Shown: positions 1 through 64,000 of the stretch, piece after piece
Layout of the letters: each line of letters begins with the position of its first letter
Numbering within the stretch: the first letter of the stretch is position 1
From: Spirochaetales bacterium
GTDB lineage: Bacteria; Spirochaetota; Spirochaetia; UBA9216
Length of the DNA stretch: 64,000 bases
Assembly (NCBI GenBank): GCA_016839055.1
Contig: JAEKNX010000003.1
Span: forward strand, 186,001-250,000
Reading direction: 5' to 3'
The notes under the pieces: model-generated
Seen by the model: only the letters and a program-made list of their open reading frames with translations
Databases searched by the model: none
What the model was told of the DNA's origin: nothing
Made by a program: the position numbers and the translations under genes

Positions 1-380
1 TAATCGAGCATAGACAGAACTATTTTATTGGCGTTCATACAGGACATCTCATTAATATAAATAAAACCGTCGGCAGTTGTTTCAACCCAACTCTGATACT
101 CTTCATCCATGATGTTATATAATTTTTTCAATCTTTCACGGCTAAGCTCAGTACGAAGATTGTGAACCGCCGAAAAAACAAAGATTGCAGCAGTTACAAG
201 CAGCACACCGAGGGTATAAGGCAGAAGAGTTTTCACAAGCTTTGCTGTATCGCCTCCAGATTTTGAAATCAGTTCAAGTTCGGGAATAAAATACAGAAAT
301 ACATAAGCACTCAGCATACCGAAAGACAGGATCGGCGGCAGGAGGTTTATAGATAGAATTTTGCTTATTTTCTTTTTCAT
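1..380 (-). CDS. Membrane sensor protein, N-terminal part (cut by window edge)
   Basis: The frame is open from the ATG at 380 to the window edge (126 codons visible). The translation begins MKKKISKILSINLLPPILSF and shows two hydrophobic helices, at about residues 8-30 and 47-67. A cytoplasmic stretch follows, with WVETTADGFIYIN near residue 101, which resembles the start of a PAS sensor domain. A membrane-anchored sensor (histidine kinase, cyclase or similar) is therefore likely, but the effector domain lies outside the window. No Shine-Dalgarno is visible; the promoter -10 ends only six bases before the ATG, so the mRNA may be leaderless. Confidence 0.6.
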   Translation of the reverse strand, partial: MKKKISKILSINLLPPILSFGMLSAYVFLYFIPELELISKSGGDTAKLVKTLLPYTLGVLLVTAAIFVFSAVHNLRTELSRERLKKLYNIMDEEYQSWVETTADGFIYINEMSCMNANKIVLSMLD

Positions 381-415
381 AATGTTATTGTTTACTCTTT
401 GACCCTTTTTTTCAA
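381..415 (-). promoter_or_regulatory. Sigma-70-type promoter of the sensor gene, leaderless geometry
   Basis: On the minus strand TTGAAA (415-410), a 17-base spacer and AACAAT (392-387) are followed by six bases and then the ATG. The expected transcription start coincides with the start codon. The stretch from about 416 to 615 holds no gene I can support. Confidence 0.45.
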
Positions 416-615
416 GCTGATTACATAAATATGATCCATTTTGACCCATCGGTTGAGACCTTTCTGTCAGCTATGTCATTTTGATACAATAGATAGAGAT
501 TACATCACTTTTCGTTGTTCTGCTTCTGAATATACGCGAAACAATTAAAGCAGTAAGTTGTTACACTATAAGGTTTTAATTTTTTGCTATGTTTTCATAT
601 CCAAGTCACTGTTTT

Positions 616-631
616 TGGCACACAACCTGCT
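616..631 (+). promoter_or_regulatory. Sigma-54 (-24/-12) promoter of the small heat-shock gene
   Basis: TGGCACACAACCTGCT matches the sigma-54 consensus TGGCACG-N4-TTGCW at nearly every conserved base. The invariant GG (617-618) and GC (629-630) are exactly ten bases apart. The expected start is near 642, giving a leader of about 34 bases with AAGGAG at 662-667. A TATATATAGT stretch just downstream could also serve as a sigma-70 -10, but I see no good -35. Confidence 0.6.
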
Positions 632-675
632 ATATATAGTAGTGAAAGAGAAAATTAACTTTAAGGAGTTTAGAT

Positions 676-1131
676 ATGACAACATTAACAACCTACAGAA
701 ACAAACCGGCAGGCGTCTTCAACGAGATGGACAGAATAATTGAGTCATACTTCGTCGGAAACAGCAGTCCAAAAACAGGACGATATCCAGCTGTTGATGT
801 CGTTGAAAAAGAGAAAACATTCGGACTCAGCATCGAACTGCCGGGTTACAGCAAGGATGATGTCGAGATAAAAATTGACAACAATCTCCTGACTATTTCG
901 GCAATTGAAGAAGAGAAGAAAGAAGAAAAGCAAGAACAAGAACAAGAGCAAGAGCAGCTGAGATATGTCATCAGAGAAAGAAACAGCAGAAGTTTTACAA
1001 GAACATTTGTTCTGCCCCGTGAGGTAGACAAAGATAATATAGATGCATCATTTGAGAACGGGCTTCTTTCACTTTCCATACCAAAGGTTCCTAAAGCCGT
1101 TCCGAAGAAGATCAACATTAAAGCCAAGTAA
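676..1131 (+). CDS. Small heat-shock protein, Hsp20/alpha-crystallin family
   Basis: This 151-residue protein is an ATP-independent holdase chaperone that binds unfolding proteins in the cytoplasm. The alpha-crystallin domain runs from about residue 38 to 145. It opens with PAVDVVEKEKTFGLSIELPG and ends with the family's GLLSLSIPK motif, followed by a KKINIK tail. The loop around residues 77-95 is unusually rich in Glu, Lys and Gln. AAGGAG lies eight bases before the ATG. The gene stands alone between a sigma-54-type promoter and a strong terminator, so it is a single-gene transcript. Heat-shock genes are more often under sigma-32, HrcA/CIRCE or HspR control, and I see no CIRCE element here. 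Confidence 0.93.
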   Translation: MTTLTTYRNKPAGVFNEMDRIIESYFVGNSSPKTGRYPAVDVVEKEKTFGLSIELPGYSKDDVEIKIDNNLLTISAIEEEKKEEKQEQEQEQEQLRYVIRERNSRSFTRTFVLPREVDKDNIDASFENGLLSLSIPKVPKAVPKKINIKAK

Positions 1132-1198
1132 TCGGCAAAATTTGCTCATTGGATAAAAGAAATCGGAAATTGCTTTTGTTCAATCCTCCTCCCAATTT

Positions 1199-1229
1199 AG
1201 ACCTTCCTTAAGTGGAAGGTCTTTTTTTT
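1199..1229 (+). terminator. Rho-independent terminator of the small heat-shock gene
   Basis: AGACCTTCC (1199-1207) and GGAAGGTCT (1214-1222) form a nine-pair stem with a six-base loop, followed by eight T. Confidence 0.9.
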
Positions 1230-1241
1230 ATTCAAAAAAAC

Positions 1242-2186
1242 CTACCGAAATACCCGTTGGAGAAAGACAGTTCCAAATCGTTCGAACGCCTCCCCGTATG
1301 TGCAATCTTTAGTATAGGAGAAGATGTCGTTTTCAACATAACGCCCGTCTGATTCCTTGAAATACATTATCGGATGCCTCAGTGCTCCCTCCATCTGCTC
1401 AAGCGAAACACCGTTTTTCAGAAGATAGCGTCCGAATGTGGTTTCCTTCAGCGAAATATGTTTTATTTCCCGGTCGAAGAGAAAGCCGGTTGAGTCCAGA
1501 AGCTCATCGAAGGGACCTTTTGAGTAGTGAAAAACCCTGCTCGACGGACTCAGAATATTTATTATTCCCTTCTCTGTCAGCTTCTCTTCAATCGCGTCGA
1601 TCATAAAGCTGATATCCGAATTCCTGCCGCTGGTTCTAAATACCATAACGGCGATATCTGTCTCGCGGTTATTCTTGTGAAGTAGTGCAGGGATATCATA
1701 ATTGAGAACAAAAATATCTTTAATCTTCTTGATGGACTGACCATTAACGTTCAGCATGCTTGACGGCTTAACCCAGGTCTTGAAAAGCGTTTCCTCGTCA
1801 ATTCCCAGCCGCTTCATGGCCTCAAAGGGACCGAGAATCTCAGCATTGTCAAACGAGCAGCGGTAATATGACTTGAAAACTTTCTTCATATGCTGGGTAA
1901 ACAACCTCTTGCCTTCTAAGGCAAAAAGAAGACGTATTCTGTAGTGGTGTTCAATCAATCCCTTGGCGGAAATAAAATCACCGGGAAGGTTTGCTAAATA
2001 GACAAGTTCAGCATTCTCATGTCCCGCCTCTGTCTCCCGGAGAGCTCCCATGATGAGACTCTCCACCTCGACACCGTTGGTCTCCGGCCGCAGATAAATA
2101 AAGACATCTCTGCAGCTCGCGCATCCGCTGGCTGGTGAAAATGGAATTAGAATAGAGGGTTTCCGTCCTTCCATAATTTCAATCAT
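1242..2186 (-). CDS. Conserved hypothetical protein, 314 residues
   Basis: I do not recognise this family. The protein has no signal peptide or membrane helix, so it is probably cytoplasmic. A CASC motif near residue 22 sits in a Gly/Ser-rich segment, and the rest alternates predicted helix and strand with many charged residues. The ATG at 2186 has CGGAG about nine bases upstream. A second in-frame ATG four codons later has no comparable site. The gene lies 54 bases downstream of the GH65 fusion gene on the same strand, so it may be the last gene of the alpha-glucoside operon. Nothing in its sequence suggests a sugar enzyme. Confidence 0.75.
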   Translation of the reverse strand: MIEIMEGRKPSILIPFSPASGCASCRDVFIYLRPETNGVEVESLIMGALRETEAGHENAELVYLANLPGDFISAKGLIEHHYRIRLLFALEGKRLFTQHMKKVFKSYYRCSFDNAEILGPFEAMKRLGIDEETLFKTWVKPSSMLNVNGQSIKKIKDIFVLNYDIPALLHKNNRETDIAVMVFRTSGRNSDISFMIDAIEEKLTEKGIINILSPSSRVFHYSKGPFDELLDSTGFLFDREIKHISLKETTFGRYLLKNGVSLEQMEGALRHPIMYFKESDGRYVENDIFSYTKDCTYGEAFERFGTVFLQRVFR

Positions 2187-2240
2187 AATACAACTCCGAT
2201 TAAAAAGCTAAAAAAAAATCAAGACAGCTCCCCGGACAAA

Positions 2241-5213
2241 TCAAGTCCGTTTCAGTTTTTTCCGCAACAGGGCATAATCGAGTTCATCCGTTGAACCCAG
2301 AACCCAATCCGCACCAGAGGCCGCAGGACCAATTCCGACTGAAAATATTCCCGCGGCCTTTAGTGCTGACACTCCGGCTTCGGCGTCTTCAACACCGGCA
2401 CAGTCGGAGGGTGAAAAACCAAGCTTCTCAGCAGCCAGGACGAATATTTCAGGATCAGGTTTCCCCTTCTCCAAGCTCGCCGCATCAATGATTATATCAA
2501 AACTATCGCTTAGTCCAAGGCCCTCTATCACCTCGGGAGCATTTTTACTAGCCGAGGCCAGGGCTATCTTAATATTATCAGACTTCAGTTCACCTATAAA
2601 ATCATTTATTCCCGAGAGGATATCACGTGGACTCATCCGCGAAATTAGTTCCCGGTAGTAATTGTTCTTTATTCCGGCAAGACGCTCTTTCTCGGCTTTC
2701 GGAAGGCTAATTCCGGAGAACTCGAGGATGATTTCAAGCGATTCGAGCCGCCCTATTCCGCGAAGTTTCTCATTAATTTCTCTTGAAAAAGAAAAACCTT
2801 CCTCCACGGCAAGCTTCTTCCACGCCAGATAGTGATATTCCGCCGAATCGGTTATCACCCCGTCCAGGTCGAAGATGACGGCCCGAAGCCTGGGGACAGT
2901 ACTGCAGACAAGCGAGCTGCCAATCTTAACCCTATGCTCAATTCCCCTGTGTTTTAATATAAGTTCATCCCCGCTTACCAGGGTATAAACGGCTTTTTTC
3001 CGGCTCATCTCCACCTGAAGGACAGACCCGCGGCTTAGAATCCTGAACTCAAGCCCGTTCCAGGCATCCGGAAGCCGTGGATCAAAGGATAAAATTCCTC
3101 CGGATTCCCTAAGCCCCGCGAATCCGTAAATTATCGACAGCCAACTTCCTCCCATTGCGGCAATATGCACCCCGTCTGCTACATTTAAATTGATATCATC
3201 GAGATCCATCCGGACTGTCTTCACAAAATAGTCATAAGCCTCCGAATGCCTGCCGAGTTCGGATGCCATTATACTCTGAATACATGGAGATAGAGACGAG
3301 TCACCTGTTGTCAACGGATTATAGTAGTCGAAATCACGCATCTTCTGGATTCTGGTAAATCTGCCGCTAAGGAGAAAATTCGCAAGCACAACATCCGGCT
3401 GTTTAAGCACCTGATGACGGTAGATTACAAGGGGATGATAATGCAAAAGCAGAGGATACTTCTCCGGCGGGGTCCCTGTAAAATCCCAGAGCTCCTTCTG
3501 CATGAAAGAGTCGTCCTGAGAATGGACCGCAAGCTCCGCATCATAGGGCAGATACATAAGCTCCGCGGCCTTCCTCCAGAGTTCGGGTTCGTCTTCGGCC
3601 AGTCCGAGCCTTATGGAAAATGCGGCATACCAGGCGGGGTCTTCTGTTCTCAAGCCATTAATTACATCACAGGAATATTCAAGATTATTAGCCGCCATAA
3701 TATTTGTGAAATAGTTATTATTCACAATCGCGGTATATTCATCAGGGCCGGTTACCGAGTTTATCCGAAACCTGCCGTCTTCTTTTCCGAAGAAACCGAG
3801 GCTCATCCATAGTCTGGACGTCTCGACGAGAATTTCAGCACCGGAACTCTTTAAAAAATCGAAGTCTCCGCTTGACGAGGTATATTGCTGAATACCGTAG
3901 GCTATATCTGCATTGATATGATACTGAGCGGTGCCGGCCGGAAAATAGGCTGAGGCTTCAACCCCATTAATTGTACGCCAGGGAAACAGAGCACCCTTTT
4001 CACTTAGAACTTCCGCACGTTTCCGTGCCTGATCAAGAATGCTGTACCGGTATTGCAACAGCTCACGTGCTATTTCCGGAAAGTTATAAGTAAAAAATGG
4101 AATTACATATATCTCAGTATCCCAGAAATAATGCCCCTCATATCCTTCGCCGCTTAGCCCCTTAGCGGCGATATTTCGTCTGCCATCCCGCCCAGCTGAC
4201 TGATATAGAGCGAAAATATTGTATCTAATTCCCTGCTGCTGAAAATCCTCTCCATCAATTACAACATCGGCGGTATCCCAGAAACGCTTCATATGCTCCC
4301 TCTGCTCCCGGAGAATTTCCTCTCCTCCGTCATTTTCAGCCCTGGAAAGCTCAGAGGACACTAGTTCGGCGATATCCCCTGAATGAGCCTCAATGGAACT
4401 GTAATAGGCAATGTATTTATCAAGCTTAAAAGTCCTCTCATCCGAAAGATCTCCTTCAAAAGTAAAGTCTATCCTGTCCTGATGAACCTCCGCCGAAATC
4501 TGCCGAAGGCCCTGAAGTGGGATATTGGAGACTCCGGTTCCGAGGCTCAGAGCGCTGTTTACTGTCCGCTGGTAGAGAGCAGCCCTGCCGCCCACTATTT
4601 TCTTGTCGACACATTCAAGCGGCAGATGGACAAACCCGGCCCCCGTCCGAGGATCGCTTTTCCGGTTTTTATGACTCACCGTCCCGGTATAACAGCTTGA
4701 GATCATCCGGATTCGCCGGGCGCCGGTGACCTCGGAAATACTGCAGCTTATAAGAGCAAGATGCTGCCTGGAAAATGAGACACATCTTATACTGCGGAAC
4801 CTCATCCTGCGGCCTTCCGGCGACTCCCACAGAAGCTCACGGCTAAGCAGTCCTTCCTTCATCATCAGGGAACGTTCATACTCCAGGATCCGCCCGTTGT
4901 CGAGACAGAACGGCTCATCATCAAGATAGATCCTTATCTCGGTGGAGTCTGGGAGATTTAGCATCACCTGCCGTTCTTCCGGAAAACCGTAGGCTGATTC
5001 CGCATAGAGCTGGGGACCCGTCTCGTAGAATCCATTTATAAAGGTTCCCTTATGGGAATCCAGGCTTCCTCCGGTGGTCTCCGCCAATCCTCCCCTCATT
5101 CCAAGATAACCGTTTCCGATAAAAAATATCGACGCGTTTTTTTCCAGATCCTCAGGTTGGTATTTATTCTCAATAATACTCCAGACATCGGGGGGAAATT
5201 TATTATCCTGCAT
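2241..5213 (-). CDS. GH65 glycoside phosphorylase fused to beta-phosphoglucomutase
   Basis: This cytoplasmic fusion of 990 residues couples two consecutive reactions. The N-terminal part (about 1-755) is a GH65 phosphorylase (maltose, trehalose, kojibiose or nigerose type), which splits an alpha-glucosyl disaccharide with phosphate to give beta-glucose-1-phosphate. The C-terminal part (about 775-990) is a HAD-family beta-phosphoglucomutase that turns that product into glucose-6-phosphate. The GH65 signature GPDEYTAIVNNNY carries the general-acid Glu near residue 491. The mutase starts at FDLDGVITDSAEYHYLAWK, with the nucleophile Asp near 782. The start was chosen at the ATG at 5213, preceded by AAGGAG; 16 further in-frame residues upstream would have no ribosome site. 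The gene lies 13 bases after the GH13 gene. The exact disaccharide cannot be told from sequence by eye. Confidence 0.92.
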   Translation of the reverse strand: MQDNKFPPDVWSIIENKYQPEDLEKNASIFFIGNGYLGMRGGLAETTGGSLDSHKGTFINGFYETGPQLYAESAYGFPEERQVMLNLPDSTEIRIYLDDEPFCLDNGRILEYERSLMMKEGLLSRELLWESPEGRRMRFRSIRCVSFSRQHLALISCSISEVTGARRIRMISSCYTGTVSHKNRKSDPRTGAGFVHLPLECVDKKIVGGRAALYQRTVNSALSLGTGVSNIPLQGLRQISAEVHQDRIDFTFEGDLSDERTFKLDKYIAYYSSIEAHSGDIAELVSSELSRAENDGGEEILREQREHMKRFWDTADVVIDGEDFQQQGIRYNIFALYQSAGRDGRRNIAAKGLSGEGYEGHYFWDTEIYVIPFFTYNFPEIARELLQYRYSILDQARKRAEVLSEKGALFPWRTINGVEASAYFPAGTAQYHINADIAYGIQQYTSSSGDFDFLKSSGAEILVETSRLWMSLGFFGKEDGRFRINSVTGPDEYTAIVNNNYFTNIMAANNLEYSCDVINGLRTEDPAWYAAFSIRLGLAEDEPELWRKAAELMYLPYDAELAVHSQDDSFMQKELWDFTGTPPEKYPLLLHYHPLVIYRHQVLKQPDVVLANFLLSGRFTRIQKMRDFDYYNPLTTGDSSLSPCIQSIMASELGRHSEAYDYFVKTVRMDLDDINLNVADGVHIAAMGGSWLSIIYGFAGLRESGGILSFDPRLPDAWNGLEFRILSRGSVLQVEMSRKKAVYTLVSGDELILKHRGIEHRVKIGSSLVCSTVPRLRAVIFDLDGVITDSAEYHYLAWKKLAVEEGFSFSREINEKLRGIGRLESLEIILEFSGISLPKAEKERLAGIKNNYYRELISRMSPRDILSGINDFIGELKSDNIKIALASASKNAPEVIEGLGLSDSFDIIIDAASLEKGKPDPEIFVLAAEKLGFSPSDCAGVEDAEAGVSALKAAGIFSVGIGPAASGADWVLGSTDELDYALLRKKLKRT

Positions 5214-5226
5214 AGAGTTCTTCTCC

Positions 5227-6933
5227 TTATTTATCCTGGTTCCAATATATCCTTGCCTCAAACGGACGAATCATCTTAACTGATCCTGTCCCAGGGGCTG
5301 GATAATTGCAGATCCCGAGTTTCATTCGGCCCGGTTCATCAGGGTCAAAACCCTTCCCCGGATACAACTCAACCTCTTCACCGCTGAAATTCAGAATTAC
5401 TAGAATGCTTTCATCTTCAAAAAGACGACGGTAGATAAAAAGCCGGCTATCATCTGGAAGCAGGTGAACATATTCGCCGTACACGAGGCAGAGATTCCGC
5501 TTTCTTACTCCAACAAGCTCCTTAAAGTATTTGATAATTGAATCCGGGGTTGCCAGATCCGCCTCAACATTTATCTCCTTCCAGCTTCGTGCCAGATTTA
5601 TCCATGGCCGGCCAGTTGAAAAACCCGCATTCTTTCCGGCCGTCCACTGCATCGGGGTCCGGGAATTGTCACGGCCCATGCGTGCATAAGCAGCCAAGGC
5701 CTTCTCAAGATCCCCTCCGCTCTCTTTGATTTCCTGATTATGGTTGATGATTTCCACATCACGGTATTCACTGATATCGGTGAACCCGGAATTAATCATC
5801 CCGATCTCTTCACCCTGATAAATGTAGGGAGTACCCTCGAGAGTCAGGAGAAACGTTAAAAGCATCTTGGCTGATTCAACGCGGAATTCCTTGTCGTCTC
5901 CAAAACGGGAAACGGACCTTGGCTGATCATGGTTCATCAGATAATTGCTGTTCCAGCCTCTGCCGTGAAGTCCAGTCTGCCATTTTGAGATGATACTCTT
6001 GAATTTTACGAGATCTAATTCAAGGCCTTCCCATTTATTATCAATGCCATGGTCGACACCCATATGCTCAAACTGGAAGAGCATATTCAGCTGTTTTGCC
6101 TCGGGAGAGGTATATTCAACCGCCAATTCGGGCGCCACAAGGGGACATTCGCCTACCGACATGATGTCATAACGGCTCAGAACCTTTTCATTCATCTCTC
6201 TGAGATAATCATGAATATGCGGACCGTTTGTGAAATATCGGCCCGCATAATGCAGCTTGCCGTCATCCACACTGCTAACCGAAGGAAAACCGGGAACCTT
6301 CGAGATCATATTGATCGTATCCATACGGAACCCGTCTATGCCCTTGTCGAGCCACCATCTCATCATTGTAAAAACATCTTCCCTGACCTTCTCATTCTCC
6401 CAGTTAAGATCAGGCTGCTTTCCGGTAAACAGATGAAGGTAGTACTGCTCTGTCTGAGAATCCCAGGTCCAGGCCGGACCCGAGAAATGCGAGCCCCAGT
6501 CATTCGGCCTTTTTCCACCCTCGGCATCCCGCCAGATATAGTAGTCCCGGTACTTGCTCTCCCGGGAAGCTCTCGAACTTACAAACCATTGGTGCTCATC
6601 AGAGGTATGATTGACGACTAGATCCATTATCATCCTGAGTCCGCGCCTGTGCATCTCCGCGAGTAGATCTTCCCAATCGCTCATCGTACCGAATTCCTGC
6701 ATTATTTCAAAATAATTACTTATATCATAACCGTTGTCATCATTAGGGGACGCATAAACCGGATTCAGCCAGACTACATCCACTCCAAGTGATTTGATGT
6801 AGTCAAGCTTTTCAGTTATTCCCTTAAGATCACCTATCCCGTCTCCGTTTGAGTCAAAGAAACTTCGAGGGTATACCTGATAGACAACAGCTTCCTTCCA
6901 CCACTTCCTGTCCATGCAAACTTGTGCATTCAC
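5227..6933 (-). CDS. GH13 alpha-glucosidase (oligo-1,6-glucosidase/maltase type)
   Basis: This intracellular exo-glucosidase of 568 residues has the usual length of the GH13 oligo-1,6-glucosidase/TreC/MalL group. WWKEAVVYQVYPRSF marks the start of the TIM barrel. Conserved regions are DLVVNHTSDEH, GFRMDTIN (nucleophile Asp near residue 204), MSVGEC (acid/base Glu near 257) and NHDQPR near 334. The residue after the nucleophile is Thr rather than the Val typical of strict alpha-1,6 enzymes, which hints at alpha-1,4 or broader activity (an inference from family studies). The start is GTG: AGGAGG lies eight bases upstream and overlaps the end of the lacI-type gene. An operator-like sequence lies inside its first codons. 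Confidence 0.93.
   Translation of the reverse strand: MNAQVCMDRKWWKEAVVYQVYPRSFFDSNGDGIGDLKGITEKLDYIKSLGVDVVWLNPVYASPNDDNGYDISNYFEIMQEFGTMSDWEDLLAEMHRRGLRMIMDLVVNHTSDEHQWFVSSRASRESKYRDYYIWRDAEGGKRPNDWGSHFSGPAWTWDSQTEQYYLHLFTGKQPDLNWENEKVREDVFTMMRWWLDKGIDGFRMDTINMISKVPGFPSVSSVDDGKLHYAGRYFTNGPHIHDYLREMNEKVLSRYDIMSVGECPLVAPELAVEYTSPEAKQLNMLFQFEHMGVDHGIDNKWEGLELDLVKFKSIISKWQTGLHGRGWNSNYLMNHDQPRSVSRFGDDKEFRVESAKMLLTFLLTLEGTPYIYQGEEIGMINSGFTDISEYRDVEIINHNQEIKESGGDLEKALAAYARMGRDNSRTPMQWTAGKNAGFSTGRPWINLARSWKEINVEADLATPDSIIKYFKELVGVRKRNLCLVYGEYVHLLPDDSRLFIYRRLFEDESILVILNFSGEEVELYPGKGFDPDEPGRMKLGICNYPAPGTGSVKMIRPFEARIYWNQDK
6915..6928 (-). promoter_or_regulatory. Second LacI-type operator-like site at the start of the GH13 gene
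   Basis: TGCAAACTTGTGCA differs by one base from the operator-like TGCAAACGTGTGCA at 7978-7991. It lies within codons 2-7 of the GH13 gene. The central CG typical of LacI-family operators is lost, so it may be a weaker site or a chance resemblance. Confidence 0.35.
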
Positions 6934-6945
6934 TATGTTTTCCTC

Positions 6946-7965
6946 CTATACAACACAAGACTCCCTAATTAGAAGACTCGGCTCAATAACCATCTGAACC
7001 ATTTCCGAACCTTCATCCTTATTGATCAACTCAATAAGTCTGCAGCATGCAATCTCAGCATGTCTTTCCCTCGGCTGATGAATGGTCGTGAGTCTCGGTT
7101 TAAAAAAATAATTTATATCAACATCGTCATAACCTACAACGGCTATCTCCTGGGGAATCTTTATTCCCAATTCCTTCATTGCCTCTATGGCACCGATGGC
7201 AATCATGTCGGCCTGCGCAAATATCCCGTCAATTCTGGTCAGAAGCTTCCTGTTTTCCATTACAAAATTATATCCGTAATCAAATCCGCTTATCCCGTAA
7301 AAGATATTCTCTTCTTTCGGCTCAATTCCCCGCCCGGCGAGGGCGGCCTTATAGCCCCTGACCCTCTCATTAAACTCATAAACTCCTCCGGCCTGTGTCA
7401 GACAGAGAATCTCTCTGCAGCCGGCATCAAGCAGACATTCGGCGGCCAGGTAACCGCCCTTGAAATTGTCGGGGTACACGTAGTTAATATTCCCCTGAAG
7501 TTCGTTCTGCCACTTGAAATGCAGAGAAACGAAGGGAAGACCGGATTCAGTCAATATCTTCCAGTCATCTCTATCAATATCCTGAATAACCAGTAGTAGC
7601 CCGTCAACCTTTCGCTGCTGAATAAGCTTGCGTATGTTGCTGCGGCCGGTTTTTGGGTTCTTAGGGAAGGTAATGATGCTGTCATACTGATAATCTTCGA
7701 TGGTATAGCGAATGCTGTTCATCAGACTTCCAAGATACTGCAGATTGCGGTATGCATCGTTGAGTGCTGGTACGATAACCCCAATTGTCCCTGTTTTCTT
7801 GGTAATAAGACCTCGAGCGCTGGCATTTGGCTCAAAACTATGCTCTTTTGCCAGTTCCAGGACCCGCTTCTTGGTCTCTTCCGAAATGAGGGGGCTATCG
7901 TTGATACTGCGGGATACTGTGGAGTGGTTCAATCCTGCAATTTTCGCAAGTTCTTTTATAGTCAA
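6946..7965 (-). CDS. LacI/GalR-family repressor of the alpha-glucoside operon
   Basis: The N-terminal helix-turn-helix begins TIKELAKIAGLNHSTVSRSI, and a hinge helix around NASARGLITKKTGTIGVIVP leads into a periplasmic-binding-like sugar domain that fills the rest. The frame could start at an ATG at 7992, giving 348 residues. However, the predicted promoter puts the transcript start near 7988, downstream of that ATG. A TTG at 7965 with TGGAG just upstream gives the canonical LacI N-terminus (M-TIKELAK), so I chose it (339 residues). The gene is first in the operon with the GH13 and GH65 genes, and it probably represses itself and the operon until an alpha-glucoside binds. Confidence 0.9.
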   Translation of the reverse strand: MTIKELAKIAGLNHSTVSRSINDSPLISEETKKRVLELAKEHSFEPNASARGLITKKTGTIGVIVPALNDAYRNLQYLGSLMNSIRYTIEDYQYDSIITFPKNPKTGRSNIRKLIQQRKVDGLLLVIQDIDRDDWKILTESGLPFVSLHFKWQNELQGNINYVYPDNFKGGYLAAECLLDAGCREILCLTQAGGVYEFNERVRGYKAALAGRGIEPKEENIFYGISGFDYGYNFVMENRKLLTRIDGIFAQADMIAIGAIEAMKELGIKIPQEIAVVGYDDVDINYFFKPRLTTIHQPRERHAEIACCRLIELINKDEGSEMVQMVIEPSLLIRESCVV

Positions 7966-7977
7966 TAAATTCTCCAA

Positions 7978-8023
7978 TGCAAACGTGTGCATGAATTGTA
8001 AACCCGGCCAAATCGCCTGTCAA
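7978..8023 (-). promoter_or_regulatory. Consensus sigma-70 promoter with overlapping LacI operator
   Basis: On the minus strand TTGACA (8023-8018), a 17-base spacer and TACAAT (8000-7995) form a near-perfect promoter. The near-palindrome TGCACACGTTTGCA (7991-7978) with central CG, typical of LacI-family operators, covers the expected start at about 7988. Binding there would block RNA polymerase, giving autorepression and repression of the downstream glucosidase genes. Confidence 0.7.
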
Positions 8024-8159
8024 CGCCGGAGGAGTAAAATACTGAAATTTACATTAAATTATAACCTATTGAAAAAAGATGCCGGCACATATTCAGGAGT
8101 AGCGCATCTGAATATATGCCGGCAAAAACATGAAGATACAGGCAACTTCAAGGAACTGC

Positions 8160-10283
8160 TTATAGACTGAAAAGAAGGTCTTCGTAATTCGGAAAAGGCC
8201 AATCCTCGCGGGGAATAATCGACTCTATTGCGTCCCCGTAAAGCCGCAGCTCTCCCATCTTGGGAAATACTTTCTCCCGGTAGACTAATGATGCCTTTTC
8301 AACATCTTTCTCACTACCGGCTTCTTCTATCAACAGCTTAAGCTCTTCTACATTTTCCATCATACGGTTCACATTAACGGAAATCTTGCACAGCGTATTC
8401 TGAAAAGCATTAACATTGAACTCCGGGACAGCCTGCTTTGCCTTTATCACGGTATCGCTAAGCTGCATGGTATATTTTGATACAGCTGAATAAATCTGCT
8501 TTTCAGCCATCTCTACCATTATTTTGGCTTCGATATTTATCTGCATATTGTATTTTTCGAGATAAATCTCAACACGTGACTCGAGTTCTTCTCTGGAGAA
8601 AACACCGTGTTTGCAGAAAAGCTCAACACTCGAATCTCCGGAATACACCGGTATAGCCTCTATTGTCGACTTAATGTTCGGAAGGCCCCTCTTTTTTGCC
8701 TCAACTACCCACTCATCAGAATATCCGTTTCCATTAAAAATTACTCTCTTATGCGCTTTGTAGGTTTCTTTTACTATTTTCGCAATCGCGGCATTCTTGT
8801 CATCAGCTTTTTCCAGAATGTCGGCAAATCCGGAAAGAACCTCTGCGACAGCAGTATTTATGGCTGTATTAGGGCCGGCAACAGAGCCTGAAGACGGTAC
8901 CATCCTGAACTCAAATTTATTACCGGTGAATGCAAAGGGTGAAGTTCTATTTCTATCGGTCAGATCCTTTGGAAGATCAGGAAGACTCGTCTTTCCAATC
9001 TCAAGTTTTTCGCCGGCCGCTGTTTCAACAACTTTACCGTTTGAAAGGTTCTCAAGAATACTCTCAAGCTGCTCTCCAAGAAAGATTGAAATAATAGCCG
9101 GCGGGGCTTCATTTGCTCCGAGGCGGTGATCATTTCCGGAATTTGAAGCTGTAGCCCGCAGAAGCGGCGCGTATATATCTACTGCCTTGATTACCGCGGA
9201 AAGAAAAAGAAGAAACTGCGCATTTTCATGCGGACTTTCACCGGGTTCCAATAGATTAAATCCGGTATCGGTTGATAATGACCAGTTATTATGCTTTCCT
9301 GAACCGTTAACTCCGGCAAAGGGCTTTTCATGAAGAAGGGCAACAAGACCATGACGGGCCGCGATTTTCTCAAGACTGGCCATTACAAGCTGATTTCGGT
9401 CAGTTGCCACATTTGCTGTATCAAAAATAGGAGCAAGTTCAAACTGATTGGGTGCAACCTCATTATGCTGAGTCTTCGCCGAGATTCCGAGTTTCCACAA
9501 TTCGAAATTCAGTTCCTTCATGAAGGCCGCTGCCGGCTCTTTTATAGAACCGAAGTAGTGATCATCCATCTCCTGACCCTTTGGAGGCATAGCACCAAAA
9601 AGTGTCCTTCCAGAGAGCATCAGATCCGGACGCTTCTCATAAAGATCCCTCTTAATCAGAAAGTATTCCTGCTCAGGTCCCACCGATGGTGTCACCTTAC
9701 TAGCTGAGACACCAAGGGCCCTGAGAACTCTCAAAGTCTGCACATTAAGCGCATCCATTGACCGCAGCAGCGGTACTTTCTTATCGAGAGCCTCTCCGTT
9801 ATAAGAGACGAAAGCTGTTGGAATACATAGTGTTACCCCTGAGTCATCTTCCCTTACGAATGCAGGCGATGTTGTATCCCAAGCTGTATAACCTCGAGCT
9901 TCAAATGTTGCCCTAAGTCCTCCGCTCGGAAAGCTTGAAGCATCCGGCTCACCCTTTATCAGCTCTTTTCCTGAAAATTCCATCATTACCCGTCCATCAG
10001 GAAGCGGAGAAATAAAAGAATCATGCTTCTCGGCAGTTGAACCTGTCAGAGGCTGAAACCAGTGAGTATAGTGGGTTGCACCCTTATCTATTGCCCAGTC
10101 CTTCATTGCAGAAGCAACTACTTCCGCGACGGCCAGGGTCAACGGCTTTTCTCCATCCTGAACAGCCTTGAGCTCATTGTAAATGCTCTTTGGGAGCCTG
10201 GCCCTCATCTCGGCATCGGAAAAACAGTTTGAACCGTAAATCTCGTGCAGGGGTGTTGCCAAAAAATCAATTGTATTAGTCAT
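8160..10283 (-). CDS. glnN: Type III glutamine synthetase
   Basis: The enzyme makes glutamine from glutamate, ammonium and ATP in the cytoplasm. The length (707 residues) and the motif [12 protein letters not shown], which carries part of the active site, are those of GSIII rather than the 450-residue GSI. Other family segments include [23 protein letters not shown] and [13 protein letters not shown]. The start was chosen at the ATG at 10283, with AAGGAG seven bases upstream; nine further in-frame residues lack a ribosome site. The promoter upstream is a consensus sigma-54 site with a distant palindrome, so expression should depend on an enhancer-binding activator, presumably the NifA-like protein next door. 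Glutamine made here feeds gltBD three genes away. Confidence 0.95.
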
Positions 10284-10339
10284 AAATAACTCCTTGTCTT
10301 TATTCTCCATATATATTCTACTAATTTTTTTAACTCCAT
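10280..10339 (-). CDS. Possible 19-residue leader ORF overlapping glnN
   Basis: An ATG at 10339 opens a 19-codon frame (begins [11 protein letters not shown]) whose TGA overlaps the glnN ATG. This is the arrangement used for translational coupling. It starts two bases after the stop of the preceding 23-codon frame. The ribosome site is weak (GAG eight bases upstream). It is probably not a functional peptide in itself, but its translation could affect glnN. Confidence 0.25.
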
Positions 10340-10341
10340 TA

Positions 10342-10413
10342 TCAAATCTCGCGTGGAGGTGACACCGCCGCAGAACCGGCCGACAGGATGATTAGAATCT
10401 TTTTAGTCTTCAC
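10342..10413 (-). CDS. Possible 23-residue leader ORF in the glnN 5' region
   Basis: A GTG at 10413 has AAAAGGAG five bases upstream. It opens a 23-codon frame beginning [17 protein letters not shown], short, basic and hydrophobic like a truncated signal peptide. It lies entirely in the predicted 158-base glnN leader. It contains no Gln codon, so simple attenuation by glutamine starvation is not indicated. Coding status is uncertain. Confidence 0.3.
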
Positions 10414-10451
10414 AATTTCTCCTTTTAGTTGTTCTAGCCTGCATATTACAA

Positions 10452-10467
10452 TGCAATGGCCGTGCCA
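10452..10467 (-). promoter_or_regulatory. Consensus sigma-54 promoter of glnN
   Basis: The minus strand reads TGGCACGGCCATTGCA, a perfect match to TGGCACG-N4-TTGCA with GG and GC ten bases apart. The predicted transcription start is near 10441, about 158 bases before the glnN ATG. No competing sigma-70 promoter is obvious. Confidence 0.88.
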
Positions 10468-10605
10468 ACTTTATAAAGAAAAAAGTGTATTTTTCTAAAT
10501 CCTTAGCTGTTATGCATTTAGAAGTAATTATCTTAGTTATTTAATTTAAAAACCCTGAAACAGGACAGCCTCACCCCTACCAATATGTCAGTTAAACCGG
10601 CCAAT

Positions 10606-10621
10606 CCTACAAAAATGTAGG
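10606..10621. promoter_or_regulatory. Palindrome upstream of glnN, candidate activator or repressor site
   Basis: CCTACAAAAATGTAGG is a perfect 6-bp inverted repeat around four A. Its centre is about 172 bases upstream of the predicted glnN start, a usual distance for a sigma-54 enhancer site. Almost the same sequence recurs upstream of the NifA-like gene (12211-12226). It also lies ten bases after that gene's stop codon, but no T-run follows, so a terminator is unlikely. The rest of the 10311-10630 interval holds the leader and the sigma-54 promoter. Confidence 0.5.
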
Positions 10622-10630
10622 GCTTGAGAA

Positions 10631-12172
10631 TTAGTTTGAGTATTTTTTCAACTTAATACCATATTTTGCAACCCGAAGCCCCATCTTACGCTCGGTTATA
10701 TCCAGCATACGGGCTGCCGCCGCCATATTCCCCCTGCTCGACTTCAGCGCGTCGATGAGCATCTCGTTTTCAAGCCTTTCAAGTGCGGCAGACAGACCTG
10801 TGACCACTGTGCTTCCGGTTGATTCAGCACTTTGCAGACTTGGGGGAAGCAGGTGCCCGTGGATAACTCCGTCGAAAGCCAATAGAACAGCCCTTTCAAT
10901 ACAGTTTTCCAGCTCTCTGACATTTCCGGGCCAGTGATAACTCATCAAAAGTTCTATCGCGGGTGTTGATATGCGTTTAACTTCCTTATTATTCATTAAA
11001 GCATATTTTTCGGTGAAAGAATCGGCAAGTAGAATAATATCAGACTTCCTGTCCCGCAGCGGCGGCATGTTTACAGGAAAGACATTGAGCCTGTAGTAAA
11101 GATCCTCGCGGAACTCTCCTTTCTCCATCATCTGCTCGAGCGGCCTGTTAGTTGCCGCAATCACCCGTACTGAAATTTTCAGAGTTTCGGTTCCGCCTAC
11201 TCTTTCGAACTCCTTTTCCTGAAGGACACGGAGCAGCTTAACCTGCGTCATTGGCGAAAGATCACCGATTTCATCAAGAAATATTGTACCGCCGTTTGCA
11301 AGCTCGAAGCGTCCCTTGCGTGAAGCTATCGCAGAAGTAAAGGCTCCCTTTTCGTGACCGAAAAGCTCGCTCTCGATCACAGATTCAGGAAGGGCCGCGC
11401 AGTTAACCTTGATAAATGGCATATGCGCACGGGGACTGCTGTAATGAATGGCCTGTGCCGCAAGCTCCTTTCCGGTGCCGCTCTCTCCCCGGATTAATAC
11501 GGTTGCGTTACTGCCGGCAACCTGTTCGATAAGCTCAAAGACCTCCCGCATTGCATTGGATTTTCCAATTATATTAGCGGGAGTAAACCGGTGCTCAAGT
11601 TTCTTCTGAAGTTCCTCATTCCTGTCCTTTTCTTCCTGTACACGGCGCCTCACTTTTACGGCTTGCGCAATCATAGATCCCGCAATAGTCAGAAAATTCT
11701 CATCCGAATCAAAATCAGCCTTACCCGAATGCTCCCGGTCAATGCTGAGAGATCCGATGACCCGGCCCTCAATCTTTATTGGAACGCAGATGAAGGCAAT
11801 TCGGGTTCCCCGCAGCTCGCCTCTGGCCCTCGTCTTATCAAGAAAATCGGGATTATCACTTATGTCAGGTATTATTTCAGCCTCGCCGCTATTAATTACT
11901 CTGCCTACAATACCTTCTCCAGGACTGTATCGGCCCAGGTTCTGCTGCTTAACCGACAAGCCATGGGCGGCCTCAATCTGCAGTTCTCCACTCTGACGAT
12001 TCAGGAGGGTAACAGTTCCTCTCTTCATATTAAGCTGCTCCGCAAGAACATTCAGCACAGGGGTTATTGCGTGCTGAAGATCGGTGCTGGTGTCCAGAAT
12101 CCGGCTTATCTCAAATAAAACAGATCTTTCCTTTACCTGCCTGCGGTAATGGATATCCTTAACATTCTCCAA
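10631..12172 (-). CDS. NifA-like sigma-54-dependent transcriptional activator
   Basis: This 513-residue enhancer-binding protein has three parts: an N-terminal GAF sensor domain (about 20-165), a AAA+ ATPase (about 200-430), and a C-terminal Fis-type helix-turn-helix (about 470-508). The ATPase has GESGTGKE (Walker A), the sigma-54 contact loop in [15 protein letters not shown], and [11 protein letters not shown] (Walker B). The tail [18 protein letters not shown] closely follows the NifA pattern. It should remodel sigma-54 polymerase at glnN and perhaps at other nitrogen genes. No nif structural genes are in the window. The start is TTG at 12172, with GGAG seven bases upstream. It is divergent from nrpR across 157 bases. 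Confidence 0.88.
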
Positions 12173-12186
12173 TATTCATCTCCAAA

Positions 12187-12226
12187 ATACTGTACGTATG
12201 CAGTATTCATCCTACATTTATGTAGC
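12187..12226. promoter_or_regulatory. Two palindromes in the nifA-like/nrpR intergenic region
   Basis: ATACTG (12187-12192) and CAGTAT (12201-12206) form one inverted repeat. CCTACATTTATGTAGC (12211-12226), with arms CTACAT/ATGTAG, forms a second that matches the glnN-upstream palindrome. Both lie 15-55 bases upstream of the activator's TTG, in the position of a promoter or leader operator. On the minus strand TTAACT-N17-TATATT just upstream is a possible sigma-70 promoter, so these sites would fall downstream of it and could mediate repression. Confidence 0.5.
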
Positions 12227-12329
12227 ATTATCTTAAATATAGTTGATATTCTTCAGATAGTTAAGCCCTTTTTGCCTTTTCGGGGATTTCCAGCTTTACA
12301 TATGATGATTTCTGGTGTAAGTGATTATA

Positions 12330-13337
12330 ATGAAGGAAAAAGTTGAGAAAAAAAGACTGGCAATTCTCAGGGTCCTCCGGAATGCCGAAAAAGCCATCCC
12401 CAGTAAAACCATTACTGATGAACTTTTCACGATGGGCTATGATATAAGTCCGAGAACAATCCGTTTTCACCTTAAATCAATGGATGACGACGGGCTCACC
12501 GAATATTCCGAAAAGCACGGCCGTTTTATAACTGAAAAAGGAATCAATGAACTTGAGGCATCCCGTGTCTATGAAAAAGTAGGTTTTCTCAACGCGAAGA
12601 TCGATCAGATGGCCTGGCGGATGAATTTCGATATCAATTCCCAAAAGGGAACAGTTATTATCAACATTAGTTTCATCAAAAAAACAGACCTGCAGAGGGC
12701 TGTTGAGTTTCTTATCCCGGTCTTTCAGACAGGCTTTACCATGGGCCAGCTCGTGGGCCTATATGCCGAAGGTTCTCTTGTCGGCACAAAGCGCGTTCCA
12801 CCAGGCTACGTCGGCCTTGGAACCGTCTGTTCCTTCACCTTCAACGGTGTACTTACAAAAGCCGGAATCCCGATCGAATCGCGGTTCGGAGGCCTCCTCC
12901 AATTAAAGAAAGGAGAGCCCGTCCGGTTTGTAGAAATAATAAATTACAATGGTACTAGTATTGATCCGCTCGAAATATTCATTCAGAGCGGCATGACTGA
13001 CTTCACCGGGGCGGAGAAAGAAGGAAGCGGTAAAATCGGAGCAAACTTCTTTGAAATTCCAGCCGAGGCCCGCCGTGAAACCGCTAGAATAGTCGGCCGA
13101 ATGGAGAAGCTGGGCCTGGGCAACATCCTTAAACTAAGCTATCCCGAGTATCCCCTCTGTGAGGTTCCAATCAATGTGGGCCGAGTCGGCGGAATTGCCA
13201 TAGGAGGACTGAACCCCATTGCCTCTCTGATAGAAAACAAAATAGAGGTCAAATCTCACGCAATATCCGATGTTGCCGACTTCTCAACCCTCTTTCATTT
13301 TTCATCACTGCCTCATCGTATAGAAAAATTCGTCTGA
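12330..13337 (+). CDS. nrpR: NrpR-type nitrogen repressor (DUF128 family)
   Basis: An N-terminal winged helix-turn-helix (about residues 5-70, with ILRVLRNAEKAIPSKTITDEL and ISPRTIRFHLKSMDDDGL) is followed by a single NrpR regulatory (DUF128) domain. This contains GYVGLGTVCSFTFNGVL, SRFGGLLQ and the terminal GRVGGIAIGGLNPIA. In methanogenic archaea NrpR represses nif and glnA promoters and is released by 2-oxoglutarate. Archaeal proteins often have two regulatory domains; this one has one. It sits between the NifA-like activator and gltB, so a role in nitrogen control is strongly suggested. An in-frame GTG at 12321 is an alternative start, and neither start has a good ribosome site. Confidence 0.85.
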   Translation: MKEKVEKKRLAILRVLRNAEKAIPSKTITDELFTMGYDISPRTIRFHLKSMDDDGLTEYSEKHGRFITEKGINELEASRVYEKVGFLNAKIDQMAWRMNFDINSQKGTVIINISFIKKTDLQRAVEFLIPVFQTGFTMGQLVGLYAEGSLVGTKRVPPGYVGLGTVCSFTFNGVLTKAGIPIESRFGGLLQLKKGEPVRFVEIINYNGTSIDPLEIFIQSGMTDFTGAEKEGSGKIGANFFEIPAEARRETARIVGRMEKLGLGNILKLSYPEYPLCEVPINVGRVGGIAIGGLNPIASLIENKIEVKSHAISDVADFSTLFHFSSLPHRIEKFV

Positions 13338-13386
13338 TTTCTACGTAAAGCATTAAAAAAAACTCACTTTCCTCCTATTCTCGTAT

Positions 13387-13472
13387 ATTGTGGCAATTAC
13401 AGCCACCAACTTCCGCATTGCGGCATAACTATTGACCTATACGGTCTAATTGTGGCAAGATATTGCCACAAT
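13387..13472 (+). promoter_or_regulatory. Phased repeats and a 24-base palindrome upstream of gltB
   Basis: ATTGTGGCAATT (13387), ATTGCGGCATAA (13417) and ATTGTGGCAAGA (13449) occur in the same orientation with 30- and 32-base spacing, about three helical turns each. The third copy forms a perfect inverted repeat, with arms ATTGTGGCAA and TTGCCACAAT around GATA, ending 29 bases before the gltB ATG. A TTGACC at 13432-13437 could be a -35, which would place the palindrome over the -10 and start region. I found no acceptable sigma-54 site here (one GG-N10-GC match is otherwise poor). Confidence 0.55.
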
Positions 13473-13500
13473 AAGGAGATTTTTTTCAGTAGGAGACGCT

Positions 13501-16500
13501 ATGCAGCTAAAACAGGGCCTTTACGATCCCTCATTCGAACATGATGCCTGCGGCATCGGGTTTACGGCAAATATTACCGGCAAACCTGATCATCAGATAA
13601 TCAAGGACGGAATTACCATCCTCAAGAAACTCGTTCATAGAGGAGCAGAGTCATATGATGCTACAGGAGACGGCGCGGGGATACTATTCGGGCTGCCGTT
13701 CGAATTTCTCGAAAGTGAGTGCGCGAAATCAGGCATAAAGCTTCCCGGGCGCGGTAAATACGGATTAGGAATGTTTTTCCTCCCGAGAGAAAACAATAAA
13801 ACCCAAAGCGCGGTCAGGCTGATTGAAGAGGTCTGCAGTGACAATGGAGCCAAGATAATCGGATGGAGAGATGTTCCGGTATCCGCAGAATGCCTGGGAG
13901 CAAAGGCCGAAGCCTCACGACCGGACATCAAACAAGCCTTCATAAGCTGCGGAGGAACCAGCGGAGACGCGCTTGAACGAAAACTCTATATTATTCGTAA
14001 ATCAATAGAAAACAGGGCTGCCGAAGGCCGATTTTCTCATGAAGAGATTTATACAGTCTCACTGTCATCACGCACCATCGTCTACAAAGGAATGTTTGTA
14101 GCCCCCCAGCTGGAATCATTCTATGACGACCTTGCGAGGGAAGATCTCAAGTCCCCCTTCGCAGTAGTTCACCAGAGATACAGCACAAACACCTTCCCGT
14201 CCTGGGTCCTCGCACAGCCCTTCCGGCGCATTGCCCACAATGGGGAAATAAACACCCTCAGGGGAAACCTTAACAGAATGAAGGCAAGAGAACCCAACCT
14301 GAAATCGGAGCTCTTCGGCAAGGACATCGAAAAACTCCTGCCGGTTACCAACAACCGCCTCAGTGACTCAGCTAACTTTGACGCTGTACTGGAGCTTCTG
14401 TCTTCATCCGGTCGCTCCATAGAACACTCTATAATGATGATGATGCCCGAAGCCTTCGGCCCGACATACCATATTAGTCAGGATCGCAGGGCTTTCTATG
14501 AATACCACTCCGCGATAATGGCTCCCTGGGACGGTCCCGCCGCAATTGTCTTTACCGACGGCAAAAAAATCGGAGCGTCCCTCGACAGGAACGGCCTGCG
14601 GCCCGCGCGCTGGACTCTGACAAAAAACGGACGCTTCGTGCTGGCCTCCGAGTCCGGCGTGCTGGACTTCCCGCCGGAAGACATCCTCAGGCATGGCCGG
14701 CTTGCCCCCGGTAAAATGATAACAGTAGACCTCGAGCTCGGCCGCGTCCGGTACGACAACGAGATCAAATCGGAGATTTCCCGATCAAAGCCCTATCGAC
14801 GATGGCTCGACGAGAACAGAATAGAGCTACGAGGCTTGTTTCAGGTTCCTGATATAAAAACCAGCAAGGCCGAAGATGTCCGCTGCTACCAGAAAGCCTT
14901 TGGCTACACAAATGAGGAGCTCACTAAAATTATTGCCCCTATGGCAGCCCTGAGTAAGGAACCCCTTTCTTCAATGGGTAACGATGAAGCCCTGGCTATC
15001 CTCGAAGAGCGGCCCGCGCTGCTCTTTAATTACTTCAAACAGCTCTTCGCGCAGGTAACCAATCCGCCGATTGACCCCTACAGGGAAAACCTGGTAATGA
15101 GCCTTATGAGCTTCGTCGGACACGAGCGGAACCTGCTGACCGAGACCGCCGAACACTGCAGGCAATTAAAGCTCCAGCATCCGATTCTTTCGAATAATGA
15201 TATCGAGATGCTCAAGCTGATTGACACCGAAGAGATGAGTTCCGCAGTAATCAATACCGTCTTCAAAGCATCAGACGGAGAAACCGGACTAAAAGAGGCA
15301 ATAGAGAACATCTGCGCAGAGGCTGTTAGCCGCATCTCCGAAGGCTGTTCCTTCATAGTACTATCGGACCGGAAGATAGACAAAGAAAACGCCCCGATAC
15401 CGTCCCTTCTGGCGGTTTCCGCGGTACACCACGCGCTCGTTGACGCAAGGCTTCGGCAGGTAGCAGGCCTCTTCATTGAAACCGGGGAGGCAAGAGATGT
15501 GATGCATATTGCACTTCTTCTCGGATACGGCGCAAGCGCGATAAATCCCTACCTCGTCTTTGAAAGCCTTAAAAGCCTGAGAGAAGAAGGCGCGATAGAA
15601 CAGAATCTCAAGCTCGAGACCGCCGCAGAGAACTACATCGAAGCGTGTAAAGAAGGGATTCTCAAGGTAATGTCGAAGATGGGCGTATCAACCCTGCGAA
15701 GCTACCGGGGCTCCCAGCTTTTCGAAGCCGTCGGCCTTAATAATGGTTTCATCGACAGCTATTTCGCGGGAACCTCGTCGAGAATAGGGGGAATCGGGCT
15801 CGAGAAGATAGCCCGCGACTGCCGAGTGAGACACGAGTCGGCTTTCAATCCGAAATCCGCGGTAGAGGAAAAAAAAATACCGACCGGAGGAAGGCTTCAC
15901 TTCAGAAAAAAAGCAGCCAAACACCTCATGACACCGGAGGCAATCGTCTTCATGCAGAAGGCTGCCCGGAATGAGGATTATGAGGCGTACAAGGCCTTCT
16001 CGGCTGATATAAACAATACCCTCGAAAAGCACTGCACTCTCCGCAGTCTTTTCAGGTTTAAGAATGCCGACCCCGTCCCCCTCGAAGAGGTTGAAGCTGA
16101 AAACGAGATTGTTAAGCGTTTCGTATCCTCGGCCATGTCGCTTGGCTCAATAAGCCGCGAAGCTCATGAGACAATCGCGATAGCAATGAACAGACTCGGA
16201 GCAATGAGTAATTCGGGTGAGGGCGGAGAAAACATCGAACGCTACACGCTGCTCCCCAACGGCGATTCCATGAACAGCAAGGTAAAGCAGATTGCATCTG
16301 CACGCTTTGGCGTAACGAGCAATTACATATCGAAGGCTGAAGAGCTTCAGATAAAAATTGCACAGGGCGCCAAACCCGGTGAGGGCGGACAGCTGCCCGG
16401 CTACAAGGTTGACGAGTTCATTGCCAAAGTAAGACACGCCGAGCCGGGAACAATGCTTATTTCACCTCCTCCTCATCATGACATTTATTCCATAGAAGAC

Positions 16501-17967
16501 CTTGCTCAGCTGATTTACGACCTGAAATGCGGCAATCCAGCGGCCAGAGTATCCGTCAAACTGGTATCAGAGGCCGGTGTCGGCACTATCGCCGCCGGGG
16601 TCGCGAAAGGAAAGGCCGATATGATCCTCATCAGCGGTGGAGACGGAGGAACCGGCGCCTCACCGATTTCATCGATCAAATCCGCCGGAATGCCCTGGGA
16701 ACTCGGACTCGCCGAGACCCAGCAGACCCTGGTTTTAAACGGTCTTCGAAAAAATGTCCGCATCCAGACTGATGGCCAGATGAGAACAGGACGCGATATT
16801 GTAATTGCATCAATGCTCGGAGCCGAGGAGTACGGCTTCGGAACAGCGTCGCTTGTGACTCTGGGCTGTGTGATGATGAGAAAATGCCACAAGAACACCT
16901 GCCCGGTTGGAGTTGCCACCCAGGATCCGGAGCTCAGAAAGAGGTTTACAGGAAAACCTGAACACCTCATGAACTACATGCTCTTCGTGGCGCGGGAAAC
17001 AAGAGAACTCATGGCCTCCCTCGGCTTTCGGACTATAGACGAGATGGTCGGCCGGACCGACATGCTTGAGATGAACGACGCAATAAAAACCTGGAAACAG
17101 CAGGGCTTAGATCTCTCCGGCATCCTCCACCAGGTGGAAGCTGCCTCAAAAGATGAGTACCGCTGCACATCCGATAACAAAATAAACCTCGACGAGCACC
17201 TCGACGTGAAGCTGATAAAGGAGGCGGCCGGAACCTTGGCAAACAAGGGAAGAAAGTCGGTTGTAAGCTTAAAAATAAATAACACGGACCGAAGCGTAGG
17301 GGCAATCCTCAGCTACAGGATCTCAAAAGCCTACGATCACATCGGCCTCCCGGAAAACAGCATCCACTGCAAATTCGACGGCCACGCCGGGCAGAGCTTC
17401 GGAGCCTTCCTCGCCCCCGGCGTCAGGTTCGAGCTTTCAGGAACTGCAAACGACTACCTCGGAAAGAGCCTCTCGGGAGGACAGATAATAATCTACCCTC
17501 CAAAAGAATCAATATTCCGTCCGCAGAACAACATAATAACCGGGAACGTAAATCTCTTCGGCGCGACCAGCGGCGAGGTTTTCATAAACGGAATGGCCGG
17601 AGAAAGATTCGCGGTTCGAAACAGCGGAGCAATAGCGGTGGTTGAGGGAGTCGGAGATCATGCCTGTGAATACATGACCGGCGGAAAGGTAGTCGTTCTC
17701 GGAAGAACAGGTCTGAACTTCGCGGCCGGAATGAGCGGAGGCGTTGCCTACGTTCTGGACGAAGATCAGCTCTTTGACACGAAGTGTAATCTTGAGATGG
17801 TTAATGTCGAGCCCATATCAGAATCCGAAGAGCTCGAGAAACTGAAAAGCCTGATTCGTAAACACATTGAGCTTACCGGCAGCAGATACGCGGCGGGAAT
17901 AATCGAGGACTGGACAGAAATGTCACCGGCATTCGTGAAGGTAATGCCGCTTGGCAGGGGGAAATAG
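13501..17967 (+). CDS. gltB: Glutamate synthase, large (alpha) subunit
   Basis: The 1488-residue subunit takes the amide of glutamine and transfers it to 2-oxoglutarate, giving two glutamates. A 16-residue propeptide precedes Cys17 in DACGIGF, the nucleophile of the class II glutaminase domain (about 17-430). The FMN/synthase barrel (about 830-1200) contains GGDGGTGASPISSIKSAG near residue 1045 and the 3Fe-4S cysteines in CHKNTCPVG near 1125. A C-terminal beta-helix ends with GAIAVVEGVGDHACEYMTGG. The start at the ATG at 13501 has AGGAG five bases upstream and gives the expected propeptide; an upstream extension to 13450 would run through the palindrome. The stop is directly followed by gltD. 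Confidence 0.97.
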   Translation: MQLKQGLYDPSFEHDACGIGFTANITGKPDHQIIKDGITILKKLVHRGAESYDATGDGAGILFGLPFEFLESECAKSGIKLPGRGKYGLGMFFLPRENNKTQSAVRLIEEVCSDNGAKIIGWRDVPVSAECLGAKAEASRPDIKQAFISCGGTSGDALERKLYIIRKSIENRAAEGRFSHEEIYTVSLSSRTIVYKGMFVAPQLESFYDDLAREDLKSPFAVVHQRYSTNTFPSWVLAQPFRRIAHNGEINTLRGNLNRMKAREPNLKSELFGKDIEKLLPVTNNRLSDSANFDAVLELLSSSGRSIEHSIMMMMPEAFGPTYHISQDRRAFYEYHSAIMAPWDGPAAIVFTDGKKIGASLDRNGLRPARWTLTKNGRFVLASESGVLDFPPEDILRHGRLAPGKMITVDLELGRVRYDNEIKSEISRSKPYRRWLDENRIELRGLFQVPDIKTSKAEDVRCYQKAFGYTNEELTKIIAPMAALSKEPLSSMGNDEALAILEERPALLFNYFKQLFAQVTNPPIDPYRENLVMSLMSFVGHERNLLTETAEHCRQLKLQHPILSNNDIEMLKLIDTEEMSSAVINTVFKASDGETGLKEAIENICAEAVSRISEGCSFIVLSDRKIDKENAPIPSLLAVSAVHHALVDARLRQVAGLFIETGEARDVMHIALLLGYGASAINPYLVFESLKSLREEGAIEQNLKLETAAENYIEACKEGILKVMSKMGVSTLRSYRGSQLFEAVGLNNGFIDSYFAGTSSRIGGIGLEKIARDCRVRHESAFNPKSAVEEKKIPTGGRLHFRKKAAKHLMTPEAIVFMQKAARNEDYEAYKAFSADINNTLEKHCTLRSLFRFKNADPVPLEEVEAENEIVKRFVSSAMSLGSISREAHETIAIAMNRLGAMSNSGEGGENIERYTLLPNGDSMNSKVKQIASARFGVTSNYISKAEELQIKIAQGAKPGEGGQLPGYKVDEFIAKVRHAEPGTMLISPPPHHDIYSIEDLAQLIYDLKCGNPAARVSVKLVSEAGVGTIAAGVAKGKADMILISGGDGGTGASPISSIKSAGMPWELGLAETQQTLVLNGLRKNVRIQTDGQMRTGRDIVIASMLGAEEYGFGTASLVTLGCVMMRKCHKNTCPVGVATQDPELRKRFTGKPEHLMNYMLFVARETRELMASLGFRTIDEMVGRTDMLEMNDAIKTWKQQGLDLSGILHQVEAASKDEYRCTSDNKINLDEHLDVKLIKEAAGTLANKGRKSVVSLKINNTDRSVGAILSYRISKAYDHIGLPENSIHCKFDGHAGQSFGAFLAPGVRFELSGTANDYLGKSLSGGQIIIYPPKESIFRPQNNIITGNVNLFGATSGEVFINGMAGERFAVRNSGAIAVVEGVGDHACEYMTGGKVVVLGRTGLNFAAGMSGGVAYVLDEDQLFDTKCNLEMVNVEPISESEELEKLKSLIRKHIELTGSRYAAGIIEDWTEMSPAFVKVMPLGRGK

Positions 17968-19392
17968 ATGGGAAGCGATAGAGGATTTTTAGAAATTGAC
18001 AGGATTGAAAAAACCTACGAGCCGGCAGAATCCAGGATTAAACACTATCGAGAATTCACAGGCAGGCCCGATGACAGCGAACTCGAAGCCCAGGGCGCAA
18101 GATGCATGGACTGCGGGATTCCGTATTGCCACGCCTTGGGATGCCCGCTCGCGAACCTCATCCCCGAGTGGAACGATCTTATCTTCAAGGGAAAGTGGCG
18201 CTCAGCCTATGAGAGGCTGGCGGCGACCTCAGCCTTTCCCGAAATCACCGCGAGAATCTGTCCCGCACCCTGTGAAAAATCATGCACAATGTCTATTAAC
18301 AGCAATCCGGTGGCGATTAAGGATATTGAACTGGCAATCATCGAGAGGGCCTTTCGCGAAGTCTGGGTAATCCCTGAGCCGCCGGAACATGAAACAGGAA
18401 AAAGGGTTGCAGTCATCGGCTCAGGCCCGGCAGGCCTCTCGGCCGCATCCAGCCTTAGGCGGAACGGACATTCGGTAATAGTTTTTGAGAAATCCGACAA
18501 GATCGGCGGGCTGCTGCGCTACGGCATCCCGGAGTTCAAACTTGAGAAAAACATCATTGACCGAAGACTCGATATAATGAAGGCCGAGGGAATAAGATTC
18601 GAAACATCGGTAACCATCGGAGAGGACATCTCGGCTGACTACCTCCGGCGCTCATTCGACGCCGTCCTGATAGCAGTCGGCGCCGGGAAGCCCCGGGACA
18701 TCCCGGCCGGCGGCCGGGGGCTGGACGGAATCCACTTCGCAATGGAGTATCTGACCCTTTCAAATAAATACTGCCTGAATCAAATATCCTACGACGAGAT
18801 CATTTCAGCAAGGAACAAGAACGTCCTCGTAATCGGAGGAGGAGATACAGGTTCGGACTGTGTGGGAACCGCCATAAGGCAGGGAGCTAAATCAGTCAGG
18901 CAGTACGAGATATTACCGAAGCCGATGGATTGGCCGGAGGCTTCAAATCCTTCCTGGCCGGACTGGCCGAACATTCTTCGAACCTCAAGCTCTCACGAGG
19001 AAGGATGTGAACGAGACTGGGGAATAATGACCTCATTCTTCTCAGGCATGGGCGTACAGGTTCAGAAAGCATACCTTTCGAGGGTAGAATGGATACAGAA
19101 TAGCTTCTCCGGAAAAACCGAGATGAAAGAAATTCCAAACAGCGAGTTTGAAATAGATGTAGATCTGGTCCTGATCGCCGCAGGCTTTGTCCACATAGAC
19201 GGAGGAGAACTTATTAAGTCCCTGAATCCCGACATGGATTCGCGGGGGAACATTAAAACTTCGGCCGACGGCTCTACGTCAATTCCGGGAGTATTCGCCG
19301 CGGGCGACGCGGCAGCGGGCTCATCCCTCGTTGTCCGGGCCATGAACTCCGGAGAGGCAGCCGCCGAGAGCATTGATGAGTATTTAAAGTAA
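17968..19392 (+). CDS. gltD: Glutamate synthase, small (beta) subunit
   Basis: The 474-residue FAD/NAD(P)H-binding subunit passes electrons to GltB. N-terminal cysteine clusters CMDCGIPYCHALGCP and CPAPCEKSC (residues about 48-108) bind 4Fe-4S centres. Two Rossmann motifs follow: VIGSGPAGLSAA for FAD and VIGGGDTGSDCVG for the nucleotide. The ATG directly abuts the gltB TAG, and AGGGGG inside the end of gltB serves as ribosome site, so the two subunits are translationally coupled. Confidence 0.96.
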   Translation: MGSDRGFLEIDRIEKTYEPAESRIKHYREFTGRPDDSELEAQGARCMDCGIPYCHALGCPLANLIPEWNDLIFKGKWRSAYERLAATSAFPEITARICPAPCEKSCTMSINSNPVAIKDIELAIIERAFREVWVIPEPPEHETGKRVAVIGSGPAGLSAASSLRRNGHSVIVFEKSDKIGGLLRYGIPEFKLEKNIIDRRLDIMKAEGIRFETSVTIGEDISADYLRRSFDAVLIAVGAGKPRDIPAGGRGLDGIHFAMEYLTLSNKYCLNQISYDEIISARNKNVLVIGGGDTGSDCVGTAIRQGAKSVRQYEILPKPMDWPEASNPSWPDWPNILRTSSSHEEGCERDWGIMTSFFSGMGVQVQKAYLSRVEWIQNSFSGKTEMKEIPNSEFEIDVDLVLIAAGFVHIDGGELIKSLNPDMDSRGNIKTSADGSTSIPGVFAAGDAAAGSSLVVRAMNSGEAAAESIDEYLK

Positions 19393-19433
19393 ATAAGAGG
19401 CCCCGCAGTCGAAACCGGCTGGGGGCCTCTTAT
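19393..19433. terminator. Bidirectional terminator between gltD and the deaminase gene
   Basis: ATAAGAGGCCCC (19393-19404) pairs with GGGGCCTCTTAT at the other end to give a 12-pair stem between two convergent genes. The flanks are A/T-rich on both sides but lack a long T-run. Confidence 0.8.
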
Positions 19434-19447
19434 CAATTCAGAAATAA

Positions 19448-20791
19448 TTAGTATGTCTGCATCGGCTTATCGGCGACCGTAGAAAGAAGCCGCCTTGCGA
19501 TTCCGCGGGCCTCATCACGCAGAGATTTGAAATCAACAGTAAGAAGCTTGCCCTCTCTGACAACAGGCTTACCGCCGACGATGACTGTATGCACGTTCCG
19601 GCCGTCGAGGCCGTAGAGGATGTCGGCAAAAATATTGTTCCCGGGAATCATCTCGGGAGTATTCATATCGAGGAGAACCAGATCCGCCGGAGCTCCGGCA
19701 ACAACTGCTCCGTAATTCGGCAGCCCGAGAGCCTGCCCTCCGGAAAACATAAGGGGCAGCATCTGCCCGACACTCGCAGCCTCAGCCCTTCCAGAGGTGC
19801 CCTTAGCCATGAGAGCGGCAAGCCGGGCAGCCTCGGCAATATTCATCGTCGAATTCGATGCCGCGCCGTCCGAACCGAGGGCTATACTCACCCCCGCATC
19901 GAGAGCTCGGGGAAGAAAATCGTGGCTGTCGCCGAAGCGAAGGTATGTCTTGGGGCAGTGAGCGGCAAAGCTGCTGCTTTCGGCCATTATCTTCATATCA
20001 CTGTCTGTCGCGTAGTAGGCATGGGCCAGGATGGTCCCGGGCCCCCCGGAGCGCAGCACCCCGGTATCACGAAGGACTTCCACCGGAGTCCTGCCCCTAT
20101 CGCGGGCTGAAATTTCCATCTGCCTGTAATCTTCGGCAACGTGGAGATGCAGCTTAAAGTTCTCATCGGCGGCTACCCGCACCATCTTCTCGAGGAAATC
20201 ATCTGGACATAGATAAGGGGAGTGAGGTCCGAGAGAAACGTTTATAAACGCACTCCTGCCGCGGTACTCCCGGCTGAAAGCAAGGGCCTCATCGAGCTTC
20301 GAGCCCGCGTCATCGCCCATCCCGAAGACGGCCCACGCAAGGTCAGCCCTCATGCCGAGCTCATCATAAGCCTTCCACGCCTTGTCCATCGCAAAGTAGT
20401 GATCGGCCACGGCAGTAACCCCGTTCAGCAGCATTTCAGCCCCGCCCAGGAGCGTTCCAACATAGACATCATCAGGAGTAAGCCCCTGCTCATATATCCA
20501 GATATACTTGTTAAACCAGTCTACAGCATTACAGTCCTCAGCCGTTCCCCGCAGCAGGGTCATTGCCGTGTGGGCATGCAGGTTAACCATTCCCGGAATG
20601 AGTACCATCCCCTTCCCGTCTATTTCTCCAGAGCCCAGGGGGTCGGAAGAACCGGGGGAGACAGCCGCCTTCTCAACCCTGTCTATAAAACCGTCTTTGA
20701 GGATAACAGTCATCTCTTCGGCAAGGCTCAGATTAAAAAAATCCGGAATTGTTACATTCCGGATTTTGCTAATTACGTTATTATTATTCAT
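19448..20791 (-). CDS. Amidohydrolase: MTA/SAH/adenosine deaminase type
   Basis: This 447-residue member of the TrzA/ATZ/MtaD amidohydrolase family should deaminate an adenine nucleoside (5'-methylthioadenosine, S-adenosylhomocysteine or adenosine) in the cytoplasm. Zinc ligands are visible in NLHAHTAM (HxH), LHLHVAED, LAHAYY and LGSDGAASN. The start is the ATG at 20791, eight bases inside the end of the nucleoside hydrolase gene, with AGGA upstream; a TTG one codon earlier is less likely. It ends the nucleoside transporter operon, which favours a purine nucleoside substrate. Guanine deaminase and chlorohydrolase relatives share the fold, so the substrate is inferred from context. Confidence 0.85.
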   Translation of the reverse strand: MNNNNVISKIRNVTIPDFFNLSLAEEMTVILKDGFIDRVEKAAVSPGSSDPLGSGEIDGKGMVLIPGMVNLHAHTAMTLLRGTAEDCNAVDWFNKYIWIYEQGLTPDDVYVGTLLGGAEMLLNGVTAVADHYFAMDKAWKAYDELGMRADLAWAVFGMGDDAGSKLDEALAFSREYRGRSAFINVSLGPHSPYLCPDDFLEKMVRVAADENFKLHLHVAEDYRQMEISARDRGRTPVEVLRDTGVLRSGGPGTILAHAYYATDSDMKIMAESSSFAAHCPKTYLRFGDSHDFLPRALDAGVSIALGSDGAASNSTMNIAEAARLAALMAKGTSGRAEAASVGQMLPLMFSGGQALGLPNYGAVVAGAPADLVLLDMNTPEMIPGNNIFADILYGLDGRNVHTVIVGGKPVVREGKLLTVDFKSLRDEARGIARRLLSTVADKPMQTY

Positions 20792-21716
20792 CAAGCTTCC
20801 TGATGCTTTCCATCATCATCCCAATAAATACGTCCACATCTACCTTTAGCGCCACTCTGCAATTCGGCGCTTTACCGGTAACCTTATAGACGTCGGCCAC
20901 CGTCTGTCCTCGGGTGAGCTCACCTTTTGTCTCGACATCTACAAAAAGGTGTTCACACTCAACAACATCGGGGTTAATAACAGCGGCAACTGCCAGCGCG
21001 TCATGAATGGGAGCACCCTTGATGCCGAACATATTAAGATTCGCCTGGGCAAAAAACTTCATAAGAGGGCCGACTATGGAGGAAATCCTGCCTCCCCAGC
21101 TGCACATCTCTTCAATCTGCTCGAAGGTTATGAGGGATTTATTTGTAACATCCAGGCCTATCATCGTCACAGGCAACCCGCAAAGGAAGACCTCACGGGC
21201 AGCCTCAGGGTCTACGAAGATATTGAACTCGGAGCCGGGGATCATATTGCTGTCATAGACGGCACCGCCCATCAGAACTATTTCCTTGATGTTCGCCTTT
21301 ATCTCGGGCGCCTTAATCAGAGCAAGTCCGATGTTAGTCAGAGGACCGGTGGGAACAAGGGTAATCTTCTCTTTTGAGGCTTTTACCGTATCAATAATAA
21401 AATCCACCGCATGACAGTCAAGATACGGCGATAAAGGTTCAGGAAGCTCGGCTCCGTCCAGGCCTGACTTACCGTGAATCTGGGGCGCAATCATCAGCTC
21501 CCGGACAAGCGGCTTGTCAGCGCCACGGGCAAGAGGTATGTCCTCCCGTCCAATCAGCGTGAGAATCCGCCTTGCGTTTTCAAATGTTTTATCGCCTGTC
21601 TGGTTTCCCGCTACGGTGGTAATTCCAAGTATTTCAATATCTTTGCTTACAGACGCAAGCATTATTGCCATCATGTCATCATGGCCCGGATCACAGTCCA
21701 GAATTATTTTAGTCAT
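20784..21716 (-). CDS. Nucleoside hydrolase (IunH family)
   Basis: The enzyme splits ribonucleosides into free base and ribose. The N-terminal calcium-binding motif DCDPGHDD (residues 7-14) is the family hallmark. LVPTGPLTNIGLAL and the AAINPDVV region complete the active site, and 310 residues is the normal length. AAGGAG lies eight bases before the ATG. The gene lies 22 bases after the permease gene and overlaps the deaminase gene. The ribose made here is the substrate of the ribokinase at 27649. Confidence 0.95.
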   Translation of the reverse strand: MTKIILDCDPGHDDMMAIMLASVSKDIEILGITTVAGNQTGDKTFENARRILTLIGREDIPLARGADKPLVRELMIAPQIHGKSGLDGAELPEPLSPYLDCHAVDFIIDTVKASKEKITLVPTGPLTNIGLALIKAPEIKANIKEIVLMGGAVYDSNMIPGSEFNIFVDPEAAREVFLCGLPVTMIGLDVTNKSLITFEQIEEMCSWGGRISSIVGPLMKFFAQANLNMFGIKGAPIHDALAVAAVINPDVVECEHLFVDVETKGELTRGQTVADVYKVTGKAPNCRVALKVDVDVFIGMMMESIRKLDE

Positions 21717-21738
21717 TCAGTCTACTCCTTTGGCAGCA

Positions 21739-22704
21739 TCACTGCTGCCCCTGCTGTTCAAGCTTCTTCTGCGCCATCTCCGCAGCCGCTTTCTCTTTCT
21801 TTTTCCTCGTTGCCCGGCCAGAAAATACCGCCAGCGCGATAACAGTCGTAAGATAAGGTATCAGCTGAATCAGTTCCGACGGAATATTAAGCGATGCTAT
21901 GTAGATAGCGACAGCAGACACGAAAGCAAAAAAGAGCGACGATAAAAGAAGCCCGACCGGCATCATCCCTCCGAGAGTCGCGGCGGCTATCGCGATAAAC
22001 CCGCGCCCCGCGGTCATGTCACGGCTGAACCAGGAAACATAACCCATCGAGAGGTATAGGCCGCCGAGGGCGGCAAAAACGCCTGAAATCATCAGGGCGT
22101 ACATCTTAGTCCTGTTTACATCTATACCGACCGATTCGGCTGCGTCAGGATTCTGACCGACTGCACGTATTCTTAAACCCAACGGCGTCTTAAACATCAG
22201 AATAAAAAACAGAGGTACAGACAAAAGGGCTACATAGGTTAAAACGTTATGTCCACTTATAATTCCACCGATAATTGGAATCTTTTCAATCAGAGGAATA
22301 TGAAAATTAGGAAATATCGGGCTCTTGAGAGATGAGGTTGACCCCTTGTCCCCGGTAATCATGAACAGGAGAAAGATAGTTATGCCCGATGCGAACATGT
22401 TAAGCGCAACGGCGGAAAGAAAGATGTCCGCCTTTAACTTCAGATGGAAATATCCGAGAATCATGCAAAGAAGCACGCCCGCGGCAATTCCGGCTATAAG
22501 CGCAAGAGCAAGACTCCCTGTAAGCGCGCCGACTATGACTCCGAAGAAGGCCGCAATAAGCATACTGCCCTCCATCGCGATATTCTGAGATCCTGCCATC
22601 GTACTGATGGCAATTCCAATCGCAGGAAAAAGAAGAGGTGTCATAACCCTGAGAATCGCAAACCCGAAGTTTACCGAAAAAATGCTGCTGAATAATTCAC
22701 TCAT
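21739..22704 (-). CDS. Nucleoside ABC transporter permease (second)
   Basis: A membrane protein of 321 residues with about nine hydrophobic helices, matching the BPD_transp_2 family (NupQ/YufQ-like). Conserved segments include QNIAMEGSMLIAAFFGV and TPLGLRIRAVGQNPDAAESVGIDV, the loop that docks on the ATPase. It overlaps the upstream permease gene by four bases (ATGA) and has GGAGG before its ATG. The C-terminus is charged and Gln-rich. With the other permease it forms the channel for nucleosides. Confidence 0.92.
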   Translation of the reverse strand: MSELFSSIFSVNFGFAILRVMTPLLFPAIGIAISTMAGSQNIAMEGSMLIAAFFGVIVGALTGSLALALIAGIAAGVLLCMILGYFHLKLKADIFLSAVALNMFASGITIFLLFMITGDKGSTSSLKSPIFPNFHIPLIEKIPIIGGIISGHNVLTYVALLSVPLFFILMFKTPLGLRIRAVGQNPDAAESVGIDVNRTKMYALMISGVFAALGGLYLSMGYVSWFSRDMTAGRGFIAIAAATLGGMMPVGLLLSSLFFAFVSAVAIYIASLNIPSELIQLIPYLTTVIALAVFSGRATRKKKEKAAAEMAQKKLEQQGQQ

Positions 22705-23765
22705 TTTGCAGCCTCCTCTTTTTCGGCCTGACGGCGGGTAATCCTATACTTCCACTGCCCGAGGAAGGCCTCGGCCGTAATTAGTAGAATTATCAGCGAC
22801 TGTATTACATTGACAAGCTCGGCCGGCACATCGCCCATTAGGTTAAGCACCTGTCCGCCTACCCGCAGATATGCAAGTAGCAGCGATGAGAAGATAATCA
22901 GAATCGGATGACTCCGCCCGATGATTGCGACGATAATACCGTCCCAGCCGTAGTTGGGAAAACCCTGCCATAAAAACCGGCCATGGATTCCCATAACCTC
23001 ACTTACTCCGCCGACACCGGCAACAAAGCCCAGAAGAACCTGGCTCATGATAATGACCTTGATAATGTTAATTCCGCCAAAGCGTGCAAACTGCTTGTTG
23101 TATCCGGTCTGCCTGAACTCATAACCGCTGGTAGTATGATACAGAAAATAATATGCCGCCAATGCAGCTATTACTGCCAGGATAATACCGAAATGCATTC
23201 TTGTCCCAGGAAGAAACTGCGTAAAAAGTGCAGTCTCGGGAAGCCGGAGCGATACGAGAAAGCCCGCGTCCAGGTCCCTAAAATACGAGTTTATAAGAAA
23301 AAGACTCAAATACAATGCAACGTAATTCATCATAAGCGACGAAACGAGCTCGCTTGCCTTCCACTTTGCCTTGAGAATTCCGGGAATAAGGCTCCATGCC
23401 GCCCCGGTGGCTCCGGCAACCAGGAGGACAAGCGGAATGTGGATGAATGCAGGCATATTAGTCGAAACGGCAAATGCCGTACCTACAGCCGCAGCTATAA
23501 TAAAAGAACCTTCCGCGCCGAGGTTGAACTGGTCAGCCTGGAACGACAGCGCAATTGCGACCCCGCAGAAAATCATCGGAGCGGCCATCTCTAATATATT
23601 AAACAGCCTTCCCTTTGACACAAGCGGTCCGGTGAAGAAATATTTCAGTGATTCGCCAGGATATTCACTGATGAGGTATATCATCAAAATAGTGACGGCA
23701 ACTCCAATAATAAGGGCGATCATTACGCGAATGAGAGTAAAATATTTAAGAATCCATTTGTCCAC
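22701..23765 (-). CDS. Nucleoside ABC transporter permease (first)
   Basis: A membrane protein of 354 residues and about nine helices, of the BPD_transp_2 family (NupP/YufP-like). Motifs include QFNLGAEGSFIIAA and the GWDGIIVAIIGRSHPI segment typical of the nucleoside and BMP-linked permeases. The start is GTG, with GGAGG six bases upstream, and it overlaps the end of the ATPase gene by 20 bases. It partners with the neighbouring permease. Confidence 0.92.
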   Translation of the reverse strand: MDKWILKYFTLIRVMIALIIGVAVTILMIYLISEYPGESLKYFFTGPLVSKGRLFNILEMAAPMIFCGVAIALSFQADQFNLGAEGSFIIAAAVGTAFAVSTNMPAFIHIPLVLLVAGATGAAWSLIPGILKAKWKASELVSSLMMNYVALYLSLFLINSYFRDLDAGFLVSLRLPETALFTQFLPGTRMHFGIILAVIAALAAYYFLYHTTSGYEFRQTGYNKQFARFGGINIIKVIIMSQVLLGFVAGVGGVSEVMGIHGRFLWQGFPNYGWDGIIVAIIGRSHPILIIFSSLLLAYLRVGGQVLNLMGDVPAELVNVIQSLIILLITAEAFLGQWKYRITRRQAEKEEAAK

Positions 23766-25296
23766 TTGCCGCCTCCTCCTTTTTTAGACCGAGCATATAG
23801 GGTCCAAGATCAACGTCCCGCACCGTTGACGCATCCTCAAAATGGGCCGTTATCTGCCCATTGTAAAACACAACAACCCTGTTTGACAGCTTCAGAACTT
23901 CATCCAGGTCTGCCGAGATAAGAAAGACTCCCTTGCCTTCATCACGGGCCGCTTTGAGCAGATTATGAATGAGCTCTTCCGAACCTATATCAACACCCCG
24001 GGTCGGCTGAGAGGCGATTATAACCTCCGGATTAGAAGAAAGCTCCCTCGCAACAACAACCTTCTGGATGTTTCCGCCGGAGAGAAAGCCGACATTGGTT
24101 TTTGAGTTCTTAGTAAGAATATTAAACTGCGCTATAAGCTCTTTGCTTTTTTCAGTTATGAAATTCCAGTGGAGTTTTCCTCTGGTGTTGTATTCTTTTT
24201 TATAGTATCTGTCGACAATCAGATTTTCTTCAATTGTCGTCGCTTCTGCAACTCCGTTTTTCATCCTGTCTTCAGGAATGTGGGCTATACCGAGCTCCCT
24301 CACCTGGCGGGGAGTGCAGTGAAGAAGCGACTTTCCGTCCAGAGTAATCGTCCCGGAGTCCGGTTCGATGAGTCCCGCTATGATTTCGGCAAGTTCCGAC
24401 TGCCCGTTGCCCTCAACTCCGGCAATACCGAGAATCTCGCCGGCCCGGATATCCAGATTAACGCCTTTTAATGCCTCAACCCCATCCTCGTCCGTATAAC
24501 GGAGATTCCTGACTGACAACTTTGCCGCGCCGATATTCTTCGGGGGAGTTATTCTTTTGGTACTGATATCACGCCCAACCATCAAAGACGCAATTTTATC
24601 TTCATCAAGTCCTTCCATGCCGCGAGTGGTAATTGCCTTGGCATCACGCATTACAGTAATGCGGTCAGCGACGCGTGTAACCTCGGAGAGCTTATGTGTT
24701 ATAAAAATGATTGTTTTACCATTTTTCTTGAGCCCGTCAAGCGTCTTAAAAAGCACCTCGGTTTCCTGAGGAGTCAACACCGCAGTAGGCTCATCAAGTA
24801 TGAGGATTTCCGCGTTTCGCGCAAGAGCTTTGAGAATCTCAACCCTCTGACGCACTCCGATTGGAAGATCCTTAATTTTTTTCTCGGGAGGAACCGCAAG
24901 CCCGAATTTTTCAGATGCCTCACGGCATATTTTTATGGCTGTATCGCCGTCAAAAAAAAGCTTGCCCTTCTTCGGCTCCATTCCTAATATAAGATTTTCA
25001 GCAACGCTAAGATCCGGGGCCAGCATCAGGTGCTGGTGGACCATTCCGATACCGGCAGCTATTGCCTCTCGAGGGTTGGAAAAGCTGACTTCCTTGCCCT
25101 TATAAACGATACTCCCGCCCTGAAAAGGAGTAATACCGAAAAGTACCTTCATAAGAGTGCTCTTCCCTGCTCCGTTCTCACCGACGAGGGCATGGATGCT
25201 GTTTTCCTGCACATCCATCGAAACATTCCGGTTTGCAATGACACCTTCAGGGTAAACCTTGAAGATATCTTTCATTTCCAGGATATTATCTTTCAT
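23746..25296 (-). CDS. Nucleoside ABC transporter ATPase, two cassettes
   Basis: A 516-residue protein with two ABC domains in one chain, as in NupO/YufO and the ribose-type importers. The first cassette has GENGAGKSTLMKVLFG (Walker A), an atypical signature IGVRQRVEILKAL and ILDEPTAVL. The second has GVEGNGQSELAEIIAG and LSGGNIQKVVVAREL, with a changed Walker A, so it is probably a weak ATPase. GAGG lies four bases before the ATG. It follows the binding-protein gene across 135 bases that contain two hairpins. Confidence 0.94.
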   Translation of the reverse strand: MKDNILEMKDIFKVYPEGVIANRNVSMDVQENSIHALVGENGAGKSTLMKVLFGITPFQGGSIVYKGKEVSFSNPREAIAAGIGMVHQHLMLAPDLSVAENLILGMEPKKGKLFFDGDTAIKICREASEKFGLAVPPEKKIKDLPIGVRQRVEILKALARNAEILILDEPTAVLTPQETEVLFKTLDGLKKNGKTIIFITHKLSEVTRVADRITVMRDAKAITTRGMEGLDEDKIASLMVGRDISTKRITPPKNIGAAKLSVRNLRYTDEDGVEALKGVNLDIRAGEILGIAGVEGNGQSELAEIIAGLIEPDSGTITLDGKSLLHCTPRQVRELGIAHIPEDRMKNGVAEATTIEENLIVDRYYKKEYNTRGKLHWNFITEKSKELIAQFNILTKNSKTNVGFLSGGNIQKVVVARELSSNPEVIIASQPTRGVDIGSEELIHNLLKAARDEGKGVFLISADLDEVLKLSNRVVVFYNGQITAHFEDASTVRDVDLGPYMLGLKKEEAASGQMDS

Positions 25297-25372
25297 AATT
25301 CCTCATTTCAGTAAAAAGGGATTTAAAAATTTAAAATTTCTAAATCCCGATATACGTTTATTTTATGGATGC

Positions 25373-25426
25373 TTCCGGCGTAATGCCGGAAACTCCTGAA
25401 TGAAAATTGAAATCCACGATTTCAAT
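25373..25426 (-). terminator. Two intercistronic hairpins between the binding-protein and ABC genes
   Basis: On the minus strand, ATTGAAATC/GATTTCAAT (25426-25406, three-base loop) comes six bases after the binding-protein stop and is followed by TTTT. A second stem, TTCCGGC/GCCGGAA (25391-25373), lies 14 bases further on. Neither has a full T-run, so they may act as partial terminators or as RNA-stabilising stems. Either would give more binding protein than transporter, as is common in such operons. Confidence 0.6.
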
Positions 25427-25431
25427 TATCA

Positions 25432-26508
25432 TTAGAAAGCTGTAGAAACCTTGATTTCTTTATTGAGAATCTTAATTTCAATTTCTTCAATTTTTTTCTG
25501 GAAGTCAGCAGGAACGAGTTTCGTGTAGTTCTCATTCTTTGCTATTCCAACTCCGCCTTCGGCGATTCCGAGGAATTCAGCCTGTCCATAGACAAGTGTT
25601 CCTTCCTGGTGCATCTTGATTCCTCTATAGAGAGAAGCACCAACATTCTTGAGCATTGAAGTAACGATGTTAGCAGCCTTTTTAGGATCACTTACTGCAT
25701 AGAGAGCGTACTGGTCAGAGTCAACACCGAAGGTGTATTTGTTTCTTTCTTTTGCAGCATCGAGTCCGCCGAGTCCGGTTTCACCGGCTACGTTGAAGGA
25801 AATGTCAGCACCCTGGTCAAAGAATGCGAGAGTAAGCTCTTTGCCCTTAGCAGGATCATTCCATGCGCCGGCATAAGCTACCTTAACATCGACAGCAGGA
25901 TCGATATAGGCTGCGCCTTCTACATAACCAATTTTAAAGTCATTGATTACATCGATATCCATTCCGCCGAGAAATCCTATTGATTTTTTAGCATTCGCCT
26001 GGGGCATATCTGATGTTGTAATCATAGCACCGAGAGCGCCTACGAGGAATGAAGCCTCGTTCTGAAGGTAGAGAATTGAATACACGTTATCCAGTCCGCC
26101 CTTGTCATATGAAACGCTAGTGTCGTAAGTAAAAAACTTCTTGTCCGGATTAAGCGGAGCGAGTTTTTCAAGAATTTCCTGAGTCTGCCAGGTTCCTGCA
26201 ACGATGATGTCCCAGTCGCCTTCACAAAGCTGAGTCAAATCTGGCTCCCAGCGTGACGCGTCGTAACCACCCTCAATAACCTTTGCTTTGATTCCCAGTT
26301 CGGTACCTGCTTTTTTGATGCCGTCTGAAGCGGAATCGAAGAATGATTTATCTCCGAGTGTTCCATTAAGGTAGAGAACAACCTTTACAGGTTCTTCACT
26401 TACTGTTTTTGCGGTATCATCCGCAGCCTCATCTTTCTTGCATCCTGTGACAATAAGCGTAGATATCAACAGGACCATTACAAGTATGGAAATGATTGTT
26501 TTTTTCAT
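25432..26508 (-). CDS. BMP-family nucleoside-binding lipoprotein (PnrA/TmpC-like)
   Basis: A 358-residue exported lipoprotein. The signal peptide ends with lipobox LIVTGC, so Cys23 would be acylated. The mature part is a type I periplasmic-binding fold of the BMP family, with NGTLGDKSFFDSASDG near the start and VAGTWQTQEILEKLA in the ligand region. The treponemal homologue PnrA binds purine nucleosides. Its place at the head of an operon with ABC genes, a nucleoside hydrolase and a deaminase supports the same ligand. GGAGG lies eight bases before the ATG. Confidence 0.94.
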   Translation of the reverse strand: MKKTIISILVMVLLISTLIVTGCKKDEAADDTAKTVSEEPVKVVLYLNGTLGDKSFFDSASDGIKKAGTELGIKAKVIEGGYDASRWEPDLTQLCEGDWDIIVAGTWQTQEILEKLAPLNPDKKFFTYDTSVSYDKGGLDNVYSILYLQNEASFLVGALGAMITTSDMPQANAKKSIGFLGGMDIDVINDFKIGYVEGAAYIDPAVDVKVAYAGAWNDPAKGKELTLAFFDQGADISFNVAGETGLGGLDAAKERNKYTFGVDSDQYALYAVSDPKKAANIVTSMLKNVGASLYRGIKMHQEGTLVYGQAEFLGIAEGGVGIAKNENYTKLVPADFQKKIEEIEIKILNKEIKVSTAF

Positions 26509-26534
26509 TTCAATATCCTCCGTTTAGTATTTCT

Positions 26535-26570
26535 ATTATATTAGAGTTAATACAGAAGGTTGTAAACCTT
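26535..26570 (-). promoter_or_regulatory. Promoter of the nucleoside operon with an overlapping palindrome
   Basis: TATAAT (26540-26535, minus strand) is a perfect -10. No good -35 lies 16-18 bases upstream. Instead that position is covered by the palindrome AAGGTTGTAAACCTT (26556-26570), arms AAGGTT/AACCTT, a plausible regulator site. Whether it binds an activator or a repressor is unknown. Confidence 0.5.
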
Positions 26571-26686
26571 TACTTTGTGGTCGAAAACGAATTTAATTAA
26601 AGAAGTGCCCAATATTCACAATAGGATGATTTTACAAGCTCACACACCGAATACATTCAGGATCTATCCAATTACTTGCCCACCTT

Positions 26687-26715
26687 TAAAAACTCACGCC
26701 AACAAAAAGGCGAGA
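26687..26715 (-). terminator. Terminator of the 166-residue hypothetical gene
   Basis: On the minus strand CTCGCC, a T-rich loop and GGCGTGAG form a stem directly after the stop codon, followed by TTTTTAAA. The interval 26571-26686 upstream of the nucleoside promoter shows nothing else I can name. Confidence 0.65.
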
Positions 26716-26717
26716 TC

Positions 26718-27218
26718 TTAGTCATCATGAAGGGAAAAATTCGCACGGACCTCACGGAATAAATTTTCAAAGAAAGGACTTTTTGCAGATTTCACTTCGT
26801 GCTCAAGGAGTATTTCATCACGCTCATTTATAAAGAACTCATAAAGATATTTCAAAGCGGCGCTTTTCGTCTCCGGCTTATAACATAGGGCGACTACTTT
26901 TTGGGTTTCAGGGACATCGAAAAAGTGCTTCCTGCCGTTTACGACAAAATAGTAGGTCTTGCCGTTTTCAGATCTGCTGATTTCAATATCGAAATCATCC
27001 TGCACTGAAGCGGAGACTTTAGAAGCCTTTCCCTTCTTACTATTGAGCTCATTTGTTTCCTTGTTTATTAAAGCAGCACGCTGATTGTGTACTATAGTAT
27101 TTGCCTGCTTAAGTAAAAACACGAGACCTTCTTCCATTATTTCCGGAATAATGTCTATCAACTCTTTTTCCAGCCGCTTTTTCTGGGAATCTATCTTTGA
27201 TTTTGCCGTCTTTGCCAT
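26718..27218 (-). CDS. Hypothetical protein, 166 residues, Lys-rich
   Basis: I do not recognise the family. The first 40 residues are a charged helix (EKELIDIIPEIMEEGLVFLL). A Lys/Ser-rich linker follows (about 58-72), then a compact domain with NGKTYYFVVNGRKHFFDVPETQKVVALCY that looks like a beta-sheet, and a helical tail. It has no signal peptide or membrane helix. An extended -10 (TGCTAAAAT) lies nine bases before the ATG, so the mRNA leader is very short. It is monocistronic, with its own terminator. Confidence 0.7.
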   Translation of the reverse strand: MAKTAKSKIDSQKKRLEKELIDIIPEIMEEGLVFLLKQANTIVHNQRAALINKETNELNSKKGKASKVSASVQDDFDIEISRSENGKTYYFVVNGRKHFFDVPETQKVVALCYKPETKSAALKYLYEFFINERDEILLEHEVKSAKSPFFENLFREVRANFSLHDD

Positions 27219-27361
27219 CTCATTATTATTTTAGCACATCTGCTCCCATTTATAACAAAAATTTAAGTGTGTTTATCTCTGATTCATGCTGTTTCCGGCT
27301 TAGTTTACGAGAACTTTCGGCAGAATTGCCGGCCAATTTTATATGGATTATAATCAGAGTA

Positions 27362-27571
27362 ATGATAATTCCTGTTATTGAAGATATTGAAGAAATGAGC
27401 GAACTCGTATCAATATACCTACAGAAATCCGGAATGGAAACCGAAGAATGGAAAAAAGCTGTCAGAGGTACTGCTGCATCCGTTTTTTGGAGAAAGATGC
27501 AGCCTATCTGGGATTTGAAAATTAAATCAACACGAGGAAGCGGTACCAAAATTATAATTTCAGAGATATAA
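27362..27571 (+). pseudogene. Remnant of a two-component system (receiver start joined to kinase tail)
   Basis: The frame begins MIIPVIEDIEEMSELVSIYL, which reads like the first strand and helix of a response-regulator receiver domain. After a break around residue 28 it ends IKSTRGSGTKIIISEI, which resembles the last strands of a histidine-kinase ATPase domain. The middle of both proteins is missing. The likely origin is a deletion fusing a regulator to a kinase, leaving a 69-codon stub without phosphorylation site or catalytic core. A frame extending upstream to 27197 overlaps the divergent gene and lacks a ribosome site. Confidence 0.5.
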
Positions 27572-27648
27572 TTGAGAGAATTTTAAAAATATCAATTTTT
27601 GAAATTCCCTCAATTTATAGCAGATTTTACAAAAAATGGAGTTCAATA

Positions 27649-28527
27649 ATGAAGATACTTAATATCGGTTCACTTAATATCGATGATGTCTATTCTGTCA
27701 ATCATTTCGTAAGACCCGGCGAAACCTTAAGCAGCGAAGAGTATAATCAATTCTGCGGAGGCAAGGGTCTGAACCAGTCAATCGCCCTCGCGAATGCCGG
27801 AGCCGAGATCTATCATGCAGGCTCGATAGGCGGCGACGGAATATTCCTGAAGGCCCTCTTGGAGAAGGCGGGAGCAGACACAAGCCTCGTGAAAACGGGA
27901 AAGACACCGACAGGCCGCGCAATAATCCAGGTAATACCCGAAGGAGAGAATTCCATCATCCTCTTCAAGGGCGCCAACCACAGCCTTAGCGAGGCCGACA
28001 TCGACAGTTTTCTTGCTCCCTTCAAAAAAGGCGACTATCTTCTTCTTCAAAATGAGGTAAATAATCTTGAGCTGATAATCGGCAAAGCCCATGCGAAAGG
28101 CCTTAAAATAGCCATTAACCCCGCCCCGATGGATGAGGCGATCCTCAAACTCCCGCTGAAAAAGATAGACATCTTCATCGTCAACGAGATTGAAGGAGAA
28201 GGTTTTACAGGAGAGTCTGAACCGGAAAAAATCGGTGAGGCATTCAGAAAAATGTATCCTGACGCCATCCTCGTGCTGACCCTCGGCGCCGACGGCGTAT
28301 ATTACTTTGCCGGCAGTGATATCATTACCCTTCCGGCCGAAAAAATAATACCGGTAGACACAACTGCGGCAGGCGACACCTTCATCGGCTACTTTCTCGC
28401 AGGCATAGCTGCCGGCGAAGCAGCTTTTACAGTTCTCCGCCGCGCTGTTAAAGCATCAGCTATAACCTGCACCCGCCTAGGGGCAGCCGACTCAATACCC
28501 CTTTTCGATGAGGTAGAACAGGGCTGA
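27649..28527 (+). CDS. rbsK: Ribokinase (PfkB family)
   Basis: The enzyme phosphorylates ribose to ribose-5-phosphate with ATP. The 292 residues contain the PfkB motif NQFCGGKGLNQSIALANAG near the N-terminus and VDTTAAGDTFIGYF near the C-terminus, the latter with the catalytic base Asp. GGAG lies seven bases before the ATG. It lies close to the nucleoside operon on the opposite strand and would use the ribose released by the nucleoside hydrolase. A related sugar kinase specificity cannot be excluded. Confidence 0.88.
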   Translation: MKILNIGSLNIDDVYSVNHFVRPGETLSSEEYNQFCGGKGLNQSIALANAGAEIYHAGSIGGDGIFLKALLEKAGADTSLVKTGKTPTGRAIIQVIPEGENSIILFKGANHSLSEADIDSFLAPFKKGDYLLLQNEVNNLELIIGKAHAKGLKIAINPAPMDEAILKLPLKKIDIFIVNEIEGEGFTGESEPEKIGEAFRKMYPDAILVLTLGADGVYYFAGSDIITLPAEKIIPVDTTAAGDTFIGYFLAGIAAGEAAFTVLRRAVKASAITCTRLGAADSIPLFDEVEQG

Positions 28528-28529
28528 AA

Positions 28530-29228
28530 ATGAAAAAAACGGCCGGATTAATATTATGCATCATGCTCTTCTTTCAAGCCTTCTTAGCAGGGGCAGACTC
28601 CTCGTGGAATACCGCCGTAAGGCATTACAGAGTGAGTGAGGATCTCAAGCCCCACAGCATGAAGGTATTGTCACAGACGTTCAACGGAAAAATGGATCTT
28701 GAGAAAACCGAGGAACTGATATTCCATCTGAGTTATGATGTCAAGGGACAGACCATTAGTGAACTCATCCAGGCTACAGAAGACGGAAAAGATGTTACCG
28801 AGCAGAGAAAAAACGAGAACAGGAATCAAAGAGGGCGCGGCGGCAGCCCGACAGGCAACAGTGAGGGCTTTGAGAAAAACCCCTTAGACCCTGCAGTCCA
28901 AAGCGATCTTACAGCCGCGGACACCGGCACGACTGAAGATAAAGACGGAGAGCGCTGCGCCGTATGGGAATTCAGGCTAAAACTGAACAATAACCACGAC
29001 GCCGTCGGCAAGACCTGGATCAGCCTGAAAACCGGAGCAGCAGTAAGCTTGGAGTACAGTATTGAACCGAATTTCCCATTCGTCGAAGAGATGAGTATAG
29101 GCATGAATTATAAGGTCGACAGCATGGGAAGATGGCTTATGAAGGAAATGCGATTCAAAGGCAGGGTGAACATGATAATCATGAAAAAGAATTTTGATGC
29201 GATTACAAGTTTTTCGGATTACTGGTAG
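28530..29228 (+). CDS. Exported hypothetical protein, 232 residues
   Basis: The N-terminus MKKTAGLILCIMLFFQAFLAGADS is a clear signal peptide, so the protein is periplasmic or surface-exposed. The mature part has a Gly/Arg/Asn-rich insert (about residues 88-110) and beta-strand-like segments, ending in a repeated-Lys/Phe strand. It starts two bases after the ribokinase stop and so is in its operon. I do not recognise the family; spirochaetes have many such small beta-rich exported proteins of unknown role. Confidence 0.75.
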   Translation: MKKTAGLILCIMLFFQAFLAGADSSWNTAVRHYRVSEDLKPHSMKVLSQTFNGKMDLEKTEELIFHLSYDVKGQTISELIQATEDGKDVTEQRKNENRNQRGRGGSPTGNSEGFEKNPLDPAVQSDLTAADTGTTEDKDGERCAVWEFRLKLNNNHDAVGKTWISLKTGAAVSLEYSIEPNFPFVEEMSIGMNYKVDSMGRWLMKEMRFKGRVNMIIMKKNFDAITSFSDYW

Positions 29229-29237
29229 GCAAAACAA

Positions 29238-29260
29238 TGCCCCCGGACAATCCGGGGGCA
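29238..29260. terminator. Bidirectional terminator after the ribokinase operon
   Basis: TGCCCCCGGA (29238-29247) and TCCGGGGGCA (29251-29260) form a ten-pair GC-rich stem between convergent genes. A TTGTTTT tract follows on the minus strand. Confidence 0.8.
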
Positions 29261-29277
29261 GCAGCACTTTAAATAAT

Positions 29278-30852
29278 TTATTCAGAAACAGTTGTAATCC
29301 TGCCCTCTGTCCTGTAATCGACAGAAGGATGCTTTTGAAGGTAGCTCGTTACAACATCCAGATCAAGCGGACCCGCATCATATGGGTTAATAGCCTTCTC
29401 TTTCAGCACCTGAAAATCATCTCCGCCGCCGCGGATGTAGTTATTAGCGGCAACTTTGTAGATTGCGTCAGGATCGAGGGGCTTCCATCCGCCCATGCCG
29501 TCGGTGATATAGACCCCTGTAACCCGGCCGCCGGTCTGCGCGGCGTAGTCAAAGGGTGGTGCCGATGGATCCCAGACAATCTTAGCGCCGGACATCTGAA
29601 GGAATCTTCCGGCACCCTCTTCGGTCTGACTAAGACCATGGTCAAAAACCTGCCAAAGATCGGAGCCTTTAATTTCAAAGGTTGCAACAAGGTTGCCAAA
29701 CGGAAGAACTTCCATCAAAGTCTGCATGGTGAACTCGCCAGTTCCAACATTTGCACGTATACCCCCGGCATTTGTAAGAGCTATCTGTACTCCCTTGTCC
29801 TTGACAGCATCAAGCATGGCATCGGCAATCATGTTTCCGATATTGCTCTCGGAAGTGCGGGATCTGATGAGTTCAGTTTTGACAGTTCCGATAACCTTGC
29901 CGGTAAATGGCGCAAGCTCCATATTTTTCTCATCAATATACGCCTGAACTTCGGGATCGCCAGGGATTGAGGCTGTCATCTTAACGGGAGCACCCCACCA
30001 ACTAACAGGAACTCCGGCCTCATTAAAGACAACAGTCAGGTTTCCCAGATATGTATTATATTCGGAAGCCTGGACTATGAGTACAGGCTCATCTCCGGCC
30101 GACTGAACGACAGCCGGATAATCATCACCCAGCAGTTGTGTATGAGAATGTCCACCGACGATAACATCAATTCCGTCGAGTCCGGCGGCAATAGCCTGAT
30201 CGTGCGTAAATCCGTTGTGGCTTAAAAGAATGATAATATCAATTCCCTGCGCTTCAAGCTCATCTATAACAGGCTGCACCGATCTTATAACATCATTGAA
30301 TACAACCTTAGCAGCAGGACTCGAAATAGTCGGAGTCTCTGGCAGGGTCGCGCCGATTATTCCGACTGACCTTCCATCCATTCTACGAATGAGGTAGGGC
30401 TGAACATAGCCATCGACTTCAGGATAGGCGCTGAAATCAATATTCGCGTTAACAACCGGCGTCTCGAGGCCGTCGAGAAATTTCAGCATTCCGGCATTTC
30501 CCTTGTCAAACTCATGATTTCCAAGAGTCATCGCGTCATAATCGAGGAGATTCATGACATCCCTGTCGGCAACACCTTCGAAGACAGTAAAAAATACCGT
30601 GCCCATAGTATAGTCGCCGGCGTCAAGCAGCAAAACATTGTCATAGGCCGCACGAACCTGATCGGCCATGAAGGCAATCTTCGCGGCACCGTAGCGGCCC
30701 TTATAGTCGGCAGCAAGATGGGAATGTGCATCATTTGTGTGAAGGATTGTCAGCGGCCAGTCGCCCTCAGCCTTTGTTTCCTGAACACCCTCAGCAGTCA
30801 GAGGGAGAATCAGCATCATGAAAAGAAATAAAAACAGCAGGATTTTCTTCAT
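29278..30852 (-). CDS. Secreted 5'-nucleotidase/2',3'-cyclic phosphodiesterase (UshA-like)
   Basis: The protein removes phosphate from extracellular nucleotides to give nucleosides. After a signal peptide (about 1-20, ending LTAEG) comes a metallophosphoesterase domain with ILHTNDAHSHL, LLLDAGDYTMG, LGNHEFDKG and ILLSHNGF plus VGGHSHT (metal ligands). A 5'-nucleotidase C-terminal domain follows, including NAGGIRANV and the substrate-stacking region. The length of 524 residues fits UshA. AAGGGG lies six bases before the ATG. It would supply the nucleosides taken up by the BMP/ABC system nearby. Confidence 0.94.
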   Translation of the reverse strand: MKKILLFLFLFMMLILPLTAEGVQETKAEGDWPLTILHTNDAHSHLAADYKGRYGAAKIAFMADQVRAAYDNVLLLDAGDYTMGTVFFTVFEGVADRDVMNLLDYDAMTLGNHEFDKGNAGMLKFLDGLETPVVNANIDFSAYPEVDGYVQPYLIRRMDGRSVGIIGATLPETPTISSPAAKVVFNDVIRSVQPVIDELEAQGIDIIILLSHNGFTHDQAIAAGLDGIDVIVGGHSHTQLLGDDYPAVVQSAGDEPVLIVQASEYNTYLGNLTVVFNEAGVPVSWWGAPVKMTASIPGDPEVQAYIDEKNMELAPFTGKVIGTVKTELIRSRTSESNIGNMIADAMLDAVKDKGVQIALTNAGGIRANVGTGEFTMQTLMEVLPFGNLVATFEIKGSDLWQVFDHGLSQTEEGAGRFLQMSGAKIVWDPSAPPFDYAAQTGGRVTGVYITDGMGGWKPLDPDAIYKVAANNYIRGGGDDFQVLKEKAINPYDAGPLDLDVVTSYLQKHPSVDYRTEGRITTVSE

Positions 30853-30952
30853 TTTATACCCCTTTAGTTTAACTCATTTCAGCTTAACCCCGGGATCTCC
30901 TGCTGTCAATTGTCAGACTATAAAAATAGCACGACTCGAAAAAAGGTGAGGA

Positions 30953-32020
30953 CTAATATTCTTCATTGAGCTGAAGGCGAAGGCCTCCGTCGCTTGAGAG
31001 CATGCTCTGTTCGATATAATATTGAATCTTAAGGCCATGATCAAAATCCGAAAGCAAAACAGCCTCTCCCTTCACCGCCGAGATGAAATTTTCATGAAGA
31101 GTAGTTTCGGGCGCGGGGTCGACACTGACAACCTCAGGACCATCCGGGGTATAGAGAGTATATTCGTTTTCCGCGTTTTCGGTGTCGAGCCTCAGAGCCC
31201 CGTCTTCACCATAGACAGTTAGACTGACCTGCTCATGAGGACCGCCTGCCGTCCAGCTGGCCCGAAGAAGTCCCGCCGCGCCGTTTGCAAAACCAAGCTG
31301 ACTGATGAAGGTATCACCAGCTGTAAGATCCAGCTCCTGATACTCCTCCACCTCATCGAAACCGGCAATATTACTTATAGTTGTAGAAACCTCCGCTAAT
31401 TCTCCGCAGACTCTTTCTGCAAGATCATAGAGAACCGAACCAAGTTCTCCGATTACACCGGCCGAACCCGCGGCTTTCGAGAGCCGCCAGATAAGACGCT
31501 TCTCTTCATAGGGGTCATCGAGAATCCGGGAATCAAGCCGGTTCTGCATATAGGCGGCTTCCATATATCTAATCCGGCCGAGTCTCCCCTCCTTGATACT
31601 ATTCACAGCAGAAGAAAGAAGCGGAATATTCCATCCGGAAAAATTAATAGCCGCCGTCAAGCCGCTGTGACGGGCTGCCCGAGTCATCTCGACCGCCTCT
31701 GCGTAATTCGAAGCCAGAGGATTCTCACAGAAAACATGGACGCCCCGGGCAAAAGCCTCCAGAGAAACCTCCAGATGCCCTCCGTCGGGAACGGCAACGA
31801 CCAGGACGTCAACAGCTTCGGCCTCAAGCATATCCTTTACTTCAGTATAATGGGAGGCAAGGCCGAACTGACCGGCTGTAAAGGCCGCGATTTTTTCATC
31901 ATTATCACAGCAGGCAACAATTTCAACGTCATCGAGCCCGGAAAATGCCCGGATATTATTTCTTCCAGCGCTGCCGCAGCCTGCCACGGCAATCTTAATA
32001 TTAGTATTTATATCAATCAT
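30953..32020 (-). CDS. Gfo/Idh/MocA-family NAD(P)-dependent oxidoreductase
   Basis: A Rossmann fold at the N-terminus (IKIAVAGCGSAGRNNIRAF, residues 8-26) and VFCENPLASNYAEAVEM, which contains the family's conserved E(K/N)P motif (here Asn replaces the usual catalytic Lys), mark this 355-residue protein. The C-terminal half is the alpha/beta substrate domain. Family members oxidise or reduce sugars, inositol or related polyols. The Lys-to-Asn change at the EKP motif may mean altered chemistry. The gene stands alone and divergent from the methyltransferase, so its substrate is not indicated. Confidence 0.85.
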   Translation of the reverse strand: MIDINTNIKIAVAGCGSAGRNNIRAFSGLDDVEIVACCDNDEKIAAFTAGQFGLASHYTEVKDMLEAEAVDVLVVAVPDGGHLEVSLEAFARGVHVFCENPLASNYAEAVEMTRAARHSGLTAAINFSGWNIPLLSSAVNSIKEGRLGRIRYMEAAYMQNRLDSRILDDPYEEKRLIWRLSKAAGSAGVIGELGSVLYDLAERVCGELAEVSTTISNIAGFDEVEEYQELDLTAGDTFISQLGFANGAAGLLRASWTAGGPHEQVSLTVYGEDGALRLDTENAENEYTLYTPDGPEVVSVDPAPETTLHENFISAVKGEAVLLSDFDHGLKIQYYIEQSMLSSDGGLRLQLNEEY

Positions 32021-32075
32021 ATTTTCATCTTAACAATTTTACCTCCGGAATTCAACGAAGACAGGCGCTATCATA

Positions 32076-32110
32076 ACGACAATCAGGACAAAATAGGTTA
32101 TTCTTTAATA
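32076..32110 (+). promoter_or_regulatory. Promoter of the RlmG-like gene, leaderless geometry
   Basis: ACGACA (32076-32081), 17 bases and TATTCT (32099-32104) are followed by exactly six bases and the ATG. The predicted start coincides with the start codon, in keeping with the absence of a Shine-Dalgarno. Confidence 0.4.
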
Positions 32111-33241
32111 ATGAAGAACTGGAACAGCCCCGCAGGGCAACTCAAACTCGAAAGATACCCATTTAAAGGCGAACTGAGCCATCAGGCCTGGGACAGCGCA
32201 GACGAATGGATAGTAAAGCACTTTCCGGAGCAAAATAAACCCGTGTTAATAACCGGCGAAGCCTTCGGCGTGCTTGGAACCGTCTGGGGAAAATCCTCCA
32301 TTACCGCCTGCGGAGATTCCCATCTCGCATTTAGCGCCCTCATGAAAAACAGGTCCCTGAATCCGGAAAACACAGGCGGAGAGCTCAAGCTGCTGCCGTC
32401 AACGGATCATTCAGACTCCGACAAGGTTTTCGGTCGTATTTTCATTCGAATACCGAAGGACCTCTCTCTTATGGAGTACTATCTAAAACACTCTCTTCGC
32501 TTCGCCGATGCAGATTCCGAAATATGGCTTGGAGCAATGGATAAACGCTGGAGCAGCGGTGTGAAAAAAATAACCGAAAACCTGCTTGCGACAGAGGAAG
32601 TGTTTCCCTTTGAACGACACTCAAGATGGATCAGGTTCAGCAGACTCAATGCTCAAGACAGATTCGAGGCTGCTATAGCTCCCTCTTGGAACCTCGAAAA
32701 ATTCCCGCTCAAGTTTCATGCCGCGCCCGCTGTATTCTCGAGCACAGGACTTGATGCCGGAACTTCGGCTTTTTTATGGGCATTCCCGGAGAACCAGATC
32801 TCTGCGGCAGACTCCATCGCAGACCTCGGATGCGGAAGTGGCATTCTGGGCATATCCGCAGCCTATCTCAACCCGAACGCGGCGCTCTATTTTACAGATG
32901 AATCTTATCTGGCAGTTAGGAATGCCGAAGACAATTACAAACAGAATAATCTTACAGGACAGGCGGATTTTATGGCGGCACACGGCCTCGAAGGGGTTAA
33001 AGACGACAGTCTCGATCTAGTTCTATGCAACCCGCCGTTTCATTTCCAGAATATTCAGAGCAGGGAACCTGCCAGGTTTCTCTTCGAAGAAGCTCGGAGA
33101 ACCCTGCGTCCCGGAGGCTGCATCCAGGTAGTAGGCAACAATCATCTAGGCTATCACAAACTGCTGAAAGAGCTTTTCAGCAATACCGATGAAGTCTACC
33201 AAAACAGTAAATTCACCGTGCTCAGGGCAGTTAAAGCATAG
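32111..33241 (+). CDS. RlmG/RsmC-like rRNA guanine-N2 methyltransferase
   Basis: This 376-residue protein has the two-domain layout of RlmG/RsmC: a degenerate N-terminal Rossmann-like half and a catalytic C-terminal half. The SAM motif ADLGCGSGILGISAAYLNP lies near residue 237. The catalytic NPPF, in LVLCNPPFHFQ, is typical of N2-guanine or N6-adenine methylation. RlmG modifies 23S rRNA and RsmC 16S rRNA; which applies here is not decidable by eye. A longer frame to 31667 overlaps the divergent oxidoreductase and is not supported. No ribosome site is visible before the ATG. Confidence 0.85.
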   Translation: MKNWNSPAGQLKLERYPFKGELSHQAWDSADEWIVKHFPEQNKPVLITGEAFGVLGTVWGKSSITACGDSHLAFSALMKNRSLNPENTGGELKLLPSTDHSDSDKVFGRIFIRIPKDLSLMEYYLKHSLRFADADSEIWLGAMDKRWSSGVKKITENLLATEEVFPFERHSRWIRFSRLNAQDRFEAAIAPSWNLEKFPLKFHAAPAVFSSTGLDAGTSAFLWAFPENQISAADSIADLGCGSGILGISAAYLNPNAALYFTDESYLAVRNAEDNYKQNNLTGQADFMAAHGLEGVKDDSLDLVLCNPPFHFQNIQSREPARFLFEEARRTLRPGGCIQVVGNNHLGYHKLLKELFSNTDEVYQNSKFTVLRAVKA

Positions 33242-33261
33242 ATTCGCTTATACTGCGCTAC

Positions 33262-33290
33262 TTGATTTTTTCCCGTCCTGATTGTATGAA
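33262..33290 (+). promoter_or_regulatory. Sigma-70 promoter of the HAD/Sua5 fusion gene
   Basis: TTGATT (33262-33267), 17 bases and TATGAA (33285-33290). The predicted start is near 33297, just before the AAGGG ribosome site. Confidence 0.5.
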
Positions 33291-33313
33291 TAATTCACAA
33301 GGGCGGCAATATT

Positions 33314-34807
33314 TTGACAGTTAAAGCAAAAAGCAGGGCGGTATTTCTCGACCGCGACGGAACAATAATTCAGGACAGGGGTTATCTCAGCAGCGTATCA
33401 GAGGTTGAGATTTTCTCCGACACAATCTCCTCATTAAAACTGCTGCAGGAAGAGGAGTATGAGCTCTTTATAGTAACCAATCAGAGCGGTGTAGCCAAAG
33501 GTCTTATTTCGAACGATGAGGTTGAGAAAATCAACGGCTACATTGATGAGCAGCTGCGAGAAGCGGGAATTACAATCAGGCAGTGGTATGTCTGCCCGCA
33601 TGAGAGCGGCTGCAACTGCAAAAAGCCGGCCCCATTTTTTCTGAATAAGGCCGCAGCCGACTTCGACATCGATCTCAGCCGATCATGGGTTATCGGAGAT
33701 CATCCCCATGATATTCTGCTAGCAAAAAACGTCGGCGCGGCCGGCCTCTACGTACTCACCGGGCACGGCTCAAAGCACCTTTCGAATCTTCCGATTGATG
33801 TCCCCGTCTTCCATAATCTCTCCGACGCCGCCACGCGCATCCTGAACCCTGATACCGCAGACAGTGGTAATTATTGCAGTATCCAAGAGGCGGCGTCTCT
33901 CCTCAAAAGCGGCGGTCTTGCGGCATTTCCTACCGAAACCGTCTACGGTCTCGGCGCGGATGTCTTCAACCCGGAGGCTGTTGCAAGAATTTTCGAACTT
34001 AAAAACCGGCCGCTTTTTAACCCTTTAATTGCCCACATCTGTGACCTTGAAATGCTTGACCGCCTCACAGACGATATTCCCGATACTGCCCGCAGCCTCA
34101 TTAAAGAATTCTGGCCTGGCCCCCTGACCCTTGTTTTCCGGAAGAAAGAAGCCGTTCCGGACATCGTCACAGGAGGAAACCCCACAGTCGCAGTCAGAAT
34201 GCCGGCACACCCGATGGCCCTCGAGCTAATAAAAAGGGCCGGAACCCCGATAGCCGCCCCGAGTGCTAACGCGTTTGGGAAAACAAGCCCCACAACCGCC
34301 GTTCATGTAATCGAACAGCTCGGTCACCTAGGCTATAAGATAATTGACGGCGGAGCCAGCCGGGTTGGAGTGGAATCGACGGTGCTGTCTCTGGTTCATG
34401 ATAAACCAGTCCTTCTTCGGCCCGGCGGTCTTTCAATTGAAGAGATAGAGAGAGTCGTCGGGAAAATCAAGCACCAAGGCGAACCCGAACTTGTTAATCT
34501 TGAGAGTCCCGGACTTCTTGCCAGCCATTATTCACCACATACCCCTTTTATTCTTGAAAACGGAGGACCTGTGGACAATAATGATCCGCAGACTGGACTA
34601 CTGCTTTTCAAAAGGACAGAAATCATAAGCGCGGGTCCGGTGGAAGTCTTAAGTCCTGACGGAAGTACCGAGGAAGCCGCGGTGAATTTATACGCGGCAA
34701 TGCGGAGACTCGATAAGATGGGTCTTAAAAAAATAATAGCCTACAAACTTCCCGAACACGGACTCGGAAAGGCTGTGAATGATCGAATCTCCAAAGCTTC
34801 CACGTAG
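33314..34807 (+). CDS. Fusion: GmhB-type HAD phosphatase plus Sua5 threonylcarbamoyl-AMP synthase
   Basis: The first 180 residues form a HAD phosphatase with FLDRDGTI (nucleophile Asp), IVTNQSGVAKGL and the Zn loop CPHESGCNCKKP. That loop is typical of heptose-1,7-bisphosphate phosphatase (GmhB) and histidinol-phosphatase. Residues from about 187 to the end are a full Sua5: the YrdC domain has AFPTETVYGLGADV, LKNRPLFNPLIAHI and PSANAFGKTSPT, followed by the C-terminal Sua5 domain with SHYSPHTPF. Sua5 makes threonylcarbamoyl-AMP for the t6A37 modification of tRNA. I know of no functional link between the halves. The start is TTG with AAGGG upstream. The stop codon lies in the first unit of a tandem repeat. 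Confidence 0.9.
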   Translation: MTVKAKSRAVFLDRDGTIIQDRGYLSSVSEVEIFSDTISSLKLLQEEEYELFIVTNQSGVAKGLISNDEVEKINGYIDEQLREAGITIRQWYVCPHESGCNCKKPAPFFLNKAAADFDIDLSRSWVIGDHPHDILLAKNVGAAGLYVLTGHGSKHLSNLPIDVPVFHNLSDAATRILNPDTADSGNYCSIQEAASLLKSGGLAAFPTETVYGLGADVFNPEAVARIFELKNRPLFNPLIAHICDLEMLDRLTDDIPDTARSLIKEFWPGPLTLVFRKKEAVPDIVTGGNPTVAVRMPAHPMALELIKRAGTPIAAPSANAFGKTSPTTAVHVIEQLGHLGYKIIDGGASRVGVESTVLSLVHDKPVLLRPGGLSIEEIERVVGKIKHQGEPELVNLESPGLLASHYSPHTPFILENGGPVDNNDPQTGLLLFKRTEIISAGPVEVLSPDGSTEEAAVNLYAAMRRLDKMGLKKIIAYKLPEHGLGKAVNDRISKAST

Positions 34808-34886
34808 TAGAAGATTCAGCTTCCACGTAGTGGAAGATTCAGCTTCCACGTAGTGGAAGATTCAGCATCCACGTAGTGGAAGATTA
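34795..34886. repeat. Four tandem 23-bp palindromic repeats
   Basis: Four head-to-tail units start at 34795, 34818, 34841 and 34864. Each contains the hairpin CTTCCAC-GTA-GTGGAAG; unit 1 has one arm mismatch and unit 4 another. Units 2 and 3 are identical. The first unit supplies the last four codons and the stop of the HAD/Sua5 gene. From 34887 to 35000 I see nothing beyond a weak GC-rich stem. Confidence 0.9.
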
Positions 34887-35000
34887 GGCAGGGTGACGGC
34901 AAGGATTGTTACAACCGCGCCCTTAAGAGTGCCCGGACCGGCAGCTTCGACAGAAAGGCTGCTAGCAGGGGCATTTCAATGCTCATGATTTAAACTCTTG

Positions 35001-35162
35001 TTAATCTTTCCAGGTAACAAGAATTTTCTCATCAGGACATTTTCGGCCGGCAAGTTCGGCAAGTCTTTTTATCTCTTCCCTGCAACAGTCGATGCCTTTA
35101 TCAGAATCGATTCGTCTAACCAGTTCTGATACAAATTCTTTGATAGTAATTTCTTTCTGCAT
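35001..35162 (-). CDS. Small protein, 53 residues, three cysteines
   Basis: The ATG at 35162 has AGGGAG seven bases upstream. The product begins MQKEITIKEFVSELVRRI and continues as a charged helical protein with a CC pair near residue 26 and a third Cys near 42. It follows the metal-transport permease gene by 47 bases on the same strand, so it is probably the last gene of the zinc/manganese operon. I do not recognise it. The paired cysteines may be coincidental or metal-related. Confidence 0.55.
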   Translation of the reverse strand: MQKEITIKEFVSELVRRIDSDKGIDCCREEIKRLAELAGRKCPDEKILVTWKD

Positions 35163-35209
35163 ATTGTTCTCCCTGACATTTTATATTTAAGTTTAATCCT
35201 TTTGAAAAC

Positions 35210-36067
35210 TCATTGTCGAGCAAAAACTTTCCGGACAGCCGAATTTATCAATCTAAGAAGAATATACACAGCCCCGGCAAGAATAATTGTTACAGAACCG
35301 GTAGGCAGGTCAAAAATATAACTGAGACAGAGTCCCACGGATGACAGTAATATGGAAAAGATGACCGAGAGTCCTATCATCACCGACAGCCGCTTCGAAA
35401 ACATGGAAGCCATTGCCGGCGGCAGCGTAAGAAAGGCAATTACCATTACCGTCCCGACCAGAGACACCATGAGAACTACCGTAATACTGATGAGGAGCAT
35501 AATAACAACCTGAAAAATCGTAGTGTTGATACCCCTTGTCTCGGCAAACTCGGCGTCAAAGGAGATTGCCTGAAACTGGTTATAGAACAGGATACCGAAG
35601 GTCAGTATTATGACTGAAAATGCCGAGATTGTGATGAGCTGGCTCTTTCCTATCAGCAGAATATTTCCGAAGAGATAACTCATAGGATCTACATACCCGG
35701 GCGTCCTGGCCATGAACAACAGCCCCAGAGACATTCCAACAGCCCATACTGCGCCGATTACCGTATCCATGCGCTCGCTTCCATAGATCATTACAAGGCT
35801 CAGGATTCCTGATGCAAGAAGAGCAAAAATCAGGGCTCCGCCCATAGGCTGAATAAAACTGACTCCTACTACCGCGTTTAGGTAGAGGGCAAGACCTATC
35901 CCGCCGAGAACGGAGTGACTGATAGCTCCGGCTATTGAGCTCATTTTCTTGACGACGACAAATGATCCGATAAAACCGAAGGGAATGCTGCCGATAATAC
36001 CCGCGAACAACGCCATTCTTATAAAGGGAACCTCAGGATTAATCACAGCCTGGATAAAATCATGCAT
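35210..36067 (-). CDS. Zinc/manganese ABC transporter permease (ZnuB/TroC-like)
   Basis: This 285-residue integral membrane protein, with about eight hydrophobic helices, belongs to the ABC-3 permease family. It has the family segment AISHSVLGGIGLALYL, which contacts the ATPase, and ETRGINTTIFQVV further on. The start at the ATG at 36067 follows the ATPase stop by one base and has GGGGGG upstream; a longer frame would overlap the ATPase gene by 50 bases. It forms the inner-membrane channel with the ZnuC-like ATPase. Confidence 0.92.
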   Translation of the reverse strand: MHDFIQAVINPEVPFIRMALFAGIIGSIPFGFIGSFVVVKKMSSIAGAISHSVLGGIGLALYLNAVVGVSFIQPMGGALIFALLASGILSLVMIYGSERMDTVIGAVWAVGMSLGLLFMARTPGYVDPMSYLFGNILLIGKSQLITISAFSVIILTFGILFYNQFQAISFDAEFAETRGINTTIFQVVIMLLISITVVLMVSLVGTVMVIAFLTLPPAMASMFSKRLSVMIGLSVIFSILLSSVGLCLSYIFDLPTGSVTIILAGAVYILLRLINSAVRKVFARQ

Positions 36068-36068
36068 T

Positions 36069-36818
36069 TCAGACACCCCCCGCCCTGTGTTCCGGAAGAT
36101 CATGGTCATGCCGGACAACCTTCATACGGCTCCCGTACGCGGCCGTTATTACCTGGTCATCGAGTTCATCGACGGGATGCTCTCTGACAGTCCGGTTGAC
36201 ACAGAGAACCCTGTTGGTAAATTCATTAACGAAACCCAGATCATGGGTAACTAGAATTATTGTGTGATCGAGGCTCAACTTCATCAGCAGGCCGTTGAGA
36301 TGCTTCTCGGCATCGGCGTCAATACTTGCCGTCGGCTCATCAAGCAGCAGAATTTCAGGATCAGCTGCGAGGGCACGGGCAATAAGAATCCGCTGCCGCT
36401 GCCCACCGGAGAGTTCAAAAAACGACCGGTCTTCAATATTTGCGAGCCCTACAGCCGAGAGACTCTTAGCAGCGGCTATTCTGTCACCGCGTGAATAAAA
36501 ACCGAAATTCCTGATTCGACCGGAAAGCACTACCTCGAAGACGGTAATAGGATAAGAGCTGTCGAGATTTGAATACTGCGGAACATAGCCGAATACTCCG
36601 GATTTCACGCTGTTAATGGTAATCCGTCCCTTTTGAGGCTTAAGTCTGCCCATGAGAAGTTTCAGCAGAGTAGTCTTGCCTCCTCCGTTTGGGCCTATAA
36701 CCGTAATAACATCATTACGCATGATGGAAAAACCCGCATCCTCTATAACAGGCTCGTTATTATACGCAAAACTGAGCCCTTCCACCTCTATCAGGGCCTT
36801 AGACGCATCCTGTTTCAT
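36069..36818 (-). CDS. Zinc/manganese ABC transporter ATPase (ZnuC/TroB-like)
   Basis: The 249-residue protein is a standard ABC cassette with GPNGGGKTTLLKLLMG (Walker A), ELSGGQRQRILIARAL (signature), LLLDEPTASID (Walker B) and ILVTHDL (switch His). The GGG within the Walker A and the short length match the ABC-3 metal group. It overlaps the binding-protein gene by four bases and abuts the permease gene, so all three are translated from one message. Confidence 0.94.
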   Translation of the reverse strand: MKQDASKALIEVEGLSFAYNNEPVIEDAGFSIMRNDVITVIGPNGGGKTTLLKLLMGRLKPQKGRITINSVKSGVFGYVPQYSNLDSSYPITVFEVVLSGRIRNFGFYSRGDRIAAAKSLSAVGLANIEDRSFFELSGGQRQRILIARALAADPEILLLDEPTASIDADAEKHLNGLLMKLSLDHTIILVTHDLGFVNEFTNRVLCVNRTVREHPVDELDDQVITAAYGSRMKVVRHDHDLPEHRAGGV

Positions 36819-37732
36819 TTATATGCCTTCCTTATTTCAGCGGCAATTTCGCGCATACTGTTTATATAATCCGGATTAAGCGGGTTTAAGACTACTACAC
36901 TTCCGTCAACTGCGTCGGCAAGCGCCTGGACGCTTCGCTTTGAAAATTCCGGCTGGGCAAAGATTATCTTTACACCTTCTTTGTTCGCGTACTCAATTAT
37001 CTCTTCAAGTTCAGACGGTGACGGCTCACGCCCTTCAAGCTCTACTGCAACCTGCCTGAGTCCGTATTCATCGGCAAAATATCCGAATGACGGATGAAAA
37101 ACAAAGAGTACCGATCCCCGAAACGGCTCGATAGAGGCCGAGATCTCCCGGTGAACATCATCGAGTTCCGAGATAAGCTCGCGGTAGCCTGCATTAAAAA
37201 CATCTTCTGATGCCGGAGACAGCTCCACAAGTGTTTTAAGTATTATCGCTGCCTGCTTTTTCACGAGGACAGGCGACAGCCATATATGCGGATCAACAGA
37301 TCTTGCCTCATGCCCCCGGCCATCACCCTCATCATCATGAACATGGGCTTTAAGAGTCCGTTTCTCTATCCCGGCCGATGTATCCTCAATCCGGAGAGAC
37401 TTGAGCGATTCAGAAATTCTTGGAATAAATGCCTTCTCAAAAGGAACTCCAATAATAAAAAACACATCTGCACGGCTCAATGAGACTACCTGAGTAGGTG
37501 TCGGCTCATAAGTTGTGGGGCTTCTTCCGGGAAGAACCATGACATCAACTAAAACTTTTCCGCCACCGATCTTCTCTACAAAATACCTCTGCGGCAGGAT
37601 GCTTACAAAAACCCGGACTCTATCATCAATAGCCGCGGCCTTATCTTCTCTCTTTCCACCTGCAAAACACGGGACTGCCGCGAGGGACAGCATAATAATC
37701 AGACTTATAAGTGTTCCGTTTTTTTTTATCAT
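36815..37732 (-). CDS. Zinc/manganese-binding protein (ZnuA/TroA-like)
   Basis: A 305-residue exported cluster A-I solute-binding protein. The signal peptide runs to about residue 25 (AAVPCFAGGK). The cysteine there could be lipidated under the loose spirochaetal lipobox, but Pro before it is unusual. A short His/Asp-rich loop, HVHDDEGDGRGHEARSVDPH, sits where ZnuA proteins hold their metal-capturing loop and includes the DPHIW ligand. FVFHPSFGYFADEYGL gives the next ligand. Zinc is favoured over manganese by the His loop. AGGAG lies five bases before the ATG. Confidence 0.92.
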   Translation of the reverse strand: MIKKNGTLISLIIMLSLAAVPCFAGGKREDKAAAIDDRVRVFVSILPQRYFVEKIGGGKVLVDVMVLPGRSPTTYEPTPTQVVSLSRADVFFIIGVPFEKAFIPRISESLKSLRIEDTSAGIEKRTLKAHVHDDEGDGRGHEARSVDPHIWLSPVLVKKQAAIILKTLVELSPASEDVFNAGYRELISELDDVHREISASIEPFRGSVLFVFHPSFGYFADEYGLRQVAVELEGREPSPSELEEIIEYANKEGVKIIFAQPEFSKRSVQALADAVDGSVVVLNPLNPDYINSMREIAAEIRKAYK

Positions 37733-37740
37733 TTCAACTC

Positions 37741-37989
37741 CTATTCATATTCACAGCGGATATGAATCTGGTCGCATTCTGTGCATTTTTCGACGTGATG
37801 ATGCTTCATGAATTTTTCCAGATGTAATTTCTGCGCTTCACTGAGAATCCCGGAGCCGCTGCAGAGAGGACATTTATTACCGAGAGATTCAAGGATCGAG
37901 TTCCGAATAAACTCCGACTTGTTCGGAATAAGGCTCAGTGCTTCCTGAAGGTCCCTGTCTACCTTGAAGGTTATTACCTGTTCTTTCAT
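37741..37989 (-). CDS. Ribbon-helix-helix regulator with Cys/His metal motif
   Basis: The 82-residue protein starts with a ribbon-helix-helix DNA-binding fold (QVITFKVDRDLQEALSLI and KSEFIRNSILESL). A small metal-site-like tail follows, with CPLCSGSG, HHH and CTEC, four cysteines and several histidines that could bind zinc. It is first in the operon with the ZnuA/C/B-like genes. A metal-sensing repressor of that transporter is therefore likely, playing the role of Zur or TroR. The ATG at 37989 has GGAGG six bases upstream; an ATG two codons earlier is too close to it. Confidence 0.8.
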   Translation of the reverse strand: MKEQVITFKVDRDLQEALSLIPNKSEFIRNSILESLGNKCPLCSGSGILSEAQKLHLEKFMKHHHVEKCTECDQIHIRCEYE

Positions 37990-38006
37990 TTGCATCCTCC
38001 GCCCAA

Positions 38007-38021
38007 TAAAGTAATACTTTA
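38007..38021. promoter_or_regulatory. Palindrome upstream of the metal operon, candidate operator
   Basis: TAAAGTAATACTTTA is a perfect 7+1+7 inverted repeat, 18 bases upstream of the regulator's ATG. It is next to TTGACC (a possible -35 on the minus strand). It is well placed for autorepression by the ribbon-helix-helix protein. The remaining interval to 38181 is A/T-rich with no gene. Confidence 0.5.
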
Positions 38022-38181
38022 TAATACATAGGTCAACAGGATTAATCCCTATATAGGTTTTCTTAAGGAAGCTTTCAAAGTTATCCTTCGACAGGTAATT
38101 GTCTTATTCAATTTTCACGACTATTATTATTGATATTATCAATTTAATTATTCTTTTTTATTGATTTTATTAAGTTGCCGC

Positions 38182-38210
38182 TTGATTTCCCGGCGATCTG
38201 GTGATATATT
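38182..38210 (+). promoter_or_regulatory. Sigma-70 promoter of the DUF2089 cluster
   Basis: TTGATT (38182-38187), a 17-base spacer and TATATT (38205-38210). The expected start near 38217 lies three bases before the GGAGG site, which excludes the longer upstream reading frame starting at 38161. Confidence 0.65.
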
Positions 38211-38229
38211 ATCTGTGTTGGAGGATCAA

Positions 38230-38595
38230 ATGCTTCATAGCTGGAAAAAACTTACAGCACTGACGGACGGGAAAAAATTCCTAATCAGCCGCGTTACAAT
38301 TCCTGAAGACGAAATTCAAATAGAAGGTAACTTTCAGCTTCCGCCGCTGGCCGAACTGAGTATGGATGATCAGATCTTCACCGCCGCGTTTATAAAAACT
38401 CACGGCTCGATAAAACAGATGGAAGCCATCTTCGGAATCAGCTATCCTACAGTAAAAAACAGGCTGAACAGCATAGGAAATAAATTAGATATCGTCGATG
38501 TCGCGGTAGACATAAAAGCACCGATATCAAACATCCTAGACAAACTGGAACAGGGCGAGATAGATGTACAGGAAGCCCTCAAGGAGTTGGAATGA
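38230..38595 (+). CDS. DUF2089-family putative regulator
   Basis: The 121-residue protein has a helix-turn-helix-like core typical of DUF2089: PLAELSMDDQIFTAAFIKTHGSIKQMEAIFGISYPTVKNRLNSI (about residues 36-80). A C-terminal helix EQGEIDVQEALKEL resembles a SHOCT-like segment. The family is thought to be transcriptional regulators, but no function is established. GGAGG lies five bases before the ATG at 38230. It is first in a tight cluster with two small downstream frames. Confidence 0.8.
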   Translation: MLHSWKKLTALTDGKKFLISRVTIPEDEIQIEGNFQLPPLAELSMDDQIFTAAFIKTHGSIKQMEAIFGISYPTVKNRLNSIGNKLDIVDVAVDIKAPISNILDKLEQGEIDVQEALKELE

Positions 38596-38699
38596 CAGCA
38601 AACATCCATGTTCACTATCATTCTGAAGTTAAGCATTCTCTGCTTAACTTCTATCACACTACCTGCCATCCCTGGCAGGGGAAAAAGGAGTTAGCATAA
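38592..38699 (+). CDS. Possible 35-residue His-rich ORF containing two perfect hairpins
   Basis: An ATG overlapping the DUF2089 stop (ATGA) has GGAG upstream and opens a 35-codon frame starting MTANIHVHYHSEVKH, with eight further residues after a TCHPW motif. Its stop overlaps the next gene's ATG (TAATG). The same DNA holds GAAGTTAAGC/GCTTAACTTC (38625-38651) and CCTGCCA/TGGCAGG (38662-38679) stem-loops. It may therefore be a structured spacer rather than a real gene. Confidence 0.35.
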   Translation: MTANIHVHYHSEVKHSLLNFYHTTCHPWQGKKELA

Positions 38700-38971
38700 T
38701 GCTGCCTATGCTCTTAAGAATAAAGGTTAAAAATAAAGATGCGTCATTCGGATTATTCTTCCCGCTCATACTCCTCTACCTGCTGCTGCTGGTAGCAATC
38801 ATTCTCTGCGGGATAGCCTACGCCTTCATGATGCTTGCCCCGCAAAAATCAAAACAGGCAAGAACCTGGATGATGTTTGTATTTAAATCTCCCCGGCTCA
38901 TCTCGGCCGCGAGGGGAATGGAAATAATGGTTCATTCGAATGACTCGGACGTGAAAATGTTCGTCAAATAA
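38699..38971 (+). CDS. Small single-pass membrane protein of the DUF2089 cluster
   Basis: The 90-residue protein has one long hydrophobic helix (about residues 18-46, LFFPLILLYLLLLVAIILCG), with a basic N-terminal segment RIKVKNKD and a basic tail. AAGGAG lies eight bases before the ATG. It is translationally coupled to the frame upstream. It could anchor or sense for the DUF2089 protein; no family name can be given with confidence. After its stop, an imperfect long hairpin (39032-39068) precedes the next gene. Confidence 0.65.
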   Translation: MLPMLLRIKVKNKDASFGLFFPLILLYLLLLVAIILCGIAYAFMMLAPQKSKQARTWMMFVFKSPRLISAARGMEIMVHSNDSDVKMFVK

Positions 38972-39095
38972 AGTTTTTTGACAATTTATCACCCTTTCAA
39001 GTTGCAGCTCCTGTTGTCAAAAACACTTCGAAGGCTCTTTTAAAATAATTGATTTTAAAAAGGAGCCTCAAATAACTAACTATTGGAGGAAAACT

Positions 39096-39518
39096 ATGGC
39101 TGAAGAAAAAATGAGAATACTTAAAATGCTCTCCGAGGGAAAAATCTCCCCCGAAGAAGCCGAAAAACTGCTTAATGCTGTCGAAACCGGTTCAGACATC
39201 CCGGGGTCAGGCAAGTCACTGCTTAGCGCAATGGAGAATAAATACCTATACGTCCAGGTTGAGCCAAAAGAGGGGAAAAGCGCCGAGCGCGTATCGGTAA
39301 AGGTTCCCTTTGCTCTCATGAAGGCAGGCCTCAACATAGCAGGACTAATCCCAAAGGAAGCCAAGGACAAAATTAACTCTTCAATGCAGGACAAGGGAAT
39401 AGACTTCGATCTGCAGAATCTTGATCCTGCGAACATCCAGGAAATCATGACTGCCCTGGAAGAACTCACCGTAGATGTCGACACCGATGATTCTACGATC
39501 AAAGTTTACTGCAGATAA
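39096..39518 (+). CDS. SHOCT-like domain protein, 140 residues
   Basis: The N-terminus MAEEKMRILKMLSEGKISPEEAEKLL is the short SHOCT-like helical hairpin seen at the start of LiaX/YvlB-type proteins and next to DUF2089 genes. The rest (about 45-140) is a small domain containing RVSVKVPFALMKAGLNIAGLIP, also common after such motifs. It is cytoplasmic by sequence. GGAGG lies six bases before the ATG. In relatives these proteins belong to envelope-stress or anti-sigma-like circuits; the role here is inferred only from company. Confidence 0.75.
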   Translation: MAEEKMRILKMLSEGKISPEEAEKLLNAVETGSDIPGSGKSLLSAMENKYLYVQVEPKEGKSAERVSVKVPFALMKAGLNIAGLIPKEAKDKINSSMQDKGIDFDLQNLDPANIQEIMTALEELTVDVDTDDSTIKVYCR

Positions 39519-39540
39519 ACAATCAAAGCTGCATCACGAA

Positions 39541-39567
39541 AACCCGGCGCTCGACCGGGTTTTTTTA
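39541..39567 (+). terminator. Rho-independent terminator of the SHOCT-like gene
   Basis: AACCCGG (39541-39547) and CCGGGTT (39555-39561) with a seven-base loop, running into seven T. Confidence 0.92.
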
Positions 39568-39757
39568 TATTATCATCTTGATAATATATCCAATTCAGGT
39601 TATATGAGGGAACTCCAAAAGTCGGGGACTTTTGAAATTCCAACCTTAGATGTGAGTGAGTATTTTCAGCAACTTACTATGCAATAAGTATTTACTAAAA
39701 GATTGCTTAAAATACTCAAAAGCTTCTTTCAAAACTAACCGAGTTATGAAAGAAGCT
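39567..39757. repeat. Three successive inverted repeats in a gene-free stretch
   Basis: The interval 39568-39817 has no supported gene. It contains ATATTATC/GATAATAT (39567-39587), CAAAAGTC/GACTTTTG (39616-39634) and AGCTTCTTTCA/TGAAAGAAGCT (39721-39757, 15-base loop). None has a T-run. They could be regulator sites, REP-like elements or a structured RNA. Confidence 0.5.
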
Positions 39758-39817
39758 CATATAAATAAATATTCTTTTATATATAAATAATCCATAAAGG
39801 CTGCCGATCTTAATATT

Positions 39818-40645
39818 ATGAAAGCATTTGATAAATACCTTAACGCACTGCCGGTAATGCCGGATATTGCCGCTAAGATAGTAAGTATTCCTGAAGATAA
39901 TATCAATATATCCTTCAAGGATCTGGAAGAACTGATAAGGGTAGATCCAGGACTGACAACCAAGATTCTCAAGGTAGCCAACTCGGCAATGTATGCAAGA
40001 CAGACCGAGATAACCTCGCTGCAGATTGCAATTACGATGCTGGGATTCAAGACAATCAAGAGTCTTGTATTCCTAGTATCTGCTTCTAATATGTTCAAGA
40101 AGGGAAAGGAGCGTGAGTTCTACCAGTATTTCTGGAAGCACTCGATCATGACCGCCTTCCTTGCTCAGAATATAGCAATAAAAGGTGGTTTCAAACGTCT
40201 GGCCGACGAAGCCTTTCTCGGGGGACTTCTCCATGACATCGGCCGGGCCGCAATGTACCAGTCAGACAACGAGCTTTATATGAAGGTTTCGAGTGAAGAT
40301 GATGAGCGGAAATTCTTTGAGGCAGACCACCGGGAAATAGGCGAGGCAATTCTTGACAGCTGGAACTTTCCTCCAATCTATGTCGACACGGCCAGAGAAC
40401 ACAGCAGCCTGAACATAACTTCACAGTTCAAGACGGTAATTCTGATAATCTCTGCTGCCGATCTTCTCTCCGGCCACTTCAGCGATAGTACTCTCGCCGA
40501 AATTGACGACGAAAAGCTTAATGCCTTTCTTATGAGAATCAACCTGAAACCGACAGACAAGGATTTTTATATCAATGATTTTTATTCGCAGCTAAGCAAG
40601 ATGCCGTTGTTTCAGGAATGCAGCAGCCTCTTTGGTCTTGCCTGA
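39818..40645 (+). CDS. HDOD-domain signalling protein
   Basis: A 275-residue stand-alone HDOD domain (HD-related output domain). The N-terminal part has LPVMPDIAAKIV and VDPGLTTKILKVANSAMY; the centre has ITMLGFKTIKSLVFLV and FWKHSIMTAFLAQNIA. GGLLHDIGRAAM retains an HD pair, although the domain usually lacks phosphodiesterase activity. Such proteins act in regulation linked to cyclic dinucleotides, motility or surface behaviour. No ribosome site is seen. It is convergent with the PelB-like gene, so it may or may not belong to the Pel locus. Confidence 0.85.
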   Translation: MKAFDKYLNALPVMPDIAAKIVSIPEDNINISFKDLEELIRVDPGLTTKILKVANSAMYARQTEITSLQIAITMLGFKTIKSLVFLVSASNMFKKGKEREFYQYFWKHSIMTAFLAQNIAIKGGFKRLADEAFLGGLLHDIGRAAMYQSDNELYMKVSSEDDERKFFEADHREIGEAILDSWNFPPIYVDTAREHSSLNITSQFKTVILIISAADLLSGHFSDSTLAEIDDEKLNAFLMRINLKPTDKDFYINDFYSQLSKMPLFQECSSLFGLA

Positions 40646-40651
40646 CCTCCG

Positions 40652-43600
40652 CTAGGGCGTCAGGAGCCCCGGCAGCTTCAGCCCCGTACCGAGGGCGAGA
40701 GTCACCTCCCAGTATGCGTTTCCGGCATCGTTAAACGTTCCAAGTCCGTAGAGGTTGAGGTAGTACGCGTTGCTGTTCTTAACCCAGGTAAGCCCTACCC
40801 CGCCTTCCGCCTTAACATATTCGCCGTAGGCGGCATCACCGATATTCGACCAGTAACCGCCTCCGGCAGCCCATAGAACTCCTTCAAAGGCCGAACTCCA
40901 GTCCTCTGAAGGAAAAGTAAAGACCGACCGCAGAGAAGCCTTCGCCTCTATAACATTCCTCGGCGCGTAATAACCGGTGCCGGGAGAAACAAGGGAATTC
41001 TCGTAGTTAAACGACAGGCCTGGATAGAGTTTTATGATCGGGGCATCGAGGAGCGTAAACCCCAGGCTAGCATCCTGGTAAACCTGCCCCTTAATATTGT
41101 CATCAGACATAAGCTGAAGCCGTCCGTAAGTCCTGGTTGTAAGAGGCCCGAGAAAGTCCGCTTCCAAATCAATCCAGGTATTGGCATTGAGGCTGAAGTC
41201 ATTCCGCCATACGATATCCCTGTCGGGATAGAAGGTATCCATTTCAATCGAATAATCCCAGCTGCCGTCAAGAGTCAGGACCTCCCAGGCCCAGGAGGCC
41301 GACGCGCCGAATTTCGGATAAACCGAAAAAGTGCTTATAAATTCCGCCAGACTGACAGGTTCATCAAAAACATAATCGGTCTTATAATAAAGACTCTCGG
41401 CATAGATCCCGGCCCGGGGGGTAATCTCTATTCCAATAATCCCGAAACTTATAGGAATGCCGGCTTCAAGCTGATGGACCTGAAAATATCCCTTTTGTTC
41501 CCCGGAATATTCGCGGTACAGCCTCTGCTGATCAAAAACATAGCTCAGATTAAGGCCGAAGACACTGTCGAAGCTGGTACTGTAATCAAGCCGCGCGAGA
41601 TAGGAAATCTCAGCCGGAGTAGAGGTCATCAAAAAACTGCTTTTAACCTCATCGGCGTTCTGCCTTTCAAGCTGGTTATAATAATAAACGGCGTTCTCGT
41701 AAGTCGGATCCTGCTGGTAGACCTTCTTGTAGTACTTCATCGCCTCGGACCAGTTGCCGTAGCGCTGCTCTACAATTCCAAGCTTATATGTGGCAGAGAG
41801 ATTCCACGGATCAACTGCTATCACCCTTCGAAACTGGGCGGAAGCTTCTTTGTTAAGCCCCTCATCGAGATAGTAGTTTCCAAGCTCAAAGCGGATGAGA
41901 TAGGTATCCGCCTCAAGATAATAATTCGCACGCTCGAGTTTTTTCGCGAAAACTGCCGACTGCTGATTAAGAAGGCGTTCGATTTTCTGCTGGAGGCCGC
42001 GCACTTCCTTCTCGTTATCAGCAAAGATGCTTAATGCCTCAGTTGACTCCTCCAGAAGCCCCTCATAAAAAACCCCGTCCGGAGGCGAGTACCGCTCTCC
42101 AACAGCGCCAAGTTCCAAGGAAAGCCTGATATCATGCTCTACTGCTTCCAGATGAGGAAAATCAGAATAGAGTCTCTCACTTTCGGCCTGAATCAACTGC
42201 TCCCTGCGTTCATCCATATCAAGAAGCAGCGCCTGATACAGCGGGTACAGGACTCCTATCGGCAAGCCTGAGTAGTCAGCGATTTCAACCTTCTTCTCGC
42301 CGGAAACATCTGAGGCCTCCGCATCTTCGGCAGTTTCAATAATTACCATTCCTTCAGCTTTCACCGGCACCGGTGTAAGCACATCCGCCGCCCTGCCGTA
42401 CTCTTTTCCGGCAAGTCTTGCAAGCCCAAGCATGAAGGACGCAAGCTCCGGTTCGCTTTCTTTTACCGCTGAAAGCTCGTTGATGAGAAAATTTCGCTCC
42501 CAACTCCAGCGGCTCGATCTGATAACGCCGCTGAAGGCCTCATCATCAGCCTTCTCGGTTTCGAGGAGGCTCTTCATCTTCTCATCGAGTCCTTCCAGGG
42601 AGATTATCCTTTCATCCCAGAGTTCGGCAAGATACACTGCCTCAGAGACAGCATCGGCAAATTCCTGCTTCTTCTGCCTCAGTTTCTCGGCCGCTCCAGG
42701 ATCTTCAGCTCCTTCCGCGGCGGCCGCGGCCCCTTTAACCTCTGAGGCGGCAACAGAAAGCTTCCGTCTCAGAGCAGTTGAAGCCCCGGCGTAACTTCTG
42801 AAAAACTCCGACAATGCCGCGGCCATATCTGAAACCGCGAGTAGATCGGAATTTCTGCGCACAAAGGTCTCTGCCGCCCGGTACGTATGGGTAGTTAGCA
42901 CATATTTAATCTGCTCAATAGCCTCGGTCTTCATCCCGTTCCAGAAGAAGGTCTGAGCAAGCTCCTGCCTTAATTCCAGATCGCCAGGATTATCATGCAG
43001 CTTCGATTGGTAGGCGGCAATAACATTATCGCGGAGCGTGAGTTTCTCTCTATATATTTCCAGCTCATTATTAAGCCTCTCCGAAGGAACAAATGACTTC
43101 TCTATAAGCCTTCCAACAGTATCAGCCTCTTCCCGTTCTCCTGAAGCAAGGAATGACTGTTGAAGAAGAAGGTAAAACTCGAGGTAGTCCGGATACTGCT
43201 CAATAGAAAACTTGTAAACATCACGGGCATATTCCGGGTAACCATTCGCCTCTTCAATACTGCCGAGTTCCCGGAGCCTTGCCGGATCTTCGGACGCGAG
43301 TCTCCGGGCAGTACTGAAAGTTTCTTCCGCCTCGGTGTTCTTCGCCATCCAGAGATAGGTCAAGCCAAGATTTACAAGTATATTAAGATCATCAGGGAAT
43401 CTCGCGATTCCTCTCACAAAAAAGTCGATTGATTTTGCATAGTTTGCAGTCCAGGCAGCGACCTTTCCGGCTTCCGACCAGAGAACGTTATCATCGGGAT
43501 AAACAGTCAGCGCCCGCTCATACAGGGCAAGGCTCTCATTAACATCACCCTTCCACAGCCTGTTCTTTGCGGCCAGCACTATTGGATAGGGGTCTGAGGC

Positions 43601-44416
43601 ATCGAGGGCCATTGCCTTGCCAAGCACCTTCAAAGAGCTTTGAAAATCTCCAAGAAGTGAATAGACCAGGGAAAGCTCGATGAGGGCAGAAATGTCATCC
43701 GGATTATTTTTGATATAATTTTGATAGTCAGTTATTGTCAGAAAAGGGTTATCAATTTCCGAACTTTCGAGTGACTTCGGAAAGACAGCGGGCCGGCTCT
43801 CGAAAGTTCCGGCTTCTTTCTCTTTATTTATAAAAAACAGGCTGTCCAGATAAAAATAATATCTGCCGTCGTATCCTCGTTTTTCAGCGACCTCGACACG
43901 GAGCCTATGCGGTCCTGATGAAAGATTTTCAACACTGACCTTATTCCAGTAATACGCCGGAGTATAGCCCTCGATAACCTTAACATCTTCACGGTAGACG
44001 GCCTTTAATGGATTCTCGTCAAGGCGGTAGGAGAAGGGACTCCCATAGGAAGGGCTCAGATCATCCTCCGGTCCGGGAGGGGTTCCGCCGTACCAGAACT
44101 CATAATCACCTGCTTCTTCGGCATAGAAAACAAATTCGGCATAGAAGGCGGCTCCGGCCTGAAGCCCGATATTCCTACTCAGCTGCAGACTCCTGAAGCC
44201 CGAACATCCGTAATTTGAAACAGCCTGATTTGCGAAATTCGTTGAAACGGCATCTTCACCTTCTATATAAATCAGAGCCGAACTCTCGGATGGAAATACC
44301 GGTTTAAGCCGACCGGCGGTATCCGCCCCATCCTGGGCCGCGGCTTCGATGACAAAATTCAGCAATATTAACGGGACAAGTACTAAAGTCCGTAAAATTC
44401 CATTCTTATTCAACAT
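40652..44416 (-). CDS. Large exported carbohydrate-binding/TPR/beta-barrel protein, PelB-like
   Basis: The 1254-residue protein begins with a signal peptide (to about residue 28, ending EAAAQ). A beta-sandwich at about 45-200 (YIEGEDAVSTNFAN, FYLDSLFFINKE) resembles a CBM35-type sugar-binding module. TPR repeats follow at about 230-530, an Ala/Glu-rich coiled coil near 560-620, more TPRs near 880-950 (FELGNYYLDEGLNKEASAQF), and from about 970 alternating strands typical of an outer-membrane beta-barrel. TPR-plus-barrel architecture is that of exopolysaccharide exporters PelB, BcsC and AlgK/E. It lies back-to-back with pelDEFG, so I take it as the exporter. The N-terminal sugar-binding module is not part of classical PelB. 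Confidence 0.7.
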   Translation of the reverse strand: MLNKNGILRTLVLVPLILLNFVIEAAAQDGADTAGRLKPVFPSESSALIYIEGEDAVSTNFANQAVSNYGCSGFRSLQLSRNIGLQAGAAFYAEFVFYAEEAGDYEFWYGGTPPGPEDDLSPSYGSPFSYRLDENPLKAVYREDVKVIEGYTPAYYWNKVSVENLSSGPHRLRVEVAEKRGYDGRYYFYLDSLFFINKEKEAGTFESRPAVFPKSLESSEIDNPFLTITDYQNYIKNNPDDISALIELSLVYSLLGDFQSSLKVLGKAMALDASDPYPIVLAAKNRLWKGDVNESLALYERALTVYPDDNVLWSEAGKVAAWTANYAKSIDFFVRGIARFPDDLNILVNLGLTYLWMAKNTEAEETFSTARRLASEDPARLRELGSIEEANGYPEYARDVYKFSIEQYPDYLEFYLLLQQSFLASGEREEADTVGRLIEKSFVPSERLNNELEIYREKLTLRDNVIAAYQSKLHDNPGDLELRQELAQTFFWNGMKTEAIEQIKYVLTTHTYRAAETFVRRNSDLLAVSDMAAALSEFFRSYAGASTALRRKLSVAASEVKGAAAAAEGAEDPGAAEKLRQKKQEFADAVSEAVYLAELWDERIISLEGLDEKMKSLLETEKADDEAFSGVIRSSRWSWERNFLINELSAVKESEPELASFMLGLARLAGKEYGRAADVLTPVPVKAEGMVIIETAEDAEASDVSGEKKVEIADYSGLPIGVLYPLYQALLLDMDERREQLIQAESERLYSDFPHLEAVEHDIRLSLELGAVGERYSPPDGVFYEGLLEESTEALSIFADNEKEVRGLQQKIERLLNQQSAVFAKKLERANYYLEADTYLIRFELGNYYLDEGLNKEASAQFRRVIAVDPWNLSATYKLGIVEQRYGNWSEAMKYYKKVYQQDPTYENAVYYYNQLERQNADEVKSSFLMTSTPAEISYLARLDYSTSFDSVFGLNLSYVFDQQRLYREYSGEQKGYFQVHQLEAGIPISFGIIGIEITPRAGIYAESLYYKTDYVFDEPVSLAEFISTFSVYPKFGASASWAWEVLTLDGSWDYSIEMDTFYPDRDIVWRNDFSLNANTWIDLEADFLGPLTTRTYGRLQLMSDDNIKGQVYQDASLGFTLLDAPIIKLYPGLSFNYENSLVSPGTGYYAPRNVIEAKASLRSVFTFPSEDWSSAFEGVLWAAGGGYWSNIGDAAYGEYVKAEGGVGLTWVKNSNAYYLNLYGLGTFNDAGNAYWEVTLALGTGLKLPGLLTP

Positions 44417-44442
44417 TCTTCTTTATCCCCCGTGCTCATTCA

Positions 44443-44455
44443 GATATAATATATC
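44443..44455. promoter_or_regulatory. Palindromic -10 region shared by pelD and the PelB-like gene
   Basis: GATATAATATATC is a perfect inverted repeat that provides TATAAT (44445-44450) towards pelD and a TATATT/TATTAT towards the divergent gene. The pelD ATG is at 44460, about three bases after the predicted start. The -35 on the pelD side (TTTATC, 44422-44427) is weak, so an activator may be needed. Confidence 0.45.
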
Positions 44456-44459
44456 GCGA

Positions 44460-45863
44460 ATGAACAGAAAAAAACATCTTAAACACTACTTCGAGACTGC
44501 TGCATTGACCGCGGCCGTCGTATGTCTGAATCTGTTGACTAAACCCGAGGATCCGGGATTCTCCTCACTACTGCACATTCCGTACATTATTCCCGCCCTA
44601 TTCTCTGCCGTATATTACGGCAGACGGTACGGACTGCTTAATCTCATACTCTCATTTGCGGCGCTTGGCATTTATAATGCTGCTACCTCTACTGAATTAC
44701 GCTCCTTTTTTCACAGGCAAAACCTGCTAATCCTCGTAATTACAATATTCCTCATTTATCTTTTCGGCACTATAAGGGAAATTGATCGGCTAAAAATAAG
44801 TAAAATCCGGGAGAGACTTCGAACTCTTGTAAAAGAAAATCACCGACTGAAAAAAATATCTTCCGCTCAGCTTGAAATAAACCGCGAACTTGAAGAACGC
44901 GTAACAGGGCAGAGAACAACCATAGCAACCCTTCACAAGCAGATGCACAGAATGGACAGCCTCAACCTGGGGAAATCACTCGATGTTTTAATTGAAACAG
45001 TCGAAATGTTCACCGGGGCGACTGAGCTCACAATCTGGACACAGAGCAGTGCCGGAGGATTTCTGCACTCGCCGGCCTCCAGCCATAAGAAAGGAAACTT
45101 TGACTCATCCGAGATGCTCAGCATTGACGACAGCATTGAAGGCTGGGTTTTTCGGAACAGCAGGATTGTATCAGCGCGGATGATTAATAATTACGAAAAT
45201 CTGAAAAAAATGGACAGGGGCCGGAATCTCATCACCATGCCTATACCCATAAACAAGCAGATCTGGGGAGTACTGAACATTGAAGAGATGCCCTTTGTAA
45301 GGTATAACCAATATACTGAGAAGCTCCTGGAAATAATCATCAGCCTTGCCGAACCTGCCCTCTCCAGAGCCGTCGATCATGACAGGCAGATACATCAGAG
45401 CGAAACCGATGCCGACACCGGCCTGCCGCTGTTTTCTCAGTTATACAACATGCTGAACAGGTATATTAAATCATCAACCGAAACCGAGACCAGAATGAGT
45501 CTCCTCATCATCGAAATGCAGAATTACGCAGAACTCTGTTCGCAGTCACCCGCTTCCTCAGTAAAAAAACTTTTTCTGAATCTAATAGATGATATCCTGA
45601 TGACCACCGCGGGAACGGCTGAATTTTTCATGCACAAGTCGGCCAACCAGATGTCGGTCCTCATTCCCGGCCTTGACGGAGACGGGGCATCGCTGCTTTG
45701 TCTCGAAATACTCGGGCTTATCAATTCCGCCGGCTGGACCATTGGGAACAAGGAAGTTTTCGTCGAGATGATCATCGGCTACTCATCTTTCGGCGAGAAT
45801 GCATCCGACGCTGACGGCCTTTTAAAACATGCCGAGCATCTGCTTGAAATTCAGAAACTCTGA
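44460..45863 (+). CDS. pelD: PelD-like membrane protein with GAF and degenerate GGDEF domains
   Basis: The 467-residue protein has four N-terminal membrane helices (to about residue 105), a coiled coil (about 110-165, RTLVKENHRLKKI), a GAF domain (about 170-310) and a degenerate GGDEF domain (about 320-467, opening DADTGLPLFSQL). This is the PelD layout; in Pseudomonas PelD binds cyclic-di-GMP through an RxxD site and activates Pel synthesis. Here the GGDEF signature is replaced by a SANQM-like sequence, and the residues aligned to RxxD read GTAE, so that site appears lost. It is followed by pelE, pelF and pelG. The ATG at 44460 has no ribosome site. Confidence 0.8.
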   Translation: MNRKKHLKHYFETAALTAAVVCLNLLTKPEDPGFSSLLHIPYIIPALFSAVYYGRRYGLLNLILSFAALGIYNAATSTELRSFFHRQNLLILVITIFLIYLFGTIREIDRLKISKIRERLRTLVKENHRLKKISSAQLEINRELEERVTGQRTTIATLHKQMHRMDSLNLGKSLDVLIETVEMFTGATELTIWTQSSAGGFLHSPASSHKKGNFDSSEMLSIDDSIEGWVFRNSRIVSARMINNYENLKKMDRGRNLITMPIPINKQIWGVLNIEEMPFVRYNQYTEKLLEIIISLAEPALSRAVDHDRQIHQSETDADTGLPLFSQLYNMLNRYIKSSTETETRMSLLIIEMQNYAELCSQSPASSVKKLFLNLIDDILMTTAGTAEFFMHKSANQMSVLIPGLDGDGASLLCLEILGLINSAGWTIGNKEVFVEMIIGYSSFGENASDADGLLKHAEHLLEIQKL

Positions 45864-45876
45864 CAGGAAATAATTA

Positions 45877-46596
45877 ATGAGAGACCCGGGATTTGATTAT
45901 ATTGATAACAGAAGCTCTTTTTTTCAACCAAAGACACCTTTCGCAGCGCTTAAGGCGGCAGAAGAGGGCCTATTACCAGCCGAAGCATACATTTATATGG
46001 CCACATCAGTTGAGGCCATCGCCGACAACCCGGAGCATCTCGAAGAAATCGAAAGGATACTCGGCCAGAGGAACCGTGACCTCAAAACAAACCTCCTGCT
46101 GATTGAAGTCCTGGGCAAGCTGATAAAAAACAAGGACAAGGAGATTGCCCTATTTGCAGCTGAAAGCATTAACGCGATTGAAAACGACTATAACCGTAAG
46201 ATCGAAGCCCTGCCTGAAGACGAATACCGCGAGAAAGCCCGTACCTACTCCGAGATGGCCGTTCTGAATAAATCAGTTCACGATCTGCAGAATTTCTATC
46301 TGCGCGAAGCCTTTTCGAATTTCAGGCAGCTTGAGCGCCTTCATGAATTAACCGTGGACGACAGTCTTGCCATGAGTCAAATTCTGATAGATCTCGACCT
46401 GCTTACCCAGGCCAGAAAAATTATCACCGACAAACAGCTGCATACCCCTGAAGCACTCTTCATTCTAGCCGACATAGCATTCAGGCAGCGTGATTATTCA
46501 GAACTCTTCAAGATCATTTCAAGGCTCAATGAACTCCGCTCAATCCTCGACAGCGATCAGACAATCATCATTGATTTCTGGATGGAAAAAGAATGA
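45877..46596 (+). CDS. PelE-like helical repeat protein
   Basis: A soluble, almost wholly helical protein of 239 residues, with TPR-like repeats (ALFILADIAFRQRDYSELFKI near the C-terminus). It sits exactly where pelE lies in pel operons. Classical PelE has two membrane helices before its TPRs; these are missing here, so it would have to be recruited by PelD or PelG. It starts 13 bases after the pelD stop and overlaps pelF by four bases. The identification rests mainly on position and TPR content. Confidence 0.6.
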   Translation: MRDPGFDYIDNRSSFFQPKTPFAALKAAEEGLLPAEAYIYMATSVEAIADNPEHLEEIERILGQRNRDLKTNLLLIEVLGKLIKNKDKEIALFAAESINAIENDYNRKIEALPEDEYREKARTYSEMAVLNKSVHDLQNFYLREAFSNFRQLERLHELTVDDSLAMSQILIDLDLLTQARKIITDKQLHTPEALFILADIAFRQRDYSELFKIISRLNELRSILDSDQTIIIDFWMEKE

Positions 46597-47987
46597 GCGA
46601 AAGACCCCGCGTATGCATAATCCTTGAAGGCTCCTACCCCTATGTCACGGGAGGAGTCTCAGCCTGGACCCATGATCTTATAATCAACCTTCCCGAAATA
46701 GATTTCGTATTGTTTACAATCTCACCCGAAAAAGATATGGAACTCCGGTACAGTCTTCCTGATAATGTTGTTGAGCATGCTGATATTGTTCTGAATAAGC
46801 ATTACGAATCGACAGCGAAACCAGCCTCAAAAAAGAAACTCATGCAGGCCGTAAACAACGCTCACAATCTTTTCCGCGCTAACAGCGTCGACAATTTTGA
46901 AGAACTTATAAACATCATCCCTGAAGGATTTTTCTTATATGATGAGGCGGTCAAGAGCACAACCGGATGGAATATGATTGTTGAAGCAAATCAGAAACAC
47001 AATCCGATGTATGCCTTTACCGACTATTACTGGGCGTGGAAATCATCACATGACATGCTGTTCACGATAATCGGATCCCGACTGCCCGAGGCCGACATCT
47101 ACCACGCAATATCAACCGGCTTCGCCGGAATTGCGGCGTCGGCGGCAAAAATAAGAAAAAAGAAACCTCTAATCCTTACCGAGCACGGACTCTACCATAA
47201 GGAACGCGAGATGGAAATCAGAAAATCAGATATGATTCGAGGCTATCAGCGGGACATGTGGATAAGGTTGTACAATGGATTCAGCCGAATCTGTTATTCC
47301 CAGGCTGACCGGATAATCTCATTGTTTGAAGAAAACCGGAGAAAACAGCATGAACTCGGAGCAAATCAGTCTATCACCGAAGTCATCCCGAACGGAATAG
47401 ATCTACCAAGATTTTCAATTCAGCGGGAAGAGAAGGACGGCTTTCATGTCGGACTCGTTGGCAGAGTCGTCCCCATAAAGGACATCAAAACCTATATATC
47501 GACGGCTAAAATCGTCCTTGAGCGTATCCCGGAGGCCACCTTCTACTGCATCGGACCGATGGACGAAGATCCGGGATATTACAGGGATTGTGAAATGCTT
47601 GTTAAGAGCTTTAAAATTACCGACAGATTCATCTTCACCGGAAGACAAAATGTACTGGATTACTATAAGTTTCTCGATGTACTGGTACTCACCTCAGTAA
47701 GAGAAGCCCAGCCCCTTGTCATCCTCGAAGGATACTGCGGCGGCGTTCCAGCTGTTGCCACAGCTGTCGGGAACATCCCCGAGATGCTCGACTACGACGA
47801 CCGCTTCCTTGCCCCGTCGAAAGATTCGGAAAAACTCGCCGAATGCATCCAATTCGTGCATGAACACCCGGACGAGATGAAGATCATCAACGAGGCTAAT
47901 AAGCAGAAAGCAATTACCTTTTACAACAAAACAGATCTCCACAGAAAATATCTCAAGATCTACCGGGAAACGGCGGGAAAGGCCTGA
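46593..47987 (+). CDS. pelF: PelF glycosyltransferase (GT4)
   Basis: The 464-residue cytoplasmic glycosyltransferase polymerises the Pel polysaccharide from UDP-sugar. The N-terminus CIILEGSYPYVTGGVSAWTHDLI is diagnostic for PelF. The GT-B fold continues with LILTEHGLYHKEREMEIRK, VIPNGID, and the nucleotide-sugar region FHVGLVGRVVPIKDIKTYI. LTSVREAQPLVILEGYCGGVPAVAT holds the conserved catalytic Glu pair. It overlaps pelE by four bases and pelG by one, so the three are co-translated. Confidence 0.93.
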   Translation: MSERPRVCIILEGSYPYVTGGVSAWTHDLIINLPEIDFVLFTISPEKDMELRYSLPDNVVEHADIVLNKHYESTAKPASKKKLMQAVNNAHNLFRANSVDNFEELINIIPEGFFLYDEAVKSTTGWNMIVEANQKHNPMYAFTDYYWAWKSSHDMLFTIIGSRLPEADIYHAISTGFAGIAASAAKIRKKKPLILTEHGLYHKEREMEIRKSDMIRGYQRDMWIRLYNGFSRICYSQADRIISLFEENRRKQHELGANQSITEVIPNGIDLPRFSIQREEKDGFHVGLVGRVVPIKDIKTYISTAKIVLERIPEATFYCIGPMDEDPGYYRDCEMLVKSFKITDRFIFTGRQNVLDYYKFLDVLVLTSVREAQPLVILEGYCGGVPAVATAVGNIPEMLDYDDRFLAPSKDSEKLAECIQFVHEHPDEMKIINEANKQKAITFYNKTDLHRKYLKIYRETAGKA

Positions 47988-49360
47988 TGGCAGGAATAGG
48001 GTTTGAACTACGCAAGGTAATAAACAAGGGCGGTCTGGGCTCATTCTTTCAGATAGCAATGTCCGGGGCAATGATAGTGGCGGGCCCATGGATTCTGTCG
48101 ATAATCACCATAATACTGATACAGACCTTCCTTATTCAGGCACTTGACGGAAAGCTTGAGCTGTTCATGGGTGTCATCATCTACTGTTACGCCTTCTCTC
48201 TGTTTTTATTCGGAGGCTTTCACTATCTATTTACAAGGAGAATGAGCGACCTTCTTTACAATAAAAAGGAGGGGCAGGCCTTCGGATACGTCCTCCTTCT
48301 TTGCATTCCAGTCAGCTTGGTCTCAATTCTCCTCTCGCTTCCGTCCGTACTGATGCTGGATCTAAAAATAGAGCACGCCGCCCTATTTAAGGCTTCGACT
48401 GTCCTGATTTTCACAATTGTAAACTGTATGTGGATAGTTATGCTATTCGTATCGGTACTGAAATGGTACATGAAAATCCTCATAGTATATGCCTCGGGGC
48501 TGTTTTCATCGCTCTTTTTTATATACATTGCCTCAAAGCATTTCGGCCTTGCAGGCGCGTTGCTCGGATTCGGAACAGGCCACCTGCTGATTGTCATCCT
48601 TCTTATAATTCTCTGTAGAGCTGCATGGAAACCCGTGAAGCCCGAACCTCCTCATGACATAAAGACCTCAGCGGGCTTTCACCCCTTAAGAAATTTCATC
48701 AAATACCTCCTGAGGCATAGATACCTCTTCGGCGCCGGGCTCCTGTACTACTGGGGGATATGGATAGACAAGTTTATATTCTGGCAGTCTTTCGGCGAGA
48801 ATTTATCCGAAACCTATATACGGCTCTTCTCGGCATACGACATTCCGGTGTATCTGGCCAACCTAACAATGATTCCGGGTCTCATCTTCTTCGTGATCTT
48901 TTCGGAAACTGAATTCTATACGGCTCTTAAACGATTCCTTTTCAAGCTTACGGGCGGACGTTATTCTGATATCCTGATGGCAAAACGGACACTCGGCCGG
49001 GTAACCCTGACGAGCATAAAAGAGCAGTCAATAATGCAGGGAACTATAACCGTCATTATTATTATAATGTCTGAAAATATAATCATGCAGATTACGCTGG
49101 CGGCAGTATTTTTCCATCTTCTCCTTTTAACCCTGCTAAACTATCTCTTCTACATCGAACAATACCGTCATGCCTTCTACTGTTCAGCAGTATTTTTCTG
49201 CGTAAACGCGATTACCGCCCTGATAACAGCCGCATCAATCCTGAGCCTATCGCCAGGATTCTCTTACATGATTTCAGCAGCGGCCGCTTCAGGTACGGCG
49301 GTTTTTCTGCTAAAAAGGGATATTTCCACCCTTGAACGCCATATATTTACAAAAAAGTAA
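47987..49360 (+). CDS. pelG: PelG inner-membrane exopolysaccharide transporter
   Basis: A 457-residue integral membrane protein with about twelve hydrophobic helices, of the PelG family (polysaccharide flippase fold). The start MAGIGFELRKVINKGGLGS and the following MSGAMIVAGPWILSI are highly typical, as is ESLTYIRLFSAYD-like SETYIRLFSAYDIPVYL in the middle. It moves the polymer made by PelF across the inner membrane, working with PelD and PelE. Its ATG overlaps the pelF stop. Confidence 0.93.
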   Translation: MAGIGFELRKVINKGGLGSFFQIAMSGAMIVAGPWILSIITIILIQTFLIQALDGKLELFMGVIIYCYAFSLFLFGGFHYLFTRRMSDLLYNKKEGQAFGYVLLLCIPVSLVSILLSLPSVLMLDLKIEHAALFKASTVLIFTIVNCMWIVMLFVSVLKWYMKILIVYASGLFSSLFFIYIASKHFGLAGALLGFGTGHLLIVILLIILCRAAWKPVKPEPPHDIKTSAGFHPLRNFIKYLLRHRYLFGAGLLYYWGIWIDKFIFWQSFGENLSETYIRLFSAYDIPVYLANLTMIPGLIFFVIFSETEFYTALKRFLFKLTGGRYSDILMAKRTLGRVTLTSIKEQSIMQGTITVIIIIMSENIIMQITLAAVFFHLLLLTLLNYLFYIEQYRHAFYCSAVFFCVNAITALITAASILSLSPGFSYMISAAAASGTAVFLLKRDISTLERHIFTKK

Positions 49361-49441
49361 AATAAACATTGTTTTTTATTTTTATTGCGGCATTAATTAC
49401 TTGGTTTGGTTCTTTGTTTTTTCGACATGAACAATAACAAA

Positions 49442-49460
49442 ACGGGAGTAAAACTCCCGT
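49442..49460 (+). promoter_or_regulatory. Leader hairpin directly before a ribosome site
   Basis: ACGGGAGT (49442-49449) and ACTCCCGT (49453-49460) form an eight-pair stem with a three-base loop, immediately followed by AAGGAG of the lipoprotein gene. It may stabilise the mRNA or limit readthrough from pelG. Confidence 0.6.
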
Positions 49461-49472
49461 AAGGAGCATATT

Positions 49473-50546
49473 ATGACAGATAAAAATATATTAAAATCAA
49501 CGATACTAATACTGATTATCTCAGCCGTACTGGTTTTTTCAGGCTGTGGAGCCGCAAGCTCAAACCTGCTGACAGTAGCTGAAAAAGAGGCATTTGAAGA
49601 CTATGTAATGAGTTCATACTTCATACTCAGGGGCGACGACGCGCTGGCAGTCAGCCGCACAGCATGGGACTACACGGTGGAGGTTATCCTCCCGACTGAT
49701 ATTGCAACACCGACAACTGCCACCAGCGTTAACTACCCTGAAAAGGGTCAAAAGACCGTCGTTACAATCACAAAAACTGCAACACTAAACGTTTTCAAGG
49801 TTTCCAATCTTACAACCTACCCCAACCGTGACTCGATCAACAACAGCCTTGAGGTCTACTACATCTTAAATGACGGCGACACCACATACGATACCGGGGA
49901 TGAAATTTGCACTTCTGACGGAACGGTAGATCCTCTCGCTCGGGAATCATTTGTAACTACCTTCGCCGACGGCACAACAAGAGAAGAAAAAATAAATGCC
50001 GTTCTCGGAACAGGAATCACAACAGGCTATGCCGAATTCGACATTAACGGTGACCTTACATTTCCGACTCCTGATGCCGACGGAATCTGGACACCGCCCG
50101 AAGGGGCTGCAGAATGGTCAAGCATGGTCATTTATGAACAGGTTGAAGGCAACACTTACAGTCTGTGGAGCTCCTATAAAAACATAATGGGCGTCAGATA
50201 CTACACCGAGCAGGGCAGTGGTTCCAGCCTCGTTAGAACAGCCGTTACATACGAGAGGATGATTACGCGTGACGCCGACACTCTGTCAGCGATGGACAAC
50301 TTGACCGCTTTTATTGGAAGACTTTTCAGCAGTGACCCGGGCAGCAATACCGTCTACACGGGCGAAACCCTGACCGAAACGGTGATTAGAACCAGACTTT
50401 CCGGAAATAAAAAGAAACAGATGGAGACGAACTCTACTGTTTTTGATACTGGCGGCAGCGCAATAATCAACTTTACAGCATCCTATGAAACAGCCGATGA
50501 CGGTACCGTTATAAGCACCGGAGCACCAGTTGCCGTTTATTATTAA
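49473..50546 (+). CDS. Lipoprotein of unknown function downstream of pelG
   Basis: The signal peptide ends with the lipobox LVFSGC, so Cys25 would be acylated and the protein surface- or periplasm-facing. The 357 residues are rich in Thr, Asp and Tyr, with alternating beta-strand segments (TVVTITKTATLNVFKVSNL) and no recognised domain. AAGGAG lies six bases before the ATG. It follows pelG by 112 bases and could serve the Pel locus (PelC is also a lipoprotein), but I see no PelC-like sequence and the protein is about twice its length. Confidence 0.7.
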   Translation: MTDKNILKSTILILIISAVLVFSGCGAASSNLLTVAEKEAFEDYVMSSYFILRGDDALAVSRTAWDYTVEVILPTDIATPTTATSVNYPEKGQKTVVTITKTATLNVFKVSNLTTYPNRDSINNSLEVYYILNDGDTTYDTGDEICTSDGTVDPLARESFVTTFADGTTREEKINAVLGTGITTGYAEFDINGDLTFPTPDADGIWTPPEGAAEWSSMVIYEQVEGNTYSLWSSYKNIMGVRYYTEQGSGSSLVRTAVTYERMITRDADTLSAMDNLTAFIGRLFSSDPGSNTVYTGETLTETVIRTRLSGNKKKQMETNSTVFDTGGSAIINFTASYETADDGTVISTGAPVAVYY

Positions 50547-50580
50547 CAAGTGAAAATCATCCAGTAAAATTTTCCGCAGA

Positions 50581-50613
50581 GAGGCTGCCTGACTCAGGCA
50601 GCCTCATTTTTTA
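50581..50613 (+). terminator. Rho-independent terminator of the lipoprotein gene
   Basis: GAGGCTGCCTGA and TCAGGCAGCCTC (50581-50605), separated by a single base, form a long stem, followed by six T. Confidence 0.93.
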
Positions 50614-50619
50614 TCCTGC

Positions 50620-50648
50620 TTGCATCAAAGCCTGCAAATCTGCATAAT
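50620..50648 (+). promoter_or_regulatory. Promoter of galU, leaderless geometry
   Basis: TTGCAT (50620-50625), 17 bases and CATAAT (50643-50648). Six bases then precede the ATG at 50655, so transcription should start on the A of the start codon. No Shine-Dalgarno is present. Confidence 0.55.
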
Positions 50649-50654
50649 AAGCTC

Positions 50655-51479
50655 ATGAAAGGATTAATTGTTGCCGCCGGCTACGGAAGCAGGTTCCTGC
50701 CTGTCACCAAGACCATACCGAAAGAAATGCTTCCACTGATCGATAAACCGTCAATAGCGTTTATAGTTGAAGAGTTCATCGCCTCAGGAATAAATGAAAT
50801 TCTGATAATCACATCACGCAGAAAAAAGGTCCTCGAAGACTTCTTCGACCGAGAAGTAGAACTTGAGGGCGTTTTCAGTGCCGAAGGCGATGCAGATAAG
50901 GCTAAAAAGATAGCCCCATATGAGGCAAAAATCTTCTTTGTCAGACAACAGGAAATGATGGGAACAGGCCACGCTCTCATGCAGGCCCGTCCGATGATGG
51001 GAAACGAAGCCTTCGTCGTGGCCTACCCTGACGATCTCCATTTCGGAGACAAGCCCCTGGCCGGACAGCTAATCGAAAAATATAACGAAACCGGCTGCAG
51101 CGTCATGGCAACAATCCATAATCCGCCGAATCTTGAGCGCTATGGCATCTTGAAACTCGCTGATGACAATCTTCATGTGACCGATATAGTTGAAAAACCG
51201 GCGCCAGGAAGCGAGCCAAGCCAGGAGGCCTCGATAGGCCGTTACCTCTACACCCCTGAAATATTCGATTATCTCGAGGAAGGCTGGGCGGCCCACAAAG
51301 GCGGAGAATACTATCACACCTATGCGCTTAACAAGATGATGAGAGAAGGCAGGGTGGTCTACAAGGAGACCGAGGGTGAACGCCTTGACACAGGGGCTCC
51401 TGAGGGATATCTGAGGGCAATTTTAAGGTACGCCGCGCAGAATCCGGAACTATCGGCCGTCCTAAAAGAAGAGCTCTAA
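50655..51479 (+). CDS. galU: UTP-glucose-1-phosphate uridylyltransferase
   Basis: The 274-residue enzyme makes UDP-glucose, the precursor of many surface glycans. The nucleotide-binding start GLIVAAGYGSRFLPVTKTIPKEMLP is the family signature, with the catalytic Asp in VAYPDDLHFGD and VEKPAPGSEPS further on. It follows the pel genes and would feed polysaccharide synthesis through UDP-glucose or its epimers. It has its own promoter and appears to be monocistronic. Confidence 0.95.
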   Translation: MKGLIVAAGYGSRFLPVTKTIPKEMLPLIDKPSIAFIVEEFIASGINEILIITSRRKKVLEDFFDREVELEGVFSAEGDADKAKKIAPYEAKIFFVRQQEMMGTGHALMQARPMMGNEAFVVAYPDDLHFGDKPLAGQLIEKYNETGCSVMATIHNPPNLERYGILKLADDNLHVTDIVEKPAPGSEPSQEASIGRYLYTPEIFDYLEEGWAAHKGGEYYHTYALNKMMREGRVVYKETEGERLDTGAPEGYLRAILRYAAQNPELSAVLKEEL

Positions 51480-51598
51480 TCAGACTATTTTTAAAGAGGG
51501 CTATAATCAGGATAGTTGTTTCTTCCACCGCTGATTCGGTACAGTCCTCCGTGGATGTTTTGCCCATGGCAAAACTCCAGAGGAACCGCAGCTTCCTC

Positions 51599-52630
51599 CT
51601 ACCACCTGTTGTAGACCTTTTCGGCAAATCCCAGGAGATTTTTAATTTTAAGCTCTGAGCCGCCGTCAAGAACAACCTTACCGGAAAAATATCCGAAAAC
51701 CTGATGCTGACGGCTCCTGATAAGAAGCACATTTGAATCAGAGAAGCGGTCGATAATCGGGATAAAATCCAGTTCAAAACGGCCATCGGAACTATTAAAG
51801 TTCCAAGTGTCGGTATATACTTCCCTGCCGTCTGCGCCCAGGGGAATATTAAATGTAACATCTTCGAGCTTATGCGCCTTTCCGTTATAGAAAAGCATAT
51901 TTTCGGTTGCAGCGGCGGTGTCGCCGAAACCATAACCGATGTTAAAGCCGAAGGGCGCGCCTTCAACCTCACCTGATGCCGAACCCCAGTACCAGGTGTT
52001 CCTATATGTCCAGACCCCCCTGCCCCAGTCAAGCACGGCGTAAGCGCCGTCCCCGAAGGTGTAAGAGAAGTTGCCGCTTTTTACACTTCCCCTGGCCCGG
52101 AGGCAATTATGTTTCTCGTTAAAATAGAAATGCCCCTTCTTATTAAAAGGAGTTGCAATAACCATTCGATCATCATCGACATTCTGTTCAAGTACAATCT
52201 CAGATTCAAAGCCTTTTCCTCCGTCGAAGCCGGGATAATTCACCGACAAAACACGCCCGCCGGAATTGTGAACAAAGGACAGTTTGATTGCTTTTTTATC
52301 GACTACAACATCCCCTTCTGATGAAGATGAAGGCATATTGAGTTTCCCCATAGAAAACGGGGTCATCACACTCCCGGAGGTTTCTGTTTTATTAATGAAA
52401 TCAAGAAGAGTAACAGAATAAAAAGCCATGTAGCCATTGTCGGCTGCCGTAATTGCCAGCCCGTATTCCGAGGATAAAATGCAGTAGTAGTCCCATTCTT
52501 TTATCCGGAACTTGCCTGCCTTTATCATTTCGCGATCATATTTAAAAAACGATTTCTTCGCCCAGCCTGGCGTGCCGACATTTCCTTGCCCGTCAAGCAG
52601 AACCGTTTCGGTCTTCACCTCTCTCTGCAT
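51599..52630 (-). CDS. DUF2804-family protein
   Basis: The 343-residue protein starts QREVKTETVLLDGQGNVGTPGWA and has the strand-rich body and Trp/Tyr-rich NTWYWGSASG motif of DUF2804. That family is of unknown function and has been compared to lipocalin-like barrels. It has no signal peptide. Its ATG overlaps the stop of the glycosyltransferase gene (TAATG), so the two are co-translated. The interval 51480-51598 has no gene. Confidence 0.8.
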   Translation of the reverse strand: MQREVKTETVLLDGQGNVGTPGWAKKSFFKYDREMIKAGKFRIKEWDYYCILSSEYGLAITAADNGYMAFYSVTLLDFINKTETSGSVMTPFSMGKLNMPSSSSEGDVVVDKKAIKLSFVHNSGGRVLSVNYPGFDGGKGFESEIVLEQNVDDDRMVIATPFNKKGHFYFNEKHNCLRARGSVKSGNFSYTFGDGAYAVLDWGRGVWTYRNTWYWGSASGEVEGAPFGFNIGYGFGDTAAATENMLFYNGKAHKLEDVTFNIPLGADGREVYTDTWNFNSSDGRFELDFIPIIDRFSDSNVLLIRSRQHQVFGYFSGKVVLDGGSELKIKNLLGFAEKVYNRW

Positions 52631-53532
52631 TACTCTCTCCTAATACTTTTAGTTAATTCCTCTATCTGCGCGGCCTCGGCGGTCCGCCCGCGTTTCCGGC
52701 ATCCGGAGGCAAACACTCCGCACTTGAAAACAAACTCCTCAAGCGCCGCCTCAAGCTGCCCGCCGTCAAAACCGTCCCAGCGGTAGCCGTCAAGATAGAC
52801 AGCCTCTGTTTCGGCATCATCATCACCGCCCGACAGGCTGCACCCAAGAAGACCGGCAAGAGCGGCAAGCTTGAACCATTCAATTTTACCATACTTTTCC
52901 GAAAGCTGATCCCATTTTCCGGCACGTTTAACCGTAAGAGCTTCATCGATATAAGCAACTTCAAGGCTGCGGGTTATGCGCAGCCAGTATTCGTAATCCT
53001 CGGCAATCTCAAGCCCTGCGTGAAAGCCCCCTGTAAGAAGACAGTACTTTCGGTCTATCATAACGGTAGACGGACCGATTATGCATTTCTTCAATGCGTC
53101 AGCAAAAATCAGTCCTTCACGCCGGTGCTTTTGCCTCTTCTGGCTGACCTCACGGCCCTCACGCAGCCAGGTTTCGCGGGTGTGGGACATCTTTGCCCCG
53201 GTCCGGGTCATGAGCTCATGCTGCCTCTGAAGTTTTTCCGGCAGCCAGAGGTCGTCCGAGTCAAGAAAGGCAAGGTACCGCCCGCCCGCCGCCTTGATTC
53301 CGCTGTTGCGCGCCGCGCCAGGCATGCCTCGGTGCTGGGTGGAAAGGACGCGGCAGCGGCCGCCGCCGTCGGCAGCAATCCGCTCCGCCACCTCGGGAGT
53401 ACCATCGGTCGAACCGTCGTCAACAATTATGAGTTCAAAATCAGTGAAGGTCTGCTCAAGCACGGAGACAGCAGCCTCAAGCAGAAGTTCCGGACGATTG
53501 TATACGGGAATTATTACAGAGATTTCAGCCAT
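52630..53532 (-). CDS. Family 2 glycosyltransferase
   Basis: The 300-residue GT-A enzyme begins ISVIIPVYNRPELLLEAAVSV, with the nucleotide-binding VDDGSTDGTPEV and the metal-binding DSDDLW of GT2. ARNSGIKAAGGRYLAFLDSDD lies between. It is cytoplasmic or membrane-associated and transfers a sugar from a nucleotide donor onto an unknown acceptor. It follows a lipoprotein gene by nine bases and overlaps the DUF2804 gene by one. The C-terminal third is Asp/Glu-rich and not conserved. Confidence 0.92.
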   Translation of the reverse strand: MAEISVIIPVYNRPELLLEAAVSVLEQTFTDFELIIVDDGSTDGTPEVAERIAADGGGRCRVLSTQHRGMPGAARNSGIKAAGGRYLAFLDSDDLWLPEKLQRQHELMTRTGAKMSHTRETWLREGREVSQKRQKHRREGLIFADALKKCIIGPSTVMIDRKYCLLTGGFHAGLEIAEDYEYWLRITRSLEVAYIDEALTVKRAGKWDQLSEKYGKIEWFKLAALAGLLGCSLSGGDDDAETEAVYLDGYRWDGFDGGQLEAALEEFVFKCGVFASGCRKRGRTAEAAQIEELTKSIRRE

Positions 53533-53541
53533 TTAATGATT

Positions 53542-54156
53542 TTAACGGGCGATGGATGTTTGAACAAGACAGGAAAGGCTCCGCTCACTCTGAGAAACCA
53601 CCTCTTTAATAGAGACATCATTCAGAAGAACCGAGGAGGTAAGGGTTTTCTCGTGATAAATATAATAGGATTCATTACCGCTCGGAAAAAGATCTGATTT
53701 AAGGCTGAGCGTGTTTGCATCATCGATAGCCATAACATCAGCCCCTTCGAGCGTTGAAGGATCAATGTAGACGATATCGCCGGTGATTACACCAAAACTG
53801 GTAAAATCAGCTGTCAAATCACTCAGCTTATTCATGATATACCCGCCCGCTGTTCCGCTGATAAACGGAACAAAGACATCGGCCTGCGGGATCTCCGCCT
53901 TCAGATAAGCGTCACCGGTAAATTCTGAGTCCATTGTGATTGTTATAGACCAGGGCAGAACCTGATTACTCAGTTTAACCAGTTTATTCCCTCCGTCAAG
54001 ATATGTAACATCAACAAGGAGGTTCCGTTCCGAACAGTCAACTAAATAGGTAAGGACATCGCTCTCGACCAGGGGGGCGGTCAACTGAGTACATCCGCTA
54101 AAAAAAATGATAACCGACATTGCCGCTGCCGCGGAAAACTGCTGTAAGAATTTCAT
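53542..54156 (-). CDS. Lipoprotein, second of a tandem paralogous pair
   Basis: The lipobox IFFSGC follows a short signal peptide, so Cys22 would be lipidated. The 204-residue mature domain shares a long stretch with the protein encoded at 54247-54879: VLPWS, AYLKAEIP, VFVPF, TGTAG/SGTAG, VYIDP and IYH..KTLTS occur in the same order. The TYLDGGNKLVKL...VLPWS pattern recalls the Ig-like MmpS/MmpL-accessory fold, but that is only a resemblance. It lies nine bases before the GT2 gene on the same strand. Confidence 0.7.
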   Translation of the reverse strand: MKFLQQFSAAAAMSVIIFFSGCTQLTAPLVESDVLTYLVDCSERNLLVDVTYLDGGNKLVKLSNQVLPWSITITMDSEFTGDAYLKAEIPQADVFVPFISGTAGGYIMNKLSDLTADFTSFGVITGDIVYIDPSTLEGADVMAIDDANTLSLKSDLFPSGNESYYIYHEKTLTSSVLLNDVSIKEVVSQSERSLSCLVQTSIAR

Positions 54157-54246
54157 AAGTACCTCGTTATCTTTACTTTCGCATCAGGACGAGGATATCG
54201 CAGTTTATATTTTTTTTCAGTATATATATGATAATTTCTGTAAAGT

Positions 54247-54879
54247 TTAGTCTTGTCTCTCCGCGTACCTGTCTAAAATAGTCAGGACCTTGCAACAGAG
54301 GAGCCTTTCACCTACGACTGAATCCTCCGCGGCGGTTTCTCCGTTAAATATAATTGTAGAGGTAAGGGTCTTATTGTGATAAATATTGTAAGCCTCATTT
54401 CCTAATTCAAACAGATCACCATTTAAACTGATGGAAGTCTCGGTATCAACGCCGATTACGTCCGCATAATGGGCGGTTGCAGGATCAATATAAACTCTGT
54501 CTCCGACAATAACGCCGCCTGAAATAAAAGACGCGCCGCTGTCATTTAATTTTCTCACTTCAGGCACAGCTCCGGCAGTACCAGTAAGAAAAGGAACAAA
54601 GACCTCTGACGATGGAATTTCAGCCTTCAGGTAGGCCTCTCCTGTAAAGGCGGAAGTCAGCTCAACCGGGACGCTCCACGGCAGAACTTGGCTCTTTAAT
54701 TCAACAACATCATTATTTCCATCCTGATACCACAGATCAACCCGCAGACTCTGATCAGAACAGTCTACGGTGTACTCCAGGAGGTCGACATACGGTGTCG
54801 GCTTTACAGGCTGTTCACACCCGCCGAGAAGGAAAATCAGGATTACGACAACAATGACAATCCGCCGTAAATTATTCAT
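54247..54879 (-). CDS. Lipoprotein, first of a tandem paralogous pair
   Basis: Signal peptide with lipobox IFLLGGC (Cys at about residue 21), 210 residues in all. It is the paralogue of the next gene downstream, sharing the same order of motifs (VDCS, VLPWS, TGEAYLKAEIP, VFVPFLTGTAG, VYIDP, IYHNKTLTS). Tandem duplication followed by divergence is the simplest history. The function is unknown; it is probably anchored in the outer membrane or periplasm. The upstream gene is divergent. Confidence 0.7.
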   Translation of the reverse strand: MNNLRRIVIVVVILIFLLGGCEQPVKPTPYVDLLEYTVDCSDQSLRVDLWYQDGNNDVVELKSQVLPWSVPVELTSAFTGEAYLKAEIPSSEVFVPFLTGTAGAVPEVRKLNDSGASFISGGVIVGDRVYIDPATAHYADVIGVDTETSISLNGDLFELGNEAYNIYHNKTLTSTIIFNGETAAEDSVVGERLLCCKVLTILDRYAERQD

Positions 54880-54973
54880 TTTTTACCTCGCTGCTTCCCC
54901 TCCCGTTGCTCTTTAAGGATATCACATATATGTTTTTTTTCATAATCTTTAAACAGGATCTTTCCGAACTAGA

Positions 54974-54982
54974 TGGTATAAT
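54974..54982 (+). promoter_or_regulatory. Extended -10 promoter of the 381-residue lipoprotein gene
   Basis: TGGTATAAT is a perfect extended -10 (TGn plus TATAAT). The start codon follows at 54993, four bases after the expected transcription start. There is no clear -35 and no Shine-Dalgarno. Confidence 0.5.
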
Positions 54983-54992
54983 CTATAGCAGA

Positions 54993-56138
54993 ATGAAAAC
55001 AGCAAGGTTTTTTAAGATAACATTAACTCTACTCATATTAACGGCAATGATGGCGGCATGTATTGGCCCAGACTATTTTTCGGCTTATTATGCGAAAAAC
55101 CTCGTTGGGCACAAACTTCTCTCCACCTGGGCCGTAAACCAGAGCAGTATATACATAAAATATGAAGCCGTTACTACGGCATCAACCACCGGGCTGCCCG
55201 ATGAAACAGCGCTTATTTACCGGCTTGAGAACAGAAACCTGGTTCCAAACGGGGACTTTGAAGGAATTGCGCCAGGTCCTCTTCTTCCCGCGGGTTGGGC
55301 CGAATTTGGTACAGGAACAAATTCCATAGCAGCGGCCGTTCCGATAATGACAGGACAGGCTCTCAGCTTCGCCCTCACAGGAAGCGACTATATAGAATAT
55401 AGTCTTAATACCCTCACTGCCGGCTTAATTACTGACGGAACCTATCTCTTTCGTTTTGATCTGGCGGGCGCCGCTCAGTCATATAAATTCAACATTGATG
55501 ACACCGCGCCAGGCGGCACTCTTGTTACGTACTTCTTCACCCTCCCGACTGCTAACCTTGCGTATGCGATTCCCGAAAGTATCAGCACGGCTCCGCTTAC
55601 CGAGTTTCTGGTCCACAGCAACCTGGAAGTCTTCCGGATAAATTCGAAATTAGCAGGAACAGGAACCCCGCAGACCGGATACATCGATAATTTCAGGGTA
55701 ATTAAATCAGATCAGGTGCAGGAGCTTGCCATCAACCTGCCTTTTGAAGATGCTGAAAGGGTTGATTCGCTGAACCTTCTATCGGGAACTTACCGCTTCA
55801 GCCTGTGGGTAAAGTCGGATACTGACGCGGCAACCACAAACAACAGCTTCAATTCCAAGGCTGTAACTCTAAAAATGGAAGCTTTCGACCCCGACGGAAC
55901 CGGGGGCAGCGTGGCATTTCAGAGCTTCAGCGCCTCAGATTACTCATCATTCACCGGCTGGACCCAGATTTACATAGATGCGGTACTGCAGATCGATGAA
56001 CCTGCCGACACGGCAAATACGGTAATTAAACTATCGGTCAGCCCCTGTGACTGCACAGGCGGCGCCATTACTACAGACACGGGCTCAATCCTTATTTCAA
56101 CTCCCGAACTGCTTTATTCTTCAAACGGAACTTTTTAA
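54993..56138 (+). CDS. Lipoprotein with carbohydrate-binding-like modules
   Basis: The 381-residue protein starts MKTARFFKITLTLLIL, with a lipobox-like AMMAAC at residue 18. The mature part contains NLVPNGDFEGIAPGPLLPAGWAEF (about 82-105), the typical opening of a CBM4/9-like jelly-roll sugar-binding module, and a second similar sandwich from about 240 (YRFSLWVKSD). The chain is rich in Thr, Ser and Asn. It could tether the cell to a glycan, possibly the Pel-type polymer. It is convergent with the giant surface protein, with one base between the stops. Confidence 0.7.
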   Translation: MKTARFFKITLTLLILTAMMAACIGPDYFSAYYAKNLVGHKLLSTWAVNQSSIYIKYEAVTTASTTGLPDETALIYRLENRNLVPNGDFEGIAPGPLLPAGWAEFGTGTNSIAAAVPIMTGQALSFALTGSDYIEYSLNTLTAGLITDGTYLFRFDLAGAAQSYKFNIDDTAPGGTLVTYFFTLPTANLAYAIPESISTAPLTEFLVHSNLEVFRINSKLAGTGTPQTGYIDNFRVIKSDQVQELAINLPFEDAERVDSLNLLSGTYRFSLWVKSDTDAATTNNSFNSKAVTLKMEAFDPDGTGGSVAFQSFSASDYSSFTGWTQIYIDAVLQIDEPADTANTVIKLSVSPCDCTGGAITTDTGSILISTPELLYSSNGTF

Positions 56139-56139
56139 C

Positions 56140-59100
56140 TTATTTTACAATCATTACCTTTCGAAACTCATCGATATTAGGTCCGACAACCCTGATGAAG
56201 TATATGCCTCTTGCAACATTGTTGCCGGCCCTGTTCTTTCCGTCCCAGGTGTAGGTGTAGGATCCAGCCCCCTGTGCCCCGCGATGAAGAACATCCACCA
56301 AATCGCCTGACAGATTAAATACATTAATCACAACCATTCCAGAGGTCGCCAGATCATAGGTCAGTATAGTCTTCTCGCCGTTTTCGGGATTTATTACATT
56401 GTTAAGTATGGTAACCCCGGCCGCCTGCCTGGTGATGTCTTTAATTGAAAAACTCCAGGGAATAATCGTCCTGGGATCGTCTTCATCAAGAAGCCTGGCG
56501 CAGAAGAGATCTCCAAGCTGCAGCAGAAACTGAACCTCACTGCCCGAGACTATTTCATCGTCCGCCGAAGGTATCTGAAAATCCCGAACCCCGCCCTCGG
56601 CCCTGTAGGGCAGCAGACTGCGAGATTCTTTATTTGCCGACGGAACGAGGGCGTTATTGAAGGTCGGCAGCCAGAAACCGTCACCTAATACCGAATCAGG
56701 AGGATCAACATCGTAGTACATTCTCGTACTTAGCGCTTGATAGCTTCCGGCAGAGATCGACGCCTCGAGGGTTATATTGCTATCGATAAGATATCCGGTT
56801 CCGTCAAAACTCCTGAGCGTATTATCAGTCGTACCATACAGGCTGCTGTTATGAATGCTGTCCGCGGCCCACACGGGATCCATGACACCCAGACCTATAT
56901 CAGTCACTCTGTGAATAGCACTCGTCTGCATTGCATTAGTTATCTTGTCAAAGACCGATGATACAACAGGTATTATCTTGCCCGAAAATGCGGTATCCGC
57001 CGTCAGAGAATCAGAGAGGGTAAACCAGGCGTCGAGAATACCGCCGTTATAGTAACTTATAGCCTCTATCCCGGTTATCGTTATTCCGGCTGTGGAGAAG
57101 GAAAAATCCGAAGCGTCCACCACCGTTCGCGGAGAACTGTCATTACCGAAAACCGGTTCGGTAAAGCGGACATAGACCCTGTTGTCCCCGACAGATGCCA
57201 GTGACAGCTCTATAGCCGGTGGAATACGCTCAACGCCCGCCAGAGGGAGGGAGGTAGACGGAATCAGATTTCCGGCAAGATCGGTTATCAGGCCAACCGA
57301 GGAATCGTAACTTATCTGAAGAGCCGTAATAGCATTCCACCCATGACCGAAATCGTTCATATTCAGGGTAAAGTACGGATCGTTGGGCGCATTAACGGTG
57401 TTGAACAGGGTATTGTCAACATCGGTACTTAGCCCGGTATTATGAGTATTCACGAGAATATTCACGTTGACATCTTCCACCTTGAAGGCTGAATAAGGGT
57501 TTGAGCCGTGACTGTTATCGGTCAGCGATAAGTCCCTGACACCATGGAGAGGATCAGCATCAGAATGATCTGACAACGGAGCCCATGGGCCGTCATCAGC
57601 ACTATCATCATGGATAAAAAACTCAAGTCTGTTTATAAGTCCTGTTGCGGTGGTTGCTCTTGATACAATTTCATAGTATGTCGGAGGACCTGCTTCATAT
57701 GTGGAAAAGGATGGAGGATCCACATCCCAGCCTAAATAGTCGGCCGGGGGCATATTAACTGCAGGATCGCCGATAACAGCTATATTATTACTAATCACCG
57801 GATTATATACATCATAGCTGTCACTCGACGGCTCAACCGCATTGCCGGCACCATCCTTGATAAAGGCGTTGGCGGCAACCGAGACACTCGCTCCAACTGC
57901 CGTCAAGTCTACCTCACCGAGGGAGGACAGGTCATCAACCCCCGCCTCTCCGATGTAACCGGGAAAAACTGCCGCATTATTCAGCCTGTATCCCGCAATA
58001 TAAACGGTGAGGCCGTGAGTACCCGAGGGATTCTCGCCGTTTGTGTTGTCGCGGTAGAAAGTTGCACCGGGCAGGCCGTCACGCGAGCCATTCGGAAGCC
58101 TTCCGGGATAGGTGAAATAGCCGGTGAGTCCTACAGTTGTTCCGCTGTCGGTTATGCCACCTCCATGCGCGCCGGGGGCCGCAAAGGTCGCCTCAGCACG
58201 CACATTTGCAGCCGTAGCGTCTGCAATGATAAAACCGGCAGCTGTTCCTATGTCTACCGGTTCGGAATACCTGAGGTGAAAATAGTTATGAGCATCGTAG
58301 ATGTACTCAGCGCCTACCCGCCTTTCGGCACGGCCGACAACCACATTCACGAGAGCCGGACGGCACTGGTCTGTGGCTGCGGCAAAAATAGCCTCGCCGT
58401 TCTCACCGTAGTTTTTGACCATATTATGACCGCCGGCATCGAAAAACACGCCTTTAAGCATATCGATGTCGGGAACTATTGCCATATGGGTCCCCTGCCG
58501 GTCGGTACTGAGGGCGTTACCAGGTAATGCTCCTGTTGCGTCGGTGTTCCAGGTCTGACCGGCGGTAGAGACCTGCAGGAAAAATGTAGTCAGATCATCC
58601 TGAGTATTAGTTGGTACGAAGGTATGCGGTGAGGTGCTTTGATCTCCGTCTGAATCGAAAAAGGTTCCCGTAAAGGGCTTAGTATCACCGTCGAACTGTA
58701 TCTGTGCCACCACAGCAGCAATTTCACCATTCGTATTCTCTATCGGTTCACTGAAGGTGATACGCAGCATGTTGTCGTATACGGTCTCGACGCTCGTTAT
58801 CTGCGGCCTGTCGAAGTCCCAGCCGACAACCCCGCCGGGAACATATGCCTGATTGCCTCCGCTGTCGGTTACCTTATTGTTATCATCACCCGCAGCCACA
58901 CTTTCGGTGGCCGAGACATTTCCTCCTGTCACTGTCGAACAGTTGCTTACAGCCATATTAAACGCAACAGCATAGGGCGAACCCCAGGGACCGATTCCGA
59001 CAGGATTCGCGCCGGTATTGTCCTGTACATTCAGTGTCCAGCCGGCACCGCCGTTCATGTTGCTGCCGTTAACATAGAAGTCTCCGCCGACGGTCAGGGT

Positions 59101-62100
59101 TGATCCGTTTAACGGTGAGAACACGGCATTCGGGGCTGTTCCAAATACTCCGGTCAATGGTGTATAAATACCTCCGGCCGGATAATAAACAAGAGCCCCG
59201 GCTTCAGGGTAGGAAAACTCGTTAGCAGGCGCCGCTGCGCGGTCTGTATCATCGGCATCATAAGCCCCGCCGAAAACAACTATATCATCAGTCGTTGTAA
59301 GAGTTCTGCCATTTACGTTGAGAGTACCGCGGTAGAAGATGAGGCGGCCGACTGTGAAGTCACAGAGCATAGTCAGGGTCCGGCCGTTATGGTCCAGGTA
59401 GAGCTGATTAAATGTGATTGCGGCGGAAGCGTCAAACTCGCTGGCCGCGCTGAACGAGGTAACAACACCGTCCGTTCCGCCGGTATAGGCCTGGGTTCCG
59501 CCTGTGCGGTAATGAGAACCGTTCAAAGTAATCCGGCCGTTGTCTCCTCCGTCAGCCGAAGTAACGACGACCGCGCCGTTCGCGCCGTCCTGAGCAGCAT
59601 CGCCTATTCCCGTGAGGGTAATGTCATTTCCGGTAATAGTGATGTTATTAAAATCATTGGCGCCGCCGCCGATAACACCGGGTACGGTGATATCTCCCGT
59701 GCCGGCTGTTATTGTGAGGTTTCGGCCGCCCCCGTCATCGATGACTGAATCACCGGCGCCATTACCGAAGGCGATATCTCCCGGACCCGCGCCTGTTGTT
59801 AACAGAACATCTGCCCCTACCTCAATAGGACTCTGAAAGGTAATAGGTCCTCCAGCAGAAGAGACGTCTTCATCAAAATGAATGGTATTTACCCCGGCGT
59901 TTACTGTAATTGTACCATTGGTTGAGACAATACCGCTCTCTCCGGCTACTATTGTAATATTCCCGCCGGCTGTCAGATTTGTTGAATTTGGTCCAGCTGC
60001 TGTCTGTGCAATCTTTATCACTGAGACAGTATTAGTTTCAATTATTTGAACACTGCCGGTGCCGGTATTGTCAATATCGATCGATCCGACAGTCGTCTCG
60101 ATGGCGTTAAGTGAGCCGACACCGTTAACGGAGTCTATAGTCAGCAGATTACACTGAATGTTGTTAGCGCCACCGTTTCCGTCTATGATTTCACCCGCTG
60201 TCGCCTGCAGGCTTGTATTGTTTCCTGATGTAAGAAGCCCGAGGGTTATGTCGCCTGCAACTGCAGTTCCGGTGATGTCATTATCTGCTGTGACTGCCGT
60301 CAGCACCATACCGCCTGTTGTTGTATCAAGGACTGCATTGTAGGCTCCGGTTGTACCTGAATCATTGGCCTGAACATCGGTTGCGGTTAGCGTTCCGGCC
60401 GCATCGAGGTCTATTGAGCCGTCAAGAGTATAAACATGGGCTGCCAAAAGCGTTCCGTTTGCGTTTAGTGTTATATCTCCGGCCGTAGTCGTATCAACGG
60501 CTGTTGCCGTCATTGCTCCGCCGCTTACAACTGTTATATTACCATTCACCGCATCAACATCGCTCAGCGTTACCGCATTAGTTTCGGTTATCACCATCGC
60601 TCCGGCAGCGCTTGTACTCGCATCGATACTGGATACTGTTGTATCCAAGGTCATAGCCCCGCCGGCATCCGCTGTGAGAACATCGCAGATTATCTTTCCG
60701 ACAGCGTCGGTTATCGCCACTCCGGAAACAAGAGAAACATCATTAACTGCCCCGGCATTAATTATCCCGGCTATTATCCCCCCTCCAACGCTTGTTATAG
60801 TTATATCGTTTAAATCATTATCGGTTAAAGAGCTATCTACATCAGTAGCGGTAACTGCTCCGGCTGCTGTTGTCACTGTTATCGCGCCATTGGTTGTGTC
60901 AATATCTGTAAGGATAATCGCATCGCTTTCTGTTATTATCATTGCACCCGCAGCGCTTGTGCTCGCATTCACACTTGCAACTGTTGTATTAAGCGTCATT
61001 GCTCCCGCCGCATCTGCAGTGAGGATATCGGCACTTATCTTTCCGGCTGCATCTGTTATCGCACCTCCGGATGTAAGATTTACATCGTTTAAAGCTCCGG
61101 CATTAATTATCCCGGCGGTTATCCCCCCTCCAACGCTTGTTATAGTTATATCGTTTAAATCATCATCTGTTGCAGAGCTATCTACATCGGTTGCGATAAC
61201 TGCTCCGGCTGCTGTTGTCACGGTTATTGTTCCATTAGCTGTATCTATATCGGTAAGGGTAATACTGTTTGTCTCTGTTATTATCATTGCACCCGGGGCG
61301 CTTGTGCTCGCATTCACACTTGCAACTGTTGTATTAAGCGTCATTGCTCCCGCCGCATCTGCAGTGAGGATATCGGCACTTATCTTTCCGGCTGCATCTG
61401 TTATCGCACCTCCGGATGTAAGATTTACATCGTTTAAAGCTCCGGCATTAATTATCCCGGCGGTTATCCCCCCTCCAACGCTTGTTATAGTTATATCGTT
61501 TAAATCATCATCTGTTGCAGAGCTATCTACATCGGTTGCGATAACTGCTCCGGCTGCTGTTGTCACGGTTATTGTTCCATTAGCTGTATCTATATCGGTA
61601 AGGGTAATACTGTTTGTCTCTGTTATTATCATTGCACCCGCAGCGCTTGTGCTCGCATTCACACTTGCAACTGTTGTATTAAGCGTCATTGCTCCCGCCG
61701 CATCTGCAGTGAGGATATCGGCACTTATCTTTCCGGCTGCATCTGTTATCGCACCTCCGGATGTAAGATTTACATCGTTTAAAGCTCCGGCATTAATTAT
61801 CCCGGCGGTTATCCCCCCTCCAACGCTTGTTATAGTTATATCGTTTAAATCATCATCTGTTGCAGAGCTATCTACATCGGTTGCGATAACTGCTCCGGCT
61901 GCTGTTGTCACGGTTATTGTTCCATTAGCTGTATCTATATCGGTAAGGGTAATACTGTTTGTCTCTGTTATTATCATTGCACCCGGGGCGCTTGTGCTCG
62001 CATTCACACTTGCAACTGTTGTATTAAGCGTCATGGCACCTGATGCATCTGCAGTGAGGATATCGGCACTTATCTTTCCGGCAGCGTCGGTTATCGCCAC

Positions 62101-64000
62101 TCCGGAAACAAGAGTAACATCATTAACTGCCCCGGCATTAATTATCCCGGCGGTTATCCCCCCGCCAACGCTTGTTATAGTTATATCGTTGCTGTCATCA
62201 TCTGTTGCAGAGGAATCCACATTCGTCGCTATGACGGCTCCGGCTGCTGTTGTCACTGTTATTGCCCCGTTTGATGTATCTATATCTGTAAGGTTAATAC
62301 CGTTTGTCTCTGTTACTGTTAGATCCGCGGCGTTTGTAAGGTGCGCTGTAAGGGTTGCAACGGAGGTTGTAAGTGTAGTATTCCCGCCGGCTGCTCCGGA
62401 ATTAAAAAACAGATCGCCGGAAGCAAAACCGATATTTCTTGGAGTACCGCCGGAATCAACAACATCAGCTACACCGGTCATTCTAAGATCGCCCCCCGTG
62501 GTAATAGTATTGGGAAGCGTCAATGTTCCCCCTGATTTAAGGCAGAGACTGTCATTGCCTAAAAGGGCTACTGCTCCTGCAGCTCCCATATTGAGACTCC
62601 CGGTTGCCTCAATTATTGCCTCCCCCTGATTACCTCCCGCGATATCCAGGGCTCCCGCTCCAAGTGCCAGCGCGCCGTTCTGGTAGAGATATATCTCTCC
62701 AACAGCTGAGGTGCTTACATTTTTTACTGTCCCCGATATGTTCACCTCAACAGCATCACCGGTTTCGGCAGCGAAACCGGTGATATCACCGATATTTACC
62801 TGAGCACTCAGGTCAAGATCAACGGCGGTGATATTCAGCCCAGGTCCGATAGCGGTAATACTTCCCGCATCGGCGCTTAAATTTGCCTCATTGTCGGCTG
62901 TAACTGAACCGAGAACGATATTTCCAGGGTTCACAGTAAGTGTAACATCATGGGTCTCATCGCCTCCGGCGTCACCAGAGGTAACTGTTGTCACAGTCAT
63001 AGTATTGCCGCTTAGAACCTCAATTGCGCCGTCGGTGGTTGTTACGCTGGTCAGAGTTACCGCTCCGGTTTCATTCAGGGCAATATCGCCGTCAAGGGTG
63101 CTGTTGGCAATAATTGTTTCAGAAGTTGTGCCAATCCTGTTCGCCCCGCCGATGACACCAATATTATCCCGGGCAGTAAGGCTGAGAGCCTGCGTGGTTA
63201 TCGTGCTGTCGCCATCTGCGTCGATTATTGCTCCAAGGGTCCCCTGGAGAATTACATCACTTGCCGTTCCGCCGGTAGTAATTGTATCAATTTCGATATC
63301 TCCCGCGGAGGCGGTTACGGTAATATCATTTGCTTCGAGATCGGTGCTTGAAACTATGGAAGTTATTACAGTTGCACCTCCGGTTGTTATATCGACATCT
63401 CCATTGGCGGCGATTACATTCTGGATATTCACAGCGTCAGTCTCGGCGATATCGATTAACCCCGCGGCGGTAGTCTGAATATTGAGATTATCAACTGTTG
63501 TATCCACAGTTATCGCCCCGGCAGCCGTAAGACTCAATGTCGTCGCTAAAACATCGGCAAGGCCGTCTGCGTCGGTAACCGCACCTCCGCTGACAAGTGT
63601 TACATTTCCGGTACCGGCATCTACAAAACCAATGGGCATTGCACCGGTAGTTGTAACATAGACATCACCGTTCCCGCCGCTGCTGTCGGCATCAAAGCGG
63701 GTGACATCCACCGTTATTTCAATATCTCCTGCCGCCGCGGCGCCTATGCCGGACGGGCCGGTTATTGAAATAATGTTGCCGTAAATATTCGCTGTCTCGG
63801 CAGCGGAACTATCAGTAACTGCTCCGATATTATCGGATAGCCCCCCGACCGAACCGGCGTAGTCCGCCTCTATTGTTACATTGCCGACAGCCCCCGCAGA
63901 ATCGCCGTCAGCGCTCACAAAGGCTAGTGAAATATCCTCCGGAGCCCGGAGGGTCACATTGCCATCATCCGATAGAACAGAGTATGTATCTGCCACAATA
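56140..64000 (-). CDS. Giant repeat-rich surface protein, C-terminal 2619 residues (5' end outside window)
   Basis: The frame is open to the window edge, so the true start is not seen. From the visible N-terminal side: about 1600 residues of Thr/Asp/Ala/Gly-rich parallel-beta-helix-like repeats, as in filamentous haemagglutinin and large adhesins (NGTITVTTAAGAV, NDITITSVGGGI). Then come several Ig-like segments (QITSVETVYDNMLRITFSEP, with two similar copies further on). The C-terminus is a FlgD-like Ig domain: GSYTYTWDGKNRAGNNVARG. The composition is very poor in Cys and Lys. Export is expected but the signal peptide lies upstream. A role in adhesion or matrix structure is inferred from architecture and from the neighbouring polysaccharide genes. 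Confidence 0.85.
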   Translation of the reverse strand, partial: IVADTYSVLSDDGNVTLRAPEDISLAFVSADGDSAGAVGNVTIEADYAGSVGGLSDNIGAVTDSSAAETANIYGNIISITGPSGIGAAAAGDIEITVDVTRFDADSSGGNGDVYVTTTGAMPIGFVDAGTGNVTLVSGGAVTDADGLADVLATTLSLTAAGAITVDTTVDNLNIQTTAAGLIDIAETDAVNIQNVIAANGDVDITTGGATVITSIVSSTDLEANDITVTASAGDIEIDTITTGGTASDVILQGTLGAIIDADGDSTITTQALSLTARDNIGVIGGANRIGTTSETIIANSTLDGDIALNETGAVTLTSVTTTDGAIEVLSGNTMTVTTVTSGDAGGDETHDVTLTVNPGNIVLGSVTADNEANLSADAGSITAIGPGLNITAVDLDLSAQVNIGDITGFAAETGDAVEVNISGTVKNVSTSAVGEIYLYQNGALALGAGALDIAGGNQGEAIIEATGSLNMGAAGAVALLGNDSLCLKSGGTLTLPNTITTGGDLRMTGVADVVDSGGTPRNIGFASGDLFFNSGAAGGNTTLTTSVATLTAHLTNAADLTVTETNGINLTDIDTSNGAITVTTAAGAVIATNVDSSATDDDSNDITITSVGGGITAGIINAGAVNDVTLVSGVAITDAAGKISADILTADASGAMTLNTTVASVNASTSAPGAMIITETNSITLTDIDTANGTITVTTAAGAVIATDVDSSATDDDLNDITITSVGGGITAGIINAGALNDVNLTSGGAITDAAGKISADILTADAAGAMTLNTTVASVNASTSAAGAMIITETNSITLTDIDTANGTITVTTAAGAVIATDVDSSATDDDLNDITITSVGGGITAGIINAGALNDVNLTSGGAITDAAGKISADILTADAAGAMTLNTTVASVNASTSAPGAMIITETNSITLTDIDTANGTITVTTAAGAVIATDVDSSATDDDLNDITITSVGGGITAGIINAGALNDVNLTSGGAITDAAGKISADILTADAAGAMTLNTTVASVNASTSAAGAMIITESDAIILTDIDTTNGAITVTTAAGAVTATDVDSSLTDNDLNDITITSVGGGIIAGIINAGAVNDVSLVSGVAITDAVGKIICDVLTADAGGAMTLDTTVSSIDASTSAAGAMVITETNAVTLSDVDAVNGNITVVSGGAMTATAVDTTTAGDITLNANGTLLAAHVYTLDGSIDLDAAGTLTATDVQANDSGTTGAYNAVLDTTTGGMVLTAVTADNDITGTAVAGDITLGLLTSGNNTSLQATAGEIIDGNGGANNIQCNLLTIDSVNGVGSLNAIETTVGSIDIDNTGTGSVQIIETNTVSVIKIAQTAAGPNSTNLTAGGNITIVAGESGIVSTNGTITVNAGVNTIHFDEDVSSAGGPITFQSPIEVGADVLLTTGAGPGDIAFGNGAGDSVIDDGGGRNLTITAGTGDITVPGVIGGGANDFNNITITGNDITLTGIGDAAQDGANGAVVVTSADGGDNGRITLNGSHYRTGGTQAYTGGTDGVVTSFSAASEFDASAAITFNQLYLDHNGRTLTMLCDFTVGRLIFYRGTLNVNGRTLTTTDDIVVFGGAYDADDTDRAAAPANEFSYPEAGALVYYPAGGIYTPLTGVFGTAPNAVFSPLNGSTLTVGGDFYVNGSNMNGGAGWTLNVQDNTGANPVGIGPWGSPYAVAFNMAVSNCSTVTGGNVSATESVAAGDDNNKVTDSGGNQAYVPGGVVGWDFDRPQITSVETVYDNMLRITFSEPIENTNGEIAAVVAQIQFDGDTKPFTGTFFDSDGDQSTSPHTFVPTNTQDDLTTFFLQVSTAGQTWNTDATGALPGNALSTDRQGTHMAIVPDIDMLKGVFFDAGGHNMVKNYGENGEAIFAAATDQCRPALVNVVVGRAERRVGAEYIYDAHNYFHLRYSEPVDIGTAAGFIIADATAANVRAEATFAAPGAHGGGITDSGTTVGLTGYFTYPGRLPNGSRDGLPGATFYRDNTNGENPSGTHGLTVYIAGYRLNNAAVFPGYIGEAGVDDLSSLGEVDLTAVGASVSVAANAFIKDGAGNAVEPSSDSYDVYNPVISNNIAVIGDPAVNMPPADYLGWDVDPPSFSTYEAGPPTYYEIVSRATTATGLINRLEFFIHDDSADDGPWAPLSDHSDADPLHGVRDLSLTDNSHGSNPYSAFKVEDVNVNILVNTHNTGLSTDVDNTLFNTVNAPNDPYFTLNMNDFGHGWNAITALQISYDSSVGLITDLAGNLIPSTSLPLAGVERIPPAIELSLASVGDNRVYVRFTEPVFGNDSSPRTVVDASDFSFSTAGITITGIEAISYYNGGILDAWFTLSDSLTADTAFSGKIIPVVSSVFDKITNAMQTSAIHRVTDIGLGVMDPVWAADSIHNSSLYGTTDNTLRSFDGTGYLIDSNITLEASISAGSYQALSTRMYYDVDPPDSVLGDGFWLPTFNNALVPSANKESRSLLPYRAEGGVRDFQIPSADDEIVSGSEVQFLLQLGDLFCARLLDEDDPRTIIPWSFSIKDITRQAAGVTILNNVINPENGEKTILTYDLATSGMVVINVFNLSGDLVDVLHRGAQGAGSYTYTWDGKNRAGNNVARGIYFIRVVGPNIDEFRKVMIVK
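60610..62335 (-). repeat. Tandem 345-bp (115-residue) repeats inside the giant protein
   Basis: Five units with exact 345-base spacing (anchor sequence at 61081, 61426, 61771, with a diverged copy at about 62116 and another at about 60736). The three central units are nearly identical in DNA, the outer two diverged. Each encodes a unit running from GAMIITETN to VASVNASTS. Units 2 and 4 share a Pro at the second position of the unit where units 3 and 5 have Ala, suggesting that a 690-bp pair was duplicated as a block. Confidence 0.9.

Follow-up and report, generated by a model that had tools for sequence, protein, structure and literature searches.

A gene fusion of a HAD-IIIA phosphatase domain and the tRNA-modification enzyme Sua5 in a spirochaete lineage, with a substituted zinc-loop arginine in the fused copies

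The stretch of Spirochaetales DNA analysed here (64,000 nucleotides, hereafter the window) carries a single gene whose product combines an N-terminal phosphatase domain of the HAD-IIIA type with both domains of Sua5, and the features of this locus are collected in Table 1. The Sua5 half was recognised by the Pfam models PF01300 (aa 196-371, E-value 4e-57, 193 bits as against a cut-off of 25.1) and PF03481, the Sua5 C-terminal domain (aa 374-496, 2e-21, 77.4 bits as against 22.9), and it passed the NCBIfam model TIGR00057 with 193.7 bits (cut-off 123.2). The N-terminal part of the protein was covered by Pfam HAD models and passed the NCBIfam models TIGR01656 (124.3 bits on aa 9-145, cut-off 84.15) and TIGR01662 (110.6 bits, cut-off 44.6). 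Solved structures that are similar by sequence were a Sua5 (6f87, 5.5e-77) and a GmhB (3l8e, 7.9e-20). The signature of Sua5, which we take to consist of KxR and SxN, is present in the translation as K-N-R and S-A-N, and the fusion is the sole PF01300 match in its own genome, which is 96.95% complete.

Table 1. Features of the HAD-Sua5 locus, in window coordinates
Feature	Position	Strand	Basis
Upstream methyltransferase gene (PF05175)	32150..33238	+	part of the genus neighbourhood
HAD-Sua5 fusion gene	33314..34807	+	open frame of 497 codons, TTG start, TAG stop, no internal stop
HAD-IIIA phosphatase domain, ~aa 8-178	33335..33847	+	TIGR01662 aa 8-146, TIGR01656 aa 9-145, NF006506 aa 7-178 (under cut-off)
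Zinc loop and motif III, aa 94-104 (CPHESGCNCKK)	33593..33625	+	alignment with E. coli GmhB and HisB-N
Short linker, ~aa 179-188	33848..33877	+	gap separating the domain matches
TsaC/YrdC domain of Sua5, ~aa 189-382	33878..34459	+	TIGR00057 aa 189-382, PF01300 aa 196-371
SUA5 C-terminal domain, aa 374-496	34433..34801	+	PF03481, 77.4 bits

One open-frame match spanning both halves was found in six of the seven genomes examined of the order and in all five of the genus. The carriers are the genome of the window, four other members of its genus (66-73% identity) and G392, a member of another genus (49%), and the seventh genome of the order, G393 (86% complete), gave only a short YrdC-like match, of which G392 also has one. 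Across 392 sampled genomes of the phylum, most Sua5 proteins are without a HAD half, and among the matches listed (to an E-value of about 3e-49) both halves were spanned in the window, in G374 and in G044, a genome of another family. The G044 gene carries a frameshift, with the reading continuing in another frame near the C-terminus, and the genome itself is incomplete (80%, with 5% contamination). Unlinked parts were found only in more distant relatives; the nearest unfused relatives of the HAD half are 12 proteins of the same phylum, 40-50% identical to it, and all 12 are encoded on contigs other than that of the listed sua5 match. The fusion is confirmed as genuine, and the first-pass annotation, which was made from the sequence alone, is supported in part. 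Its proposal that a HAD phosphatase is joined to Sua5 is upheld by the Pfam and NCBIfam matches over cut-off and by recurrence of the architecture in relatives; its statement that both halves have intact motifs agrees with the HAD and zinc residues seen by alignment and with K-N-R and S-A-N in the Sua5 half; and its placement of the HAD half in the zinc-loop group of HAD-IIIA proteins, that of GmhB and HisB-N, is supported by TIGR01656 and TIGR01662. It had suggested the distribution of the architecture as a check, and this turned out as six of seven genomes of the order plus G044 from another family. The opposing outcome that it had envisaged, namely relatives with the two parts as unlinked genes and an assembly error here, failed on the presence of the fusion in five of five genus genomes.

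By eye, the four other genus members have a methyltransferase gene similar to that of the window before their fusion, separated from it in two of them by a single gene of the opposite strand. In G392 the gene directly upstream is one for a DUF4914 protein (L112, 1415-3307, + strand), so that the fusion persists in two neighbourhoods. A DUF4914 gene also lies directly upstream of the unfused HAD gene in three genomes of family f27 (loci L151, L152 and L153). DUF4914 was considered as a functional partner and was rejected, the family having no match at E<=1e-20 in the window's genome or in G374, and inspection by eye of 12 other DUF4914 loci (frames of at least 110 codons within some 1.5 kb to either side) showing no such HAD; no paper on DUF4914 turned up in the papers searched. 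After the fusion, on the opposite strand of the window (35210-37732), there are ABC transporter genes that include a binding protein of the ZnuA type together with an ATPase, and a similar transporter set was observed by eye after the fusion in G396. A tandem array of four 23-base units, every one of them with a hairpin, begins within the final codons of the fusion (34795-34885), the hairpin in perfect copies of the unit being CTTCCAC GTA GTGGAAG. The 121 bases around these units gave an RNA fold of -41.6 kcal/mol (z -3.7), and the 17-base repeat core, with one mismatch allowed, has four copies in the genome, all of them at this position, and none in G374 or G392. Elsewhere in the window five 345-base tandem repeats, 91% matching, occupy 60587-62315 inside a frame of 2618 aa (56140-63996, - strand) which by eye resembles a large repetitive surface protein.

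Alignment of the HAD half with GmhB and HisB-N of E. coli identified D13 and D15 (motif I), T55-N56 (motif II), K104 (motif III) and D129 (motif IV), with C94, H96, C100 and C102 kept as zinc ligands. The residue ahead of the motif-III lysine is K103 in the fusion of the window, whereas it is an arginine in GmhB (R110) and in HisB-N (R104), a difference that the first-pass annotation had overlooked. Across an alignment of 38 rows, which included E. coli GmhB and HisB, all 31 unfused HADs retain this arginine of the CxC-R-KP loop and all seven fused copies have lost it, with lysine in its place in five of them, isoleucine in G392 and alanine in G044. Comparison of the 7 fused rows with the 12 unfused rows of the subfamily flagged five differing columns, and the arginine column alone is located in the zinc and catalytic loops. 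The arginine before the motif-III lysine presumably helps to set the specificity of GmhB, and its substitution at this one loop position, taken with the missing pathway partners described below, suggests that the fused HADs have a changed substrate or altered specificity. Identity over the ten pairs formed by five genus members was 63-80% for the HAD half and 66-83% for the Sua5 half. For each half dS could be estimated in three of the ten pairs, where it was far above dN, the other pairs being saturated; in G374-G395, the sole pair with dS for both halves, dN was 0.131 at a dS of 1.89 for the HAD half and 0.105 at 1.95 for the Sua5 half. The conservation and low dN of the HAD half match what upkeep of both halves would give. 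In a structure model most residues of the HAD half had a pLDDT below 50, and this part of the model was unusable because the underlying alignment contained two HAD relatives only.

The GmhB or HisB role that the first-pass annotation had considered for the HAD half, with heptose or histidinol phosphate chemistry, was not supported. The HAD half scored under all GmhB cut-offs (NF006506, 132.7 bits of 178; TIGR00213, 98.2 of 149.6; NF050049, 103.3 of 250) and under that of hisB_Nterm (TIGR01261, 74.5 bits of 140). GmhA (TIGR00441) had no match at E<=0.001 in the window's genome (96.95% complete) or in G396 and was over its cut-off of 209.45 in none of the eight genomes searched, with partial matches of 101-113 bits in G374, G395 and G044. 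A HisJ-type PHP protein was over cut-off in six of these eight genomes, which are the six genomes of the window's family (f1) that have the fusion, the window's own included, and IGPD is encoded separately in all eight, in frames of 163-243 codons that are too short for a HisB-type fusion. In the window's genome the IGPD frame, of 202 codons, is on contig C3 and the fusion on contig C8, and the presence of IGPD makes a histidine pathway likely. In each of the six f1 fusion genomes no protein but the fused HAD exceeds the TIGR01656 cut-off. Together with the missed equivalog cut-offs, the lack of a GmhA match, and the presence of HisJ and a separate IGPD, this makes both the GmhB and the HisN role unlikely. 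As a separate observation, G374 encodes a PfkB-type kinase with a HAD domain near a GmhA-like SIS protein (L113, 9585-13277, and L114), and by eye a similar cluster is present in G395.

In another family of the phylum, f12, the Sua5 proteins of 26 genes (25 of the 119 family genomes) have an N-terminal stretch in which the DxDG, zinc-loop and GDxxxD motifs were found in none of the 26. From the preceding stop to the Sua5 motif this region measures 109-327 residues, which is an upper bound, and from the first methionine 105-195 residues in the four genomes measured. A profile built from seven of these stretches out of four genera, hand-chosen and with hand-trimmed ends, matched the whole HAD domain with a score of 68.0 over 157 columns, and with 52.9 when its last 24 columns were removed. 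None of 100 column shuffles exceeded 18.9, and a Sua5 profile used as a control scored 17.0. In local mode the real score was reached in 0 of 60 and 0 of 100 shuffles; global mode was dropped because one of 60 column shuffles scored 130.9, above the real 58.4. The stretch begins FLEKK where the phosphatases have FLDRD. Taken singly, f12 stretches matched HAD models weakly, the highest score being 10.9 bits (E 0.00067 in a set of 60 sequences), and the subfamily model at chance level, and no f12 genome was among the 128 of 392 phylum genomes with a HAD match at 1e-15. In the f12 genus g55 the stretch is shorter in most genes, and nine g55 stretches did not rise above the shuffle level (18.9) against the HAD profile, yet aligned with the longer f12 stretches at a score of 62.2 over 46 columns, so that a HAD origin is reached for g55 by chaining only. 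In the seven profiled genes the stretch is homologous to the HAD domain, of which it seems to be a decayed copy. As the f12 Sua5 proteins keep a motif-less stretch only, Sua5 seems able to work without the phosphatase, and the apparent decay argues against an obligatory link. The action of the phosphatase on a by-product of the Sua5 reaction, which the first-pass annotation had put forward, stays a speculative alternative.

A 62-row Sua5 tree, built from a thinned selection of the earlier rows, eight of the 26 f12 rows and those 29 of 37 further loci that gave a usable frame, placed the six f1 fusions and the eight f12 Sua5s in one clade with support of 99/98.7, and within it the Sua5 half of G392 is next to f12 rows (95/90). 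The f1 fusions group with f12 Sua5s in two other Sua5 trees also, one of them built without 10 of the 52 earlier rows and without 10 of the 26 from f12. A topology that unites the six f1 Sua5s and leaves f12 outside was not rejected (p 0.202). In HAD trees the seven fused copies form one group with modest support (79/70, or 73/77 with three long rows of the 38 removed), and a grouping of the six f1 copies that excludes G044 was not rejected (p 0.38). In the best Sua5 trees the Sua5 half of G044, a row of about 200 residues, stands apart from the other fused copies, and a single Sua5 clade was not rejected, with p 0.084 for the seven fused copies alone and p 0.335 and 0.355 with f12 rows. It is possible that G044 represents a second fusion, or else one origin with transfer or domain exchange. 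The simplest history would have the fusion arise in the common ancestor, followed by upkeep in f1 and decay in f12.

The Sua5 family makes threonylcarbamoyl-AMP (TC-AMP) from threonine, bicarbonate and ATP, and the Sua5 half would do so here for t6A. HAD phosphatases dephosphorylate their substrates via an aspartyl-phosphate, and the HAD half would follow this route, with D13 as the nucleophile, D15 as the acid/base, K104, D129, and the zinc loop beside the site. Its substrate may be a small phosphomonoester, probably neither heptose bisphosphate nor histidinol phosphate. The domain would derive from the stand-alone phosphatase subfamily of the same phylum and would have been joined to Sua5 before the window's family and one f12 line split, after which the zinc-loop arginine would have changed to lysine, isoleucine or alanine, the HAD being kept in f1 and decaying in f12. 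The two sites probably act independently and may have been joined for co-expression; the reason for holding them to be independent is the apparent loss of HAD activity in f12, where Sua5 is retained. As a whole, this reading of one chain with two independent sites, an altered HAD specificity and co-expression as the reason for the join is the one we regard as probable.

The phosphatase could instead serve the t6A step itself by supplying or protecting Sua5, for instance through conversion of O-phosphothreonine to threonine or removal of a phosphorylated inhibitor from the vicinity of the active site. Such a role would fit a domain that is fused to the genome's only PF01300 match, is kept in six of seven genomes of the order and has an arginine loss common to all seven fused copies. 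It would also fit the carbonic anhydrase gene (PF00484, 156 bits; L066, 85-711, - strand) that in G044 immediately follows the HAD-Sua5 gene in the same orientation and would suit a bicarbonate-using Sua5. Against this, the f12 Sua5s bear a motif-less stretch only, a HAD half is missing from most Sua5s in the phylum sample, and a carbonic anhydrase motif beside the fusion was seen in the G044 contig only, among the loci compared, and we consider a t6A role unlikely, if worth keeping in mind. There is likewise a small chance that the HAD domain is now mainly a structural or regulatory part of Sua5, with catalysis secondary, as the motif-less HAD-derived stretches that remain attached to Sua5 in f12 might suggest; f1, however, keeps the HAD and zinc residues with dN far below dS where estimable, and the shorter stretch in g55 looks as if it were being lost. 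A true GmhB of the heptose pathway, to which the matches to GmhB models and structures could point, is quite improbable given scores under the cut-offs, the lack of a GmhA match in the window's genome or G396 and the lost zinc-loop arginine. A histidinol phosphatase would be in keeping with TIGR01656 over cut-off and with a likely histidine pathway indicated by IGPD, but it is made highly improbable by HisJ over cut-off in the window's genome and by the hisB_Nterm score. An artefact of assembly or frame, for which the frameshift in the G044 copy might be cited, has next to no chance and is ruled out for the window by the open frame across the join in six genomes of the order.

The fusion shares with other Sua5 proteins its TsaC-like and SUA5 domains, a TIGR00057 score over cut-off and 6f87 as the best solved relative, and differs from them in its N-terminal HAD phosphatase domain. 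With GmhB, the D-glycero-D-manno-heptose 1,7-bisphosphate 7-phosphatase, the HAD half has in common the HAD-IIIA type, all HAD motifs and the Cys-His-Cys-Cys zinc loop; unlike GmhB it lies under three cut-offs, has a zinc loop shorter than that of the E. coli enzyme, has lost the arginine before the motif-III lysine and occurs in the window's genome without a GmhA match. The N-terminal domain of HisB is likewise of the HAD-IIIA type, has a zinc loop of similar length and is also half of a fusion protein, but its partner there is IGPD and here Sua5, and the fusion described here is under the HisB cut-off and coexists with HisJ. The HAD-IIIA domain is also found in nucleotidyltransferase-like proteins of the same phylum (partner assigned by eye), in which, in contrast to the fusion, the HAD is C-terminal; of 20 stretches with other long HAD-IIIA frames 14 were readable, and none of these 14 had Sua5 motifs. 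By eye, HAD-IIIA forms the C-terminal half of such proteins at L265-L273, L277-L279 and L282, except in L277, where it is in the middle. TsaC-like domains fused to another domain are described for HypF and TobZ (PMC10321239), and these differ in having a Kae1-like partner and carbamoyl phosphate as the donor, whereas the present protein combines a phosphatase with a full Sua5. No paper on a HAD-Sua5 architecture was found in a search of open papers, judged by their titles and the beginnings of their abstracts. The architecture is a new combination of known parts, and the surprise is moderate.

This case warns against labelling such HAD domains as GmhB or HisB. The apparently decayed copies of f12 may serve as a natural control, and they would illustrate how a fused enzyme turns into an inactive stub. 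The t6A modification is near-universal, and to our knowledge few extra domains are known on its first enzyme. That the HAD acts in t6A synthesis, feeding Sua5 or clearing an inhibitor, and that in one lineage carbonic anhydrase is linked to them as a third partner, is a doubtful proposition on present evidence; if true, it would add an unrecognised activity to a near-universal tRNA-modification pathway. The fusion, in which a phosphatase is attached to the sole Sua5 of the genome and a substituted loop residue sets the fused copies apart, offers a defined protein for asking if t6A synthesis involves a partner phosphatase.
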